The position numbers and the translations under genes were made by a program. A DNA stretch of 64,000 bases from Mayamaea pseudoterrestris (Eukaryota; Bacillariophyta; Bacillariophyceae; Sellaphorales; Sellaphoraceae), in assembly GCA_027923505.1 (NCBI GenBank), contig BROI01000004.1, positions 248,001 through 312,000 of the forward strand, written 5' to 3'. The notes below the pieces were generated by a model. It made no database searches and was not told the DNA's origin. It saw only the letters and a list, made by a program, of their open reading frames with translations. This document shows, one piece after another, positions 1 to 64,000 of this stretch; position 1 is the stretch's first letter; the number at the start of each line of letters is the position of its first letter.

Positions 1-196
1 ACGATAGCAGTAGATCAGTCACTTGTCCTCAGCATGTAACACTCCCTCTTTGACTAGGTTCGTCTATCTATTTGTACTGCACTACACAGAAATGGTGTGA
101 TCGAGGATCTTCCGCATCGCAGACGAATTCGATGAATGCTCGCGCGAGCTTCCATGTCGGAACGAGAAATAAATGGCGGTAACGAAGTGGTCCGGA

Positions 197-562
197 GGCA
201 ATAGTATGCATGACGTCATTGACACTGGCACTTGTTTCACAGTATTGTCACGTGACGCAGTTTTCATTGGCACTCGTTTCGCAATATTGCCTAGTGACGT
301 AGTTTTCATTGGTACTCGTTTCGTACTATTGCCTAGTGACGTAGTTTTCACTGGCATTCGTTTCATGTTACTGCCTTGTGACGTAATTGACACTGGCACT
401 CGTTTCACAATATTGCCTCGTGACGTAGTTTTCACTGGCACTCGTTTCGTCATATTGCCTCGTGACGTAGTTTACACTGGCACTCGTTTCGTACTATTGC
501 CATGTGACGTAATTGACACTGGCACTCGTTTCACAATATTGCCTCATGACGTAAACTGTGCA
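197..562 (+). repeat. 42-bp tandem array 1 with TGACG motifs
   Basis: Nine TGACG motifs start at 211, 253, 295, 337, 379, 421, 463, 505 and 547, every interval being exactly 42 bp. The unit runs TGACGTAGTTTTCACTGGCA, then CTCGTTTCG and a variable NNATATTGCCT-like tail. The first copy has the full palindrome TGACGTCA. Because 42 is 14 codons, the array is open in several frames on both strands, so the reading frames across it are artefacts. The motif strand points toward the gene starting at 674. The same unit recurs inverted at 21850-22170. A regulatory role is inference; it could be a plain minisatellite. Confidence 0.95.
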
Positions 563-673
563 GGTGGCGCGCCGTGGCTTGTTCCAACTCCAATTTTGCG
601 GCAATAACCACTCAAAGAGGTTGAGAAGAGGAGCAACACAGCAGCTCTCCTTCTTTTCCTACCATAGTTTAAT

Positions 674-1846
674 ATGCTTGATAGCATCTTGTCAATTTTC
701 GGTATTGGAAAGCGAGTCGCCGTTGAAAACATTGGCGAAACTCCAGCCGTGGCAGCCAACGACCATTTAGAACGAATGGAGGAGGATGCTCCAGTCTCAG
801 CCGTAAAGCAGGGGAGTTTAGTTGCTGCAGAAACAAATAATGGCGCTGACATGGACATTGTGCAAGATACTCCTCTTGAGCCTGATGCGTTGTATGGCTC
901 TGGCACTATTGTGTCAAGAGGAAAGGCAGATGCGTCGCCTGCGACGAAAATGAACACTAACGAGACTCGAGTCGTTGCAGAGCCCCAAAAACCAAGTAAA
1001 GATTCACGGATAGTTATTAAAGAGATTCCCGTCGCCACGAAACAGGAATCTGCGTCGCAAACGGCTGTTGCTCGAGACGGGCAGCAAAGAATACCTCCAC
1101 CCTCCTCGCCGTCAGTGTCAGCAACGAATACATCAATATCCACTCCATCTGAAACATCCAGTATAGATGATTGCGTATCAACATCTGTCCCTTTACAAGA
1201 ACGTAAAGCAGCATCAACTATGGACGAAAAGAATATATCTTCCTCCACCGCAGAGAATCGCGCATCTGCGCTAGTTGATGACATGAAAGGCTCGGCGCGA
1301 AACAATCCTATTACGCCGTTTGCTGGCTTGGCGTTACCAGCAGCCGAAACAACAGCAGCAGCCGAAGCAGCATCAGCTCCAAGTCCTCCTGTTCCTACGA
1401 AATGCTACAAGTGTCACAAGCGCCGGCCCGAGGGCTGCTCCAAGTCCGCCTGTTTCGCTTGCTGCGATGACTTGAGATGCGTTCCGCACAAGCGCACACG
1501 CGATCAAGCATTGCTGAAGACGCAAATACTGCAAGGCACAACACCCATCCAACTACGCGCAGCCGAGATTCGCTCACGGCGGATTCCCGACAAGCGACGC
1601 TTCGTCAAGGAGCCAGGTTTTCTGTATACTGGCGATACAATAATGATATGGAATGTTCGCGAGTTTTTGAGCAATTCCAAGTGGAAAGATGATGCCATTC
1701 GCAAGTGTTTGCGGCGAATGGAGCGAAGCAAAGTTGGGAAGAAGCTCACAGCACAGAAGCGGCTTGGTAATAGTCGAAGGCGGTTTCGCCGTTTCATTCA
1801 ACGAAGACTGGAAGAAAACATGGCAAAGGAGCCGTCAGTCGCTTAA
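674..1846 (+). CDS. Hypothetical protein with Cys cluster and basic C-terminus
   Basis: Single-exon gene of 390 codons that I do not recognise. Residues 1-240 are low complexity (Ser, Thr, Ala, Glu) and probably disordered. Residues about 244-272 form a compact Cys cluster that starts CYKCHKRRPEGC and continues with C-x-x-CC and a final C-x-x-H, likely a zinc-binding fold. The last 90 residues are rich in Arg and Lys, ending in RRFRRFIQRR-like stretches, which suggests nucleic-acid binding or nuclear location (inference). The start is the first ATG after the 42-bp array, whose last motif lies 127 bp upstream. The gene converges on the SWIB gene with 36 bp between stop codons. Confidence 0.7.
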   Translation: MLDSILSIFGIGKRVAVENIGETPAVAANDHLERMEEDAPVSAVKQGSLVAAETNNGADMDIVQDTPLEPDALYGSGTIVSRGKADASPATKMNTNETRVVAEPQKPSKDSRIVIKEIPVATKQESASQTAVARDGQQRIPPPSSPSVSATNTSISTPSETSSIDDCVSTSVPLQERKAASTMDEKNISSSTAENRASALVDDMKGSARNNPITPFAGLALPAAETTAAAEAASAPSPPVPTKCYKCHKRRPEGCSKSACFACCDDLRCVPHKRTRDQALLKTQILQGTTPIQLRAAEIRSRRIPDKRRFVKEPGFLYTGDTIMIWNVREFLSNSKWKDDAIRKCLRRMERSKVGKKLTAQKRLGNSRRRFRRFIQRRLEENMAKEPSVA

Positions 1847-1882
1847 TGCAAATTGTAGCGCTATACATTTTAATGTAATTCT

Positions 1883-2794
1883 CTAATCGCTCTCATCCTC
1901 ATCAACTTCATTCTTCGCTTCATGTTCGTATGCACCCTTGTCAAGCTTCTCCAACAAATGCGGCGTTATAAATTGATTCATGGTGAACATGGTCACTTTA
2001 TCCTTCTTCATCACCTTTTTCAATGCATCGTCGCAAATAATTTCTCGCTTGTTGCTTGGATTCTGTAAATTGTGTGCCTTGATATAGACCCAAATTTCCG
2101 AAACTACTTGTGGTCGCGGCATAATTGGTTTGCCGACAACGGCGGCCAATTCGTCCGACAATAAAAAGGGTGGTTGGGTGCCAACCTTGCGCTTCTTTGG
2201 TGAAGCCTTTGTGGCAGACGCGGTCTTGCGCTTGCGCGACTCTCGCGTTGGCGTGTTGGACGAAAGATCGACTGGTTTGAAGGGGTGAATGTGAGCGCCA
2301 ACGTACTTGTTCATGGTGAACATTGTAAAAGTGTCGCAGCCGAAGACCTTCTTCATGGGTGCGTCTAACAAAATTTCCCTTCCATTGTTTGGATTTTGAA
2401 GGTTGTGCTCCTTGATGTATTCCCAAAGTTTCTTGACAATGGCAGTCCGAGCCATTTTGTTGCCAGCTCCCAAAAAGGCTGCTAGTGGCTCGCTGATTTC
2501 CTTCTCGGCGGCGAGTCCTCCGCCACCTTGTTTTGGTTTCTTCTTGAGTAGTAGTTCCAAATCCGAGTCCTCGCCATCGCTTTGGTGTTCATCTTCTTGC
2601 TCCTCGTCATCGGAATCTTCCGTCAGGGCATCCGTCAAGGCTTGCTTAATAAAGTCTTTGCGCGGCTTCAAATCAACGCCAAATTCTTTGGAAAGCTGCT
2701 TGATGAAACTCTTGATGGTCAAAGTCTCGGTATCGACTAACTTGACGAGCTCCTTGACTTTGATAACAACTTCATGATCGGATGGTTCCGTCAT
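1883..2794 (-). CDS. DEK-C and double SWIB/MDM2 domain protein
   Basis: 303 residues, single exon. The N-terminus (about 1-60) resembles the DEK C-terminal helical domain, followed by an acidic linker (EDSDDEEQEDE). Two SWIB domains follow at about 98-175 and 208-285; both carry the W-x-YIK-x-HNLQNP core and the FTMFTMN end. SWIB proteins are found in SWI/SNF-type remodelling complexes and, as UAF30/Spp27 homologues, in the RNA polymerase I upstream activation factor; the DEK-C plus SWIB arrangement is the Spp27 type. A nuclear role in chromatin or rDNA transcription is inferred from family. The two SWIB copies are clearly related to each other, suggesting internal duplication. Divergent from the gene at 3079. 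Confidence 0.9.
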   Translation of the reverse strand: MTEPSDHEVVIKVKELVKLVDTETLTIKSFIKQLSKEFGVDLKPRKDFIKQALTDALTEDSDDEEQEDEHQSDGEDSDLELLLKKKPKQGGGGLAAEKEISEPLAAFLGAGNKMARTAIVKKLWEYIKEHNLQNPNNGREILLDAPMKKVFGCDTFTMFTMNKYVGAHIHPFKPVDLSSNTPTRESRKRKTASATKASPKKRKVGTQPPFLLSDELAAVVGKPIMPRPQVVSEIWVYIKAHNLQNPSNKREIICDDALKKVMKKDKVTMFTMNQFITPHLLEKLDKGAYEHEAKNEVDEDESD

Positions 2795-3078
2795 AGCGAT
2801 AGAATATCGTTAACGATTGCAATGAACCGTTGGAATGCTTCAAGTCTCACGCTGTGAACGAACCTCTTCTTTCGTGGGTCATGTTGTTGGCGGCCCTCGT
2901 GTTCGCCGAAAGCGAAGCGCGGCCGCCGCGCTTTCAGTAACGGACCGACACGCCAAAATTTGAAACGGACCCGCGCTGCCATGACTGCGTGAACAACGAC
3001 CAAGTCGTTCCATCCTTGACAGCACCTTTGTCCTGCAGCAGCGCTATTAGTTAACCTGCGACTACCTCTACATACACT
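2795..3078. promoter_or_regulatory. Shared divergent promoter region
   Basis: 284 bp between the start codons of the SWIB gene and the giant STAND gene. It must hold both promoters and 5' leaders. I see no clear TATA box and no repeat. Confidence 0.4.
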
Positions 3079-6000
3079 ATGGAAGACTCGGCAAGCCATA
3101 CTGACGATGGAGCTTCTCAATACTCTGATGACGAAGGCTCGTACCATAGCGATGGTAATGGCTCCTATAGCGACGAACAATCGCAGCACTGCGGTTCAGC
3201 TGGAGCATCAATTCGTTCCGACGACGACAATGGTCGCAACAGACGGAGAAGAGGACGGGATCAATTAGCAAATGACAATGCAAGCTACGACTCCCAGCAA
3301 GAAAATTCTCAGGAAGGCAGTTACGACTCTCGCTCTCAGGCTGCATCTTCGCAGCAATCAGAGGCTCATGACGGTCAAAGCGACTACACTGGAGGTGACG
3401 ATGGATCACGTTCCTACTATAGCGACGAGCGATCAGGCAGTCAGCGAGACGATGACTATAGCAGAGGCTCGCAGTCTCGAGGGTCGCGCTCCTACTACTC
3501 GGGCGACGATGACGAGCGTTCCTACAGGTCGGGCTCGGATCAAGGGTCTCGTTCCTACTACTCGGACGAGGAACGTAGCCGATCATATCCAGGCTCGGAA
3601 CGATCTCGATCACCAGACTCATCTTATGCAAGCCAGAGTCAGTCAACCTACGAACAATCCCATGATATGCTTTCGCTAATACAGGAGGAAGACTCCAGGG
3701 CGGAGCAATCCATAATATCGGGCCCTTCGGTGATTGCAGAGGCATGGGAGCGAGAACAACGAAATGAAGCGGCGGTGCAGGAAGCTAGCGAAGACTACTG
3801 TAAGAGTAAAAAAATTTTTGTTTCGCAGCAGAGTCAGTCATTGCACGAGTCTCAACCACAAAAGTTCGATGGAGATGACACTGATCATGGCGACGACCAT
3901 CACGACGACGACGACAGTCGCTATAATGATCATGGCGACGACCATCACGATGATGACAGTCGCTCGCAACATTCGCAATCGTCCTTCAACTCGCAATCTA
4001 ATGGTTCACATTCGCAACAATCTGCCGGAAGCGATGCATTGTCATTGGAACGTAGTCGAACTGCACCGTTTGACGCAGGTTTTGGACAAATAGGTGAAGT
4101 GCACCAAAATAAAAACCAAAGAAACGGAGGAGACGACGACTTTGGGTTTGGCAATGATGCGTTTAGCGATGACGCTTTTGCAGACAATGTTTCACCGTTT
4201 GGTGACGGAGGTGCAGATTTCAGAAACAGCGAATTTGCTCCATCTGAGTCGGCTTTTGACACTGGTTTTAATGGCAATAATGAGTCGTCATTCGGTGCTA
4301 ATTTCAGCAATGGTGAAGATGCAAAAGTGCTTGGGCCGGGAGGCCAGGCAGACGCAGGGAGCTCCTCGTCTGACGCAAAAGTAGAATCTGACGATTGTAG
4401 TGGGAACGTTTGGGGTGATCGTGCTTTCCCTGAGTCTTCGCAGAATGAATCGTCGGTAATACTGTCAAGTAAAACTCCTGGTCGTATTTCAGCCGATAAA
4501 TTTGTACAAAACTCAGTGCGACCCCCAAGTTCTCGCCAAGTAAACGAGCATCCTACTGAAAGTGCTTCAAGCGCTCGTGTGGTGGCTACCTCGAGAGTCC
4601 AAGCATTAACAATGGCATTTAACCAGTCGGATCCGAGACAAAGAGCTGCGATGCTCTTGGCAAAGGCTGGTGATGCTTTTGATACCAACGACACTGCTGT
4701 CGATAGTTCCGCGAGCGAGCATTCTCAACGGAGCAATATTTCATCGCGATCTGGTTCCGACTCCTTGGTTGCAGACAACCAAAATAATCAGTTCGTTGGA
4801 GAAGACTCTCATCATTCAGGCCAAAGCCATAGCGGAATGTCAGCAAATGCAGCAGCTTGTAACGGTGGGAGAGATTTCGTCGACGCCGAAGGTGGTGAAA
4901 GTGCTGCAGAGTTGGAAGAACTTGAAGATTCACTGTCAATATCTAATCTTGAAGACTCATACCCTGGCCCATCCACTACGCGAAACAGGCAGCCTGACTC
5001 GAATAGATCTACAGAAAATGACTCAACCGAGGATGGCTCTCTGCAATCACGAGGATCAATAGCGAATTCGGACTCAAACGATAACAATCAGTTGATGGAG
5101 CAAAACTCAGATTCCCTAAGCGGGATACATACGAATGGCAAAAATCAATTTCCGACGGTCAAAGATGATCATTCTCTAGCTTGTGGCTCCCGAGGCCCTC
5201 GGTCGCACACGGAAGGGAGCGAAACTTCGTTTAAAAGTCTGCAAGAGTCGTGCTCCACGTCTGCGAGGAGCCACTCCCCGTCTTCAGCTGGATCGGCAGC
5301 GGATCTTTCGCGAGCAAGTGGCAATGGATCGCGAGGTTCTGAATCGTTTTCTCGTTTAGAAAGAAGTAATTCGCTTTCCGCTGACAGGTCAGACGCGTCA
5401 TATTCACAAGAAAGCAATCAACGATCGCGGGATTCTGGTTCAATTTCGCACTCAGAAGTGACCCGCTCTTCCTCGCCTGCCCAATCAGATGCATCTTTTT
5501 CGCAAAAAAGCGAAGATCGATCACGTGTATCAGAGTCATACTCGCAGTCGGAAAGAACCCGCTCCGTTTCGCCTGATGCGTCTGATTCGCAAAGAAGCGG
5601 CGATCGATCAGGTGTATCAGAGTCTTTTTCGCAGTCGGAAAGAACTCGTTCATCTTCGCCTGACGGAACAAATGCGACAGACTCTAAAAGAAGCGGCGAC
5701 CGTTCGCTGTCGGACAGAAGCTCATCGCCGTCGGGTTCATACTCCCACAGATCAGAAGATCGTTCAGTGACGAATAACTCCCAGACGCTTTCAAATCACA
5801 GTGATTATCACTCCGAGTCGTCGTCAATGGATGAATATCCGCCTTCGCATAGCCCGTCAAAGACATATGGAATGCATGCGTCAAATGCTCAGAATAGCAC
5901 AGGTACAAATGGATCAACAATGAATGATAGCACACCCTCGTTTGCTAACGAATCATCTGTAGAGCTAGGTGATAGTTTTAAGGACGAGTCGACATCCGAG

Positions 6001-9000
6001 CAAAGCCATACTGATCATGGACAGGTATATGTGGGTGCAACAGTTTTGAATGACAGCAGCGCCGGCAGTAGCGCAGCAGATTCATTTGCTGCAGAATCGT
6101 TTGCAAACGAATCAATTACTGACGGTTTCGACGACTCACCGGCACGAAATCCAGCGTCGGGTTCACCGCGTTCCCACTTAAAACCCAGTCCCGCTGTCGA
6201 TATCGAAAATGGCCAAGTCAATGAGGAGGCAACGCGAGTGTTTGAGAATCATGAGCAACAAGACGGATCACTTAGTGCTGACGCGGAAAACTCCTACAGT
6301 AGCGGCGATGAGGAAGACTCATTTTTTGAGAAAACGCTCATTGCGCAAGAACCTGACATGCTACCGCGCATTACAGAGCATAGCGTGGCTGAGAAATCTA
6401 ACTTTGACGAATCAGAATTTGGTCATTCGGCGCACGCAAGTGTCGGGGAGCTGAGCTTGAGAAGCATATTTTCATCGTCGAGCCGACGATCCCGTGTTCG
6501 ACGGGGCGCTGCGGGTTCCGTCGTTAGTGGTGCAAGTGGCATTCATAGTGTCGACACGCTTGACGTCTCAATCGTCAGTGGCATGAGCAATTATTCGGAA
6601 CAAGTAGAGGAGAAGGGACGAGGCTTAGCTCAGAAGAAAGGATACTCGCGAGAACAGATGAGGAAACTTCGACATGACCGACAAAAAGGTGACAGTGGAG
6701 AGTCAGCGACGGGTGAGGAGGCGAGCCGCGGAACGAGTGTCGGCAAAGGTTACAACGCGAAGAGGTCACGGAGCAAGCGTGCTAAAGTCAAAGTAAAAAG
6801 TGACTCTCTTTTAACTCTAGTCGCTAATGTGTCTGAAGCTATGGATGACATCGATAAAGAGGTTTTGGACGAAGAAGAAAAGAAGGAAGACGATGCATCA
6901 TCGGCAAAAGAGCTTCTTCTGGGTTTTGAAGCTCTCGTCGGAATTATCTTGCAATTTTCGGATGAGTTGGAGTTGATGTCGACCTTTGCAAGAAAAAGGG
7001 ATGCTGCTTCAATTGATGCATTACAAAGTCTTATTAACTTCGCTCCTGTTATAGATGACGTTTTCGTCGAGCTAAATCCGATTCTGCAGCAATGTTTAGT
7101 GGACGACGTCGATGAAGAAATGAATGATCTTTTGTATGGAATGAATTTGACTCTAGATTTGCTGTGCGAGATGACACACCTAGTCGGAGAGCGCCAGGAA
7201 TGGAACATCAGGGCCAACACCTCTTACGTGACATTGCTTGAGCTGTTATCTCGGGACGCTCTCGAAGTCGCGTGTATTTTTGATGACATCGACACACCTG
7301 AATATGAGTTGACTGAGCAGATTGAGGATGCGTGGTCAAATACGGGCCATGAAGAAGAGTTCAAAACGCTTCAAGTGACTGCCGACCTCACGATATTTCG
7401 CCAGATTTGTTATGATGTCATGCTTAGTGTGGACCATTGGTGTCCCGATATCAACACTCTTATGGATATATGCGGCATCGATGACACGATGCTCGAGAAT
7501 GAAACTGTAGAGGACCATCCCGATGATCGTATGTTTGAAACGCCCGAAACGGCGCTGCAGGTTCTAGAAAAGATTAACGGTGATGTTCTTCCTCGAACTG
7601 TGACCATGTCGAGAGTAATGCGGCGAATTATGCCAACTGATTTTATAACGGACCAATTGCAACGAGACCACATCCAAATGTTAAAAAGCACGGTCAGAGA
7701 CCAACTGGGACTCCCCGTGTCGAACTTAGTTGCCATCTCTTCCGCCCCAGAAGTGCTTAATGAGCCCGAATCACCCGGCATTGCTGGTGTTGGCAAGACC
7801 ACACTGGCTGCCATGGTGGCCAACCATCCCGACACTCGCAAGTTCTTTAATGATGGCATAGCGTGGATTCATATCGGCCAGAAGGAAGTGACTTACACGC
7901 GATATATACAATGCCTTCGGGAATTGATGGCTCAAATTGATATCGGAGATGACGAGGAACCGCTTTTCCCGGAATTGCTACACGTTCCATGCGAGTCGCA
8001 AGCAAGAAGGCGACGACGTGAGGAGGGATTCATGATGTATGCCCGTGAAATCATGGTCGATTTCCTTCAGTTTCGTAATGTCCTGATTATTTTGGACGAC
8101 GTCAGCTTCGAGCCCGATTTGGACTGGTTTGATTTTGATCCTGCTGCCCTTCAAACGGACGAAACCGACGACGAGTTTTCGTGCGTAATCCTTGTAACGA
8201 CACGCTGTCGAAACCTACTGCCTGCTGCGGACACGATTGAAGTTGACATGCTATCGAAAAGGGATTCAATCAAATTGCTGGTGCAGGAGTCTGGAGAGCT
8301 TGCCTCGAGTTTAAGTGCGTCGGCTCAAACCGAATCGGTTGTCAAAGAGTGCGCGTATCATCCATTGGCGGTGAAAAGTGTTGGACGTTGGCTTAATTTG
8401 AAGCATGCTACCGCTGGAGTATCCGATACGAATAGCGAAATGCACCAGGACGTCATTAACTCAATTGAAATGATTTTGAAAAGCGCCAATCAGGAAGATG
8501 CCGACATGATGTACGAGATATTGAATATGAGTCTTAGTCCGGCTATCAATGGCGAACCAACAAACATCATTAAATTTTGCTTTGCGGCTTTTGTACTGGT
8601 ATTTTGCGATAAGAACCAGATATCTGATTTCGCGCTAGCTGACGCTACGCCGATCGTTCCGCTTACAATTGCCGAGACACTTTTCGAGGCTCTTTTGCAA
8701 ACTGAAGAGCAAACATTGCTGCAAGAAGGAAGCTTATTTTACGCTCAAAAGAAGGAAGCCGCCGTTCTGATACCGGAGGCGCTCTCAGCTTTGGGTGTGT
8801 TGAAGGTGATTATCACTTTTACAGCCGCCGAGTCAACAGAGGAGGACAGCCAACCTGATGAGATAGAAGAAAAGTACCTGCAAGTCATGCATGCTGTCCA
8901 AGAGGAGTACGGCGAATACTTGTACCAAGAGGAGACGACGCTTGCGGACTTGACCAAAGACGCGCAGGAACGATGGAACCGGGCATTTGGTTTGGCTTAC

Positions 9001-11523
9001 TTAGCTAACGCACCCGATTGGGCAATGGAAACTCCCGATGCTGGAGTTGACTATGCCTTTGAAATGATTCCAGCGCATCTTATTTTAGGAGGGCTCTACA
9101 CAGAAGCGGCTGACTTGCTAACAAACACTGCATACGTCAAAGGCCGTCTGTTTGCTTTGGGGCGAGAAAATGGAACACGGCGGCAGATCAAGGATTGTGA
9201 GGCGCTTTTTGATCGGCTGCTGGAGAAGCGATTGACCGGAAAAAAGAAACTGGATCCGAAAAGCACCATGAAAAAGGCCTATGAGGTGCTTGGAAGTCTT
9301 ATTAACATGGATGAAGATGAATACATTGCGCAGGAGGGCTCCACTGAGGCGCTGGAAGTTGCACGCGCCCACTCTGAAATAGCCTTTTCTCTTGCGGAAA
9401 AGCGATGCTGGGATGCTGCAATAAAGAATTGGGAGATGAGTCAAGAATTGCTTGTCCAGTCGCTTGGAATGGTAGAGTTGGTTGCTGGCATCCAGTTAAA
9501 TATTGGCGTGTTGTACGGGGAGATGAACGAATTTGAGCGGGCACTGAATGCGATGAAGCAATGCTTGAAGATTCGGGGGGCAATTCATGGCGAAGAGCAT
9601 ATTCTTTATGCGCAAACAATCCAAAAAATTGGCGACATATTTTTGAAAATGAGCGACTATCACGAGGCGATGGAAAGCTACAACTGGGCATTGGATACGT
9701 TGCACGTCGAGCCCAGTCACCATAGAATCGACATCGGCGACATACTCGAAAACATGGGCAGTATTTATTACAGCAAAGGTGAAATCGACGAGGCGCTTCA
9801 ATGTTACCAAGATGCTTTGCGTTCAAAAGAAGTTGATCTTGGAGAAGACCACCCTGAACTTGCAACAACGTTCCAATTCATTGGCAATTGCTTGTCCGAC
9901 CAAGGAAAGACAGAAGAAGCAATAGCTCACTACGAGGAAGCAATCCGTTTAAAGCAGATGGATGCTGAAAGGGGTGGTGAACGCGAGGCCGACATATTAA
10001 CTATGCAAGGCGTTCTTCACAATCTCAACGGCCGACAACACGAGGGCCTGGAATGTTATGAAAAGGCATTGCAGGTTCTTGTAACGAAGGCTCCCCACAA
10101 GAAGGAAAAGGTTGCGTCGTTGCTCCATCTAATTGGTTGCGTGTACCTCATGAGTGGAGAACAGAAGAAATCAATGAAACTCTTTGAAGAAAGTCTCCAG
10201 GCGCGACGGAAAGTTCTTGGTTTCGTTCATCTGGATGTCGCCTCAACACTATTCAACATGGCTTTTCTTTTCCAATCTCGGAACCGTTTGGATAAGGCGT
10301 TAAAATGTCTCGAGGAGGCATTGAAAATCAGACAACTACGACTGCCAGACAGCGAGAAGGTCGCCATTACTCATGAAAAAATCGGGACGCTCGCAAGATC
10401 TATAGGGAAAACGAAGAAAGCAGAAATAGCGTTTAATGAGGCATTACGCATTCGCAAGTTGATTCATGGCAGCGATCACGAAGCTGTTGCAACAGTGCTA
10501 CAAGAGCTTGGAGACTTGATGGACGATCTCGGCGAGTATGACGAGGCAATGAAACATTATGTAGAAGCTCTGGACATACGTCAGACGCAACTGGGCCCCG
10601 ATGACCTTGCAGTCGCCGAAACGCTTTATTCAATGGGATTTAGCCTTCAAAATAACGGCGCGACTGGCCGCGCCTTACAATGTTTCGAAGAGTGTCTTTC
10701 AATTCGAAAATTTCAGCTCGGAGAAGATGCGATATTAGTCGGCGACGTTTTGAATATGATGGGGTATTTGCATGCCCAACGTGGCGAGCTGGATGATAGT
10801 CTTACGTTGCTTTGGGACGCGCTTCGAGTAAGGAAAATTCAAGACGATCACATGAAGGTTTCTGAGACACTGAAGAATATTGGGAATGTTCATCGAGAGA
10901 AGCAGGAACATGAGCTTGCGATCGAGTGTTACGAGGAGTGTTTACGTATAAGAAGAGCAGCGGTAGGCGACAATCATGAAAAGGTTGCCGACGCATTTAT
11001 TGCCATTGGCAACGTTCAAAGCGATCTTGATATGGTAGACGATGCTATGCGTTCTTATGAAGAAGCGCTACGTATTCGAACTATGATTCATGGAGAGCAA
11101 GATGAATCGGTAGCAGCAATCCTCCAGTATATGGGCACCCTTGAATTTCGCGCTGAGCAACTCGATCGCGCGTTGCAGCTGCTGAATGAGTTTATCCGTA
11201 TCCGTGAAGAAATCGGAACTGCAAACGATGGAGATCATGTTAATGTCTTGTTCATGATTGGTAACATTCATAAGTTAAAAGGGGAAGACTTTGAAGCCCA
11301 GCGATGTTGGACGGAAGCGTACAAGGTGTTTAAAGAGCTTGGTTTGGCCGATCCAGAAGTGGCTGCAGTAATGGAGCAGTTAGTGGGAGGGTCGGACTCG
11401 CATAGGGAATCTACTGCCGACTCGTTTCGCAAAGACAGCAACGACGGCGGAATATTAGGCAAGCTGACGCAGAAAGTGAAATCAACTCAACGCGCGAAGA
11501 AGAGCAAGGGACAGCAACTATAA
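3079..11523 (+). CDS. Giant STAND NTPase: Ser-rich, NB-ARC-like, TPR protein
   Basis: 2814 residues in one uninterrupted frame. Residues 1-1240 are Ser/Asp/Arg-rich with short repeats: RSYYS and HGDDHHDDDDSR near the start and a roughly 29-residue SQSERTRS-SPD unit near 800-890. Residues about 1250-1540 are helical and acidic. A P-loop GIAGVGKTT lies at about 1567, a Walker B VLIILDDV at about 1668, a VTTRCRNLL sensor at about 1707 and YHPLAVKSVG (GxP motif) at about 1758: the NB-ARC/STAND order. From about 2088 to 2758 there are some 15-16 kinesin-light-chain-type TPRs with a 42-residue period, then a basic tail. STAND ATPases act as ligand-triggered switches, often in defence or cell death; the ligand and role here are unknown. 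The low-complexity N-terminus could be phosphorylated or bind partners (inference). No membrane segment seen. Confidence 0.88.
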   Translation: MEDSASHTDDGASQYSDDEGSYHSDGNGSYSDEQSQHCGSAGASIRSDDDNGRNRRRRGRDQLANDNASYDSQQENSQEGSYDSRSQAASSQQSEAHDGQSDYTGGDDGSRSYYSDERSGSQRDDDYSRGSQSRGSRSYYSGDDDERSYRSGSDQGSRSYYSDEERSRSYPGSERSRSPDSSYASQSQSTYEQSHDMLSLIQEEDSRAEQSIISGPSVIAEAWEREQRNEAAVQEASEDYCKSKKIFVSQQSQSLHESQPQKFDGDDTDHGDDHHDDDDSRYNDHGDDHHDDDSRSQHSQSSFNSQSNGSHSQQSAGSDALSLERSRTAPFDAGFGQIGEVHQNKNQRNGGDDDFGFGNDAFSDDAFADNVSPFGDGGADFRNSEFAPSESAFDTGFNGNNESSFGANFSNGEDAKVLGPGGQADAGSSSSDAKVESDDCSGNVWGDRAFPESSQNESSVILSSKTPGRISADKFVQNSVRPPSSRQVNEHPTESASSARVVATSRVQALTMAFNQSDPRQRAAMLLAKAGDAFDTNDTAVDSSASEHSQRSNISSRSGSDSLVADNQNNQFVGEDSHHSGQSHSGMSANAAACNGGRDFVDAEGGESAAELEELEDSLSISNLEDSYPGPSTTRNRQPDSNRSTENDSTEDGSLQSRGSIANSDSNDNNQLMEQNSDSLSGIHTNGKNQFPTVKDDHSLACGSRGPRSHTEGSETSFKSLQESCSTSARSHSPSSAGSAADLSRASGNGSRGSESFSRLERSNSLSADRSDASYSQESNQRSRDSGSISHSEVTRSSSPAQSDASFSQKSEDRSRVSESYSQSERTRSVSPDASDSQRSGDRSGVSESFSQSERTRSSSPDGTNATDSKRSGDRSLSDRSSSPSGSYSHRSEDRSVTNNSQTLSNHSDYHSESSSMDEYPPSHSPSKTYGMHASNAQNSTGTNGSTMNDSTPSFANESSVELGDSFKDESTSEQSHTDHGQVYVGATVLNDSSAGSSAADSFAAESFANESITDGFDDSPARNPASGSPRSHLKPSPAVDIENGQVNEEATRVFENHEQQDGSLSADAENSYSSGDEEDSFFEKTLIAQEPDMLPRITEHSVAEKSNFDESEFGHSAHASVGELSLRSIFSSSSRRSRVRRGAAGSVVSGASGIHSVDTLDVSIVSGMSNYSEQVEEKGRGLAQKKGYSREQMRKLRHDRQKGDSGESATGEEASRGTSVGKGYNAKRSRSKRAKVKVKSDSLLTLVANVSEAMDDIDKEVLDEEEKKEDDASSAKELLLGFEALVGIILQFSDELELMSTFARKRDAASIDALQSLINFAPVIDDVFVELNPILQQCLVDDVDEEMNDLLYGMNLTLDLLCEMTHLVGERQEWNIRANTSYVTLLELLSRDALEVACIFDDIDTPEYELTEQIEDAWSNTGHEEEFKTLQVTADLTIFRQICYDVMLSVDHWCPDINTLMDICGIDDTMLENETVEDHPDDRMFETPETALQVLEKINGDVLPRTVTMSRVMRRIMPTDFITDQLQRDHIQMLKSTVRDQLGLPVSNLVAISSAPEVLNEPESPGIAGVGKTTLAAMVANHPDTRKFFNDGIAWIHIGQKEVTYTRYIQCLRELMAQIDIGDDEEPLFPELLHVPCESQARRRRREEGFMMYAREIMVDFLQFRNVLIILDDVSFEPDLDWFDFDPAALQTDETDDEFSCVILVTTRCRNLLPAADTIEVDMLSKRDSIKLLVQESGELASSLSASAQTESVVKECAYHPLAVKSVGRWLNLKHATAGVSDTNSEMHQDVINSIEMILKSANQEDADMMYEILNMSLSPAINGEPTNIIKFCFAAFVLVFCDKNQISDFALADATPIVPLTIAETLFEALLQTEEQTLLQEGSLFYAQKKEAAVLIPEALSALGVLKVIITFTAAESTEEDSQPDEIEEKYLQVMHAVQEEYGEYLYQEETTLADLTKDAQERWNRAFGLAYLANAPDWAMETPDAGVDYAFEMIPAHLILGGLYTEAADLLTNTAYVKGRLFALGRENGTRRQIKDCEALFDRLLEKRLTGKKKLDPKSTMKKAYEVLGSLINMDEDEYIAQEGSTEALEVARAHSEIAFSLAEKRCWDAAIKNWEMSQELLVQSLGMVELVAGIQLNIGVLYGEMNEFERALNAMKQCLKIRGAIHGEEHILYAQTIQKIGDIFLKMSDYHEAMESYNWALDTLHVEPSHHRIDIGDILENMGSIYYSKGEIDEALQCYQDALRSKEVDLGEDHPELATTFQFIGNCLSDQGKTEEAIAHYEEAIRLKQMDAERGGEREADILTMQGVLHNLNGRQHEGLECYEKALQVLVTKAPHKKEKVASLLHLIGCVYLMSGEQKKSMKLFEESLQARRKVLGFVHLDVASTLFNMAFLFQSRNRLDKALKCLEEALKIRQLRLPDSEKVAITHEKIGTLARSIGKTKKAEIAFNEALRIRKLIHGSDHEAVATVLQELGDLMDDLGEYDEAMKHYVEALDIRQTQLGPDDLAVAETLYSMGFSLQNNGATGRALQCFEECLSIRKFQLGEDAILVGDVLNMMGYLHAQRGELDDSLTLLWDALRVRKIQDDHMKVSETLKNIGNVHREKQEHELAIECYEECLRIRRAAVGDNHEKVADAFIAIGNVQSDLDMVDDAMRSYEEALRIRTMIHGEQDESVAAILQYMGTLEFRAEQLDRALQLLNEFIRIREEIGTANDGDHVNVLFMIGNIHKLKGEDFEAQRCWTEAYKVFKELGLADPEVAAVMEQLVGGSDSHRESTADSFRKDSNDGGILGKLTQKVKSTQRAKKSKGQQL

Positions 11524-11560
11524 ATTATAGTTATAAATTGCGCTAGTTTTTTCCACTTGT

Positions 11561-14446
11561 CTATGGGCTGGTCTTCTCTTCAATAGCGGCGGTAGATTCA
11601 TTAAGACATTTCTTTTCCATCTTCGCCTGAGCGAATCGACGTTTAAATTCTAGTCGAGCAACGCGGTCGTTCTCAGCTCGAAGGCTTTGAAACAAAACGT
11701 CAACCTTTGGCATACAGTCTTGCTCATAATCAGCAAAGAAGGCATGGCGGAGCTGTGGTTTGGCCATGCGCATAATCTGTCGACCAGTCATGGACTCGGG
11801 TACGACTGATGTTGGCGATAAGAGACGTTTGGAAATGAGGAATGCAACGAGCTGCTCGCGAGTCCAGTTCTTCGGAGCAACGTCACATGTGCGAGGCGAA
11901 GTGGAAGAATTGAGGGCGGAAGATTTGGTGTGTCCGCTGCTGGCATCCTTGGACTGCTTCGATTCAATCCCATCCGCAGAATCGCCACCCATGAGATCCA
12001 TAACGGTCCGGAGTGTTTCAATGGTGTGTTCGGTATCTGTGGCATTCGGAGATATGGTAGCAATGACCAGCAAGGCGGCATCTGGCTGTTCCAAACTGTT
12101 TTGCAACGCGCGCGTCAAGTTGGATTCACGTATCGGATTGCGAGTCGGAGACTTACAGTGATTCATTTTGGCGCGGATGCACTGCTTGAGGGTACAGAGA
12201 CTAGCAGTTATTTCCGCACTTTCAGCCTGTCGTTCCTTATTGTGATACAACGAATCGTTTCGTCGCTCCGTGCCGGCGCAGTCAACTAAAGTCAAGACGC
12301 CAACTTGCTTGCTTAAACGATTTTTGATCGTAATTTGACAAATGGCATGCGACCGACTTGAAACTGTGTTTTTGTCAGTGCACTTTGTCGCACGGGCTTC
12401 CTTGGACATTTGCAAGAGAGACAAAAAATCTTTGGCTGTCGCGACCTGAACAGCCGTTGCTCCCACAAATTGCACCGTCGAACCGCTGTTCATGATTTTG
12501 ACTTCCGCGTTGCCATCTCCGATCAAGTCTTTGCATTTCTTTGCAATCTCAATGCACTTGACTTGCACCGCGGTAGCCGACGGTTCTTTAAAAAGGTCCA
12601 GAGCAACAAATTCTTCCATTGCCGAGCAAGTAAACGATTTTCCAGACCCTGTTTGGCCAAAGAGTAATACTGTCGCCGCTTTGGCTTCCCCTGAAGCCAT
12701 GTGTACCAGCGGCTGGACTGATTCTCGGTATACTTGCTCATTCGTAGCGGCATCATCGAAGGCTTCGTGGCATGAAAAGGTTACAGGTTGGACAGCGGGA
12801 GTTTTGCCGTCAGATTGAAGTCTCGTGTCGAAGATGCAAACAGTGTTACTCCCCTTTAAAACGCGGACAACGTCAAAGTCCTTATTTGCTATCTCGTGAT
12901 CAAACAAAGGTCGCTTGCGGACAATGGCCCGGATTGTTGGACATGCTTGCGACGTTGCAGCGATGACCTTCATACTGCATATATCGCTGTCCTTGTAGCT
13001 TGCAATCTGGTCCGTAAACTCTTTAGCGAACTTGAAACGAGCCGTTCGCTTGTCCAAATTTTGACGAGTTAGCTTGCCGGAGTCATTAGCCGGGCTGATC
13101 CTTGAAGGATTCTTGGGACTGTAGGAAGTTTTGACGAACAATGCAGTGCTAATGTTGCGAGACTCTTTGTTGCGCACTCGTAGTTGGTTCATCGTTAGTG
13201 GTCTTGCATCAGTGCCTGTCATGAGTTTATTGGAATTTCCATGAGCAGCAACAACGGAGGAGCCTGTCGGAAGCTTGGTTGTGCGACTGGACGGTGCAGT
13301 GCCGGTGGTGCGAGTAGACTTGAACATCCGCTGCTGAGTCTTTGTGATAAGTGGTTGGTTCTCTTTCGCGTCACTTGCCTTGAAGTTAGTCTTTCCAGAA
13401 AAAGTCGTTGGAATTTGTGAAGAAGGCAGCATGGGGCTTTTGAAGGCACGTACAGGCAATGCACCGAGAGTTGCTTTTGGGCGGAGCGGTAGCCGAGATG
13501 TCAATGCGCTGGCTGCCAGACCTCTAGGCTTTGTTGCAGGCATTATTTTACCCGATGGAACCAAGATTATGCTGCTTTTGGATAACGGTTGCGTGTTGAG
13601 CAACGGTGGTATTGGTGCTTGCTCACCAGCTGCTATTTCAATTGCAGTCGACGCTGCTGCTTTCTTGGTTGTATGCACTGGAGACAAGGAGCTTGGACGG
13701 ATCAATGGCCGCTTCTCCAGCTTGTTTGACAAAATTTGTGACTTGCGACGCGTCGCCAATGGCTGAGTGATGGCTTTAGGCGATGCTATGTGATTGTCGG
13801 CGGTGGCTGTCGAAGCTGCTGCAGGAGGATTCGCCGGCTTTGGACTAGTTTGACAACTTGGAGTCTTTGTCGTCGTCGGCTTTGCTGAACCGATCTTTTT
13901 CGCTTGCAACAGTGCCGAGGAATTGATGCGTTTCGGAGTGAAAAGTTCACGTGTAGGCGTCATTTTTTGCGGCGTTTGGCCATCATATCCAGTCGTCGCT
14001 GCTTCAATCCGCTTGGTAATTGTTAATGGATCCGGCGAAGGGTCGATTGCAAGAGAGACTAGCTGACCATTCTTGCCATCATGGCGTCGCTTGGCGCGTT
14101 CATATCGGGCCCGACGAGCCGTCATGGGTGGCGCTTGAATTGGAGTCGCAACTAAAGCATTTTTCATGGGTGTCTTGCTGGCATCGATATGGTTGCTACT
14201 GCTGCACTTGGCGCCTCCATCTCGGTCACCAATAATACTATTTAGAATTTGCCGTCGTATATTTCGAGCAGCTGGACTCTTTGCTGGCAGAACATTCAAT
14301 GAAGCTGCCTCATTGGTTGTATTGCTGGGCGTCTCAGACTTTGATGCGATTGCTGATGAGCGAGCTGGGGTGGATACAGCTGTTGTAAAGATTCGCTCCT
14401 GCCGATGCTGCTCATTGCGCTTTAAGAGGCCTCTCGTGACTGGCAT
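11561..14446 (-). CDS. Kinesin-13-like motor protein
   Basis: 961 residues, single exon. The first about 495 are basic and disordered. The motor spans roughly 498-825: it starts RAIVRKRPLFDHE, has P-loop GQTGSGKS (about 596), switch I NTVSSRSH (about 690-698) and switch II LVDCAGTE (about 716-723) followed by AEITASLCTLKQCIRA. The VRKRPL start and the LKQCIRA stretch are typical of the kinesin-13 family, which depolymerises microtubule ends in spindles and flagella. The motor is short and divergent: DLAG reads DCAG, and the KVD loop expected in kinesin-13 is not evident. A SAM-like helical segment lies near 860-890 and a coiled coil at the end. Subfamily is probable rather than certain. It converges on the STAND gene with 37 bp between stops. 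Confidence 0.88.
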   Translation of the reverse strand: MPVTRGLLKRNEQHRQERIFTTAVSTPARSSAIASKSETPSNTTNEAASLNVLPAKSPAARNIRRQILNSIIGDRDGGAKCSSSNHIDASKTPMKNALVATPIQAPPMTARRARYERAKRRHDGKNGQLVSLAIDPSPDPLTITKRIEAATTGYDGQTPQKMTPTRELFTPKRINSSALLQAKKIGSAKPTTTKTPSCQTSPKPANPPAAASTATADNHIASPKAITQPLATRRKSQILSNKLEKRPLIRPSSLSPVHTTKKAAASTAIEIAAGEQAPIPPLLNTQPLSKSSIILVPSGKIMPATKPRGLAASALTSRLPLRPKATLGALPVRAFKSPMLPSSQIPTTFSGKTNFKASDAKENQPLITKTQQRMFKSTRTTGTAPSSRTTKLPTGSSVVAAHGNSNKLMTGTDARPLTMNQLRVRNKESRNISTALFVKTSYSPKNPSRISPANDSGKLTRQNLDKRTARFKFAKEFTDQIASYKDSDICSMKVIAATSQACPTIRAIVRKRPLFDHEIANKDFDVVRVLKGSNTVCIFDTRLQSDGKTPAVQPVTFSCHEAFDDAATNEQVYRESVQPLVHMASGEAKAATVLLFGQTGSGKSFTCSAMEEFVALDLFKEPSATAVQVKCIEIAKKCKDLIGDGNAEVKIMNSGSTVQFVGATAVQVATAKDFLSLLQMSKEARATKCTDKNTVSSRSHAICQITIKNRLSKQVGVLTLVDCAGTERRNDSLYHNKERQAESAEITASLCTLKQCIRAKMNHCKSPTRNPIRESNLTRALQNSLEQPDAALLVIATISPNATDTEHTIETLRTVMDLMGGDSADGIESKQSKDASSGHTKSSALNSSTSPRTCDVAPKNWTREQLVAFLISKRLLSPTSVVPESMTGRQIMRMAKPQLRHAFFADYEQDCMPKVDVLFQSLRAENDRVARLEFKRRFAQAKMEKKCLNESTAAIEEKTSP

Positions 14447-14816
14447 GATTCTCGTTGTTGATTATATTACTCTTCACAGTTGATGGCAAATATCAGCGAC
14501 GGCGTTTCTGCCATGGTCAATTGCCAAGGCTTGGCGCACCGCACCGCATCGTTTGAACTTGCCGTTGGGACGAGCGAGTCCAACTCGAATGACCCGGCCG
14601 GCGGAGCAATATTCTTAACCCTGATGACGCACTTTTCACTCTCACTTTTCATGGAATGATCTCGGGGCTCCCGGCCTTTTGCTTTGCCTCTGCCTCGTCA
14701 CCATGGAACAATGCCCGCTCATTCTTCTTGATGCTTGATTGCCTGTCTGTTTGATTATCCTTGACTTATAAATAGCCACTGTCTTGGTGATGAAACCATT
14801 ATCACATCTCCTCATT
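14447..14816. promoter_or_regulatory. Divergent promoter, kinesin/ProRS, with TATA box
   Basis: 370 bp between divergent genes. A TATAAATA box lies at 14767-14774 on the plus strand, which would place ProRS transcription starts near 14795-14800. On the minus strand a 61-codon open frame (14467-14652) lies in the kinesin leader; it could be an upstream ORF or a small protein, but nothing supports expression. Confidence 0.5.
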
Positions 14817-16751
14817 ATGAAATGGGCGCTCCTACTTCGAATTCGACAGACTGCTGCGTTTACCTCCGTTGCTCGACGACGACAGCCATCGTTTACAAGT
14901 ATATTGACGACGAAACCGTCCATGACGCAGCACTTACAATATGCAAGACCAAGCCGCTTATTAAGCACTGCAATAACTGCAGGGGAAAACGCGGAACTGG
15001 AGGCCAACATTCAACTCAAGGCCGACGAAATACGTGCCTTGAAGGAAGCCGGCGCCGACAAGGTTGCTGTTGCTCCACTTGTCAATGAACTACTCGCTTT
15101 GAAGGCTCAACTCGATCCAAGCAGCAATAAAACAAACAATGATAAGTCTAGCAAGAAACAGCAAAAATCGAATATGCAAATCAAGGTTGACAAACAACAA
15201 TCTGCTCATGACGACGCTACTGCCGAATCAGACTTTATCACGCCACGCACCACCGACTACTCAAGATGGTACAATGACATTGTTCGCGTCTGCGGTCTGG
15301 CGGAACCATCGCCTGTTCGTGGCTGCATGGTGATTAAACCTTGGGGAATGTCGCTGTGGGATGCTGTCCGCAAGGAACTCGACGAAAAGATTCAAGAGCA
15401 TGGGGCGGAGAATGCCTACTTTCCGCTTCTTATACCCAAATCGTTTTTGTCAAAGGAAGCAGAACATGTGGAAGGATTCGCTAAGGAATGTGCAGTAGTC
15501 ACGCATCATCGACTCAAGGCTGGAACACCGGAGGAAGGTCTGATTGCTGATCCAGACGCCTTGTTGGAGGAGCCACTCATTATTCGACCAACGTCGGAGA
15601 CCATGATTTGGTACACGTTTCGAAAGTGGATTAAGAGTCATCGAGACTTGCCACTCAAGATCAACCAATGGGCCAATGTCATGAGGTGGGAGATGCGGAC
15701 GCGGAGCTTTCTGCGAACTTCTGAATTCTTGTGGCAGGAGGGGCACACGGCGCATGCCACCAGAGAAGGCGCAGTTGAAGATGCTACTGGCATGTTGGAG
15801 AATTATGCTCAGCTGTGCGAGCAGTTACTAGCCATGCCAGTTGTACGAGGCGTCAAGAGTCCTTCGGAGCGATTTGCTGGAGCCGAAGAGACGTATACGA
15901 TTGAGGCGCTCATGCAGAATGGATGGGCACTCCAGTCTGGCACGTCGCATTTTCTGGGTCAGAGTTTCGGAAAGGCGTTTGACGTAAAGTTCCAGGACGA
16001 AAAGGGTCACATGGCCGACGTTTGGGGAACGTCATGGGGCGTTTCGACGCGGCTGCTGGGCGCTCTCATCATGACGCATTCCGATGACGCGGGGCTGGTT
16101 CTTCCACCGCGAGTGGCGCCGATTCAAGTGGTGATTGTTCCAATCCCACCAAAGAAGAACGACGAGGAGTCTAAAGTAGCAATGGATGTTGCCATTGGCA
16201 AGCTTGTGAAAGAACTACGAGGCGAAGGAATTCGGGTAAAGCTGGACGACAGAGACTTTGTCCGCAATGGGGCAAAGTATTTTGAATGGGAGCGCAAGGG
16301 CGTTCCACTTCGAATCGAAGTTGGTCCACGAGATGTCAAGCAAAGCGTCTGCATATTTAAGTATCGCGCTGGAGCTGGCGCAGCGAATAAAGAAACTGTC
16401 GATCTAGCCGATGCAGCAAAATCGGCGCTCAGTGGCTTGGATGCATTGCAGAGTGAACTCTTCGCAGCAGCCCAGACGAGACTAACAGAGGGCATTACAA
16501 TTGATGGTACATACGAGGAGATGAAAGCTGCGTATGAAGGCGACGAAGCTAGCGTCTACCCCGGAAACGGTTTATTTTTGGTGCCTTGGAAGTGTGACGC
16601 TGATAACGAGGAGAAGATCAAAGAGGAGACTAAGGCAACTATCCGATGCTACCCACTTGACGCAAACGAGAAAGGCTTACATAAGGGGAAGAAGTGTTTC
16701 TACAGCGGGGAAGACGCGACGCACATGGCTTTGTTTGGTAGAGCCTTTTAA
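14817..16751 (+). CDS. Prolyl-tRNA synthetase with WHEP domain, organelle-targeted
   Basis: 644 residues from the ATG at 14817. An earlier in-frame ATG at 14790 is possible but lies almost at the start site predicted from the TATA box. The N-terminus MKWALLLRIRQTAAF is hydrophobic then basic, followed by a Ser/Thr/Arg-rich stretch, suggesting import into plastid and/or mitochondrion. A WHEP domain (about 57-101: IQLKADEIRALKEAGADK) precedes a class II ProRS core of the eukaryote/archaeal type: RPTSETMIW, the motif 2 region MRWEMRTRSFLRTSEFLWQE, and a C-terminal zinc-like domain ending THMALFGRAF. It charges tRNA-Pro. Whether this is the only ProRS, serving the cytosol as well by alternative starts, cannot be told here. 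Converges on the next gene with 57 bp between stops. Confidence 0.92.
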   Translation: MKWALLLRIRQTAAFTSVARRRQPSFTSILTTKPSMTQHLQYARPSRLLSTAITAGENAELEANIQLKADEIRALKEAGADKVAVAPLVNELLALKAQLDPSSNKTNNDKSSKKQQKSNMQIKVDKQQSAHDDATAESDFITPRTTDYSRWYNDIVRVCGLAEPSPVRGCMVIKPWGMSLWDAVRKELDEKIQEHGAENAYFPLLIPKSFLSKEAEHVEGFAKECAVVTHHRLKAGTPEEGLIADPDALLEEPLIIRPTSETMIWYTFRKWIKSHRDLPLKINQWANVMRWEMRTRSFLRTSEFLWQEGHTAHATREGAVEDATGMLENYAQLCEQLLAMPVVRGVKSPSERFAGAEETYTIEALMQNGWALQSGTSHFLGQSFGKAFDVKFQDEKGHMADVWGTSWGVSTRLLGALIMTHSDDAGLVLPPRVAPIQVVIVPIPPKKNDEESKVAMDVAIGKLVKELRGEGIRVKLDDRDFVRNGAKYFEWERKGVPLRIEVGPRDVKQSVCIFKYRAGAGAANKETVDLADAAKSALSGLDALQSELFAAAQTRLTEGITIDGTYEEMKAAYEGDEASVYPGNGLFLVPWKCDADNEEKIKEETKATIRCYPLDANEKGLHKGKKCFYSGEDATHMALFGRAF

Positions 16752-16808
16752 TAGCGGTTATTGTAATATAGACTGATTACAAATTATTATGTCACGTCCA
16801 TACCTCAC

Positions 16809-19280
16809 TCATCGACGATAATAGGGCATTCTCATTTCGGATCGAGCATCGCGCCGTTCCGAAGCATGCCGCCGTTCATAGTAGTCATCCAGCATGTAGC
16901 TAAGTGGAACGCGATAATCTTCCTTCACTGGCATCATGTTGCTCAAGTCGCCAACCACCTGGGTCCCTGGGCTGAATGCGATTGGCCGAATGGGTGCAAA
17001 GTGACGCTGCTCAGTCTCGGTGGATGCACTGCGCATCGATTCGTAATGTGGGTAACCATAGCCAGACTCGGAAAGGTTTCTTCCGCGGATAGGACTTGGC
17101 GGCCCATCGTTGCGGTTCATCTCGGGAGCTGGCGGCGAAAAGGCTTGTCGAGAAGGTTGCGAACGAATTGGGCCTCTCGTTTGATCAGATTTCATCCGCA
17201 TACCCGCAGCTTCCCGTCGAATAAATAATTGGTGAGGCATCGACCATTCGTCAGTACGATCACTGAGGTCGTCATCATCAATCGCCATGCTATCCATGCG
17301 TCGCTTTAACATATTTGTATGGTACTGACCGACAAGACTTGCGTTTACCGATTGATCAACCATAGTTCTATGTGGCGGACGGCGAGATCTTGTTGGTGAT
17401 TCGTTCCTGCTACTTCTGTACATGTTTACGCTCTCCTCTGACGCTTGATTGATCAAAGCCGCTGCTGGCGGACGACGAGAGCGTGTTGGCGATTCGTACC
17501 TGCTTGTTCTGTACAAATCAGCGCTCTCGTCTGATGATTGGTCAATCATCGGCGCAGCTATTGGCTGGCGTCGAGAAGGTGGCGGTGGTGCTCTCTTGTA
17601 TAAATCAATGCTGTCGTCCGACGATTGGTTCATCATAGCCTTTGCTGGAGAATGACGATTGAGGGGTGGTGGTTCACATTTTGGTTCAGGACGCGCAGCT
17701 TTTGCCTGCGATTCTTGGCATAGTTTTCTATTTTCCGCCTTCAAGTCTTCATTCTCTCGCTCCAGTTTCTTGATTTGTTGTTCCTGTCGATCCAACGTTT
17801 CTCTCAAAACCTGAACCATACTCTTCCAAGCCTCCGTCTCAGAGGTTGAAGGTCTAGGCGTTTCCGGCTTGTTCATTCTTGGAGTGGGCTCGGTACGTAC
17901 AGAATTTGGAGGGTCGACGGCGTGTCGCACATTTGGTGCTGGTGCACTGCTAGCTCGACCAACGCCTGCTATGTTGCTGGTGCTCGGCATGCTACGAAAG
18001 ACTCGATTGTCTTCATTAAGTGACAGTAATTGCTGTCGTTCAGCTGCCACTGCTGCTGCCTTCGCCGGGGTTGGAGTGTACGGCTTGGCATACACACCTT
18101 GCGGTTCATTGCGTGCCTGAGCATCCGATGACGCCTGCTGCCGTTGTACTACAACTTCCGACACATGTCTACGAGGCGTTGCGTGTTGATAGCTTGGCTT
18201 TGCTTGATGGTTCGACTCTGGATCACGCTCCTTTGTCAGCGTAAACGAGTCTCGCGCCGCAAGCAAACCGTAAGGGTCACTCCGCGACGTGTAGTTGCTT
18301 TCCGTTTCGTCTTGACTTGAGCGAATCGAATCCTTTGTTGGTGACATTTTTGTGACAGTCTGTCGATGATCTTGATAACTAATGTCACATTCGTCGTGGC
18401 TATCACGAGTCGTTCCTTTCGCCGGCAGTACTTTTGCTTTGGACGTTTGTTGCCTTTGACTGTTGCTCTCCGACTCGTCTTGGCTATCGCGTATACGCTC
18501 CTTCATTGGCGGCGTACGTGCACGCGTGATTGCGTCTTGTTGAATCTGATGTTCATGTCTGGGAATGGAAGGTACACTTGGCTGCCGAGCTGAAGTGTGG
18601 CTCCGCGAATCGCTGTTGATAGACTTTCTCCTGCTATTACTTTCCTCGCCTGATAAAGATGCAGCTGAACTCGAACTTTGGTGCTTGACAACATGCTTTT
18701 TCGTCGACTCTTTACTCGGGCGTGGAGGCGTCGACTGTTGTTCCACACGTTTATCGCTGCTCCCTCTGGAATGCTTCTTTGTCTTGATATAGCTGCTGCC
18801 ATTGTTTGGGCCATAGTCGTAGTAGGTTTCGCGAGCAACGTCCAACTCGCCCATGACGGCACTGGTACTACATTCATCTGCCGAATATGGAACTCGTGGA
18901 ACACTTTGGCTGTCACTCTTGTGCAGGTGACGTGGTTGCACAGGCGTTGATCTTGATTCAACAACACTCCGACTCATGCTGCTGCTACTGTCAGTCCGCG
19001 ACAATGATTGTTTGTGACTGCTGCTGTAGCGAGGCGCCAATGGCGGAGTCGATTTCGTACTAGCGTGACTCCCGCTGTACCGAGACTTTGTAGCTATCGA
19101 AGAATCCTCCCTGCTAGACTGCTGCTGCTTCTTCTTCAGACTGGCTTGTTCAATGATTTCCATTAGCGTCATTTCGTCGTCATGTGTCAATCGATCAATC
19201 TCATCACGGAAAAAGCTCATGGCCGTCTCGATATTCTCATCGTCCATGGACAAGGCTGCTCCAACATAATCTGGAGTCAT
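16809..19280 (-). CDS. Disordered coiled-coil protein with internal repeats
   Basis: 823 residues, single exon, function not recognised. The first about 50 residues look folded and helical (DDENIETAMSFFRDEIDRL). Most of the rest is Ser/Arg/Gln-rich. One coiled coil lies at about 485-525 (TLDRQEQQIKKLERENEDLK). Directly after it, residues about 535-640 hold four copies of a roughly 30-residue unit with core MIDQSSDESADLYR and SPTRSRRPP. The RDSQDE-type motif also recurs near 260-330. SR-like dipeptides suggest phosphorylation or RNA or cytoskeletal association, but this is inference. Divergent from the acyltransferase gene. Confidence 0.75.
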   Translation of the reverse strand: MTPDYVGAALSMDDENIETAMSFFRDEIDRLTHDDEMTLMEIIEQASLKKKQQQSSREDSSIATKSRYSGSHASTKSTPPLAPRYSSSHKQSLSRTDSSSSMSRSVVESRSTPVQPRHLHKSDSQSVPRVPYSADECSTSAVMGELDVARETYYDYGPNNGSSYIKTKKHSRGSSDKRVEQQSTPPRPSKESTKKHVVKHQSSSSAASLSGEESNSRRKSINSDSRSHTSARQPSVPSIPRHEHQIQQDAITRARTPPMKERIRDSQDESESNSQRQQTSKAKVLPAKGTTRDSHDECDISYQDHRQTVTKMSPTKDSIRSSQDETESNYTSRSDPYGLLAARDSFTLTKERDPESNHQAKPSYQHATPRRHVSEVVVQRQQASSDAQARNEPQGVYAKPYTPTPAKAAAVAAERQQLLSLNEDNRVFRSMPSTSNIAGVGRASSAPAPNVRHAVDPPNSVRTEPTPRMNKPETPRPSTSETEAWKSMVQVLRETLDRQEQQIKKLERENEDLKAENRKLCQESQAKAARPEPKCEPPPLNRHSPAKAMMNQSSDDSIDLYKRAPPPPSRRQPIAAPMIDQSSDESADLYRTSRYESPTRSRRPPAAALINQASEESVNMYRSSRNESPTRSRRPPHRTMVDQSVNASLVGQYHTNMLKRRMDSMAIDDDDLSDRTDEWSMPHQLFIRREAAGMRMKSDQTRGPIRSQPSRQAFSPPAPEMNRNDGPPSPIRGRNLSESGYGYPHYESMRSASTETEQRHFAPIRPIAFSPGTQVVGDLSNMMPVKEDYRVPLSYMLDDYYERRHASERRDARSEMRMPYYRR

Positions 19281-19664
19281 GATTACCGTAGATAGACTTC
19301 AGCACTGTCTCTACCTAGCTAGCAGAACTAGCAGAAGAGGTGTGAGCAGCAGCAAGATCGTTTGGTCCAAGCAAAGGAAAGGCCGCGACAAATTTTAGTT
19401 CGGCGAGAAACGTCCTCGCTGATCAAGCGCCGAAGCGTGCCAGTCATACTTAGGGTTATGAGTACCAGTAAGACGAACCTTTCATCGGTTATGACGTCAC
19501 AGGCGCGCGTCAAGCGTCAGTCGGTTGGAAAAGTTGAAGCAAAAGCCTTCAAAGAAGTGTGAAGCATCGGAGGGCCGATGAAGGGTTCGATCGACACCGA
19601 CAACCAAGAACTCCCTGTCGTCCATCTAGAGCAACGAAAAGCTTGCTCGCTAGTGCGATTGACG
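19281..19664. promoter_or_regulatory. Divergent promoter with TGACGTCA palindrome
   Basis: 384 bp between divergent genes. A perfect TGACGTCA (CRE/bZIP-type site) lies at 19492-19499, about 170 bp before the acyltransferase ATG. The reading frame is open upstream of that ATG (an in-frame ATG at 19578), but the signal peptide begins at 19665. Confidence 0.45.
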
Positions 19665-20913
19665 ATGAAAGTCCAGAGTTTGCTCCTGCTTTGCACCACA
19701 TGTACCTGCCTAATCAATGATCTTCAAGTATCGGCATTTGTTCCGTCACAGCAACCACTGTCCAGAATAAAGGCAAGACAAACTTCACTGGCGGCGTCAA
19801 TACAAAATGATATTCGTGATCAAGACTTTAGACTTGCCGACGATCAAGTGAATCCTATTGTTCGAACAGGGAAAGGCGACAAGGAGAAAGTTATTAATCT
19901 GCATGGCATTCGATGCGTCCTCGTCTCCTTGTTGACCTGTCCCATTTGGGCAGCCTCCATGAGTCTTGTTGCCATGATGCATAAAGTGAATCGAGAATTT
20001 GATGAGAACAGAGACATATATGACAAGACGGGAAAGGTATGGTCACGTACATGGCTTGCCATGACTGATTCCTATCCGTCCTTTAGTGGAAATGTTAGTC
20101 GGATTCGGGAGCCGCAAGGACCTTGTTTGTACGTGGCAAACCATGCCAGTTGGCTTGACATTCCCATTATATGTACTGTTCTTGATCCAGTCTTCAAATT
20201 CATTGCCAAGGCAGAACTAGAAAAGCTGCCTTGTATAGGACAACAATTAAAAGGGGTGAGTTTCGCTTTAAGAAGGCTGCACATTTTCTCGTTGACATAT
20301 GCTTAGCTCACCGTGTGCTTAACCTATACAGGGCAATCACATCTTGATCGACCGCGACGATCGCCGCTCGCAACTAAAAACATTCAAAAATGGCATTGGC
20401 TGGCTAAGAAAGGGTGTACCAATCATGGCATTTCCGGAAGGTCGACGGTCGAATGATGGTCGACTCATGGACTTCAAAGGCGGTTTGTTTAGCATGGCTG
20501 TCAAAACAAAGGTTCCAATCATTCCAATTACTATTGGACATGCCAACGCCGTCATGCCGGGGAATGCACTCTTTCCCGTCCAAGTTGGCAGAGGCAAGCT
20601 GCACGTGCACATTCACGAGGCAATCGACACGGAGGGAAAGTCAGACGACGAGCTGGTGCGACTTGTTCGGGAAGCTTTCCTCTCGACGCTCCCTTTCAAT
20701 CAACATCCAGGAAATGATGACGAAAACGGTCCTTTCTTCATGCCGCGCATGCTTAGGGTAGAGACTGATTCACATTCCGTCCATGTCAATCATGCTACTA
20801 CCAATAACCATTCTGACCACGCGGCCACAGCGGTCGTACATGACCATCACCAAGTGCGTGTCCCATTCTTTATTGTAAGTGAGAAGGAGGAAAGGGAAAT
20901 TGTTTCCAAATAG
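19665..20913 (+). CDS. Plastid 1-acyl-glycerol-3-phosphate acyltransferase
   Basis: Two exons: 19665-20255 and 20332-20913, with a 76-bp GTGAGT...ACAG intron in phase 0; 390 residues. The N-terminus is a signal peptide (MKVQSLLLLCTTCTCL) ending VSAFVPS, the plastid import motif of red-derived plastids, so the enzyme should act in the plastid envelope. PlsC motifs are in order: NHASWLDIP (H-x4-D), GNHILIDRDDR formed across the splice junction, FPEGRRS and IPITIGHAN. It acylates lysophosphatidate to phosphatidate for plastid lipids. A hydrophobic stretch before the first motif (LVSLLTCPIWAASMSLVAMM) is a likely membrane anchor. The C-terminal about 50 residues are His/Asn-rich and not part of the family core. 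Confidence 0.93.
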
Positions 20914-21016
20914 AGACAGCGACCTTGCCCCTCACTGACGTATTGAGGAAGCCCCAATTTAATAAGCTATGCTATGAAATGTAATGATAACCATCTTTGA
21001 AAATTAAACAGACTAA

Positions 21017-21710
21017 TTACCACTTTGTAACGCGGGTGACTGTAAAGAAATGGCGAATATTACAGTGAGGTACAGGTACTCGTTAATCGCGATGGATAAC
21101 ACACGAAAACATTCCACTTACCAATCGGATTTCGATCGCGCAAGTAATATAGTTTGGCCCTCTTGACCTTGCGCTTCCCTTTGAAGACAAAGTTCTCCTC
21201 CAAGACCTTGACGCTCTTAACTAATGGCGAGTATAATGGCACGCGTCGCTCGACTGGAAATCCGAACAAAACGTCGCGAATCAATACTGTTGTATCAAGT
21301 TTCTTGTTAAAGATCCCCAAAACCACGCCTCGGATCTTTTCTAAATCTGTTGAATTGATTCCACCTTTGGCAACTTGTTCAATTTCGATGGCGTCGCCAA
21401 CGCGAACATTAGTTCCAAATACACTTGGCCGACTTGCTCGCACTGATTGCATGCTTTCCTTAATAAGGTCCGTATATAAACCCGAAGCTCGTTTACGAGG
21501 CGACTTGAACTTTGGCTTTTCGCGAAATCGAGGTCGTTGGCCGTGATGGATAAACGGCATGTCGGCGCGATCAATCGAGTGCTGCTGAAGTGGGCTGCTG
21601 CTGGAGGATGAAGTTGTTGCTGATCTCGACGAAACTGAACGGAATGCCGTGCGAATTATAGAGGATACGTCTCGAGAGACTCTACCAGATAATGTTAAGA
21701 GAGTAAACAT
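21017..21710 (-). CDS. Mitochondrial ribosomal protein bL19
   Basis: Two exons on the minus strand, 21710-21122 and 21039-21017, with an 82-bp intron (GTAAGT...ACAG); 203 residues. Without splicing the frame runs into unlike sequence, whereas the short second exon adds only VTRVTKW. The start is the ATG at 21710. The N-terminus is rich in Arg and Ser without acidic residues, a typical mitochondrial presequence. The bL19 core begins NVRVGDAIEIEQVAKGG and continues with IRGVVLGIFNKKLDTTVLIRDV split by normal family spacing and ends RAKLYYLRDRNP. bL19 sits at the interface of the large and small subunits. The second 42-bp array lies about 150 bp upstream of its ATG with motif strand pointing at this gene. 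Confidence 0.9.
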
Positions 21711-21849
21711 GGTCAAAGTGGTACTTGGAGACTTTTCTTCACGTCAATTGGCCCCCAGCTTGATGAAGCCATTCATCACGGTCAAATGAACGGCTCGTCC
21801 GAAACGAGTTGTGCATAAAGTGTTAAATACACTCTGTCCCACAGTGGCT

Positions 21850-22170
21850 GAGAATACCAGTGAAAACTGCGTCATGAGGCAATACTACGAAACGAGTGCC
21901 AGTGAAAACTGCGTCACCAGGCAATACTACGAAACGAATGCCAGTGAAAACTACGTCATGAAGCCGTGCAAGGAAACGAGTGCCAGTGAAAAGTGCGTCA
22001 TAAGGCTATACTACGAAACGAGTGCCAGTGAAAACTGCGTCATAAGGCTGTAATACGAAACGAGTGCAAGTGAAAACTGCGTCAAAAGGCTATAATACGA
22101 AACGAGTGCCTGTGAAAACTGCGTCATAAGGCAATAGTATGAAACGAGTGCCAATGAAAACTACGTCATC
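21850..22170 (-). repeat. 42-bp tandem array 2, inverse of array 1
   Basis: Eight GTCA cores (TGACG-type on the minus strand) at 21871, 21913, 21955, 21997, 22039, 22081, 22123 and 22165, all exactly 42 bp apart. The unit (for example CGAAACGAGTGCCAGTGAAA, then ACTGCGTCA) is the reverse complement of the unit in array 1. No length variation is seen. It lies between bL19 (minus) and the GlcNAc transferase (plus). Confidence 0.95.
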
Positions 22171-22253
22171 TTTAATATCGCCCCGCACGTCGATGGACAC
22201 GAAGTGATTGCAAATGTGTATGTAACCGCGCTGCCTGGAACACAACACACAAG

Positions 22254-23993
22254 ATGATCATGGGGAATCCTCGAGTATTTGACGGCCATGCCTATGTGGA
22301 CGTTCCTGAAATAAAAGGGGGGAATCCTCCGCCTCTATTTCCCGATGGGGACGGCTCTATATTTGTTAGCATCGCTTCTTTTCGCGGTGAGCAATGAATC
22401 ATTTGAATGATGGTGACGACGGATGACAGCTCACCTCAAGCATGTACAATAGTAGCATTCGTCTTTACCACTCGCGATCTCATGAATTTGTGATTCCTCT
22501 TTCTATATAGACGCTGAGCGATGCGCCGAGACTCTCAAGTCTCTCTTTGAGAATGCCGAGCACCCAGACAAGGTGTACGTCGGTCTGTCCGAGCACGTGC
22601 AGGAGCAAGACCCCAAGTGCCTTGAACTCTACTGCCAGGCTCACGGAGCCAAGATTTTGAAGCGAGAAGAGGTTCGCGCCGACATGACCAAGGTGATCCA
22701 TCTGCCGGATCAAGACAAGCTGTGTCCGCATTTTGATCAGATTCGATTGGTGGCAACCTTTCATGTTGCAGCGAAAGGACCAATTTGGGCGCGATCATTG
22801 ATTCGCAAGGTACTCGGCAATGAAGAATACTGCATGCAGGTTGATGCGCACACAAGTTTCATTCATAATTGGGATACAGTCGCAAAACAAGAGTGGAGAA
22901 GCGCCGAGAATGAATTTGCTGTCATCTCAAATCCACCAGCGCTAAAGAGTGAACAGGCTGAATACGAGGAGGGCAGCTCAAAGGCAAAACAAGTACCACG
23001 AGTTTGTCGGCTCGCCTACAAACCCGATAATGGCTATCCAGACTACAATTATCCGGCTCACTCTTGGGTGGAAGACATTGAGAAACCGCTGTTGAGCCAT
23101 GCATGGTCCAGCGCATTTAGCTTTGCCAAGTGCCACTTAGAGGAGAGTGCGCCCTACGACTCCTTCTCCTGGTACGCCAAGCCAATTGAGCAGTTTTCGC
23201 GTTTTAGTCGGTTTTGGACTAGAGGGTACGTATCAGATCTGCATGCGCTTATATATTTTTTCAGCCTTGCACGGTGTCACTGACGCGAATAGTCTCATGC
23301 CTTTCCAGATACGACGTTTACACGCCCACTCGCGTCATTGCATTCCACGACAGCGGTCCACAGAAGAATGGTCACGGAAATGATGAGTGGTTTCGCCGCC
23401 AGCGACAGCGATTTCGAATTGAGGCGATTGACCGCGCGAAAGCAACGCTTCGGCTCAAGCAGCAGGATGGAACAATTGCAAGTGACGCTGTCTTGGCGAA
23501 TATGGGAATATACGGACTTGGCAAGCGCCGGACGTTGAAGCAGCTCGAGGAATTTACCAAGCTCGAATTTGCTTCTTTGAAAAGCAATGAAGGTGTCGGC
23601 GAGGATTGCGTCGCGTTCGAGTATGTTCCATTTGATGCAGCCATTTCGCCGGTAGAAAACTTTTACGACCAGCCCGATGACTTGGATCCACAGCCAGAGT
23701 TTCCGCTACGAACCAAGCTAATCTTTTACGAGCAATTGCCTATGAACATTGTTGCTGGCAACACAAAGAGTGGTGGAGCAGTGGTTGGACGTGCTTTGGA
23801 TAGCGTGCAACGTGTGGACAGTTTTCAACGCATGGATGGTATCGAGCAGCCAAATCTACCGCCATTTTCGACTCTGATCGTGCTGTGGATTTTTGGAATG
23901 ATTGTTTGGTGCGTCGTCTTCATGAGCCAGGGTAATGTAAACGGCAGTGGCACGCCCAGGAAGAAGAAGCAAATGATGTCTAAGGATGTTTAA
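22254..23993 (+). CDS. GlcNAc-transferase-like enzyme with C-terminal anchor
   Basis: Three exons: 22254-22386, 22511-23225 and 23309-23993 (introns of 124 and 83 bp, GTGAGC...ATAG and GTACGT...CCAG); 510 residues. The junctions restore SIFVSIASFRDAE and WTRGYDVYTP, both family-typical. It matches the glycosyltransferase family of Dictyostelium Skp1-hydroxyproline GlcNAc transferase (Pfam GlcNAc): ENAEHPDKVYVGL, then YCMQVDAHTSF carrying a D-A-H metal site in place of DxD, and AHSWV. No N-terminal signal or membrane segment is seen; a single hydrophobic segment near the C-terminus (LIVLWIFGMIVWCVVFM) suggests tail anchoring with the enzyme facing the cytosol, fitting a cytosolic acceptor (inference). 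An upstream exon cannot be excluded. Confidence 0.85.
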
Positions 23994-24083
23994 CAAAATC
24001 ATAAAGCCAATAATTTGCTTAAGGATGTATATAAGTAGTGATACAAGTAGAGACAGGATCGCTACAAGTTACACAGCACAGCA

Positions 24084-24890
24084 CTATTTCTGAAAACTAG
24101 CCTCTTGCTGTTGCTTGGCAAGCAACCATGCCGGCAAATTAGAAACGCCCCGACCCCGTCCATTGCGCTGTCGCTCATTCTCCATGAGCTTGTCGACATT
24201 TCCTTCTCGCTCCAAGTGCCTTCGTTCCATTTCCAAGCGTTGTCTCAAGTCTTGCTGCTCCTTTATGTGCTCAAGTCGTTCCTGTTCAAGTCGTTCGCGG
24301 TCAGCCGCCACAGCTCGACGCTCCCAATATTGCAACAGGTCGTTTGGTACTAAAGGGTCGTATGGATCGTCCAATGCTTGTTGTCGAAGTCGTTGCCGAT
24401 GATCGTCGGACATGACGAATGACGCTGAAGGGCTGGTGTCACTGTTCTTTTGCTCCAGCGATTGTGATTGACCTGCCTCGGCTTCTTGAGTTGCAACCGT
24501 TGTTATTTCGGGAAGTTGTTGATGCAAGAATGCACTACATTGCGAACTTTGTGGTTCCTGAAGCGTTCCATTAGTAGGTGATGTGACTGTTGCAAAGTTA
24601 GAAGACTTGCTAGCTTTGGCAGACGTAGTAGCGTGTCGTTTCCGCTTAAGCGCTGCCGTTGGCACGAATGCGACAGCTGTTCCCAACGCTCCAACACTCT
24701 TGACTATGGAAGATTGCAAGTTCTGCTGATGCGGTTTCTCTGATGCAGTCGTCGTCGCCGCCACCGCCGCCGCATAATTCGATCCCGTTCCCGATTGCTC
24801 ATCAACATTTGTTCCTGCCGTCGCAGTCTCGCTGTTGAGTTGCGATGGTTTCTTGGCCTCTGGAAGGTCTCCGAACAAATCTTTATACAT
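24084..24890 (-). CDS. Small coiled-coil protein, possibly splicing-related
   Basis: 268 residues, single exon. It starts MYKDLFGDLPEAKK, has a disordered Ala/Thr/Gln-rich middle, and then a conserved-looking block DPYDPLVPNDLLQYWERR followed by a charged helix (residues about 200-240) and GVSNLPAWLLAKQ. The PYDP-x-x-PNDY-type block resembles the N-terminal part of splicing factor SPF45/RBM17 and plant DRT111, and SNLPAW-type motifs occur in RNA-processing proteins, but there is no G-patch or RRM here. Function stays open. Converges on the GlcNAc transferase with 90 bp between stops. Confidence 0.6.
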   Translation of the reverse strand: MYKDLFGDLPEAKKPSQLNSETATAGTNVDEQSGTGSNYAAAVAATTTASEKPHQQNLQSSIVKSVGALGTAVAFVPTAALKRKRHATTSAKASKSSNFATVTSPTNGTLQEPQSSQCSAFLHQQLPEITTVATQEAEAGQSQSLEQKNSDTSPSASFVMSDDHRQRLRQQALDDPYDPLVPNDLLQYWERRAVAADRERLEQERLEHIKEQQDLRQRLEMERRHLEREGNVDKLMENERQRNGRGRGVSNLPAWLLAKQQQEASFQK

Positions 24891-25467
24891 TTTACTTAAT
24901 TGATCTCACGCATTATCTGCAATAAACCTTCGTTTTGCTCGCTTCTAACTAATCCTGAACATGTTCAAGGCATATCTACATCTCCCATGGTCGCCGGGTG
25001 GCTTGCCGACGAGTCATTCCCGCTATGACTTTATGCAATGATAGTACACTATGGCCTACAGTGCCAAAAACTTTAATTTTCAAAGTTTTTGGTAGTACTC
25101 TCTAATCGATAGTGCCAATAACTGTGGTTTTCAAAGGTTTTTGGCAGTACTATTTATGTTATTGTAAACAAGATGTTATTGCCGGTCCGACATTTATTTC
25201 CTCTGTCGCCACCTTCTCACGTTCGTGTGGCCGCACCATCGAAGATGACCATGAATGACTCGCACTGACCAGCGCCGCGCTGCTTGCATCTATCTGACGC
25301 CTTCTTATTACATGAGTTTGCTATTGTGTAGACGGCAGAGTATTCAAGCATTTTTACGCTGCTGGTCGTGAGCCATATAAGTTAAAGATTTATTCCTGCT
25401 GTCCTCCCCACGTCTTAATCCTTGAGCGATTGCTTGGCCCTTTCAACTCTTGCTTCACTTAAAGATT
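24891..25467. other. Divergent intergenic region with paired hairpin repeats
   Basis: 577 bp between divergent genes. Apart from two hairpin-forming repeats (25059-25153) I see no gene, RNA or TATA box. Confidence 0.4.
25059..25153. repeat. Two tandem hairpin-forming repeats
   Basis: Two related units start with GTGCCA at 25061 and 25112, 51 bp apart, and end TTTTTGGNAGTACT. In the first, CCAAAAACTTT pairs perfectly with AAAGTTTTTGG around a short AT loop. The second is a diverged copy with a weaker stem. It may be a MITE remnant or small structured RNA; nothing here decides. Confidence 0.7.
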
Positions 25468-26661
25468 ATGTGCGACAATCGAACGAGCGAGTTTCTTTCC
25501 TTTGCCAAGGCTTTGCCGGAGCATGATCGCATTGCCAGCCAGGCAAAATCGTCTTTGGATCCTAAAGCGTCTGGATCAGTCGCTTCCGCTACCAAGACGC
25601 CAGCCTACGCAGAGCTTCGCAACTTTCACCAAACGGCTGGCGACATTTCACGCGATATTGCATCAACCTCGCAGCTGCTAAGTCAATTAACGAATCTTGT
25701 ACGACATAAGAGCATGTTTGATGATGATTCGACGCAAATCAATAATCTTATTATCCGAATCAAGGGAAGCATTGAAAATTTAAACTCGAGACTTGATGCA
25801 GCATCCTATACAATCAAGCAGCAAAAGCGACAAATCAACTCGCAAGCTGGACAAGAAGCTTCCAATTTAGTGGAAGGTCTAAAGACAGAGTTTGCACAAG
25901 CTGCTTCTGGTTTCAAAAGGGTTCTGCAGCAGCGAACGGACAATTTGAAAGAGTCGGACGACTTTCAACGCAACGTTTATGGAGGCAAAATGGGCGATGA
26001 AAGCATTCCAAACATTACATTGGCTCCGCCTCCTGTGTATGCGTCGTCGGCTCCTCCGTCTGGCGCACTCGGAAGCAGCTTGCACCATAGTCAATCGAAT
26101 GGCTTTCCAACGTTGGACCTGACGAGCAGTCTCATAGCAGCTAATGCTGATGCCTCTGGACCAAGCCTTCCGCGACCGCACGGCATTCAAGTCAACGATA
26201 ATGGCTTTAATAATGGCATCGGCGGACCAAATAGTCTTCGTAACCGCCGCCTCAATGGTGGAGATGCTTCCTCGTACTACAATTACAATCGCGCGAATTC
26301 GGCGCCACTTACACCGCTGGACATTCAGCGCATGGAACAGGAGAGTGGCGGAATGATGCAAATGCAACTCATTCCAGACCAAGACTATCTACGGGAGCGC
26401 GCCGATGCCATGTCTACGGTTGAGTCAAACATTGTAGAGCTTGGCACCATTTTTAACAAGCTTGCCGTCATGGTATCGGAGCATCAGGAAATGGTTCAGC
26501 GCGTGGAAGACAATGTCGAGGACGCGAATGCGACTATAAATTTAAGCTTGGGAGTATTGACGGATACACTGACATCGCTGCGGACGAATCGCATGCTGGC
26601 GCTCAAGGTCTTCTCCATTCTCGTGGCCTTTATTGTCATGTTTATCATTTTCTTCGCGTAA
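25468..26661 (+). CDS. Syntaxin-5 type Qa-SNARE (Sed5)
   Basis: 397 residues from the ATG at 25468; its start MCDNRTSEFLSFAK matches the conserved RTSEFL start of syntaxin-5, so the upstream in-frame codons are leader. Residues about 40-160 form the N-terminal helical domain (SSDLLSQLTNLV-type helices with the motif for SM-protein binding at the very N-terminus). A disordered Gly/Asn/Ser linker follows. The SNARE motif is at about 305-365 (VESNIVELGTIFNKLAVMV, central Gln in SEHQEM), then a C-terminal membrane anchor (VFSILVAFIVMFIIFF). The protein drives fusion at the cis-Golgi for ER-Golgi transport. Family assignment is firm. Confidence 0.93.
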   Translation: MCDNRTSEFLSFAKALPEHDRIASQAKSSLDPKASGSVASATKTPAYAELRNFHQTAGDISRDIASTSQLLSQLTNLVRHKSMFDDDSTQINNLIIRIKGSIENLNSRLDAASYTIKQQKRQINSQAGQEASNLVEGLKTEFAQAASGFKRVLQQRTDNLKESDDFQRNVYGGKMGDESIPNITLAPPPVYASSAPPSGALGSSLHHSQSNGFPTLDLTSSLIAANADASGPSLPRPHGIQVNDNGFNNGIGGPNSLRNRRLNGGDASSYYNYNRANSAPLTPLDIQRMEQESGGMMQMQLIPDQDYLRERADAMSTVESNIVELGTIFNKLAVMVSEHQEMVQRVEDNVEDANATINLSLGVLTDTLTSLRTNRMLALKVFSILVAFIVMFIIFFA

Positions 26662-26804
26662 AGAAGCGCCGAGCTAAAACTTATTCAATGATTGACTGTT
26701 ACCTACAAGATCGGATTAGTAATTTTATCTGCAAGTGTACTATAGTATTATCATACAGAATAGCTACAGTATGAAGGACGTCTCTCTGGCTTTTGTGTTT
26801 ATGT

Positions 26805-28877
26805 TCAGTGTTGGCCGACCGCACCTTCGTCGACCATTGTCTCGACCTTGGAGCGCTTGGACACACTTTGATCCATGGAAGATGCGCAGGATCCATCATC
26901 GTCCGTTTCGCTCATCGTTTCGCCCGACGATTGCCTTGACGATGCCATGGGCAGCTTTCGCTTGAGAATGCTGGACCGCTTGGGCTGCTCGACCGGAAGG
27001 ATGCTGCTGCTTGGAACATGCTCCGTCGAGACGGACTTGAGTGGCGTCGTAATGATACGTCTAGCTGCTGCGGCTGGACCACCTCTTCCGCGGTTCGAAA
27101 CGGGAAAACCAACAACTCGAGGTTCATGGTGCGGCGACTGATGTTGCAAGGGCGAATGCTGTGCATGATGGTAGTGACGCTGATGCATGGCTGGCATGGA
27201 GAGCGCCATTCTAGCTGCACCTCGGCTGGAGCGGACCGGAAGCGGCGAATACGGAGGGACTGCTCGGTTCGTCGCGTCAATATGATTCATCCAATGCGGA
27301 GGCTCTGGAGTGTAGACGCTCCAAGCATTGTCGTGACGCTGCTGAGGCAACATGGGGTTGCTTGGACGGTAGGCCATACTGTTGGATCGCCAGACTGGCG
27401 GCATCATGGTGCGAGGAGGAGGTGCAACGTTCGCATGATGATGATCGTCCTCCTTCTTTTCTTCGCAGGCGCTGGCGCGGTCAACTCCGCTGGATGTGAG
27501 GGATGGGACTTGAAGAATGGATCTTGTCTCATCCTTGTCGTGGCGCAATTGTTGGTGCTTTTCCGGGGGCGGACAGAAACGCATTTCGCGACAAAGTTGC
27601 GGGAGTTCGCGTCGGAATAGCTAAAGAAAAAGGTGAATAAATGGTGTGAGCGCCAATGCGTTCCATTGTATTGTACGCTTTCATTTCAGTGCTCATCACG
27701 TTCATCATCATGAACGTACCACACTCGTGTAGGCTCCGGCATCTGGCCCATCGGTGACTTCATCGAACCCCCACGCCTGCAAGTGCCACAGAAACGCATC
27801 AATTGACCCAGACGAACCATTCTGTTCGTCACAAAGCGCCGTAAAGTACTTTGGCAAGACGAGCTTTCGCATGGCATCCCATCGCACGACGCGCCAGGCT
27901 TGTCCGTGCGGAAGCCACTGCAACACCGAGTCGCGAAACTCTGACTCCTGCAAAACGGCATGTAGAATGGATGGAAAGTGGGCAAGTTCCACGTGCGAAA
28001 ATGGTAAGCGCGTTCCAATCTCCTTCGTGTCGCGAATCTTGGATGAGTCCAGTAGTGCTTGGCCATTGTGTAGTTCATAGGAAGACGCCGATGGCGTGGC
28101 GTTGGAGTGAATGCTGTCTGATTGGTGGCGAGGAGAATGACTAGTCATCGAATTTGGCGTCGTCGATGTGGATACTGCTCCTTGGTGCGTTCCGTGCGAC
28201 ATGGGGCTCACGTGCGCGTGAGACGAGGTTTCCTCTGGCGATTGGTGCTGCTGCTGCTGCAACTTGGGACGCATAACATCGGCTACCGCACCCTTGCGCT
28301 TCTTGAGAGGCCCAGTGCTAGACGACGGAGCCGTTGGCGCATCGTTATCAGTTGCAGTTTTCGCGTTGTTTGTGAACGAAGAAGTTTCCTCCTCCTCCTG
28401 TTCGCGAATCTTGCTCGCCGCCAGCAACAAGACGGAAGCTGCAACGCCATGCGGGCTGTCAAACGACTTGGATGAGGAACTTGCAGTCGACAATCGCCGG
28501 GTAGGAGTCAAATGTTGCGTCATGGGACGATTTTGGCCATTCATGGATGCCATTTCATGCGATCCATGCGAGTCGACCCGGTGCACCATCATGGTCTTGC
28601 TGTGATTCGTCGTTCCAGGCCACGAGGAGGAAGAGTCAGGCACCAAGTGATGTTGCTGATGGTGGAGCTGAACGGTAGTATGATGAGGAGACATGGGCGA
28701 ATGTTGCAGCAGACCCATTTGTCCTTGTCTCGACGGATGCAGCTGCAAGCCAGAGGCATTTTGTGGCGAAGGAAAGCTCATGGCGGAAACAAACGGACGA
28801 GTCTGCTTTTGTACAGAGGGAGAAATGGTCGCACCCGTAGTCACCAAGCTTTGTTGCTGCGCTGAATGATGAGGCAT
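26805..28877 (-). CDS. Heat-shock-factor-like DNA-binding protein, atypical recognition helix
   Basis: Two exons on the minus strand: 28877-27720 and 27620-26805, joined across a 99-bp GTACGT...TTAG intron in phase 0; 657 residues. The HSF domain lies at about 296-400: FPSILHAVL, IQW-like LQWLPHGQAWRV, VLPKYF, WGF, DGPDAGAY; the junction joins AYTSV to LFRRELPQLCREM, matching the usual AYYHELFLRG-PHLC. The recognition helix normally reads SFxRQLNxWGF, but here reads AFLWHLQAWGF, so the DNA-contacting Arg is Trp and Gln/Asn are changed. Flanks are Gln/His/Ser-rich. HSF-like proteins are greatly expanded in diatoms. A nuclear regulator is likely, but DNA specificity is uncertain. Shares an 884-bp divergent region with the ABC transporter gene. 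Confidence 0.88.
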
Positions 28878-29761
28878 CTTATAAAACCGTCGAGTGAACG
28901 AATGAGCAATGGAACGATGGTAAACCCGACCAACCGACTATTATTTTGCAAAGAGTTGGATGAAGACGAAGCCCATCCAAGTCCTGTCGGAACAGGTATC
29001 CGTTTCACGAGCGAGTCGATCCATTTACATAGGCGTTTCATCCGTTGAGTTGGACTTTTGTTCGGATGTCGGACAGGTACTAACTTCAGGTGCGCGCGCC
29101 AACGGACGATACAAATTTGAAGCTGCGCGCAGTTGGATGCGATGATCGTTGAAGGATTCGATAGTCGTTGAACAAACCTTTGCGGCTTTGCCACATACAT
29201 GTATATCCTACCTGCCTATACTGATCGATCGGAAGGCGGCGATACCATTTAAAGTATGATGAATTCACGCTGACATTGAGTCATCAGCCTGATTGGTTTT
29301 GAGAATAATAATTGATCTTACCTGGGTCCACAGATTACATGAATACTCGGAGACGATTATTACATTCATTGTTTTACTGTATTTCTAGTAGTTCTATTGA
29401 AAAGCTATGATATTGGCACTGACCATAGTTCATACTGTACTTAACTTGTCAACAATGCGGCGTAGTTTTTTACCCGCAGTCATGAAAACGAATGTGCAAC
29501 AGCTGCTTCCGCGAGGCTTAAATCGATAATAGGTTGACCCGCGCCGGCGCGGTGGGAAGATCTTTCTTGATCCTGGCATGCAAGCCTCGAGCAAGAACTC
29601 GCGCACAATCTTTGCCGTCGTTGCCGCAGTCGTCAAGGTCGTCCAGTCGTTATAGAACCGAAGAGCAGCAGATAAGGTACTTGGTGGGAGGGGATTGACC
29701 ACTAGCAGTTTTCATTTCATAGTAGCGACGTAGCTACTCGTAGCTTCTTTCGATAGCAGAT
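28878..29761. other. Large divergent intergenic region, HSF/ABC
   Basis: 884 bp holding both promoters. Only short, unlike open frames are present and none looks coding. No tRNA, TATA box or repeat was recognised. Confidence 0.4.
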
Positions 29762-32700
29762 ATGAGCAACTTGGTCGAAACCTTTCTCGCGTCCGTCACA
29801 TCCGTCCCTCCAACGAACAACAATGGCGCCGAAAGTGTTAATGTTGATACTGCAGCCGAAAATCCTTCGTCGAGTTGGAAAGAGGATGCGCAAAAGCTTC
29901 TTGATTTACTCGCCGAGTGAGTGGAAAAACAATTGAAGACTGCAGCAGTGTCCAATTGCTTGCATTTGACAAAGCTCGTAATCTAAGGAACACTGACGAA
30001 CTGACCTTTTCCACTGGCAATTTAGGAATGAAATTGCTGTCCCAGAGCAGCTCAAACGAAACATTCTTGCCAGAATCAACGGTGAAGATGTTCCAAAAGA
30101 GGTGCAAGACAAGGAAACCTCGTCGGAAGGACGATTGAGCAACGTTTCGCACAGTGCCTTGTTCAACTCTGTTACTTCCAGCATCAAGTCAATCAATGAG
30201 GAAGAGGACGATCTGGTCCGACACATTCGAAACTCTGTGCGGCGCGTCAATCGCATTCGACCCGAGTTTCAGGTTCGCGTTAAGAATGGCTCCTTCACGG
30301 TCGTCAAGTACGTGAATCCAACCTTGTCTGGCCGCCGCAAAATGTCGAATGTGAACAATGTCGTTTCGGCAAGCCTTTGCTACAAGCTGTACCAAGCCTT
30401 GACTGGCTGCGTCGTTACTTCGGCGAGCGGCCAAGGCAAGATGCGCGTCGAGAAACATATTATGCGCAAGGTGAACCTTTGTTTGGAAACCGGCAAAATG
30501 TACTTGGTACTTGGTGCGCCTGGATCGGGTGTAAGTGAAGTCCTGTGAGATCATGTAACGGTGTGTTGTTCCGTATGTAATTATTAACGGATTTATGACC
30601 TTACTCAGAAAAGCACCTTGCTGAAAATGATTGCCGATACGTTGCACAAGGACAAGCACACTGAAGTTGGCGGACAAGTCTCGATTGCAGGCATTACTCC
30701 TAGCAAGACGACAAACTGGACCAAACTTGTGTCATATATTGACCAGATTGATCGCCTTCATTCGTTCCTGACGGTCCAGGAAACATTCTCCTTTGCATGG
30801 AAGTGCCGATCAGGTGGAACGCATCGTCTCGAACTGGATGGACATGACGCGGAAACCAACGCCATTATTGCCGAAATGGACGAGAATCAATATCTCGTCA
30901 ACGCCGTCATGGATGGCCTTGGTTTGACGCGTGTCAAGGATACGTTTGTAGGCGATCAGATGAGGGTTCGAGGTGTCAGCAGCGGTGAGAAAAAGCGGGT
31001 CACCGTGGGAGAAATGTTTTGTTGTCCCACAGTAGTTCGTTGCTGCGACGAAATTAGGTCAGTTAGCCACAGTGCCAATTCTGTATTGCTCACCAATGAC
31101 TCACAAACATTTTTGATAACTTAGCACGGGACTGGATGGTACGTTGTCGGATGAGGACTCGATGATGTTTGCCCGTAGTACAAACCTCACCAAATCCAAA
31201 TGCATTCCTTCTCAGCTGCGACGACCTTCGACATAACCCGTTTGATCGGTCAAACGAACCGAATGACGGAGAAAATTTGCCTCATCTCCCTGCTGCAGCC
31301 GCCACCTGAAACAGTGGCGCTGTTTGATGAGATTATCCTCATCAGTGATGGCCTCATTATTTATAGCGGACCAGTTGACCAGGTGGAAAACCACTTTAAC
31401 AGCCTTGGTTACTCGATCCCTGAACGCATGGACTTGGCTGATTGGTTGCAGGTAAGTAAATATATTAATCGTCCTTATTTTGAGACTTGCGTATACAGTA
31501 ACTTACTAAGTGTCTTTTTCGTTGCGAAATCTAGTCCGTTCCAACTCAAGACGGGGCGCAATGGCTCCGCCACAGTGGCGACGACGAGGGTGAAACGCCA
31601 AAGCATTTAACACCGGAAGAATTTCAAGAAAGGTTTGAGGAGTCAAAGCTGGGGCAGGAGATTCTGGAGAAGCTGAATGCGCCCAACAATTCGAAGCACG
31701 ATGAAAACCTTGTGTCGATGACCAAGAAAAAGTATGCCAATCCATGGTACAAGTCGCTGGAGCTCCTCGTGAGACGTGAGGCACTGCTTTGGTGGCGCGA
31801 TAAGTATGCGATAAAGGCCAAAATCGTTCAGAGTAAGTCAGTAGAAACGTCGCTGTCTGCACGACGTGTCATTTTGATTTTGCATGCACTCACAGGCAAA
31901 TTTTGTCATGCAGCGATCCTCATGGGGACCATCGTCGGGACCGTCTTTTTCCAACAGAAGGATCCAAGAACTATCTTGAGCGCCTTGTTCCAGTCAATGT
32001 TTTACACGATTATCGGCGCTATGATTCTGGTTCGGAACCAGTTCTTTGATCGGCCAGTTTTTTACAAGCAACAGGATGCCAAGTTCTTCCCTTCGTGGTC
32101 ATATGTTCTTGGTTGTAGCATCGCATCAATCCCGAACGCGCTTTTTGATGCACTGGGATACGGAACTTTTATCTTCTGGTTGGTCGGTCTATCCTATACT
32201 GAAGGAGCCTCCGCGGCGAACTACTTTATCTTCCTCCTGCTTTTATTTGTAACTTCTCTAAGCGCGGGCCTCGTGTTTGGGATATTTTCCACTGCGGTTC
32301 AGAATATTACAACGTCGCAAGCTTGCATGGCCATCTTATCGCTTTTATGTGTTCTCTTTTCGGGTTTCACCGTGCAACCCGATGTGATTCCGAACTATTA
32401 TATCTGGCTATATTGGCTGAACCCTTTTGCCTGGTTGTTGCGGGGCCTTGTTGTCAATCAGTTTGAAAGTGGGCAATTCGACGAGGCGAGTAGCGAGCCG
32501 GGCTTGACTGATGGTGAACTCGTTCTTGTTCGTTTCGGCTTTACGCTAGATGACGAACCGTATACTTTTGAGTGGGTTTGGTGGGGAATTCTTTTTGCTG
32601 TGGCATGCGCGCTTTTGGCAATGATCGTTTCTACTTTTATGCTGAACCATGTGCGATTTGCAACGGGTTTGGCTCTCGATGACGATTCAGGCAACATCGA

Positions 32701-34606
32701 GGAAACGTTACAGGAAGATGGCGAAATGAAAGCCTTAAATTTACCATTCAGCCGAGGCGTTCTGACGTTTAAAAACATGCATTACTCGGTCACTTCCTCG
32801 ATAACCAAGGAAACAATGGAGCTCTTGAAAGGTATCGATGGTGTCCTTGAGGCAGGTAAAATGACTGCTTTGATGGGCAGTAGTGGTGCTGGGAAATCAA
32901 CACTGATGGATGTACTAGCTCTACGGAAAACATCCGGAACTATTGAAGGCGATGTGCGCTTGAACGGACATCCGATTGACCCATCTTCGTTTCGACGATG
33001 CACCGGCTATGTGGAACAATTCGATGTGCAGAGCGCCCAACTGACTATCAAAGAGACTTTAAAGTTTTCGGCCAGGTTGCGGTTGGATGAGCGGACTGTG
33101 TCAAAGGAGGACCGTGACAAGTTTGTCGCCGAAACACTCGCTATCCTCGAGCTGACTGATATTCAGCATCTACAAGTAGGAAGTGATGACTCAGGTGGTT
33201 TGAGTTTCGAGCAGCGGAAACGTCTATCGATTGCTAACGAGCTCGTTGCAAACCCGACCATCATCTTTGCTGACGAGCCGACATCTGGTCTTGATTCGCG
33301 TTCCGCTGCTGTAATCATGCGAGGCTTGAAAAGAATTGCTTCGTCTGGGCGCACAGTTTGCGCCACTATCCACCAGCCTTCGATTGCGATATTCAACGAA
33401 TTCGATTCGCTTCTTCTTTTAAAGCGAGGAGGTGAAGTTGTCTACCATGGTGCCATTGGGAAGGACGCTTGTTGTCTAATTGAATATTTTGAGCGGTACG
33501 AAGGCACTCCCAAAATTTTACCGGGCGAAAATCCAGCAACCTGGATGCTTAAGGTCACAGGCGCTGGAAGCGCTACTGGCACGAAGAAGCTCTACGACTA
33601 TGCAGGCTCCTACTCTGTTTCGAAGCTTCGCGAGCGATGCTTGGCCAGGATTGACGAAATTTCCGCCGGTGCTTCGGAGGAGGAGAGGATCGTCTACGAA
33701 AGAAAATATGCGACGTCAGCTATCACCCAATACCTGACCGTGTTCAAGAAAGGCTGGGTAGTTTATTTTCGGTCACCAAGCTATAATACTGTTCGAATGA
33801 CAGTTTCGGGTGTCATTGCTCTACTCTTTGCCAGTGTATATGCATCGCAGCGAATTCCGACAAATGAGTCTGATCTTATTAGTCGGATCAATTCAATTTT
33901 TATTTCTGTCTTGTTCATGTGTGTCAATGCTCAAAATACAGTCTTGGGAATATTCGAAAATGAAAGGAACATGTTTTACCGTCATAAAAGCGCCAACATG
34001 TATGGCTCGACACCTATTCTGGTCGCCTACACGTTGGCAGAACTACCTTTTATTCTACTGACTGGAGCCGTATTTTCGGTGCTTTTCTATTTTATCATGG
34101 GTTTCGAGCAGGCTGCTGGTCCTTTCTTCTCGTTTTTCATGTTCGTCACGCTGGGAATTGCGACGTTCACTTTCCAAGGCCAAATGTTAGTGTCGCTTTT
34201 AAAGGACAGTAAGACGGCCCAGTCTTTGGGAGGGCTTCTTGTTTCTTGCACGTCCCTTTTCTCGGGCGTCCTCATTCCGCCGCAGGCCATCCCCACGTTT
34301 TGGATTTTCATGTATTGGATTTTACCAGGGCATTGGATTATGGAAGGGCTCTTTACATCCCAATATGGATCGAGTCAGATTCCAATCGAAGCTTCTCTGG
34401 ATTCGCCATTTTATGTCGCACTCGGCTGCAACGAAACAGATAACAGTCCGTGCATGGGAACGGCCGGTGAATGGCTGGCTGTTACCTTTACTAGCTTCTC
34501 CGCCGACAATATCAAGTGGGATGTGACGTATCTGGTTGTCATGATTGTCATATCGCGTGCTGTGTCGTGGGTGGCGCTTACCAATTTGAACTATCGGTCA
34601 ACCTAG
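29762..34606 (+). CDS. Full-size ABCG/PDR ABC transporter
   Basis: Seven exons: 29762-29916, 30026-30530, 30609-31057, 31125-31138, 31216-31451, 31535-31832, 31914-34606; the sum is a multiple of three and gives 1449 residues. Layout is NBD1-TMD1-NBD2-TMD2, the pleiotropic drug resistance type. NBD1: Walker A GAPGSGKST is split by intron 2 between GSG and KST, signature VSSGEKKRVTVGE, Walker B CCDEISTGLD whose last codons sit on a 14-nt exon, then AATTFDI. NBD2: GSSGAGKST, GLSFEQRKRLSI, IFADEPTSGLDS. Each TMD has about six hydrophobic segments. Such pumps export hydrophobic compounds or lipids across the plasma membrane. Exon 7 start was chosen to give a gap-free KAKIVQTILMGTIVGTVFF; an acceptor 18 nt earlier also keeps frame. 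Convergent with the next gene, 34 bp apart. Confidence 0.92.
31125..31138 (+). other. 14-nt microexon (exon 4 of the ABC transporter)
   Basis: Bounded by TTAG before and GTACGT after. With neighbours it encodes STGLDA of the first nucleotide-binding domain. Skipping it breaks the frame. Confidence 0.85.
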
Positions 34607-34640
34607 TAGAGTTGTCAATGTTTGTTGCTCGATGAAAATA

Positions 34641-36938
34641 TTAGTTTGTAGTAAATTGCGCAAATTGAAGCAAGAGTGACCGAAATGCGTCCAGCTCGTC
34701 TGAGCAAACGTCGTGTAAGATCAACGCTCCCTCGCCCTTCCTTGCCGCAACCAGCGCGTCATGAGCGCGCTGCCAACTCTCAGGAGCAGCTTCGTCGGAA
34801 ACCGTCTCGCTTGACGAAGAGCATGTCGCGTAAAGCAAGGAGCGGAGCATTTCAGCTGCGCCGTCGTCGACCAAACGAGAAATGATAGAATGCGAGTTTG
34901 ATTTCTTCATCAATTGACACGAATACACATCAAGCAATCCACCGCCATGCCACGCGTAGATCATTATTGCTGTTGTTTTCGATGTGCAGTCTCTTATGGC
35001 TCGACGCGGGCTGCTCAACATGACACCCGCTGTAAATCCGTGGACAAACTCAACCGGTATATCGCTATCGATTTCGTGCGGATACGATGTGACTTTGAAT
35101 GGCTTCACCGGCTTTACATTGTTGGAAGTGAGCGGAGACAGATAAGTCGTCGTTCCACTTAAGCAACAAACGGCATATGGATTTGAAGCACTTGCATCCT
35201 CGTCGGTGTCGTCAAGCATGACGCTTCCAAGACCAACTGCTGGATAGGACAGGAGCATTTGGTCTTGGTTGCGCGTCACTCCCCACGACACGGATGTGAT
35301 TTCGTTCTTTTTAGTTGATCCAGCACTAATAATGGCAACAGTCCCGTCTGAAAGCGCCACAAGGCAGCGAGCTCTCATGGTTTGATTTCGATTCCTCATA
35401 GTTTCAATCTGTAGTTCATCATCCAATTCATGGATGCAGTTTGTGGCCATAGTAGGAATCCAATGGGGACGCATGCGACTTGTTCTCGCTGGTGTCGGTC
35501 CATCCATCGTACTCGTTCGAACGTCAACAAGTTCCATTCCAGGTTCCGCCAAGATCAGGTGCGGTTCCAATGGTTCAACATGAGGTGGTACGACTTCCTT
35601 CCTGTGTGGCCTTGCACCAGCTGTAGTTTTGGTTGAACTGGCCTTCTCCATGCTGCTATTGGTCCACGCAGCAACCACCGAATCCAAGCACAATACCTCA
35701 ATCATTGCTGGCGTGGGAAGCTGCTCATCCAAATATCCCGATTCGAGGACAAGTAGTACATAGGTTTGCCTTGGCGTATCGGGTTTTATCGATGCGTCCT
35801 GCGATGTACTGTCGGACGACATTGACGGCTCAAGCGGTACAACTCGTTGAGTCGATGATAGCACTGCCATGGATCGAACTTGGTAGTCGCAAGCAGATTC
35901 TATACAACCTCGAAACATTAGCTTGGCTGAGGAGGGCGACCGCAGCGGCTCACCAACGCCAGTCTTGACAGTCGGGGTGGCAATCTGCAGACTCCACGCC
36001 TCAACGTGACTCGTCTGGTAGCCAATCATGATGCAAACATCTTGTAAAGGACGACTATTATCGTCAGCAGTAGCATTGATATTATTTGCAGTCATCATGG
36101 TGCAGCAAGTGGCCGATGTTTGCCGCGTTGAAAACCCTGCAACCAGTTGCACTACTGAGTCATTATTATCAGCTTGGCTAAGAAGAATCACAGCAACCAC
36201 TCCAGTATCTGTGATAGCAAGCAGATAGTAATTCGATTCATTGACCTGCGCCGTTGCAAGGGAGACAATGGGAGCGGCGATTGCTGATTCTGATTTATGA
36301 GTGCGTTGCTGGTGGCTTCTCTTGTCGCGCAATGCATCCGCCAACAAACTACAGCAATCGATCATATGATCCGGTAAAATATCACTATAGGCAGAATCTA
36401 TTGTAGATTCTGAAGAATCCAACTCTTGTGGTTCACGCAAGTGTTGTTCAGACTGCGCTAGCTGTCGCTGCTCCACCTTGTCGAATATCGAGTCCGCCTT
36501 CCACACGCATACTTGACCTTGCTCCGTTCCAACGACGACCCATCGCTTGGCGACTATGAGAGGCGCCGTTGACCAATTGATGACTGCATGATTTTCAAAA
36601 GCTTCCATTGACGAGAATGTTGTTTCGTTGTCCAACCTTTGATTCGTTGCAGTCAAAGTCGCAATAAATTCCGGAGTGATTGCTCGACAATCACGCGTCT
36701 TCCATGCTGGCGAATCACGCGAGAGCGAAGCAATCGGAGGCGGTAGATCAACGGCGAAACTCTCTGGTGACGCAGATCGTCGACGACTGTTGTTGCTTAG
36801 TCGATTATTTCGCATTCGACGAGGATTAGCAGGTGAAACTTCTCCATCATTGTCAATGTCTCGCTGCTGCCTTGTTGATTCGCTTGCCTCGTTCTCAGCA
36901 GGCGCTGACGATTCCGCAGAATCAGGTCCTTCACACAT
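34641..36938 (-). CDS. Hypothetical protein, possible beta-propeller
   Basis: 765 residues from the first ATG (36938), single exon; not recognised. The first about 75 residues are acidic and Ser/Arg-rich. The rest alternates hydrophobic beta-like stretches such as RWVVVGTEQGQVCVWKAD, YYLLAITDTGVVAVILL, CLVALSDGTVAIISAG and IMIYAWHGGGLLDVYS, the spacing and the VWKAD-type ends recalling WD40-like blades, with acidic insertions between. The C-terminus is helical (DELDAFRSLLLQFAQF). A propeller scaffold, for instance a nuclear-pore or trafficking component, is possible but unproven. Confidence 0.65.
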   Translation of the reverse strand: MCEGPDSAESSAPAENEASESTRQQRDIDNDGEVSPANPRRMRNNRLSNNSRRRSASPESFAVDLPPPIASLSRDSPAWKTRDCRAITPEFIATLTATNQRLDNETTFSSMEAFENHAVINWSTAPLIVAKRWVVVGTEQGQVCVWKADSIFDKVEQRQLAQSEQHLREPQELDSSESTIDSAYSDILPDHMIDCCSLLADALRDKRSHQQRTHKSESAIAAPIVSLATAQVNESNYYLLAITDTGVVAVILLSQADNNDSVVQLVAGFSTRQTSATCCTMMTANNINATADDNSRPLQDVCIMIGYQTSHVEAWSLQIATPTVKTGVGEPLRSPSSAKLMFRGCIESACDYQVRSMAVLSSTQRVVPLEPSMSSDSTSQDASIKPDTPRQTYVLLVLESGYLDEQLPTPAMIEVLCLDSVVAAWTNSSMEKASSTKTTAGARPHRKEVVPPHVEPLEPHLILAEPGMELVDVRTSTMDGPTPARTSRMRPHWIPTMATNCIHELDDELQIETMRNRNQTMRARCLVALSDGTVAIISAGSTKKNEITSVSWGVTRNQDQMLLSYPAVGLGSVMLDDTDEDASASNPYAVCCLSGTTTYLSPLTSNNVKPVKPFKVTSYPHEIDSDIPVEFVHGFTAGVMLSSPRRAIRDCTSKTTAIMIYAWHGGGLLDVYSCQLMKKSNSHSIISRLVDDGAAEMLRSLLYATCSSSSETVSDEAAPESWQRAHDALVAARKGEGALILHDVCSDELDAFRSLLLQFAQFTTN

Positions 36939-37381
36939 TATGTCTTGGTGCAAAAATATGAAAATTAAACTGTGAAGATCTGGATGAAGTGCAGAGAGTG
37001 CGGATCTCTTGTCATGGTGAAGCGCCTCACTCGCAAAAGGATCTCATATCGCAGCGTTTCTCATTAGTACCGCTGCGATCTTTGCTAAGTTGAACCACGT
37101 CGCGCGCGATGATCCGCGGTGATGGAGGAAGAACAAAGGCTCGCCCCTTTTGCATGTGACTCATCGAAGCAACCTGCTGCGCAAGACCAAACTCCTTCCT
37201 CTTCTTGACTCAGGTCTTTGCTGGAGCATCTCTTTTGAAGACTCTGATAAATCTTGCCGCTTTGAAACGAGCAAAACTTGTACGACTGCTCCATATAGTG
37301 CCTTTTGACTCTCTGATTCAGCAACCCTACACCGGAAGCAAAACTACACAATTAAATAGAACAAACAATCCCAGAAACACC
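36939..37381. other. Divergent intergenic region and PPR leader
   Basis: 443 bp. The frame of the PPR gene is open back to an ATG at 37205, but the signal peptide begins at 37382, so 37205-37381 is taken as leader. Nothing else is recognised. Confidence 0.4.
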
Positions 37382-40327
37382 ATGAGAACTAGACGCAATC
37401 GATTAACAGTACTTGGAGCTGCTGCATTTTGTGCAGTCTCATTGAGTGAGGCATTTTCTCCCAATGTTCATGAACACGCACGAGCTTCGACGCAGCGACC
37501 AGTCTCGGCGTCGGCGTCGTCCAACGAATACTCCAGTTCTAAAAGCAGTAGCAACAGGAGCGCCAAGCATGCCGCGACGCAAGCTTCCGCATACTTGAAT
37601 TCAATTTCAAACGCATTGACCGAGCAAGACTTGGAGCAGATCCAAGTGGAGCAACGCATCAAGTACATTCAGCAGCAGCGAAACATGGACAAGGCCTTTT
37701 CCGTCACGATTCCATTGCGTGAGACTGGCATGTCCATTGTTCAAATACTACCAGGACGACAGCTGGTTCCGAAGCTACTGCATCTAGACGCTTTGGATCA
37801 GATCGTTTCGCTTGATGCTGCGGCTTGTCAAAAAATTCAAGCAGCATCATGGATGAATCAGATTGATGACTCCTTTCGTGGCCTTGTTTTCACGGCCGTC
37901 TCGAAGAATTTTTTGGCAGAAGAGCAAGGAATTAAAGCAGGCACGATTTTGAAAGCTGTCAGTGCAACTCTTGGCGACGCCGTGTGGCCAAAGTCAACCC
38001 TGGAAGGCGTACAGGCGGCGCTTGCAAGTCGTCAAGTTGCTTCCTCACAAGTCACACTTCTTTGCTCCAACCAAGCGTTTGCCACAAGCAATCGCTACGA
38101 ACTGTCCTTGACGAAACCGATTGGTTTGTTGCTGCAGGAAAAAGATGGTCATGTTTACGTGACTAAAGTGACGGACCAAGCAAGCACGCTCGTGAAATAT
38201 GCGGTGCAATCGGGTGACCGCGTCGTGGCAGTGGATAGTAGCTTGGGTGGCAAGCTATGGCCCGTTAGTACGGTGGAAGGCGTTGTTTCGGCATGCACTA
38301 GTCGACTGCCGGGGCAAGGCATTCGTATGATATTGGAGCGACCGCTGGAGAACATGAACATGGAAGCTGCCGCTACTGCCGATGCGGAACTGACAAGAGG
38401 TTCAGCAAAAGCATCTGCATCGCTTGCGCACACGCCGACAGATACAAAGCAACTCCTCCGCCGCTGCCGCGAGGTACTGAAGCGGTACAGCAGCACCAAG
38501 GGATCAAAGTTGGACAAGTACAATCTTCCGGCCATGATCGCCGACAAGGTTATGGATGCCTTGGCGAGCGCCTCGGCCACGTTGGATGCAGTGACGCTCT
38601 CCATGATCATGACGGCATATACATCGTGTGATCAGTCCGGCCAGGCAATCAAGGCGTTTGAATCGGCAACTGGTTTTGCCGCTGATGGATCCACCAGCGA
38701 GCCGGTTGATATTATGCATGGGCGCGAGGGGCGAACACTTGTCCCAAGTGACACAGCTTTGAACCTGTACACTGCCACTGCGTTGCTGCAAGCTCATGCC
38801 AACAACAAGGATTTGGCGTCAGTGACTAGAGTACTGGCAGCGCTGGAAGGGCGGTCTGACGTAGATGTTGACGGCATCATGTCAGCTCCATGGCCTTGGA
38901 CGGGTGAGAGCGGCACCATCCAACCGGATACGACTTGCTACAATATTGCCATTGCCGCCGCAGAAAAGATTGGCGGACCGCTAGCGCTGGACGCAGCGCT
39001 TGAAATCTTTGCTCGCATGGGACAAGGGCGCAGCAATGCCAAGGATTTGGTTTCGTACAATACTATCATGGGCATTATGAGCAAAGCCGGCGAAGGTGAA
39101 AAAGCGTTTGACATGTTCGCGCAATTAAAGCGCGATAATATTCAGCCCGACAAGTACACGTATACGTTGCTCCTAAAGGTTTGCTCACAAGACGAGGACA
39201 TTGATGAGATTCTTTATGACATGTGGGAGCATGGCGTTCAAGCCGACGTTGTAGTCTACAATACAGCACTCCAGCGGCTTTGTGATAACCGAAAGTTCAC
39301 GCAAGCAACGAAACTTGTCACTGAAATGGAGTCACGTGGCGTCAAACCTGACTCTGTCACCTATGGCATGTTGATGAGCGCCATGTTGAAGGCAAAGAAA
39401 GCCAATGCATGTCTCGCTTTGTTTGAGTCTGCGAGCGCTAATCCGCGAACGGCAGCGTTGACGGAGAGTGTGTATCTATACACCACCGCTATTACCGCTG
39501 CTGCCACGCTTGGTGCATACGAACGAGCGTTGGAGCTTGTCGCTCGCATGAGTGCGAATGGAATCGCGCCCAATCTCAAGACTCTTACGGCTGTCATGGG
39601 AGCATGCCTGGCATCGAATCAACCTTTGCTAGCATCGCAAATTTACCGGCGCATTGTTACACCAGACGGTTACGCCATGACGCAAGGAATCAGAGCACTT
39701 TGCGCCGCTGGCGAAGTAACCGAAGCCGCTGACCTCGTTCAATCTCAAGAAGGAGATTTGGTCATGTCGGGCAAGCAAGTAATGCAAAGTTATGCAATCG
39801 TGCTGGAGGCAGCGTTGCAATCAAATTCGTTTACTGTCGCTCAGAAATTGGTTCATAACTTTTTGCACAAGGGCTTCATTTTCAACAAAACAATGATGGC
39901 ACAAATCAGCGAAAGTATGTTGAGTGACGTTGATGCGATTGATACGGATAAATTCTCGTTCTGTTTATTCATCATCGATGCTCTCCGTGACCGAAATTTA
40001 CCAATCGACGGCAGCCTGTATTCGACAGCATTATCTCTTGGCGATCGACTGGGTGGCCTCCATCGTCGACTTGCCGCCCTGATTGCTCAGTCAAAATCTG
40101 CCGCAGGAACGAAAGCGCAACGGTTTCTGTCGACGGTGCAGGATGCTTCGGGTGGTGCAATGAGAGTGGTGCATCTACGGGACCTTTTAGCCGAGCCGCA
40201 TTTGCTGAAAGGGGATATTGTATTACCGCCACTTCCAGTCCGAGTCGGTCCTGCCGACATTCGATCCGTCTTTCAAGCTGAACAACTGGTTTGGAGCAAG
40301 ACGAAGCGACGAAAAGTGCTGGTCTAA
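37382..40327 (+). CDS. Plastid-targeted PDZ-PPR protein
   Basis: 981 residues, single exon. MRTRRNRLTVLGAAAFCAVSLSEAFSP is a signal peptide with an EAFSP plastid motif. Residues about 163-236 and 240-320 are two PDZ-like domains built on the same plan: EEQGIKAGTILKAVSATLGD-x-WPKSTLEGV and AVQSGDRVVAVDSSLGGKLWPVSTVEGV. From about 375 to 870 there are around ten PPR units, for example VSYNTIMGIMSKAGEGEKAF and DVVVYNTALQRLC. PPR repeats bind single-stranded RNA base by base, and plastid members control RNA processing or translation; PDZ domains bind peptide C-termini. A role in plastid RNA metabolism is inferred. The last residues are basic. A duplicated PDZ pair ahead of PPRs is not a plant arrangement. 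Confidence 0.87.
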   Translation: MRTRRNRLTVLGAAAFCAVSLSEAFSPNVHEHARASTQRPVSASASSNEYSSSKSSSNRSAKHAATQASAYLNSISNALTEQDLEQIQVEQRIKYIQQQRNMDKAFSVTIPLRETGMSIVQILPGRQLVPKLLHLDALDQIVSLDAAACQKIQAASWMNQIDDSFRGLVFTAVSKNFLAEEQGIKAGTILKAVSATLGDAVWPKSTLEGVQAALASRQVASSQVTLLCSNQAFATSNRYELSLTKPIGLLLQEKDGHVYVTKVTDQASTLVKYAVQSGDRVVAVDSSLGGKLWPVSTVEGVVSACTSRLPGQGIRMILERPLENMNMEAAATADAELTRGSAKASASLAHTPTDTKQLLRRCREVLKRYSSTKGSKLDKYNLPAMIADKVMDALASASATLDAVTLSMIMTAYTSCDQSGQAIKAFESATGFAADGSTSEPVDIMHGREGRTLVPSDTALNLYTATALLQAHANNKDLASVTRVLAALEGRSDVDVDGIMSAPWPWTGESGTIQPDTTCYNIAIAAAEKIGGPLALDAALEIFARMGQGRSNAKDLVSYNTIMGIMSKAGEGEKAFDMFAQLKRDNIQPDKYTYTLLLKVCSQDEDIDEILYDMWEHGVQADVVVYNTALQRLCDNRKFTQATKLVTEMESRGVKPDSVTYGMLMSAMLKAKKANACLALFESASANPRTAALTESVYLYTTAITAAATLGAYERALELVARMSANGIAPNLKTLTAVMGACLASNQPLLASQIYRRIVTPDGYAMTQGIRALCAAGEVTEAADLVQSQEGDLVMSGKQVMQSYAIVLEAALQSNSFTVAQKLVHNFLHKGFIFNKTMMAQISESMLSDVDAIDTDKFSFCLFIIDALRDRNLPIDGSLYSTALSLGDRLGGLHRRLAALIAQSKSAAGTKAQRFLSTVQDASGGAMRVVHLRDLLAEPHLLKGDIVLPPLPVRVGPADIRSVFQAEQLVWSKTKRRKVLV

Positions 40328-40920
40328 TGGAAGCAAATCAAATTCATCAGCCCGCTTACATATTTCAGCTACGCACACATATAATTACACGCCATAGACT
40401 CTTTTTGAACATAGCATTACACTACTACAGACGGTTTTGCGGCATCTCGTCCTCCACTTTAAAGATTAGTTAGCTTGTGATGCCATTGCAACTTGAGTCA
40501 TCTTTGACTTTCAAGGATTCACTTGGCTGGTGAGTGTTGTCCTACAGCTAACATTATTCTTGCCTTTCAAAAGTTTTTTGGGCTCGCACAGATCAATTGA
40601 GTTTATTCCTTCAACTGCCAGAGCTTTAGAACTAGATCAGCAATGGCCAGGCATCCGTCGAATTACGGTAGCAATGGCCAGGTAGCCGTCGAACTCGAAC
40701 ACAGGGCTTCAACTACAGGATTATATCGTCTACAAGGTATACATACATGATCTCTTATAATTTGTGTGAGAGTGAATGTAACAATACCAAAACCGAACTT
40801 TATAATCTACAAGCTATCCTAAAAGATCAACCATATACATGTTCGGCAAATACAACTTGAATTCAATCCGCAAATCTTCATTCACAGGACTCTAAAATTT
40901 TCAACTCGCCATGCCCGCAC
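40328..40920. other. Convergent intergenic region with short duplication
   Basis: 593 bp between the ends of convergent genes. It holds a near-duplicate of about 31 bp: AGCAATGGCCAGG followed by CCGTCGAA occurs twice between about 40638 and 40697. No gene or RNA is seen. Confidence 0.45.
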
Positions 40921-41982
40921 TTAATACCAAGTCCAGAAGTTTGTCGTATCGCCTCGCGGAATGCGGCACTCCCAAAGTCCAAGATCTTCGCCCTCTCGGG
41001 GATGATGCGATTGAGTGACGCAAGCGTTCGAGTCCGATGCTGGTTGGATCTCAAACCGACTACCGCTGCCGGGCAAAGCAAACTGCTGGCGACTGTCCGA
41101 CGAGTCGCAAGAGTCCAAGATTAACCAGCGTCCCCAGCGAATGCATAAATTGGATGACTGTAACTTGATGAGCCTGGATCCGTTTGGTCCACTGACAAAC
41201 TCCCAATTCGCAACATCACTTGAGTCGCAATTGGTAATTTCAAGCCCCTGCCCTTCGCCGCAGTTCCGACTTCCATTGACACATCGCATGCACCACTTGC
41301 GCTCTCGAGTTTCCTCTTGCCAGTAGTAGCCTTGCTGCCAGTACATTTTTAGGGCGCGACCGTTTCCGCCGCCGCCGCTGCTACCATCAGTGCCTCCTGT
41401 ACCACCACTACTACTTGGGTCCACGCAAAAGTCCTTGCCACTGTTACTTGACGATCCAGAGCAGCCCGGAACACTCTGCGTGCCTGTGCGTTCAAAGCAA
41501 ACCAAGTTTCCAGCGCAGTCGCTATCTGAATCGCAATCTCCCTGGCATTTGCCCAATGGAAAGACGTTTGACGGACTGCCATTGTCTCCTACAATGCGGA
41601 GCGAGGAGCCTCCAGTGCTAGTTCCGCCGCCTCCACTGCTACTGCTCCTGACGCAAAAGTCTGTTCCGCTGTTACTGGACGATCCGCTGCATCCAGGAAC
41701 CGACTGCGTTCCAGATCGCTGGAAGCAAACCAGACCCGAGGCGCAATCGCGATCAGAGTCGCAGTCACCCTGGCATTCTCCGAGCGGAAACGCGTTGGAA
41801 GGACTTCCATTGTTGCCCGTTACTCGTAGAGTAATCAACTGACGGCGGAGTAATGAAGATGAGAATGAAGCGAGAGTGGTTGAACTTGAATCCTTGCCAG
41901 TTTTGAGCAATGCAACTGCTCCAAGAACTGCAGCAATGACAAACAAGAGAGTTGCAACAATGACGGAGCGAGAGGTCTTCAT
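40921..41982 (-). CDS. Secreted/membrane Cys-repeat and ricin-B lectin protein
   Basis: 353 residues from the ATG at 41982, single exon. MKTSRSVIVATLLFVIAAVLGAVALL is a signal peptide or type II anchor. Two Cys-rich repeats follow (about 52-110 and 128-185), each reading NGSPSN-x-FPLG-x-CQGDCDSD then LVCF and SVPGCSG, with six Cys that should form disulfides. They are joined by Ser/Gly linkers. Residues about 211-353 look like a ricin-B type beta-trefoil with KWCMRCVNGSRNC, SSNLCIRWGRW and NACVTQSHHP, the QxW-like spacing suggesting carbohydrate binding. Cys repeats of this kind are common in diatom secreted proteins. Probably cell-surface or wall associated (inference). A degenerate copy of the Cys repeat lies about 630 bp upstream on the same strand. 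Confidence 0.83.
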   Translation of the reverse strand: MKTSRSVIVATLLFVIAAVLGAVALLKTGKDSSSTTLASFSSSLLRRQLITLRVTGNNGSPSNAFPLGECQGDCDSDRDCASGLVCFQRSGTQSVPGCSGSSSNSGTDFCVRSSSSGGGGTSTGGSSLRIVGDNGSPSNVFPLGKCQGDCDSDSDCAGNLVCFERTGTQSVPGCSGSSSNSGKDFCVDPSSSGGTGGTDGSSGGGGNGRALKMYWQQGYYWQEETRERKWCMRCVNGSRNCGEGQGLEITNCDSSDVANWEFVSGPNGSRLIKLQSSNLCIRWGRWLILDSCDSSDSRQQFALPGSGSRFEIQPASDSNACVTQSHHPREGEDLGLWECRIPRGDTTNFWTWY

Positions 41983-42802
41983 CTTGAAGGACGAGCGACG
42001 ACGACTTGAATTTGAATGTGAAAGTGAGAGATTCAAGGAAGCAAGATCCTTCGACTAGCTTCCGCAAAGGAGGGCAAAGAAAGCAATCCTTGGTTATGCC
42101 GTGGCTGTTAAACAATCGAATGTGTGTCTGTGGCTTGCGCAACCGGAGGGAGTTGTCGTCGTCGTCATTGGCGTGTGACAGCTTAACTGGGAGGCATGGC
42201 TGGCTCGCTGGAAACACGGCTTGCTTGTTTCAGTCACGGTCTACGAGCTTTCAACGGAGACGTTGCGAGTTAGTTAGCTGTTGCGATCGTGTTTCAGTCA
42301 CAGACGGAACGCTAACGTGGCGTATGTTGCGCACGCCAAATTAGGTGCAGCGAAAGCCCTCATCAGTATCTTTCCAGTTAGCTAATACCTCGAAGCATAT
42401 CTTACTGTTAGTCAACATACGGATGAAGCGATACTGTAATAAACAAACAACTCGTTCTATTGCCATAAAGTCGCTGCATCGCATCGCTTTGCTCGCCAGT
42501 TTCACTACCAACTTACTAACTGATAATGCGCGGCGCACTCTCTAAATTGTCCAAAAGCTTGCTTGGGTCAAGTCAACGCAATTGTCAACTTGTCAACCTG
42601 ACCTAAGCTTGACATTCCAGGCAGCCCGGAATCATTTCACCGTTACTATGGAAGTAGGTGGGCCCATCCGCACAGCTGGGATCGGAATCGCGGTCGTCTA
42701 CGCACTTGCACAGTGGAAAGGCTTCAGCCGAGGTATTTTGATAATCGCAACAGATTGTACACCTTGTCTTATTCCAACTAACATCTCTAAAATTCTTATT
42801 TA
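41983..42802. other. Intergenic region between two secreted-protein genes
   Basis: 820 bp. Besides the Cys-repeat relic at 42611-42740, no gene or RNA was recognised; it must hold the promoter of the lectin gene. Confidence 0.4.
42611..42740 (-). pseudogene. Relic of a Cys-rich repeat domain
   Basis: The minus strand reads AEAFPLCKCVDDRDSDPSCA and soon after FHSNGEMIPGC, which aligns without large gaps to the NAFPLGECQGDCDSDRDCA...VPGC repeats of the adjacent lectin gene. Several of the Cys are replaced and no start or domain partner is present, so it appears to be a decayed copy, or possibly an unrecognised exon. Confidence 0.65.
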
Positions 42803-44737
42803 TTACTTTTTGCCGTCATTTTCCGTCAAATCAATGTACGGACCAGAAGTTGGAATGCTTGTCTCTTCGGGAACATCGAGGATTTCTCCCTCTGATGCCA
42901 ACAACGACTCGCTCACTTCAAACGCAAACACTCCAGCGTGGCCAATGTTGCTACCCGTCATGAGAATGTCAGCATCCTCTGGGCTGTCGGAGACACCAAC
43001 CAATCCACCTTCTGACCCACCACGTCCATTAAAACCGATCGCCGAACCATGCGGCGAGCTTCCAAAGAAGTCGAGCTGACCGTAAGAGTAGATCGCCCAC
43101 GTTTCTTCGTCATTCCAAGCCATGGCTAATTGAAAAGTGTCCGTCGCCCCCGGTCCGTAAGCATCGCCGAAACTTTCGACGCGGTACCATGTTGCGACCA
43201 AGACAGCATCAAATGGGGCACTTGCGGACGTACTTCCTCCATCCTTGCTGCTAGATCCCTTGCCCTTGCTGCTGCTTGTGCCCTTGGGCGAAGCCATGCT
43301 CATCAGATAGTGATCCAACTTTGAGCCCTTGGTGAGCTTTTCGTGATGGGCCTTCTGTTTTCCCTTTAGACTTTTGCCTGCGCTAACCGAGAAAGACGAT
43401 AAGAACGACGACCATCCACCCTTGCTTGAGCCGCTGCCAGAATGATGCGTATCGGTACTTTTGCTCCCACTCGAAGGATGATGACCTTTAGTTCCGCCGC
43501 TGCGAACTTCAGAAAGAAGCGTACTCGCAATGGCCAAGTCCGAAGACGACTCGCTATAGCGCACAAACATTTGGTTGCTACAAATACCATCAGCGCCAGT
43601 ATACAAGTCAGTCCAAAAAATGGCAGCCATTGGTTCCACGGTGTCGCTTGGGAGGTATTCCCAGTAGTATCGGAAGGAGCTGTTGCCAAAGGACACGTCG
43701 CCGTTGGTGTTCTGAAAGGCGATGCTGTACTCGTCACCCAGAAAGCGTAAAGGCGTACCCAGCAACACTGGTGGAGAGGATCCATCATCGTTCGGTCCAG
43801 TGAAGAGATCTCCCGCACCAAACCCGAACGGAAAGGGCAGATTTGCGGGAGGTGCCAGGCACACAGTTGGTGCGATCGTAGGTACCAACGTCGGTGGCAA
43901 GATGACCGATTCAAAGTCATCGTTGACCTGATAACTATAAAGACCTGGCACTCCCATGTTCGATCCATCCAAAAGAGCCTGCGCGTCAGTATCGTTGTTA
44001 ATGACACTGGCCAGCCCGCCTCGCAAGCCCATCCCATCATTAAAGCCGCTCGCGGCCAGTGCATACTCGAGATGATCGTACGCTAAAATTGCCCAGGTTG
44101 AGCCCGCCGTCTCATCCCAAACCATGGCTAGCTGGAAAGTGGCAGACTCGTTCTGGAAAAGGAGCGAGTTGACGTTGTACCAGGTCGCAACAATGACAGC
44201 GTTTGCCGCAAAATCTTGGCTGCCGGTGGCCTGACTGACAATTGCAGTGGCAATTTCCGTATCGTCAGGAAGTTGGCTGTAACGTAACCACATGTCATTC
44301 TGACAGTCACCACCAGGAAGGGTGTTAATGTCAGTCCAATATGCGGCCGCAAGTGCTCCGACCTCCGATGTTGGTAAGAATTGCCAATAAAAGCTTGTTT
44401 GAGGCTGCTGGAAGGAAATGTGGCCGTTGGTGTTCTGGTAGACTACGTTGTACTCCTGACCGAGGAAGCGAACTGGGAGAGTGAGCGCAAGAGGGTCTGA
44501 CGAGCCATCATCGTTAGGCGAGGTTAAAGAATCGCCGACGAGAGATCCAAAGTTAAAGGGTAGACTCGTTGCTGGGCAGTCATCTGCAAAGCGCGAGATG
44601 CCGGTCGAGTCGACGTTACGGTCGTTCTTGACATGTTCGTCCCGCGGGTTGCGAATCAGGCCGTCGTGTTCAGTCGAACAAAGCCGAGGACACAAAGTCC
44701 CGATGCTTAAGAAGTAAGCGAGAGTTGAAAAACGCAT
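42803..44737 (-). CDS. Secreted double NIDO-domain protein with Lys/Ser-rich insert
   Basis: 644 residues from the ATG at 44737 (MRFSTLAYFLSIGTLC, a signal peptide); an in-frame ATG at 44815 would add 26 residues. Two nidogen-like (NIDO) domains at about 59-279 and 292-602 share FGAGDLFTGPNDDGSSPP, RFLG-x-EY, NTNG-x-x-SF, YW-x-FLPS, AAIFWTD and VATWY. The second is interrupted at about 412-509 by a Ser/Lys/Gly/His-rich stretch (for example SLKGKQKAHHEKLTKGSK). NIDO domains occur in extracellular matrix proteins; the insert recalls the composition of diatom silica-associated peptides, but that is inference. A TATATAAAA box at 44872-44880 fits a start site near 44845. On the same strand as the lectin gene. 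Confidence 0.85.
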   Translation of the reverse strand: MRFSTLAYFLSIGTLCPRLCSTEHDGLIRNPRDEHVKNDRNVDSTGISRFADDCPATSLPFNFGSLVGDSLTSPNDDGSSDPLALTLPVRFLGQEYNVVYQNTNGHISFQQPQTSFYWQFLPTSEVGALAAAYWTDINTLPGGDCQNDMWLRYSQLPDDTEIATAIVSQATGSQDFAANAVIVATWYNVNSLLFQNESATFQLAMVWDETAGSTWAILAYDHLEYALAASGFNDGMGLRGGLASVINNDTDAQALLDGSNMGVPGLYSYQVNDDFESVILPPTLVPTIAPTVCLAPPANLPFPFGFGAGDLFTGPNDDGSSPPVLLGTPLRFLGDEYSIAFQNTNGDVSFGNSSFRYYWEYLPSDTVEPMAAIFWTDLYTGADGICSNQMFVRYSESSSDLAIASTLLSEVRSGGTKGHHPSSGSKSTDTHHSGSGSSKGGWSSFLSSFSVSAGKSLKGKQKAHHEKLTKGSKLDHYLMSMASPKGTSSSKGKGSSSKDGGSTSASAPFDAVLVATWYRVESFGDAYGPGATDTFQLAMAWNDEETWAIYSYGQLDFFGSSPHGSAIGFNGRGGSEGGLVGVSDSPEDADILMTGSNIGHAGVFAFEVSESLLASEGEILDVPEETSIPTSGPYIDLTENDGKK

Positions 44738-45420
44738 GCCTGTTACTCGAGGAGCCGAGGTGCAGCAGTGACTGAGTAAGTGGCGAGATTGTTGACAAGC
44801 AAAGTGGAGTGGCATCGCCACTGGCGAGGCTAACGACTTGGAGTCAGTCGATGCACGCTCAGACACTGGCCTTTTATATATCGCATAATGAAGCTCGAAC
44901 TGTCAAAAGAATTTAAGAGGGGAAAGGAAAATTCTGCGCTCCAGTCGGCTGCAAACGGTCGTTGACGTCCTGTCTTAACATCTTCAACGTCCGCCAACGA
45001 ACATCGGCAAGCAACAACTGTTGCACACGCAAGATGAAGTGACGAAAATCAAGCTTGGCGAAATTTGTGCGAGAACTGAATTTCGAATGATGTAAATATT
45101 TCCCGGCGGTCTGTCTTCTGTGCGCTGTTGTGGTATTATTTGTTGTTAAGCGCATGTCTCATTGAAGCAAAAACGGTAGTTGCTTGTATAAAAATCTAAT
45201 GCGATCATTGAACAAATGTAGAAGCGGTTGCAGAATGTAAATCGACGCTCGCATGGTGGCCTTCGTCTGCGGACAGCGGGATTTGAGCGTGCAAGCGCCA
45301 TTTCCTCGCGTGTTTTGTATCGGCGGACACGACTTAAACAGTAAATTGCAAAGTAGTGTAATGGAATCCAAATAATACTTGAAAATTGTGTCTAGAATCT
45401 CTTGTTGATATACGTGAAAA
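44738..45420. promoter_or_regulatory. NIDO gene promoter (TATA box) and LETM1 3' flank
   Basis: On the minus strand TATATAAAA occupies 44880-44872, upstream of the NIDO gene ATGs. The rest, up to the LETM1 stop at 45421, contains no recognisable gene. Confidence 0.55.
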
Positions 45421-48262
45421 TTATAACTTCGTCTCCTTTAATGATGCTGAAGCGTCTTCGACGCTCTTTGCTTCAGTCTCATCTTTCGATGCGTTCTCTT
45501 CCATCACCCGATCGACGTCAAAGTCGCGGCCTTCTTCAACAAATTTGACAAGCTTATGCTCGTCAATCCATTGGATTAACTCGTCAACCGTAAAAACGCC
45601 GTCCTTATTTTCGTCCATCGTGCTTGCGATTTCTAGCGCTTCCTCGTAAGATATCTTTCGTTTCAGGACTTGCTGTAGCACTTCTGCCATTTCTTCTCTG
45701 GTGATGATTTCATCTCTATCCTTGTCAAGAAAGTGAAGCTTGTCCCCAATCCGAACGTGCGCTTCTGTGAGCTGCACCTCGATCTTATCCACCATGGATT
45801 CGACCCGTCGTTTCAGCTCCCTTACAACAGGATCGTCCTCCTCTTCTGTCTCCTGCTGTGCTGTTGCCACTTCCTCAAAATCTTCCGATGCTTGATCCTG
45901 CGAAAGTTTGCCATCCATTGCGACGGTCGTCGATGCATCGGCTTGTTTCGCCGCCTCTTTTATCTCCTGAACAATCGAATTTGCAATCCTGTCGACCTCT
46001 TCGGCTGAAATTGGCTCAGCTGCTGCGCGAGACTCATCACTTTCTGTCGTGTCGGCGTTCTTTGCCTCCTTCTTCATGGCGGCCTTAATACGCTGGAGAT
46101 CCGCTCGCTCTTTGCTCACAGGATCGTCAGATATCAGCTGAGATATGGCTTCCATTTCGTCAGCAGACAAGTTCTTTTCTTCCTCAACAACTTCTTTGAT
46201 GGCTGCGATTATTTCTTCATTCACCAAAGGTGGCGTGGATTCTGAAGTAGACGCAGGGATTGACGAATCAAGTTGATCCGTGGCCATGTCTGCGACGTCA
46301 AGACTCTCAGACTTCTCTTCCGTTTTCGCCGGTGTCTCCTTCTTCTTTGCTGCTGCATCTCTGGCTTCTTGCTCTTGTCGAATAATCTGGTTTTGCGCCG
46401 ACAATACTTCTAACTTGATCTTTCGAATATTAGGGTCACCCTTCTGTTCGTCGGCGGTGGCCACGTCTAGAATAACTTCGTTGACGACTTCCTTATCAAG
46501 ACCAGAAATAGCATCAACAACTGCAGCAAGAGTTTTGGACTCGTCAACATCCTGACTCGGCTCGCTCAGCTCATCACGCAAAAAGAATGTTCGGCTCATG
46601 ATAAGTAGCGAAATCGGAACATTTTTGTTGACACTGAGATCCAACCACTGTTGTAAAGCCCATTTGTAAGCGTCCTTACTGAGTCCAGTCGATCGCATTC
46701 CACGTTCTCGGCAAGCTTCACGAAGTTCCATCTTGGTCAATGAATCGATTCCTTCCCATAGAATGCGCTGATCATCCTCGCGCAGACTTCTAATTTTATA
46801 ACGCAGTTGGAACTGGAGAAGCGAGTCGGAGCCATAGTGTGGTATACCCATGTACTTGCACATGTTGATCAATTGCATGCGTGGCTATCAAGAAATAAAC
46901 GATTGAGAAGTCGTCGCGTGAGCTTGGCATAGTTGTCATGTCCGGCAGTACACCGCCTCTTTTGCACCACGTACCATGTTATCGAGCGTCAAGTCGTCGT
47001 GAAAGTAATTGGCATACTTGATAATGACATCCGCCGGTATCGTCTCCCCTTTGCGAGCCTTTTCCAGAAACTCCAACATGGCCGCAGCCGAGTCTTCATG
47101 ATGATGAATCGTCACGTCGTCCTCACCTGCCTCGATTAATTCCTTCTTCTTTTTCGCAGCCTTTCGCTTCTGCTCCTTGGCCAACTCCTCCAGTGTCTCC
47201 TGGAAGAATCGCGTCATGGAGATTCGAGACTGCAGCTCTCGCTTCATGGTTTCCTCCGCCTTTAGGGAATCTTGAAAGGTGCTCGGAAGCATGTTGGGAA
47301 AGATTCTCAAGGCAAATGGCAAGGCAAACTCCATAAAGGGGATAATAATAAACATTGAAAAAGGGACGAGGCGGAATAGATCCGTTACGGTTCGAAGTAA
47401 CTGCTTGCGCTCGCGTCGCGTCAAGCTGGAACCCGTCAATGTACGCATGACCAAGCCTTTGGCCGTCTGCAGCTCGGCCCAAAACAACTGGATTGACGAG
47501 CAACAATCGTAATTGGAGTCAGCCACAGGGTGAAATCTCTTATGACATCAAAACAATCTGACTACCAGTAGTCTGATCCCTACATACCTTGAAACCAACC
47601 CAGTAGTGATGAATCTCATCCTGCACAAGCTTTTTGATTCCAACGAGCCGTTGTCGCAACTCTTCCGGATTGCGAATAAAGAACCATGTATTTCCTGGCA
47701 GCTTGACTAGAAAACCCGTAATGCCTTGCATGGCTCCGACGAAAAATTCAGAGGTTTTGCGCATCATGCTTTTGGAACTAGTCTTGTCGGAGTCATCATT
47801 CATTGACGGCGGGGTTGGTACGCGAGTCGTTCCGAGAGTGCGCTGCGGCCGCTTTGGTGAAGATTCCCTGCCAGACGATGAGTAAAAGGCCAATTGATGA
47901 TTGATAAAGAGTGACTGGAGTGAAAATCGTTGATTGCCGAGTTTGTTTCCAAACGTACAGTGTGACGAACCATATCTGCTGTTGTACGGTTGAATCGTTT
48001 GTGCTGCCGTCGAGTAGTATCGGTTCGATGGCGCGCGACTGTAAAATCTGAAGCTTTGAGCAGTAATATAATGATTCGTCAAGCTTCGTTTGCAGCTTGC
48101 GATGCTCTTTTCCGTCTCATTGTCTTCCGAGTTGTCAAGACTCGTCGTCGACGAAGACGCAAAGGCCGACTGCAAAGTTGGTGCTTCAATCGTTCGACGA
48201 CGCCTCTGCAGTGCTCGAACGACCACGTCGCGACTAGTTCTTCGTTGAGCGGCTAGCAGCAT
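45421..48262 (-). CDS. LETM1 mitochondrial inner-membrane protein with EF-hands
   Basis: Three exons on the minus strand: 48262-47588, 47487-46975 and 46884-45421 (introns of 100 and 90 bp, GTATGT...CCAG and GTACGT...ATAG), all phase 0; 883 residues. The Arg-rich N-terminus is a mitochondrial presequence. The LETM1 core appears across exons: GNTWFFIRNPEELRQRL, HHYWVGFK|LFWAEL, SLTRRERKQLLRTVTDLFRLVPF, a membrane segment FIIIPFMEFALPFALRIFP, then TLDNM|PRMQLINMCKYMGI and SVNKNVPISLLIMSR. A long charged coiled coil follows, and the C-terminus has two EF-hands (DKDRDEIITREE at about 782, DENKDGVFTVDE at about 818). LETM1 mediates K+/H+ or Ca2+/H+ exchange and cristae upkeep; EF-hands suggest calcium control. 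Divergent from TOP3B. Confidence 0.93.
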
Positions 48263-48514
48263 GTCTTGTTATTCTAATTGTCTATCTATTCTATAAAGTC
48301 TTCTCGTGGTCTTGCAAAGCCAATGGCAGCGTCTTGTTTTTCAACGGATCGAAAGATTTGTGAAGTTCCATCGTCGCATCGAGTCGGTCGGTTTCAAGCG
48401 CAGCTGGTCGGTCCCGGAAGCTCATGACCCGATGAAGTGGTTTCGAAACCAGTGCGACGAAGCTGAATGCGACGACGTGAAACGCTCATTATTTCATTGT
48501 TGACCATTTCAACC

Positions 48515-51500
48515 ATGGCGGACGCCGCTATGGGACCTAGCAAAACGTCTCAGGACAGTGGCGGGCGAGGACGAGGACGTGGACGAGGTAGATTTGGAGG
48601 GCGAGGAAGAGGCAAGAGTGGTAGAAGTGGAGGAAGGGGACGATCTGATGGTCGAGGGCGCGGCTTGACTGTAAATGAAAATGTCGAGCTTTCAACCACG
48701 CCAACACTAAATGCAACAAGCGAGATTGGCCCGATCGAAGCTGTTGCAGCATCTGCAAAAGGAATTAAAGACTTGACGCTCAATCCGCAACGGACAGATA
48801 ATTTATCGAAAAAGGAGACGACAGCGGACGAACAGCCGTCATTACAGTTTGATGGAAAGGCAGCGAAACTACCTACAAAGAAAAGCAAGAGACCCAAACA
48901 GCTAATGAAAGCTAAAGCGAATGACAATAAGGAAGTTCAGAAGCAATCGAAAGGAACGAAAGGGCAGAAGCAGTCGAAAATGACGCCGAATTTACAGTCA
49001 ATGAAGGAGACGACAGCGGATGTACCGCCGTCATCACTAGTAAAAGAGGCGGAAGTGACCGACAAGAAACAGCAAAAGTCAGTAACTAGTAACGCGATAG
49101 ACGAGAAGTCCTTGCAATTACAACAGCCAAAGGGAATGAAAGACACACAAAAGAAACAATCGAACAAAGCACCGAAACCGAAAACATCAAAGAATGTTGA
49201 TGAACCTTCTGTTTCGCAATTGGCGCCGTCCATTCCACCAAATCAGCCTCAGCAGACGAGTGATCTTAATTACGCAAGAGGCTCCATGATCAAAGTATTG
49301 CACGTTGCGGAGAAACCTTCCATTGCCGATGCCATTGCCAAAGGCTTGGCGGCAGGATCCATTGTTCGACGAAGCGGCAAGTCACTACCTGTCCATGAGT
49401 TTACGAATCCACCATTCCCAAAGGCCCCGCACGCAGCCAGCTGTCAACATGTTGTAACTTCTGTCGCGGGTCATGTTTATAGTGTAGACTTTCCAGCGCA
49501 GTATCAAAGCTGGGATGCCGTTGATCCTGCCGAGTTATTCTCCGCTCCAATTACGCGCAAACCAAACCAGGGCAGTGTTGTTCGGCATCTGCAGACGGAA
49601 GCCAAAGGCGTTGATTTCATTGTGCTATGGATGGACTGCGATCGCGAAGGTGAAAACATTAACTATGAGGTTCTTGACTGTACCATGCACTTGATGAAGG
49701 CGGGTGGAAGTGCAGCCAACTTTGATCGAGTATATAGGGCACACTTTTCGGCGATCAATCCGTCGGACATTCAAAAAGCATATAAGACGCTCGGCAAACC
49801 TGACAAGAACCAGGCGCTCTGCGTCGATGCGAGACAGGAGCTTGATTTAAAAGTGGGTGTGGCCTTTTCGCGCTTTCAAACAAGGTTCTTTCAGGGTCAG
49901 TATGGGGACTTGGATAGCGCAGTTCTTTCATATGGACCGTGTCAGACGCCGACGCTTGGCTTTTGCGTTCAGCGCCACATTGACATGGAAACCTTCAAGC
50001 CAGAACCATTTTGGGTACTGGAACTCAATGTTTTGAAACGTGGTCGTAGCTTGAATGCACTTTGGGGATCTGGTCGGTCGTTCAACAGAAACCACGTGGA
50101 AAAGCTGTTGGACCAAGCGCTTTCCAGCGGAGTGGCTGTTGCGCAAGTGTCGGATGTCGTGACGAAGGAGAAGAAGCAGGGTCGGCCGATTCCGCTGAAC
50201 ACTACGGCGCTTTTAAAGGCATGCAGTAAGGCACTGGGTATTGGGCCACACGCCGCAATGTCAACGGCAGAGCGGCTTTACTTGATGGGCTACCTCTCGT
50301 ACCCTCGAACGGAGTCAAGTGCATATCCAAAGTCGTTCGACATTGCAGAAACGCTTCGACAACAATCATCCGACTCTCGATGGGGCAGCTACGTTTCCAA
50401 ATTGCTTCGCGAAGGGCACAACAAGTCCCGAGGTGGCGTTGACATGGGAGACCATCCTCCCATCACACCATGCCGAGCTGCTGGCCCACATGAACTTTCG
50501 GGTGACATGGCGAGAGTAGCGTGAGCAACCATCGTATTAAAAGACGCCGGCCAAGCCAGGTATCTTTATTGTCCGTTCATATTTTTTCAAATCAACTTCC
50601 GTTGATGGACCGACCGTCGGATTGATGGTTGCCACAAAATTGCGCAGCGGCAGTTGCATCGTTGACGATGGGAAACAAAAAATTCATTCCAACTACGATT
50701 CTGGATGGCTATTGATGATGAAGCAGCATAAGTAAGCAACTGCTGTGACTATGCATAGTGAAATGGTGCGCAACGGCTGGGCGGTTCACGCCGTCAACCG
50801 CCTTGTTGATGTTGTTTGTTGACTGCCAAAACAATGCATCAATGCATTAATGCTTAACACTCACATCCCGGTCATCATCTTTTTACAGCGCACAGGCATC
50901 TCATGCTCTTTCTAGTCAAGGTTCGAGGTTCATTCCGACTGACAGATGTTATTGACCATTGAACTGCATCGGCAGCCTTTTACTGCGACGTGCTAAAGCG
51001 CTAATTAAAGGATTCAAGTCAATATTTTATGTGATAACTATCCCTTCTGACGAATAGAAGCAAGTTGTAAGTGTATACTTTAGGATAAATGAGTATAGCA
51101 CTTGGAAGAGCGGCTGCAACTGCGATGCGGAAGGGCTGATGCATCTGGACCAAAGCTGGAGCAGCAGCGGGACCAATACGCCTCGTATGACAAAACTAAT
51201 TACACCAATAGATGCCGCTTAACTTAATTAATAGATCTAGTGCTTTAAATTTCTGTTAAGGACCAACTGTACGTACTATTCCTTGGAGTGCAGAGGGCTC
51301 ATACGGGTGTGCATCATCCTTCGTCGACTTGCAACTGGCCCAAGCCGAAACAAATTGTGAATGGATCTCGCCCGGCTCGATGAAGAACGGCGCGGCCGGC
51401 GTCTTTTAATACGATGGTTGCTCACTGTTTGTTGTACGGCACTTTATTGCATCCGTTTCTAGAGATGCCGTATGGAAGTCGACTAGGGTGGATTTTACCG

Positions 51501-52954
51501 TTGCTTCCCTTGGGGATAAGGGGTTGTTTGCGTTAAGAGGAAAGCAAATTGTTGATCCTGGCTTTTTGGAGATACTCCTACACAAGGAATACGGAGACGA
51601 TGCCGAAAAAAATGTAGACGGATATCACGACGCGGATGATGACGAAGAAGAAGACCGCGAGATTCCCGATTTTGCGAAAGGCGAAATCATTCCATTGACA
51701 AACAGCTCGTCATCCTCGAATGGATCAAAGAAAGTTGCCGTAGCCGCCGCTTTCGATGGAATAAGAGGATCGTTGCGCATCAAGGAGGGAGTAACGACGC
51801 CTCCAAAATATTTGACCGAATCTGAACTGATTGGTTTGATGGAACGACATGGCATTGGGACGGATGCAAGTATCGCAACTCACATTGAGAACATTCAGAA
51901 GCGGAATTATGTAGTACTTGAAACCGGGCGTCGTTTACGACCTACCCGTCTTGGCCTCGTTCTCGTGCAGGGATATCATCAAATCGACAGTTCGTTGGTT
52001 CTTCCTCGAGTACGATCTGATATTGAAGGGCAGTGTAACAAAATTGCGAAAGGCGAAGCGTCGAAAGACGTTGTGGTCGACCATGCTCTTCATCTGTTCC
52101 GGTCCAAGTACGACCTATTTGTAAAGGACATACAAAAGATGAATGTTTTGTTTTCAACTTCTTTCGCCAAGCTCGAAGACGTCGGCAAACCATTCACTCG
52201 ATGTGGCTTGACTCGTCGCTATCTTCAATTCATCGCTGGACCACCTCCTCGATTATACAATAAACATACCGAGACGGTGTACCCACTGCCGCAGGGCGGC
52301 ATAGTAAAGCAATGGAGCGGACGGTCATGTCCTGTGGAAGGATGTGGCTTTGAGCTGAGCATGTATTCGGTTGGACACCCCGAGCGATCGTTTCCATTTT
52401 GTCCTCGCTGCTATAACGCTCCGGAGTGGGCACTCGCGCAAGAGAGTTTGCCGGAAGATTTAGAGGAACAAGAGGACGAAGCAAAGGAACGACAAATTCG
52501 GAGAATTGCAGGGAAAAGCATGTGTCTCGAGTGTCCTCTTCCTGATCGACACCCTTTAATTGAGGAATTGACGGTGGCACTCGATCCCGACAGTGATGGC
52601 GTACTCGTAGTAGACGCGCACTTTGGTCCAAAGTGGAGATTGGTATCAACTCGCGCGCCAACAATCATTTATCTTTCGAAAAGCATTGATAACGTTACAG
52701 TTCTCGACGAGAGAGATGACGCATTCCAAGTGCACAAGATGAGAGTCGAGTTCAAGGCAAATGAGTCGCTTCTTCCCGACAAGAGCTCCAAATATGTGTG
52801 CTCCTTTACCACTGACGAGACCTTGCAAATTTCTAGTCGCGTTTTCCACGCAGCGGAAAGGACTCAAGGTGGTGGTCGGGGTAGGGGACGTGGCGGTCGC
52901 GGTGCTCGAGGAAGGGGTGGACGAGGCGGACGTGGTGGAACTGGTAGAAGGTAG
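48515..52954 (+). CDS. TOP3B: DNA topoisomerase III beta, interrupted by a TIR element
   Basis: Start ATG 48515 (CAACCATGG). The coding parts are 48515-about 50521 and about 51425-52954. Residues 1-60 are an RGG/RG box. The TOPRIM domain starts KVLHVAEKPSIADAIA (about 259) and has DCDREGEN (about 372). The catalytic Tyr is in GYLSYPRTES (about 596). After the interruption come RHFIASVSRDAVW, MERHGIGTDASIATHI, zinc-finger-like Cys pairs and a second RGG box at the C-terminus, the hallmark of TOP3B, which works on RNA as well as DNA. Removing 903 nt (50522-51424) joins GDMARVA to LFVVRHFIA without gap against TOP3B. A canonical GT(50521)-AG(51462) intron keeps frame but drops 13 conserved residues. 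Thus the splice form is uncertain, or the allele is disrupted. Confidence 0.9.
50521..50552 (+). repeat. Left terminal inverted repeat
   Basis: 32 bp, exact reverse complement of 51394-51425. Begins with the donor-like GTGAGC and ends GACGCCGGCC. Confidence 0.97.
51394..51425 (-). repeat. Right terminal inverted repeat
   Basis: 32 bp, exact reverse complement of 50521-50552. It carries an in-frame TAA (51407-51409) for the downstream TOP3B frame. Confidence 0.97.
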
Positions 52955-52979
52955 ATTATAATTAAAGCTAAGCGTCTAT

Positions 52980-54986
52980 TTACCTTACTTCACCCACTGC
53001 AGCTTCATTCGTCTCAACACTAGGTTTCTTAGCATGGATGCTAAACTTATCACGTTTCACATCTGTCAAGAACGGTGTCCAGTGGAGCTTTGACGGGTCG
53101 ACTCGAGGCTCTTTCACCGGATACTTTTCGGCCAACCGTATAAGCAAATTTCTCTCTGCCGCAATAAAGTACACTCCATTGATAATCTTGAGTATTCCAA
53201 GCATGTTGAGCGTGTACACAATATCCTCTGCCATGATGGACGTCTTTTTGGAGATGTCCATGATACTGAGAGATGACTCATCAGATTGGTTGAGCAAGAA
53301 ATCTAGAACTGTCGATGCCCAATATGGTTTGTATGCCTGTTGACCAAGGTCACTCATGGGCTTTTCCGGGCTGCCAACTTTCTCCTCCTTTTGTGACAAG
53401 GCGTAAGAGAAAGCAATCAAAAAGCGGCCGTACCCTTTGCGCTGCTGTGAGGGAAAGCTCAAAATGCACGCCAAGTTAAAACCAACGTCGCTATACTTTT
53501 CCTTGCTAAAATAACCAACAGGATGAAAGCCCCGATTGTCAACTTCACAAAGCACATAGAATAGGAATGGATCAACATCAAAGTACAGAGTCTTGTGATC
53601 AAGAAAAAGCTTAGCAATGTAGCACAAATTCTGGCAGTAAATCTTTTCCTCTTGACCATCAACCTCAAACATGGCCAGGTTGCCCTTTCGGTAGATTTCA
53701 CTGCCTGGTGGATGGCGCTGTGGCGGCAAAATGCGCGACTGATAGCGTTGCAGTTCACTCTTACGGGCAAACATGCCAAAGGTAAACTCGCAAACGTATA
53801 AAACGTCGAGGAAGCCCGACGATCCAATCAGTTCCTTCGGAAATGGCGAATAATACCACGTTTCCATCTGAAACTCACCCAACTCCAAATATGAAACATT
53901 CTTGACCTTGGTGACTTCCTCATGCTCGCGCAAAGAGGCCTCATCCAAGCCTTCGTGCTCGTCAAGCTCCTGCGCATGCACCGTTGCCACAATGTGCCCA
54001 CCAACGGTATGTGTCGTGACGGTTTCCGTCTTGAGTTCCACAACTTCCTTCTTGTGATGTCCCACTTCCTTGACACCTTCTTCATAATCTTCATCATCCA
54101 GCAGCATTTTCTGTTGATTGGATGCCATGACTGTTCCATCGTCATCATCGTAGTTGTCATCGTTGTCATCACCCTTGCGACGGCTGGCCCGTCGACTAGT
54201 GCGACCACCCGAGTCTTCAATGCTTGGCGTTGCACCGCCACTTGCCAGTTTGCGTCTGCTACGTGGCCCCTGTCCGATCAAATTAGCTGCTAGTTCCACT
54301 GCTTGCTCGTCTTTGCGCAATTGCTCGAGCTTCTTTTGCTTCTCCTCCAATCGCTTGAGTGCTCTCGCCTTGGCGTTGCCAATGGATGGCGGCGACACAA
54401 TGCGATCAATTGTAATCCACTCGTCCATGCGTCGATTCAAGTCACGGTAATGAACATAGTATCTATAGGTTGGTGGAACGTTGGAACCATTGTCAATAAC
54501 TGCGCGATCGATAATATCGGCAAGCAAAATGCATCTGTTGCTCTTGTTGATTGTGCCGCCATCAGCTGCATTTTCATCATTAGAATTGTTCTTATCATTC
54601 TCTTCCTCACTAGTATCGGAATCAGACCACCAATCTTCCTCATCGTTGCTTTGATCCTGCGGCTGCTTGTCCTTGCGCCACACCTCAATGACGGAGGATC
54701 GTGGATAGGGGTGAGTGTCAATAGAGGGTCGGTCGCCAATCGGAGTGGCTCGATCGGATGCTCGCGAGTCGCATCGCTGTCGGTTCTTATGTGGAGCTGA
54801 CTTTACATTATTGTTCATGGCTACTTCAAGGTTTGTGACTTGTATCGTTGACTGCTGTGCTTGCAAGTCTTGTTGTTCCTTGGTTGTTGGCGGAGTTAAT
54901 TGGTCGAGATCTTTAGTCATCATCGTGTCGTTGTCGTCGCCCTTAGTTGATGATGGCTGCGCTCCAGCATTGCCGTTAGTCTCCAT
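52980..54986 (-). CDS. MYST-family histone acetyltransferase (Tip60/Esa1 type)
   Basis: 668 residues, single exon. A disordered acidic N-terminus precedes a chromo-barrel domain (about 150-205: YYVHYRDLNRRMDEWI). A long linker leads to the MYST domain (about 365-640): ELGEFQMETWYYSPFP, RHPPGSEIYR, YCQNLCYIAKLFLDHKTLYFDV, the catalytic NLACILSFPSQQRKGYGRFLI with Cys near 506 and acetyl-CoA loop QRKGYG, and GSPEKPMSDLG with the general-base Glu near 540. It acetylates histone H4 and other targets in NuA4-type complexes for transcription and DNA repair. The usual C2HC zinc finger is reduced to a single Cys (YVCEFTFGMF), as is partly true of yeast Esa1. Converges on TOP3B with 25 bp between stops. 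Confidence 0.94.
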   Translation of the reverse strand: METNGNAGAQPSSTKGDDNDTMMTKDLDQLTPPTTKEQQDLQAQQSTIQVTNLEVAMNNNVKSAPHKNRQRCDSRASDRATPIGDRPSIDTHPYPRSSVIEVWRKDKQPQDQSNDEEDWWSDSDTSEEENDKNNSNDENAADGGTINKSNRCILLADIIDRAVIDNGSNVPPTYRYYVHYRDLNRRMDEWITIDRIVSPPSIGNAKARALKRLEEKQKKLEQLRKDEQAVELAANLIGQGPRSRRKLASGGATPSIEDSGGRTSRRASRRKGDDNDDNYDDDDGTVMASNQQKMLLDDEDYEEGVKEVGHHKKEVVELKTETVTTHTVGGHIVATVHAQELDEHEGLDEASLREHEEVTKVKNVSYLELGEFQMETWYYSPFPKELIGSSGFLDVLYVCEFTFGMFARKSELQRYQSRILPPQRHPPGSEIYRKGNLAMFEVDGQEEKIYCQNLCYIAKLFLDHKTLYFDVDPFLFYVLCEVDNRGFHPVGYFSKEKYSDVGFNLACILSFPSQQRKGYGRFLIAFSYALSQKEEKVGSPEKPMSDLGQQAYKPYWASTVLDFLLNQSDESSLSIMDISKKTSIMAEDIVYTLNMLGILKIINGVYFIAAERNLLIRLAEKYPVKEPRVDPSKLHWTPFLTDVKRDKFSIHAKKPSVETNEAAVGEVR

Positions 54987-55307
54987 TGTTATAATATTAT
55001 TGTAATGGAGTGTATATTTACAATTTTGATCAGAAAAGGTATTGCTATCAATGCTTTCTGTGAATGGAAATCATTCGTCATGGTCATCGTTCCATACACG
55101 GTCGTCGCGGCGCCCGCGCTGTCGCAGGTTGAGTCGTGCTACGACAGCTGTGTTGCGGTGTGACATTTTGGATACGATAATTATTTCGCACCTTTTGCCG
55201 TTGCATTCAAACGTGATAACGTCTTTCAGGTCCGACCCATGTCTCTCGGTCCATTGCATTGCGGTTGTATGCCTTTGATTTCATCAAAAACATCAAGGTT
55301 CCTCACC
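54987..55307. promoter_or_regulatory. Divergent promoter, MYST/type II membrane protein
   Basis: 321 bp between start codons. An in-frame ATG at 55239 could extend the downstream protein by 23 residues. No TATA box is obvious. Confidence 0.35.
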
Positions 55308-56342
55308 ATGAACAATGCGAAAGTCACTAGCTTTAACTGGATTCCTTTCATACTCCTCTTGACAAGCTTTTTTGTTTTGAACATTCTCCGAGAGACCATG
55401 AAGTTGTACACTTCAGCGTCTACCAGGCAAACGACGCGAGCAACTGGAGACGAACACTCAAAGATCAGCACAAGCACCATAACAAACAGTTCACCCTGTC
55501 CAAAGATGACTCCAGAAGTCGTTCCAGTCTTTTACAACCTCTTTGTTGTGAATGAAACCGAGAGCAAGCGAGTGCGACAACTCGTCGATGAACAACTTTC
55601 CATTCTTTTACCGGAGCATCAAGTGTATATGCACTCAATTGGATATCCACTGGACATCCCTGGTACCACCATGCTGCAGCATCATGAACAAGGTGACGAG
55701 CCGCTGACGCTTCATTCACTATGGGAATATTGCACACTTCAACCAAATTCCAAAGTGGTTTACTTGCACGCAAAAGGATCCTTTCATCCGATGCCAGAGA
55801 ATGAGCAACTGCGAAGGTTTTTGACGGCTGGTGCATTATCCGAAGAATGTTTGCACTTACCGGATGCCTGCAACGTTTGTTCCTCCCGCATGTCACCCTT
55901 TCCACACCCGCATACACCCGGCAACATGTGGTTGGCAAAATGCCAATATATTCGTCAACTCATTGATCCACTCTTGTTTCAAGCCAGGATGGATGACTTT
56001 GCTGGCAAATTCAAAATTGGAGGGCTGGCTAGATACGCATGCTATGGTCTCGATCGATACGCTGCCGAGCACTGGGTGCACTCACACCCAACTTGCAAGC
56101 CATGCGACTTGAGCGAGGATTCCAAGTTTACGTGGGGCTATGCCAATATTCCGTCTGCTAACTTTTCCAAACGTTTGAGCATGGCGCCGCGCTTCAACAA
56201 AAGCGTCTACGAGCACGAAACTTTTTGTAGAATGCCGCCATTCACAGGATCGCTGGTGACGGATCGCATTGCCGAGTTTCAGGAACTGTACAATGAGACT
56301 CCATTGAATGATTGGTGGGGATGGGACGCTTACTATACCTAG
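55308..56342 (+). CDS. Type II membrane protein, glycosyltransferase-like
   Basis: 344 residues from the ATG at 55308 (CACCATGAAC context); an ATG at 55239 adds 23. A single hydrophobic segment near the start (WIPFILLLTSFFVLNIL) gives type II topology with the rest in the Golgi lumen or outside. The body has YLHAKGSFHPMPENEQLRRF, a CNVCSSRM Cys pair, HTPGNMWLAKCQYIRQL, AEHWVHSHP and several N-x-S/T sites. The YLHAKG and GNMWLAKCQYI stretches resemble uncharacterised diatom and bacterial glycosyltransferase-like proteins that I recall only by pattern; no DxD motif stands out. Function is tentative. The copia fossil begins 187 bp downstream of its stop. Confidence 0.7.
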   Translation: MNNAKVTSFNWIPFILLLTSFFVLNILRETMKLYTSASTRQTTRATGDEHSKISTSTITNSSPCPKMTPEVVPVFYNLFVVNETESKRVRQLVDEQLSILLPEHQVYMHSIGYPLDIPGTTMLQHHEQGDEPLTLHSLWEYCTLQPNSKVVYLHAKGSFHPMPENEQLRRFLTAGALSEECLHLPDACNVCSSRMSPFPHPHTPGNMWLAKCQYIRQLIDPLLFQARMDDFAGKFKIGGLARYACYGLDRYAAEHWVHSHPTCKPCDLSEDSKFTWGYANIPSANFSKRLSMAPRFNKSVYEHETFCRMPPFTGSLVTDRIAEFQELYNETPLNDWWGWDAYYT

Positions 56343-56529
56343 GAGACAATCTTTTAGTAAAGTTTTGTTCTCATTTGATCGCATTCATGGTTGTAATTGC
56401 TTACAGTAGCTGCAAGAGAACCTTGTCGGATGTGGGAAATTGATATCCGGTAAGTACCGGTATGACTTTTAAAAGTACCGCTACGAATCACGATGTCCTG
56501 CACGTTTCCGTCCAGCCATCGATTCCATC

Positions 56530-56667
56530 TGTTGAGCATGGATGAGAACCCAAACCGAAGAGACAGCGGTGACGTCACGAAGACGGTCACGTTTAAGTAA
56601 GCGCGGTAAGCGGCAACCGAAGGAGTGGATCGAGGACGATCACTTCTTGGAGAAAATAAGTAAAGTG
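56530..56667 (+). repeat. 5' LTR of the copia fossil
   Basis: 138 bp, TGTTGAGCATGG to AGTAAAGTG, identical to 60690-60827. Contains GTGACGTCAC at 56569-56578. Confidence 0.9.
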
Positions 56668-59600
56668 CTGGGAATCGTTCCAGGAACCAAGGCAATGTTA
56701 ACGAACTCAGCGGACGATCGTGCGCCAGTGGAAATTTCAAAGAGCGAGCGGTTCGCTGGCTATCTCTGACTAGCGATTCGCGCGATCGATGGATTCATCC
56801 GTCTGACGAGCGAGATCATCACTTTGGTTAGGCGCTCCTACAAGAAATATACCAAGGAGGCTCTCAAGGGCATGCGCAACGTGGAACTGGAGATTCCTGA
56901 CGAGCCTGCGGCCGTCAACGAAGGATGCCGACCACGACCGGACTCCGGACTGGTCCATAATGCTCGAGGAATACAAGGCCGACAAGAAAGAGCATGTCGG
57001 CCGCGTCGTGTACTCCGACTTCCTCGCTGGTCTCTACGCCGTGTTGTATGGGCAATGCACGGACGTATGAAGGATCGTGTCAAGTCGCACGCCGAGTTCC
57101 GAACCGAGGAGGACACGAAAATTAAGTTGCTGCGATTATCAAGGAGTCTCGCACATCTGACGCGCGCTGCAAACTTGTGGATCAAGTCGTGGACATTCAA
57201 GCCTGAGTTGTTCGGACGTACTCAAGGAGCGAAAGCCTGCAGAAATATTACGAAGCATGGTCACGCTGCAGACGTGGCAAGGCGGATTAGCGTCACGATG
57301 CACAACGATTGTGGCGCTGAACATTGCCAAGGATGACAATCGTAACAAGGCGAACAAGGAGGATATCAAGGCCGAAGAGCTCGACTTCCGCGATGCTTTG
57401 TCGTGCGTGCGCAACGGGCAATACGCTGGGTATTGCAAGCACTTGCGCAACTGCTACCTGACGGGCACGACAACTTCCGTTGACGATCCACGATGCATAC
57501 AACATCATGCAGCGTCGTGAGCATGCGGATGGAGGAAGCCACGCTAACGACGAGGGCGTGGCGTTTCACACGACTGGTACAGCGTGACCTCCCAGATGCT
57601 GGATCTGCCAACAGGTTGGTCATGTGCAGCGAGACTGTCCCACGGGACGGAGTCTACGGAGAGTGCGCCGGCTGCAGAGGCTAGTGGGGCGCAGCACTTC
57701 ACGCTGGGTAGCGAGGAAGATAGCGACGACGACGACGAGGTCGGATACATGTTCGCGCAGCCGCCGAAGGTGAACATCTCGAAGAAGGCTGTGCTCTTGG
57801 ACAATCAGTCGACAGTGGATCTGTTCTGCAACGCCAAGATGCTGACGAACATTCGCCCGGTGCCAACGTGGATGGTGATCAAGTGCAACGCTGGTACAGT
57901 AAGGACGAACATGATGGGCACCTGGAGGGCTATGGTCGGTGTGGTGGTATCCGCAGGGACTGGCGAACATTTTGAGTTTGGCGCAAGTCCGAAAGAAGTT
58001 TACCGTGGAGTATCTCATGCATGGCGTGGAGCGTCCAATGTTCGTCGTGGAGAAGCCGGACGGTAAGCAGCGAGAGTTTGTCGAGACGGACTCTGGGCTG
58101 TATGTTTGCGAGAGCTTTTCAAAGGGCAAGCGCGGCGATGTCAAGGATGGAGTGGCGATGTTGACTACGGTAGACGATAACCGTACTAACACCAATGATG
58201 ACTATTTACGCGCTGTTAGAGCTAGGGGAACTGCAAATCAAAAATTGGACGGCCAAGCCTCAAGGGTTACCTGCACGTCGTTACTAGCAATCAGTTGCCA
58301 AACTGTCCTGTGACGAAGCCCGACATCCTGGCTGCTGAGCACATCTTTGGACCAGATGTTGGCTCGTTAAAAGGAAAGACGACGCGTCGCGTCGTCGCAT
58401 CTGTGAAGCGCTGCGATTGTTGAGCAGCTTCCACGGCTATCATGAGTCGTTATCGAGACGTTACTCTTTGTGCTGACATCATGTATACAACAAGGTCCCC
58501 ATGTTGGTGACGTTCTCCCGCAGCATTCGTTTTGCTACGTCGAGGTGGTTCAAAACCGTACGCTTCCGGTTATGTTGAAGGCAATTGAGTCTGTGTTGAA
58601 GATTTACGCACGCCTTGGTGGGTTCCGTGTCGTCGCGGCTCTGATGGATGGGAGTTCGCTCAATGCTTGGCGCGTTGGCTGATCTCGAGTGGCGCTCAAT
58701 GCACGTCTGAGGATGAGCACGTTGGCGAAATCGAACGTTTTATCCGTGTCGTGAAGGAACGGGTGCGCGCGACATACAACCGCTGCCGTTTAAGCACGTG
58801 CGGCACGATTGGTTATCGAGATGACTGAAGTCTGCCGTGTTTTGGTGAGTCAATTCGAGCAGTGGCATTGAAGGATCTGTCACACCATTGTGACTGGTCA
58901 GACAGTTGAAACTTTAATCGGCATTGCAAGTATGCATTCGGTCAGTATGTGCAAACGCATGGAGTCACACAGTAATGACATGCAGGCGCACGATTGGTCT
59001 TGCGCCTCGCGCCGACTGGTAATGTGCAGGGCGGGTTTTATTTCCTCAGTTTGTCTTCGGGAAAATCTCGATATTGCGCTCACCCTTTGCCCATGCCTGA
59101 TGATGTCATTGAGCGCGTGCATCGTCTCGCTCGTCAACAGAAGGCCAATCCGGCATCGTGTTCATGGACCGCCACCTGTTGCGAAGCTGCTGAGCGGTCA
59201 TGTGGCACGATGATGACAACGAGATGATGATGACTCTGATTACGATGACGACGCTTCTCGGGCGGGAGCGACTTGCCGCGGAAGCGCAGGAGTGAATGCG
59301 ACCCGATGACGACAGCCGCACGACGATGGTGCTGACGGCGCAATCGGGAGTGCCGGACGATGAGGAGGATGACGCCGTGGATGCGACCGTGGGGGATGGC
59401 GAAATTGAAGGAGTGCCCGATGAAGCGAAATTGAAGGAGTGCCAGCTGCTGCAGACAAGAGGATTTCGATGCGCGCTTGGCCGCGACCTTGGGTCGGTAT
59501 GGCTGCGTTCGCAAACCCTCGTCGGTTCACTCATTTGTTCAGCACGTAGCTGCAAGTCCCGAGTCCACGGCACAGATGAACACGAGTTGAAGCTTTTTGG

Positions 59601-60689
59601 CGATGCTGGAGTGGAGCATCCGAAATGCAGCAGCTACGACGAGGCACGTCATGAAAGCAGTCCCTTGTCAATGGAAAGCAAATCACCGCGGTGGGATGGC
59701 ACGTGGACGATTTGAAGATTTCCGCACGTCGACGTGAGCGTAGTGGATGCGTTCATCGAGCAGATGGATGAGGAGTTCGGCAAGGAGACTCCAATGAACA
59801 AGTCACGCGGAAAAGTGCACGACTACCTCGGCATGGTATTGGACTATACTAAGCCTGAGAAGTAGCAATCAACATGGTTGATTATGTGGAAGAACATCCT
59901 TCATCATGCGCCGGGCGACATGGATGGAACGGGCAGCTATCCGGCCGCCAGTCACTTGTTTCAGATCTCGGAAAATCCTGTCATGCTGAGCGAGCGAAGA
60001 AGCAGATTTTTGTGACGATTGTGATGCAGTGTCTGTATCTGAGTCAGCGAGCGACCGGATATTCGCACAGCGATTTCTTTCTTGAGCACGAGGCTGCAGC
60101 AGCCCGACGAAGACGACTATAAGAAGGCTGCAAGAGTGATTAAATATTTACGCGGAAGCGTGGACATGGTGTTGACGCTGAAGGCGGACCAGTCCGGGAT
60201 AGTCCAGTGGTGGGTGGATGCATCACGGACACGCAGACATGAAGGGTCACACTGGTGGAACAATGACACTTGGAAAAGGGTCAGTGTACAGTACGTCGGC
60301 TAAACAGAAGTTGGTAACAAGAAGCTCGACGGAGAGTGAAGTCGTGGAGTTCACGATGCTACCGCAGTTGATGTGGACAGGATATTTTCTGAAGGCACAA
60401 GGTTTCGGGGTCAAGGACACGAAATTGTACCAAGACAATATGAGTTCAATGTTGTTGGAAAAGAATGGCAGAAGCTCAAGTACAAAGCGCACGCGACACA
60501 TGAATGTTCGGTACTTCTTTGTGAAGGATCGCGTGGCAGCTGGTGAGGTCAACATCGAGCATTGTCCGACCGGAGACATGGTCGCGGATTTCTTTACGAA
60601 ACCATTGCAGGGAGCCCAGTTTGGCAAGCTCCGCAACCTGGTTATGAATCTGGCCTCAAGCAGTAAGTACTACTTGGACCAAAGGAGTG

Positions 60690-60827
60690 TGTTGAGCATG
60701 GATGAGAACCCAAACCGAAGAGACAGCGGTGACGTCACGAAGACGGTCACGTTTAAGTAAGCGCGGTAAGCGGCAACCGAAGGAGTGGATCGAGGACGAT
60801 CACTTCTTGGAGAAAATAAGTAAAGTG
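60690..60827 (+). repeat. 3' LTR of the copia fossil
   Basis: 138 bp, identical as read to 56530-56667. It ends 170 bp before the isopropylmalate isomerase ATG, and carries GTGACGTCAC at 60729-60738, so it may affect that promoter (inference). Confidence 0.9.
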
Positions 60828-60997
60828 GTTTTATTGACTCTGTTCTGCTTAATCATTAGTGTCGCTTCAAGGGCGCGCAAGATATATTCTAGATCCAACA
60901 CCATCTCACAAGCAGATCTTGTTCTTAGAGGCAATCAACCATCGGAAAAGCAAACTTTCTAATTGATCAGTTTTTTACAAATCCCTACTCTCAAATC

Positions 60998-63662
60998 ATG
61001 ACGAGATATAGCAGTCTATGCGTCTGTCTGTATCTAGCGGGAGCTGCAACGGTGACAGCCTTTGCACCTTTGACAGCTCGACCGTCGTCTCTTCTTCGTC
61101 TTGATGCAACTGCACCACGCACCTTGTACGACAAAATCTGGGACGACCACTTGGTCGATGACGATGGCATGTCCCGGCTCCTCTACGTCGACCGCCACTT
61201 GGTGCATGAAGTCACTTCACCGCAAGCATTTGAAGGTCTTCGCATTGCCGGACGAGGAATTCGACGACCTGACTGCACCTTGACGACTGTGGATCACAAC
61301 GTTCCAACCAGCGATCGCACTAGACTGGTTGATGTTGAAACATTCATTGAGGAAACTGCTAGTCGGACGCAGGTTTTGCAGCTGGAGCAAAATGTTCGCG
61401 ATTTTGGACTCAAGTATTTTTCATTTGCGGATGAGCGACAGGTGAGCGACGAGTGGGACTGGATTGGAATGGATTGAATGAAATGGATGGCATTATATTT
61501 TGAATTTATGCTTACGCCTTTTACTTCATTCATGTTAGGGTATTGTTCACATTATCGGCCCGGAGCAAGGCTTTACGCTGCCAGGTTGCGTCACGGTATG
61601 TGGAGACTCGCACACTGCCACGCATGGAGCCTTTGGAGCGCTAGCCTTTGGAATTGGAACGTCAGAGGTGGAGCATGTTCTTGCAACTCAGGTATGTCTC
61701 TTACGTGTATCGTGCATGTAAATAATGTGAGCTGTGTTGGCTTTCGTGGGACAAACCTTGCTCATTTTCTTTCCAACAGACCCTGGCGCAAACCAAGACG
61801 AAGAATATGCTCATCCGCGTCGACGGAAAGTTAAGCGACGGTGTTACGTCTAAAGATATCATTCTTCATATTATTGGTTTAATTGGTACGGCCGGTGGCA
61901 CTGGGTATACCATTGAGTTTGCCGGAACAGCTATTGAAAGTCTTTCGATGGAAGCGCGCATGTCCATTTCCAACATGGCCATTGAGGCTGGTGCTCGGGC
62001 CGGCCTCATTCCTCCTGATGATATCACATTTGACTACTTGAAAGGTCGTCCCATGTCGCCGTCCAACGAAGAATGGGACGCGGCTGTGAAATACTGGAGA
62101 TCGCTCCGGTCTGACGAGGGTGCATTCTACGACGAGACGGTATTGATTGATGCGGACGATATCGCGCCAACAATTACCTGGGGCACAAGCCCGCAGGACG
62201 TTGCTCCCATCACGGGAACTGTGCCATTAATCGCTTCCGTCGACAATCCAGCGCGACAGGTACGTTTACATGATCGATGATATGGACTGGGTTGTTCTGC
62301 CAATTCGCAACTGACATTTTATTTACCCACTTGCTTTTTCAGGCCGCCATGAAACGATCACTTGAATACATTGGACTCGAGGAAGGGCAGAAACTGGAAG
62401 GAGAGCCTATTGAAAAGGTTTTTATTGGATCATGCACGAACGGCCGTATTGAGGATCTTCGCGAGGTTGCTGCGATTGCCATGGGCCGCAAGGTTGCAAA
62501 GGGAGTACATGCCATGGTTGTTCCTGGATCTGGCCTTGTGAAGAAGCAAGCCGAAGACGAGGGTCTTGACAAGATTCTAATGGAGGCTGGATTCGATTGG
62601 CGCGAGCCTGGATGCTCCATGTGCTTGGCCATGAACCCCGACAAGCTCAAACCACAGGAGCGATGTGCATCCACATCGAACCGCAACTTTGAGGGCCGAC
62701 AGGGTAATGGCGGACGAACACATCTCATGTCTCCCGCCATGGCGGCCGCTGCAGCGTGCAGTGGAACTCTGGCAGATGTCCGCAAGTTTCCGTATTTGGG
62801 TGATCCATCCGCCGATCCTCGTGTAGTGGGCATCGAGCAGAGTCGGGCATTTACTACGGAATCGTACAAGAATCCGGGGCCAATCATCTCACCCATCCCT
62901 CCGTATTTGGAGAAGAGCGGAGCTTCTACAGGCGGAGCGGCTGGACTTCCCAAATTCACGTCGCTCACTGGCGTTGCTGCGCCGCTGGACATTCAGAATA
63001 TTGACACTGACATGATTATTCCCAAGGAATTTTTGAAAACGATTCAACGCGCTGGACTAGGTTTTGCTGCCTTTGCTGAGCTTAGGTATGAAAACCCTGA
63101 AGAAGTTGCAACGATCGGCGAGGAGGTTGCCAGACCCCGAAGCGATTTCGTTTTGAACAAGGACGGTTACCGAGGCAAAACTCAGATTCTTGTTGCTGGG
63201 GACAATTTCGGCTGTGGGTCTAGTCGCGAGCATGCTCCCTGGTCCATTAACGATATGGGTATCAAGTGCATCATTAGCACATCGTTCGCCGATATATTTT
63301 ACAACAATTGCTTCAACAACGGCATGCTGCCCGTGACCCTGCCGCGCGAACAAGTAGAAGTCTTGCTCGCAGACGCAGCGTCTCCAGGAACGGAAATTAC
63401 GGTCGACTTGATTAACCAAAAGGTTGTTCGACCAAATGGCGAAGAATTTTCATTTGAGATTGATGCATTCCGCAAGGACTGCCTCGCGAACGGACTCGAC
63501 AAGATTGGCTTGACACTTGCCAAGGCGGACAAGATCTCCGTGTTCGAAAAGACGAGAACGGAGAAGTACCCCTGGCTGGATGGCGCTACATACAAGGTTC
63601 CTGACGTTGTCCCAATGTATCCGGATGCAGGTTACTGGGCCAAGGAGGCTGTCACTGCCTAA
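60998..63662 (+). CDS. Plastid 3-isopropylmalate dehydratase, LeuC-LeuD fusion
   Basis: Four exons: 60998-61441, 61539-61691, 61780-62259 and 62343-63662, all phase 0 (introns 97, 88 and 83 bp); 798 residues. [24 protein letters not shown] is a signal peptide with a TAFAP plastid motif. The large-subunit part has [20 protein letters not shown] and the three iron-sulfur Cys in GSCTNGR (about 388) and GCSMC (about 449). After a short linker (about 560-575) the small-subunit part runs from [19 protein letters not shown] through [16 protein letters not shown]. It isomerises 2- to 3-isopropylmalate in leucine synthesis. One chain covers both subunits, as in fungal LEU1, while plants and bacteria keep them apart. 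Converges on HisD with about 120 bp between stops. Confidence 0.94.
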
Positions 63663-63783
63663 AAAGCAGAAAATGATATCCTGTGCTGCTTGCATTTTTT
63701 GCGTCAATTATGAAAGCTACTCTTGCCACAAACAAAGTAAACCTTAACATGGGTAGCATTAAAGAAACTTTACACGTCACTAC

Positions 63784-64000
63784 TTATATTTTTGCCGCTT
63801 TATCCTTGTGCTCAGCGGCAAGACTCCTCGCTTCAGCCGCTCTCGCATGTCCCTCCAAGCCTTCCAAGCGAGCCATGACGATGCTGTCATCTACCATTGG
63901 CTGACTCGCCAGCTTGTCATCCACCCGCATCCACGTGCGAATTCGTAAAAAGTTAAACACGCTTAATCCTCCCGTGTATCGCCCTGTTCCGCCCGTGGGC
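63784..64000 (-). CDS. Histidinol dehydrogenase, C-terminal part
   Basis: The minus strand is open from the window edge to a TAA at 63786-63784. It reads PTGGTGRYTGGLSVFNF then a charged helix with LEGLEGHARAAEARS. PTGG-ARYTSGLSVFDF and EGLEAHARS are typical of the last part of HisD, which oxidises histidinol to histidine in two steps. Only about 71 residues lie in the window; the start and the catalytic site are beyond the edge. Because no start codon is included, it is easy to overlook. Confidence 0.85.
   Translation of the reverse strand, partial: PTGGTGRYTGGLSVFNFLRIRTWMRVDDKLASQPMVDDSIVMARLEGLEGHARAAEARSLAAEHKDKAAKI

Follow-up and report, generated by a model that had tools for sequence, protein, structure and literature searches.

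The maize transposons Ds and Ds1, inserted into exons, are reportedly spliced from exon sequence, to go by the titles of articles by Dennis (1988), Wessler (1991) and Giroux (1994). An excerpt of PMC3260210 likewise cites titles on the maize Ds1 element serving as an intron and on the de novo synthesis of introns by Dissociation. Introners, as described in an excerpt of PMC9860276, include elements with terminal inverted repeats (TIRs) that carry their own 5' splice site and co-opt a 3' site; the same excerpt describes introners with loss or gain of neighbouring codons, and families whose size per genome runs from 5 to over 2,000. Transposon insertion into a gene is a known kind of event. Our literature search found no paper joining a diatom, a miniature inverted-repeat element and intron gain, and none joining a spliced-out transposon insertion, a donor splice site and a terminal inverted repeat.

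Here we describe a TIR element within the coding sequence of topoisomerase III beta (TOP3B) in the diatom Mayamaea pseudoterrestris, an interruption that a preliminary description of this DNA had proposed and that our analysis confirms. The locus lies in a window of 64,000 nucleotides (contig 4, hereafter C4, positions 248001-312000) of assembly GCA_027923505.1, which an excerpt of PMC12159174 lists with 11,017 genes; the assembly comprises 30.6 Mb in 41 contigs. Like Ds and Ds1, the element is a non-autonomous TIR transposon in an exon, and its in-frame removal between GT and AG is conceivable; unlike in maize, where splicing is reported in titles, splicing here is implied by the deposited protein alone. 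It resembles the introners of the PMC9860276 excerpt as an element with TIRs that carries a donor and would borrow its acceptor, with loss of neighbouring codons. It differs from them in having four copies, of which one lies in a gene, whereas an introner family is repeatedly found as introns.

Table 1. Positions of the interrupted gene, the element and the implied splice, numbered within the window
Feature	Position	Strand	Remark
TOP3B coding sequence, 5' of insertion	48515..50520	+	start codon as in MPSEU_000290600 (P0001)
Non-autonomous TIR transposon, probable extent	50519..51427	.	909 bp with outermost GC...TG; three further full-length copies; shared outermost bases
Left TIR	50521..50552	+	starts with GTGAGC, the donor of the implied intron
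Intron implied by the deposited protein	50521..51462	+	942 nt, GTGAGC...TTTCTAG, in frame
First in-frame stop if the insertion stays in the RNA	50522..50524	+	TGA, from translation
Internal segment common to other genomic repeats	51158..51250	.	93 bp, from assembly search
Right TIR	51394..51425	-	ends GCTCAC; in-frame TAA at 51407 inside
Conserved coding bases lost if the implied intron is spliced	51428..51462	+	FVVRHFIASVSR; segment in 117/117 other homologues
TOP3B coding sequence, 3' of insertion	51463..52954	+	translation matches P0001

A four-copy family of TIR elements

The perfect 32-bp inverted ends of the preliminary description were recovered at the same positions (37 nt at 95%), and no second inverted pair was reported between 50300 and 51700 (seed 9, minimum length 12). 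It had also suggested looking for other copies of the TIR in the genome, and this search yielded three further full-length copies. The four copies, on C4, C13, C6 and C15, have unrelated flanks; identity to the C4 element over nearly its whole length is 88% for C13, 75% for C6 and 74% for C15, and two more matches (L005 and L006) cover the interior only. Lengths in the family are 909, 950, 975 and 979 bp, with 2, 2, 5 and 2 mismatches between the TIR arms over 34 positions. With up to 3 mismatches allowed, the TIR pattern occurs at 8 sites, which form the four pairs, against 0 for a reversed-pattern control. A 16-base TIR core (up to 2 mismatches) occurs at 20 sites against 9 in the control; eight of the 20 are the known element ends, with 0 mismatches, and the remaining 12 carry 2 mismatches. 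These ends delimit three more copies, so the inverted repeat is not due to chance. No larger copy with these TIRs, and no TIR pair beyond the four, was found in the assembly, and the viral contigs contained no exact TIR match.

The TIRs of the C4 and C13 copies are identical at 68/68 positions, while their bodies show 51 differences in 827 aligned positions and, in addition, 69 gap columns; between the C4 and C6 copies the right ends are identical at 34/34 positions and the bodies differ at 148/808. Conservation is thus higher at the ends than in the middle, the pattern that a mobile family should show. GC precedes GTGAGC in the C4 and C13 copies, and TG follows GCTCAC in the C4, C13 and C6 copies, although the flanks are otherwise unrelated. 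Since these borders are shared despite unrelated flanks, we assign them to the element, which probably runs two bases further on each side than its perfect inverted ends. The family varies at its outermost bases, however: CG stands in place of TG in the C15 copy, and on the left the C6 and C15 copies carry GG where C4 and C13 carry GC. Inspection of the four copies by eye revealed no target-site duplication, and the insertion event itself is therefore not cleanly reconstructed. Instead of such a duplication, the TOP3B insertion site lacks six coding bases when aligned with its homologues, and by this alignment six bases of the gene appear to have been lost, either at the element's entry or afterwards.

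The TOP3B reading frame meets 20 stops within the C4 copy, which contains no open reading frame of 80 aa or more. The other copies enclose entire stop-to-stop frames of 71-80 aa, some of which resemble a frame in another copy; six of these short frames (71-80 aa; copies L002-L005) matched no Pfam family, and Rfam gave no match up to E 1 in 50400-51600. From its sequence features we classify the element as a non-autonomous TIR DNA transposon and take it to be MITE-like: it is short, has TIRs but no long reading frame, is dispersed and has no larger copy that we could find. It is unlike MITE-like transposons in showing no clear target-site duplication.

The preliminary description had also suggested noting whether other copies sit in exons; none of the three was seen inside a long reading frame. 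The C13 copy occupies a stretch without a long open reading frame, upstream of one reading frame whose first part presumably resembles a Zn2Cys6 regulator; the C6 copy has a long reading frame on either side, both on one strand, and the C15 copy beside shorter frames. Pfam matched none of the six reading frames tested next to these copies, so that "intergenic" describes their place by layout of open reading frames alone.

Among five Pfam transposase families, DDE_3 gave 3 matches in the assembly (2 over the cut-off) and DDE_Tnp_4 gave 3, while MULE, the hAT dimer and DDE_Tnp_1_7 gave 0, the last two also matching no control genome. The one of these six loci that was read, a candidate mobiliser near C4:652 kb with a DDE_3 match under the cut-off, had no TIR matching the element and was set aside; it has only the 93-bp segment in common with the element, beside tandem repeats of ~169 bp.

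Several other repeats were seen in the course of these searches. A tandem array at L054:19-1022, with a unit of ~169 bp, ends in the 93-bp piece; ~1.7 kb away, a reading frame (2766-3932, minus strand) has a weak DDE_3 match. The same piece recurs on C14, C33, C27, C1, C2, C3, C5, C11 and others, in other non-coding repeats with inverted ends and, on C27, in repeats spaced ~173 bp apart. The DDE_Tnp_4 matches (C4:58411-58827, C1:1904134-1904574 and C11:619556-619735), which we take to be Harbinger-type, include a 460-aa open frame at the strongest. A 2-kb element with inverted ends TATTGCCG...CGGCAATA is present in two copies that are 99% identical (L021:2247-4251 and L022:3778-5783), and a related type with ends TATTGGCG occurs at L026. 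Finally, C27 carries two copies (L023:2976-5847 and 7030-9901) that are 99.97% identical over 2,872 bases, lie ~4 kb apart and contain reading frames.

The interrupted TOP3B gene and its deposited protein

Joining the two coding parts of Table 1 gives a translation identical to the deposited protein MPSEU_000290600 over all 1165 aa. The deposited protein is thus the exact join at 50520/51463 and already implies a canonical GT...AG intron, which makes the non-canonical intron of the preliminary description unnecessary, the canonical pair lying at the very junction that it had named. In Pfam the protein matches Toprim and Topoisom_bac, and its best solved relatives are TOP3-beta-1 chains. Topoisom_bac has four matches in the assembly, of which two are the halves of the interrupted gene and the others lie on C8 and at C4:28099. 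The gene on C8 scores highest against TOP3-alpha chains (4cgy, 491 bits), with 351 bits for the best of the TOP3-beta chains, and shares 31% identity with P0001. The gene at C4:28099 (L018:679-4206) encodes, in one open frame, a type IA topoisomerase with Toprim C-terminal repeats (Toprim_C_rpt) and a C-terminal HMG box, and its identity is 21% over 290 aligned positions. TOP3B is therefore present once in the assembly.

Much of what had been said of the junction held. The left TIR supplies the GTGAGC donor that the deposited protein uses, the right TIR has no AG and carries an in-frame TAA, and the TTTCTAG acceptor, 37 nt beyond the right TIR, keeps the frame; the intron drops LFVVRHFIASVSR, leaving the protein a net 13 residues shorter. 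From the donor at 50521, the acceptor at 51462 is the first past the right TIR to leave the frame open, and the next ones, at 51486 and 51537 (considering positions up to 51600), would delete more. Of 120 listed sequences, two from trypanosomatids were left out, and the remaining 118 (P0001 and 117 other homologues) were aligned. The segment after the junction is gap-free in all 117, and P0001 alone is without it. The implied intron thus has the GT...AG boundaries and kept frame of a U2 intron, but its removal takes away a segment that every other homologue aligned retains.

The preliminary description had also found that removal of 903 nt gives a gap-free fit to TOP3B. Frame and length are indeed kept, and the resulting protein can be aligned to the TOP3-beta-1 chains with no gap at the junction, but the residues are wrong: the removal creates Ala-Leu at the junction, found in 0/117 homologues, which have Tyr (109) or Phe (8) at the first position and Asp (62), Glu (43), Gln (11) or Asn (1) at the second. 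Ala-Leu is partly encoded by bases that border other copies as well, so we regard the gap-free fit as a coincidence of length. Removal of 909 nt leaves the two junction codons absent.

Outside the junction the gene looks well conserved. Alignment A4 has 208 near-invariant columns, defined by identity in at least 93% of its 31 sequences besides P0001. P0001 differs at 8 of these columns, by 4 substitutions and 4 gaps, and sequence P0002 at 2; all 4 gaps fall within the missing segment, and 2 of the 4 substitutions are common to P0002. Counted against 14 outgroups, which share branches and are not independent, private changes upstream of the junction number 11-21 in Mayamaea versus 12-25 in P0002 (Mayamaea fewer with 10 outgroups, more with 3, equal with 1), and downstream 24-36 versus 16-33 (Mayamaea more with 10, fewer with 4). 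From these comparisons TOP3B appears free of gross decay, and the counts fit a recent insertion, perhaps with slight downstream relaxation, or a gene still in use. The 11 residues directly past the insertion, FVVRHFIASVS, are unchanged from P0002. This suggests disruption rather than an established intron, as these residues have been kept although they would have been free to decay had they long been intronic.

Disruption, splicing or removal

We consider it probable that the transposon disrupts the only TOP3B gene in the assembly, or one of its alleles, and that the implied intron is a gene-model bridge across the insertion. Of the three readings offered earlier, a recent disruptive allele fits best, the recency itself being presumed. 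In this account a non-autonomous DNA transposon of the four-copy family entered the TOP3B coding sequence, presumably fairly recently, with the loss of six coding bases, and the locus as sequenced is a disrupted gene or allele that would have lost its function. Translation of unspliced RNA would stop as early as codon two of the insertion. A GT...AG bridge from the element's GTGAGC to the first in-frame acceptor would remove a nearly invariant segment, and because of this its product is probably inactive. Most likely, then, the implied intron is a bridge made in gene prediction rather than an adapted intron, and we infer that useful splicing is absent at the insertion. Against disruption, the implied frame-keeping GT-AG intron may rest on RNA reads, and the rest of the gene may be intact enough for a functional product. 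A sub-case that overlaps with disruption is a heterozygous insertion, in which the assembly would show the occupied allele and an intact allele would supply the protein. The good conservation of the rest of the gene and the single locus in the assembly are in keeping with this, but the assembly shows no intact allele, and we hold it to be a serious possibility rather than the expected outcome.

That the spliceosome now removes the transposon as a true intron, with the element's donor, a pre-existing TTTCTAG acceptor and a shortened TOP3B that is tolerated, seems to us unlikely, although the deposited protein uses exactly this junction, the intron is canonical and in frame, and the remaining gene is conserved. 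It would remove the segment kept in all homologues, and 0/3 of the other copies were seen inside a long reading frame. Moreover, in the predicted RNA fold of 50500-51480 (-320.9 kcal/mol, z -5.16 versus 20 shuffles) the whole left TIR pairs with the right TIR and the donor lies inside the 32-bp stem, which might hide the donor or, alternatively, bring both splice sites close. Both sites also score low in a rough splice-site model with unreliable candidates (acceptor -3.06 versus 1.8 to 8.3 in 41 accepted; donor 2.1 versus 2.1 to 6.0); this model, from ab initio intron detection, was discarded as evidence because it was too noisy. Both ends of the element read GTGAGC from outside inward, so that, whichever way the element inserts, its upstream border would carry a 5' splice site. 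Still less likely, in our judgement, is the case in which the element has only just become an intron by way of a host-exon acceptor and TOP3B works without the near-invariant segment, an intron birth with a costly first step. Exact removal from DNA or RNA at the TG...CA ends, restoring an intact TOP3B, is the explanation to which we give the least credence: the 903-nt removal keeps frame and length, but it leaves Ala-Leu where all homologues have [YF][DEQN], the GC...TG junction bases border other copies too, and the assembly has no second, empty locus. Precise DNA excision, as put forward earlier, is not supported in either form tested, since neither the 903-nt nor the 909-nt removal gives the conserved sequence. 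A chimeric assembly, with the repeat misplaced into the gene, is scarcely more credible. Beyond the fact that the element is a repeat, nothing speaks for it; the TIRs are intact at both boundaries, the gene continues correctly on each side, and there are 4 copies only, the nearest of them 6.2% different in aligned body positions.

These results document, in a diatom, a low-copy TIR family and a single-copy TOP3B gene that it interrupts. They also illustrate how a deposited gene model, by taking a transposon for an intron, can lose conserved residues unnoticed. If the implied splice is true, the locus would instead represent the birth of an intron with a measurable cost to the protein.
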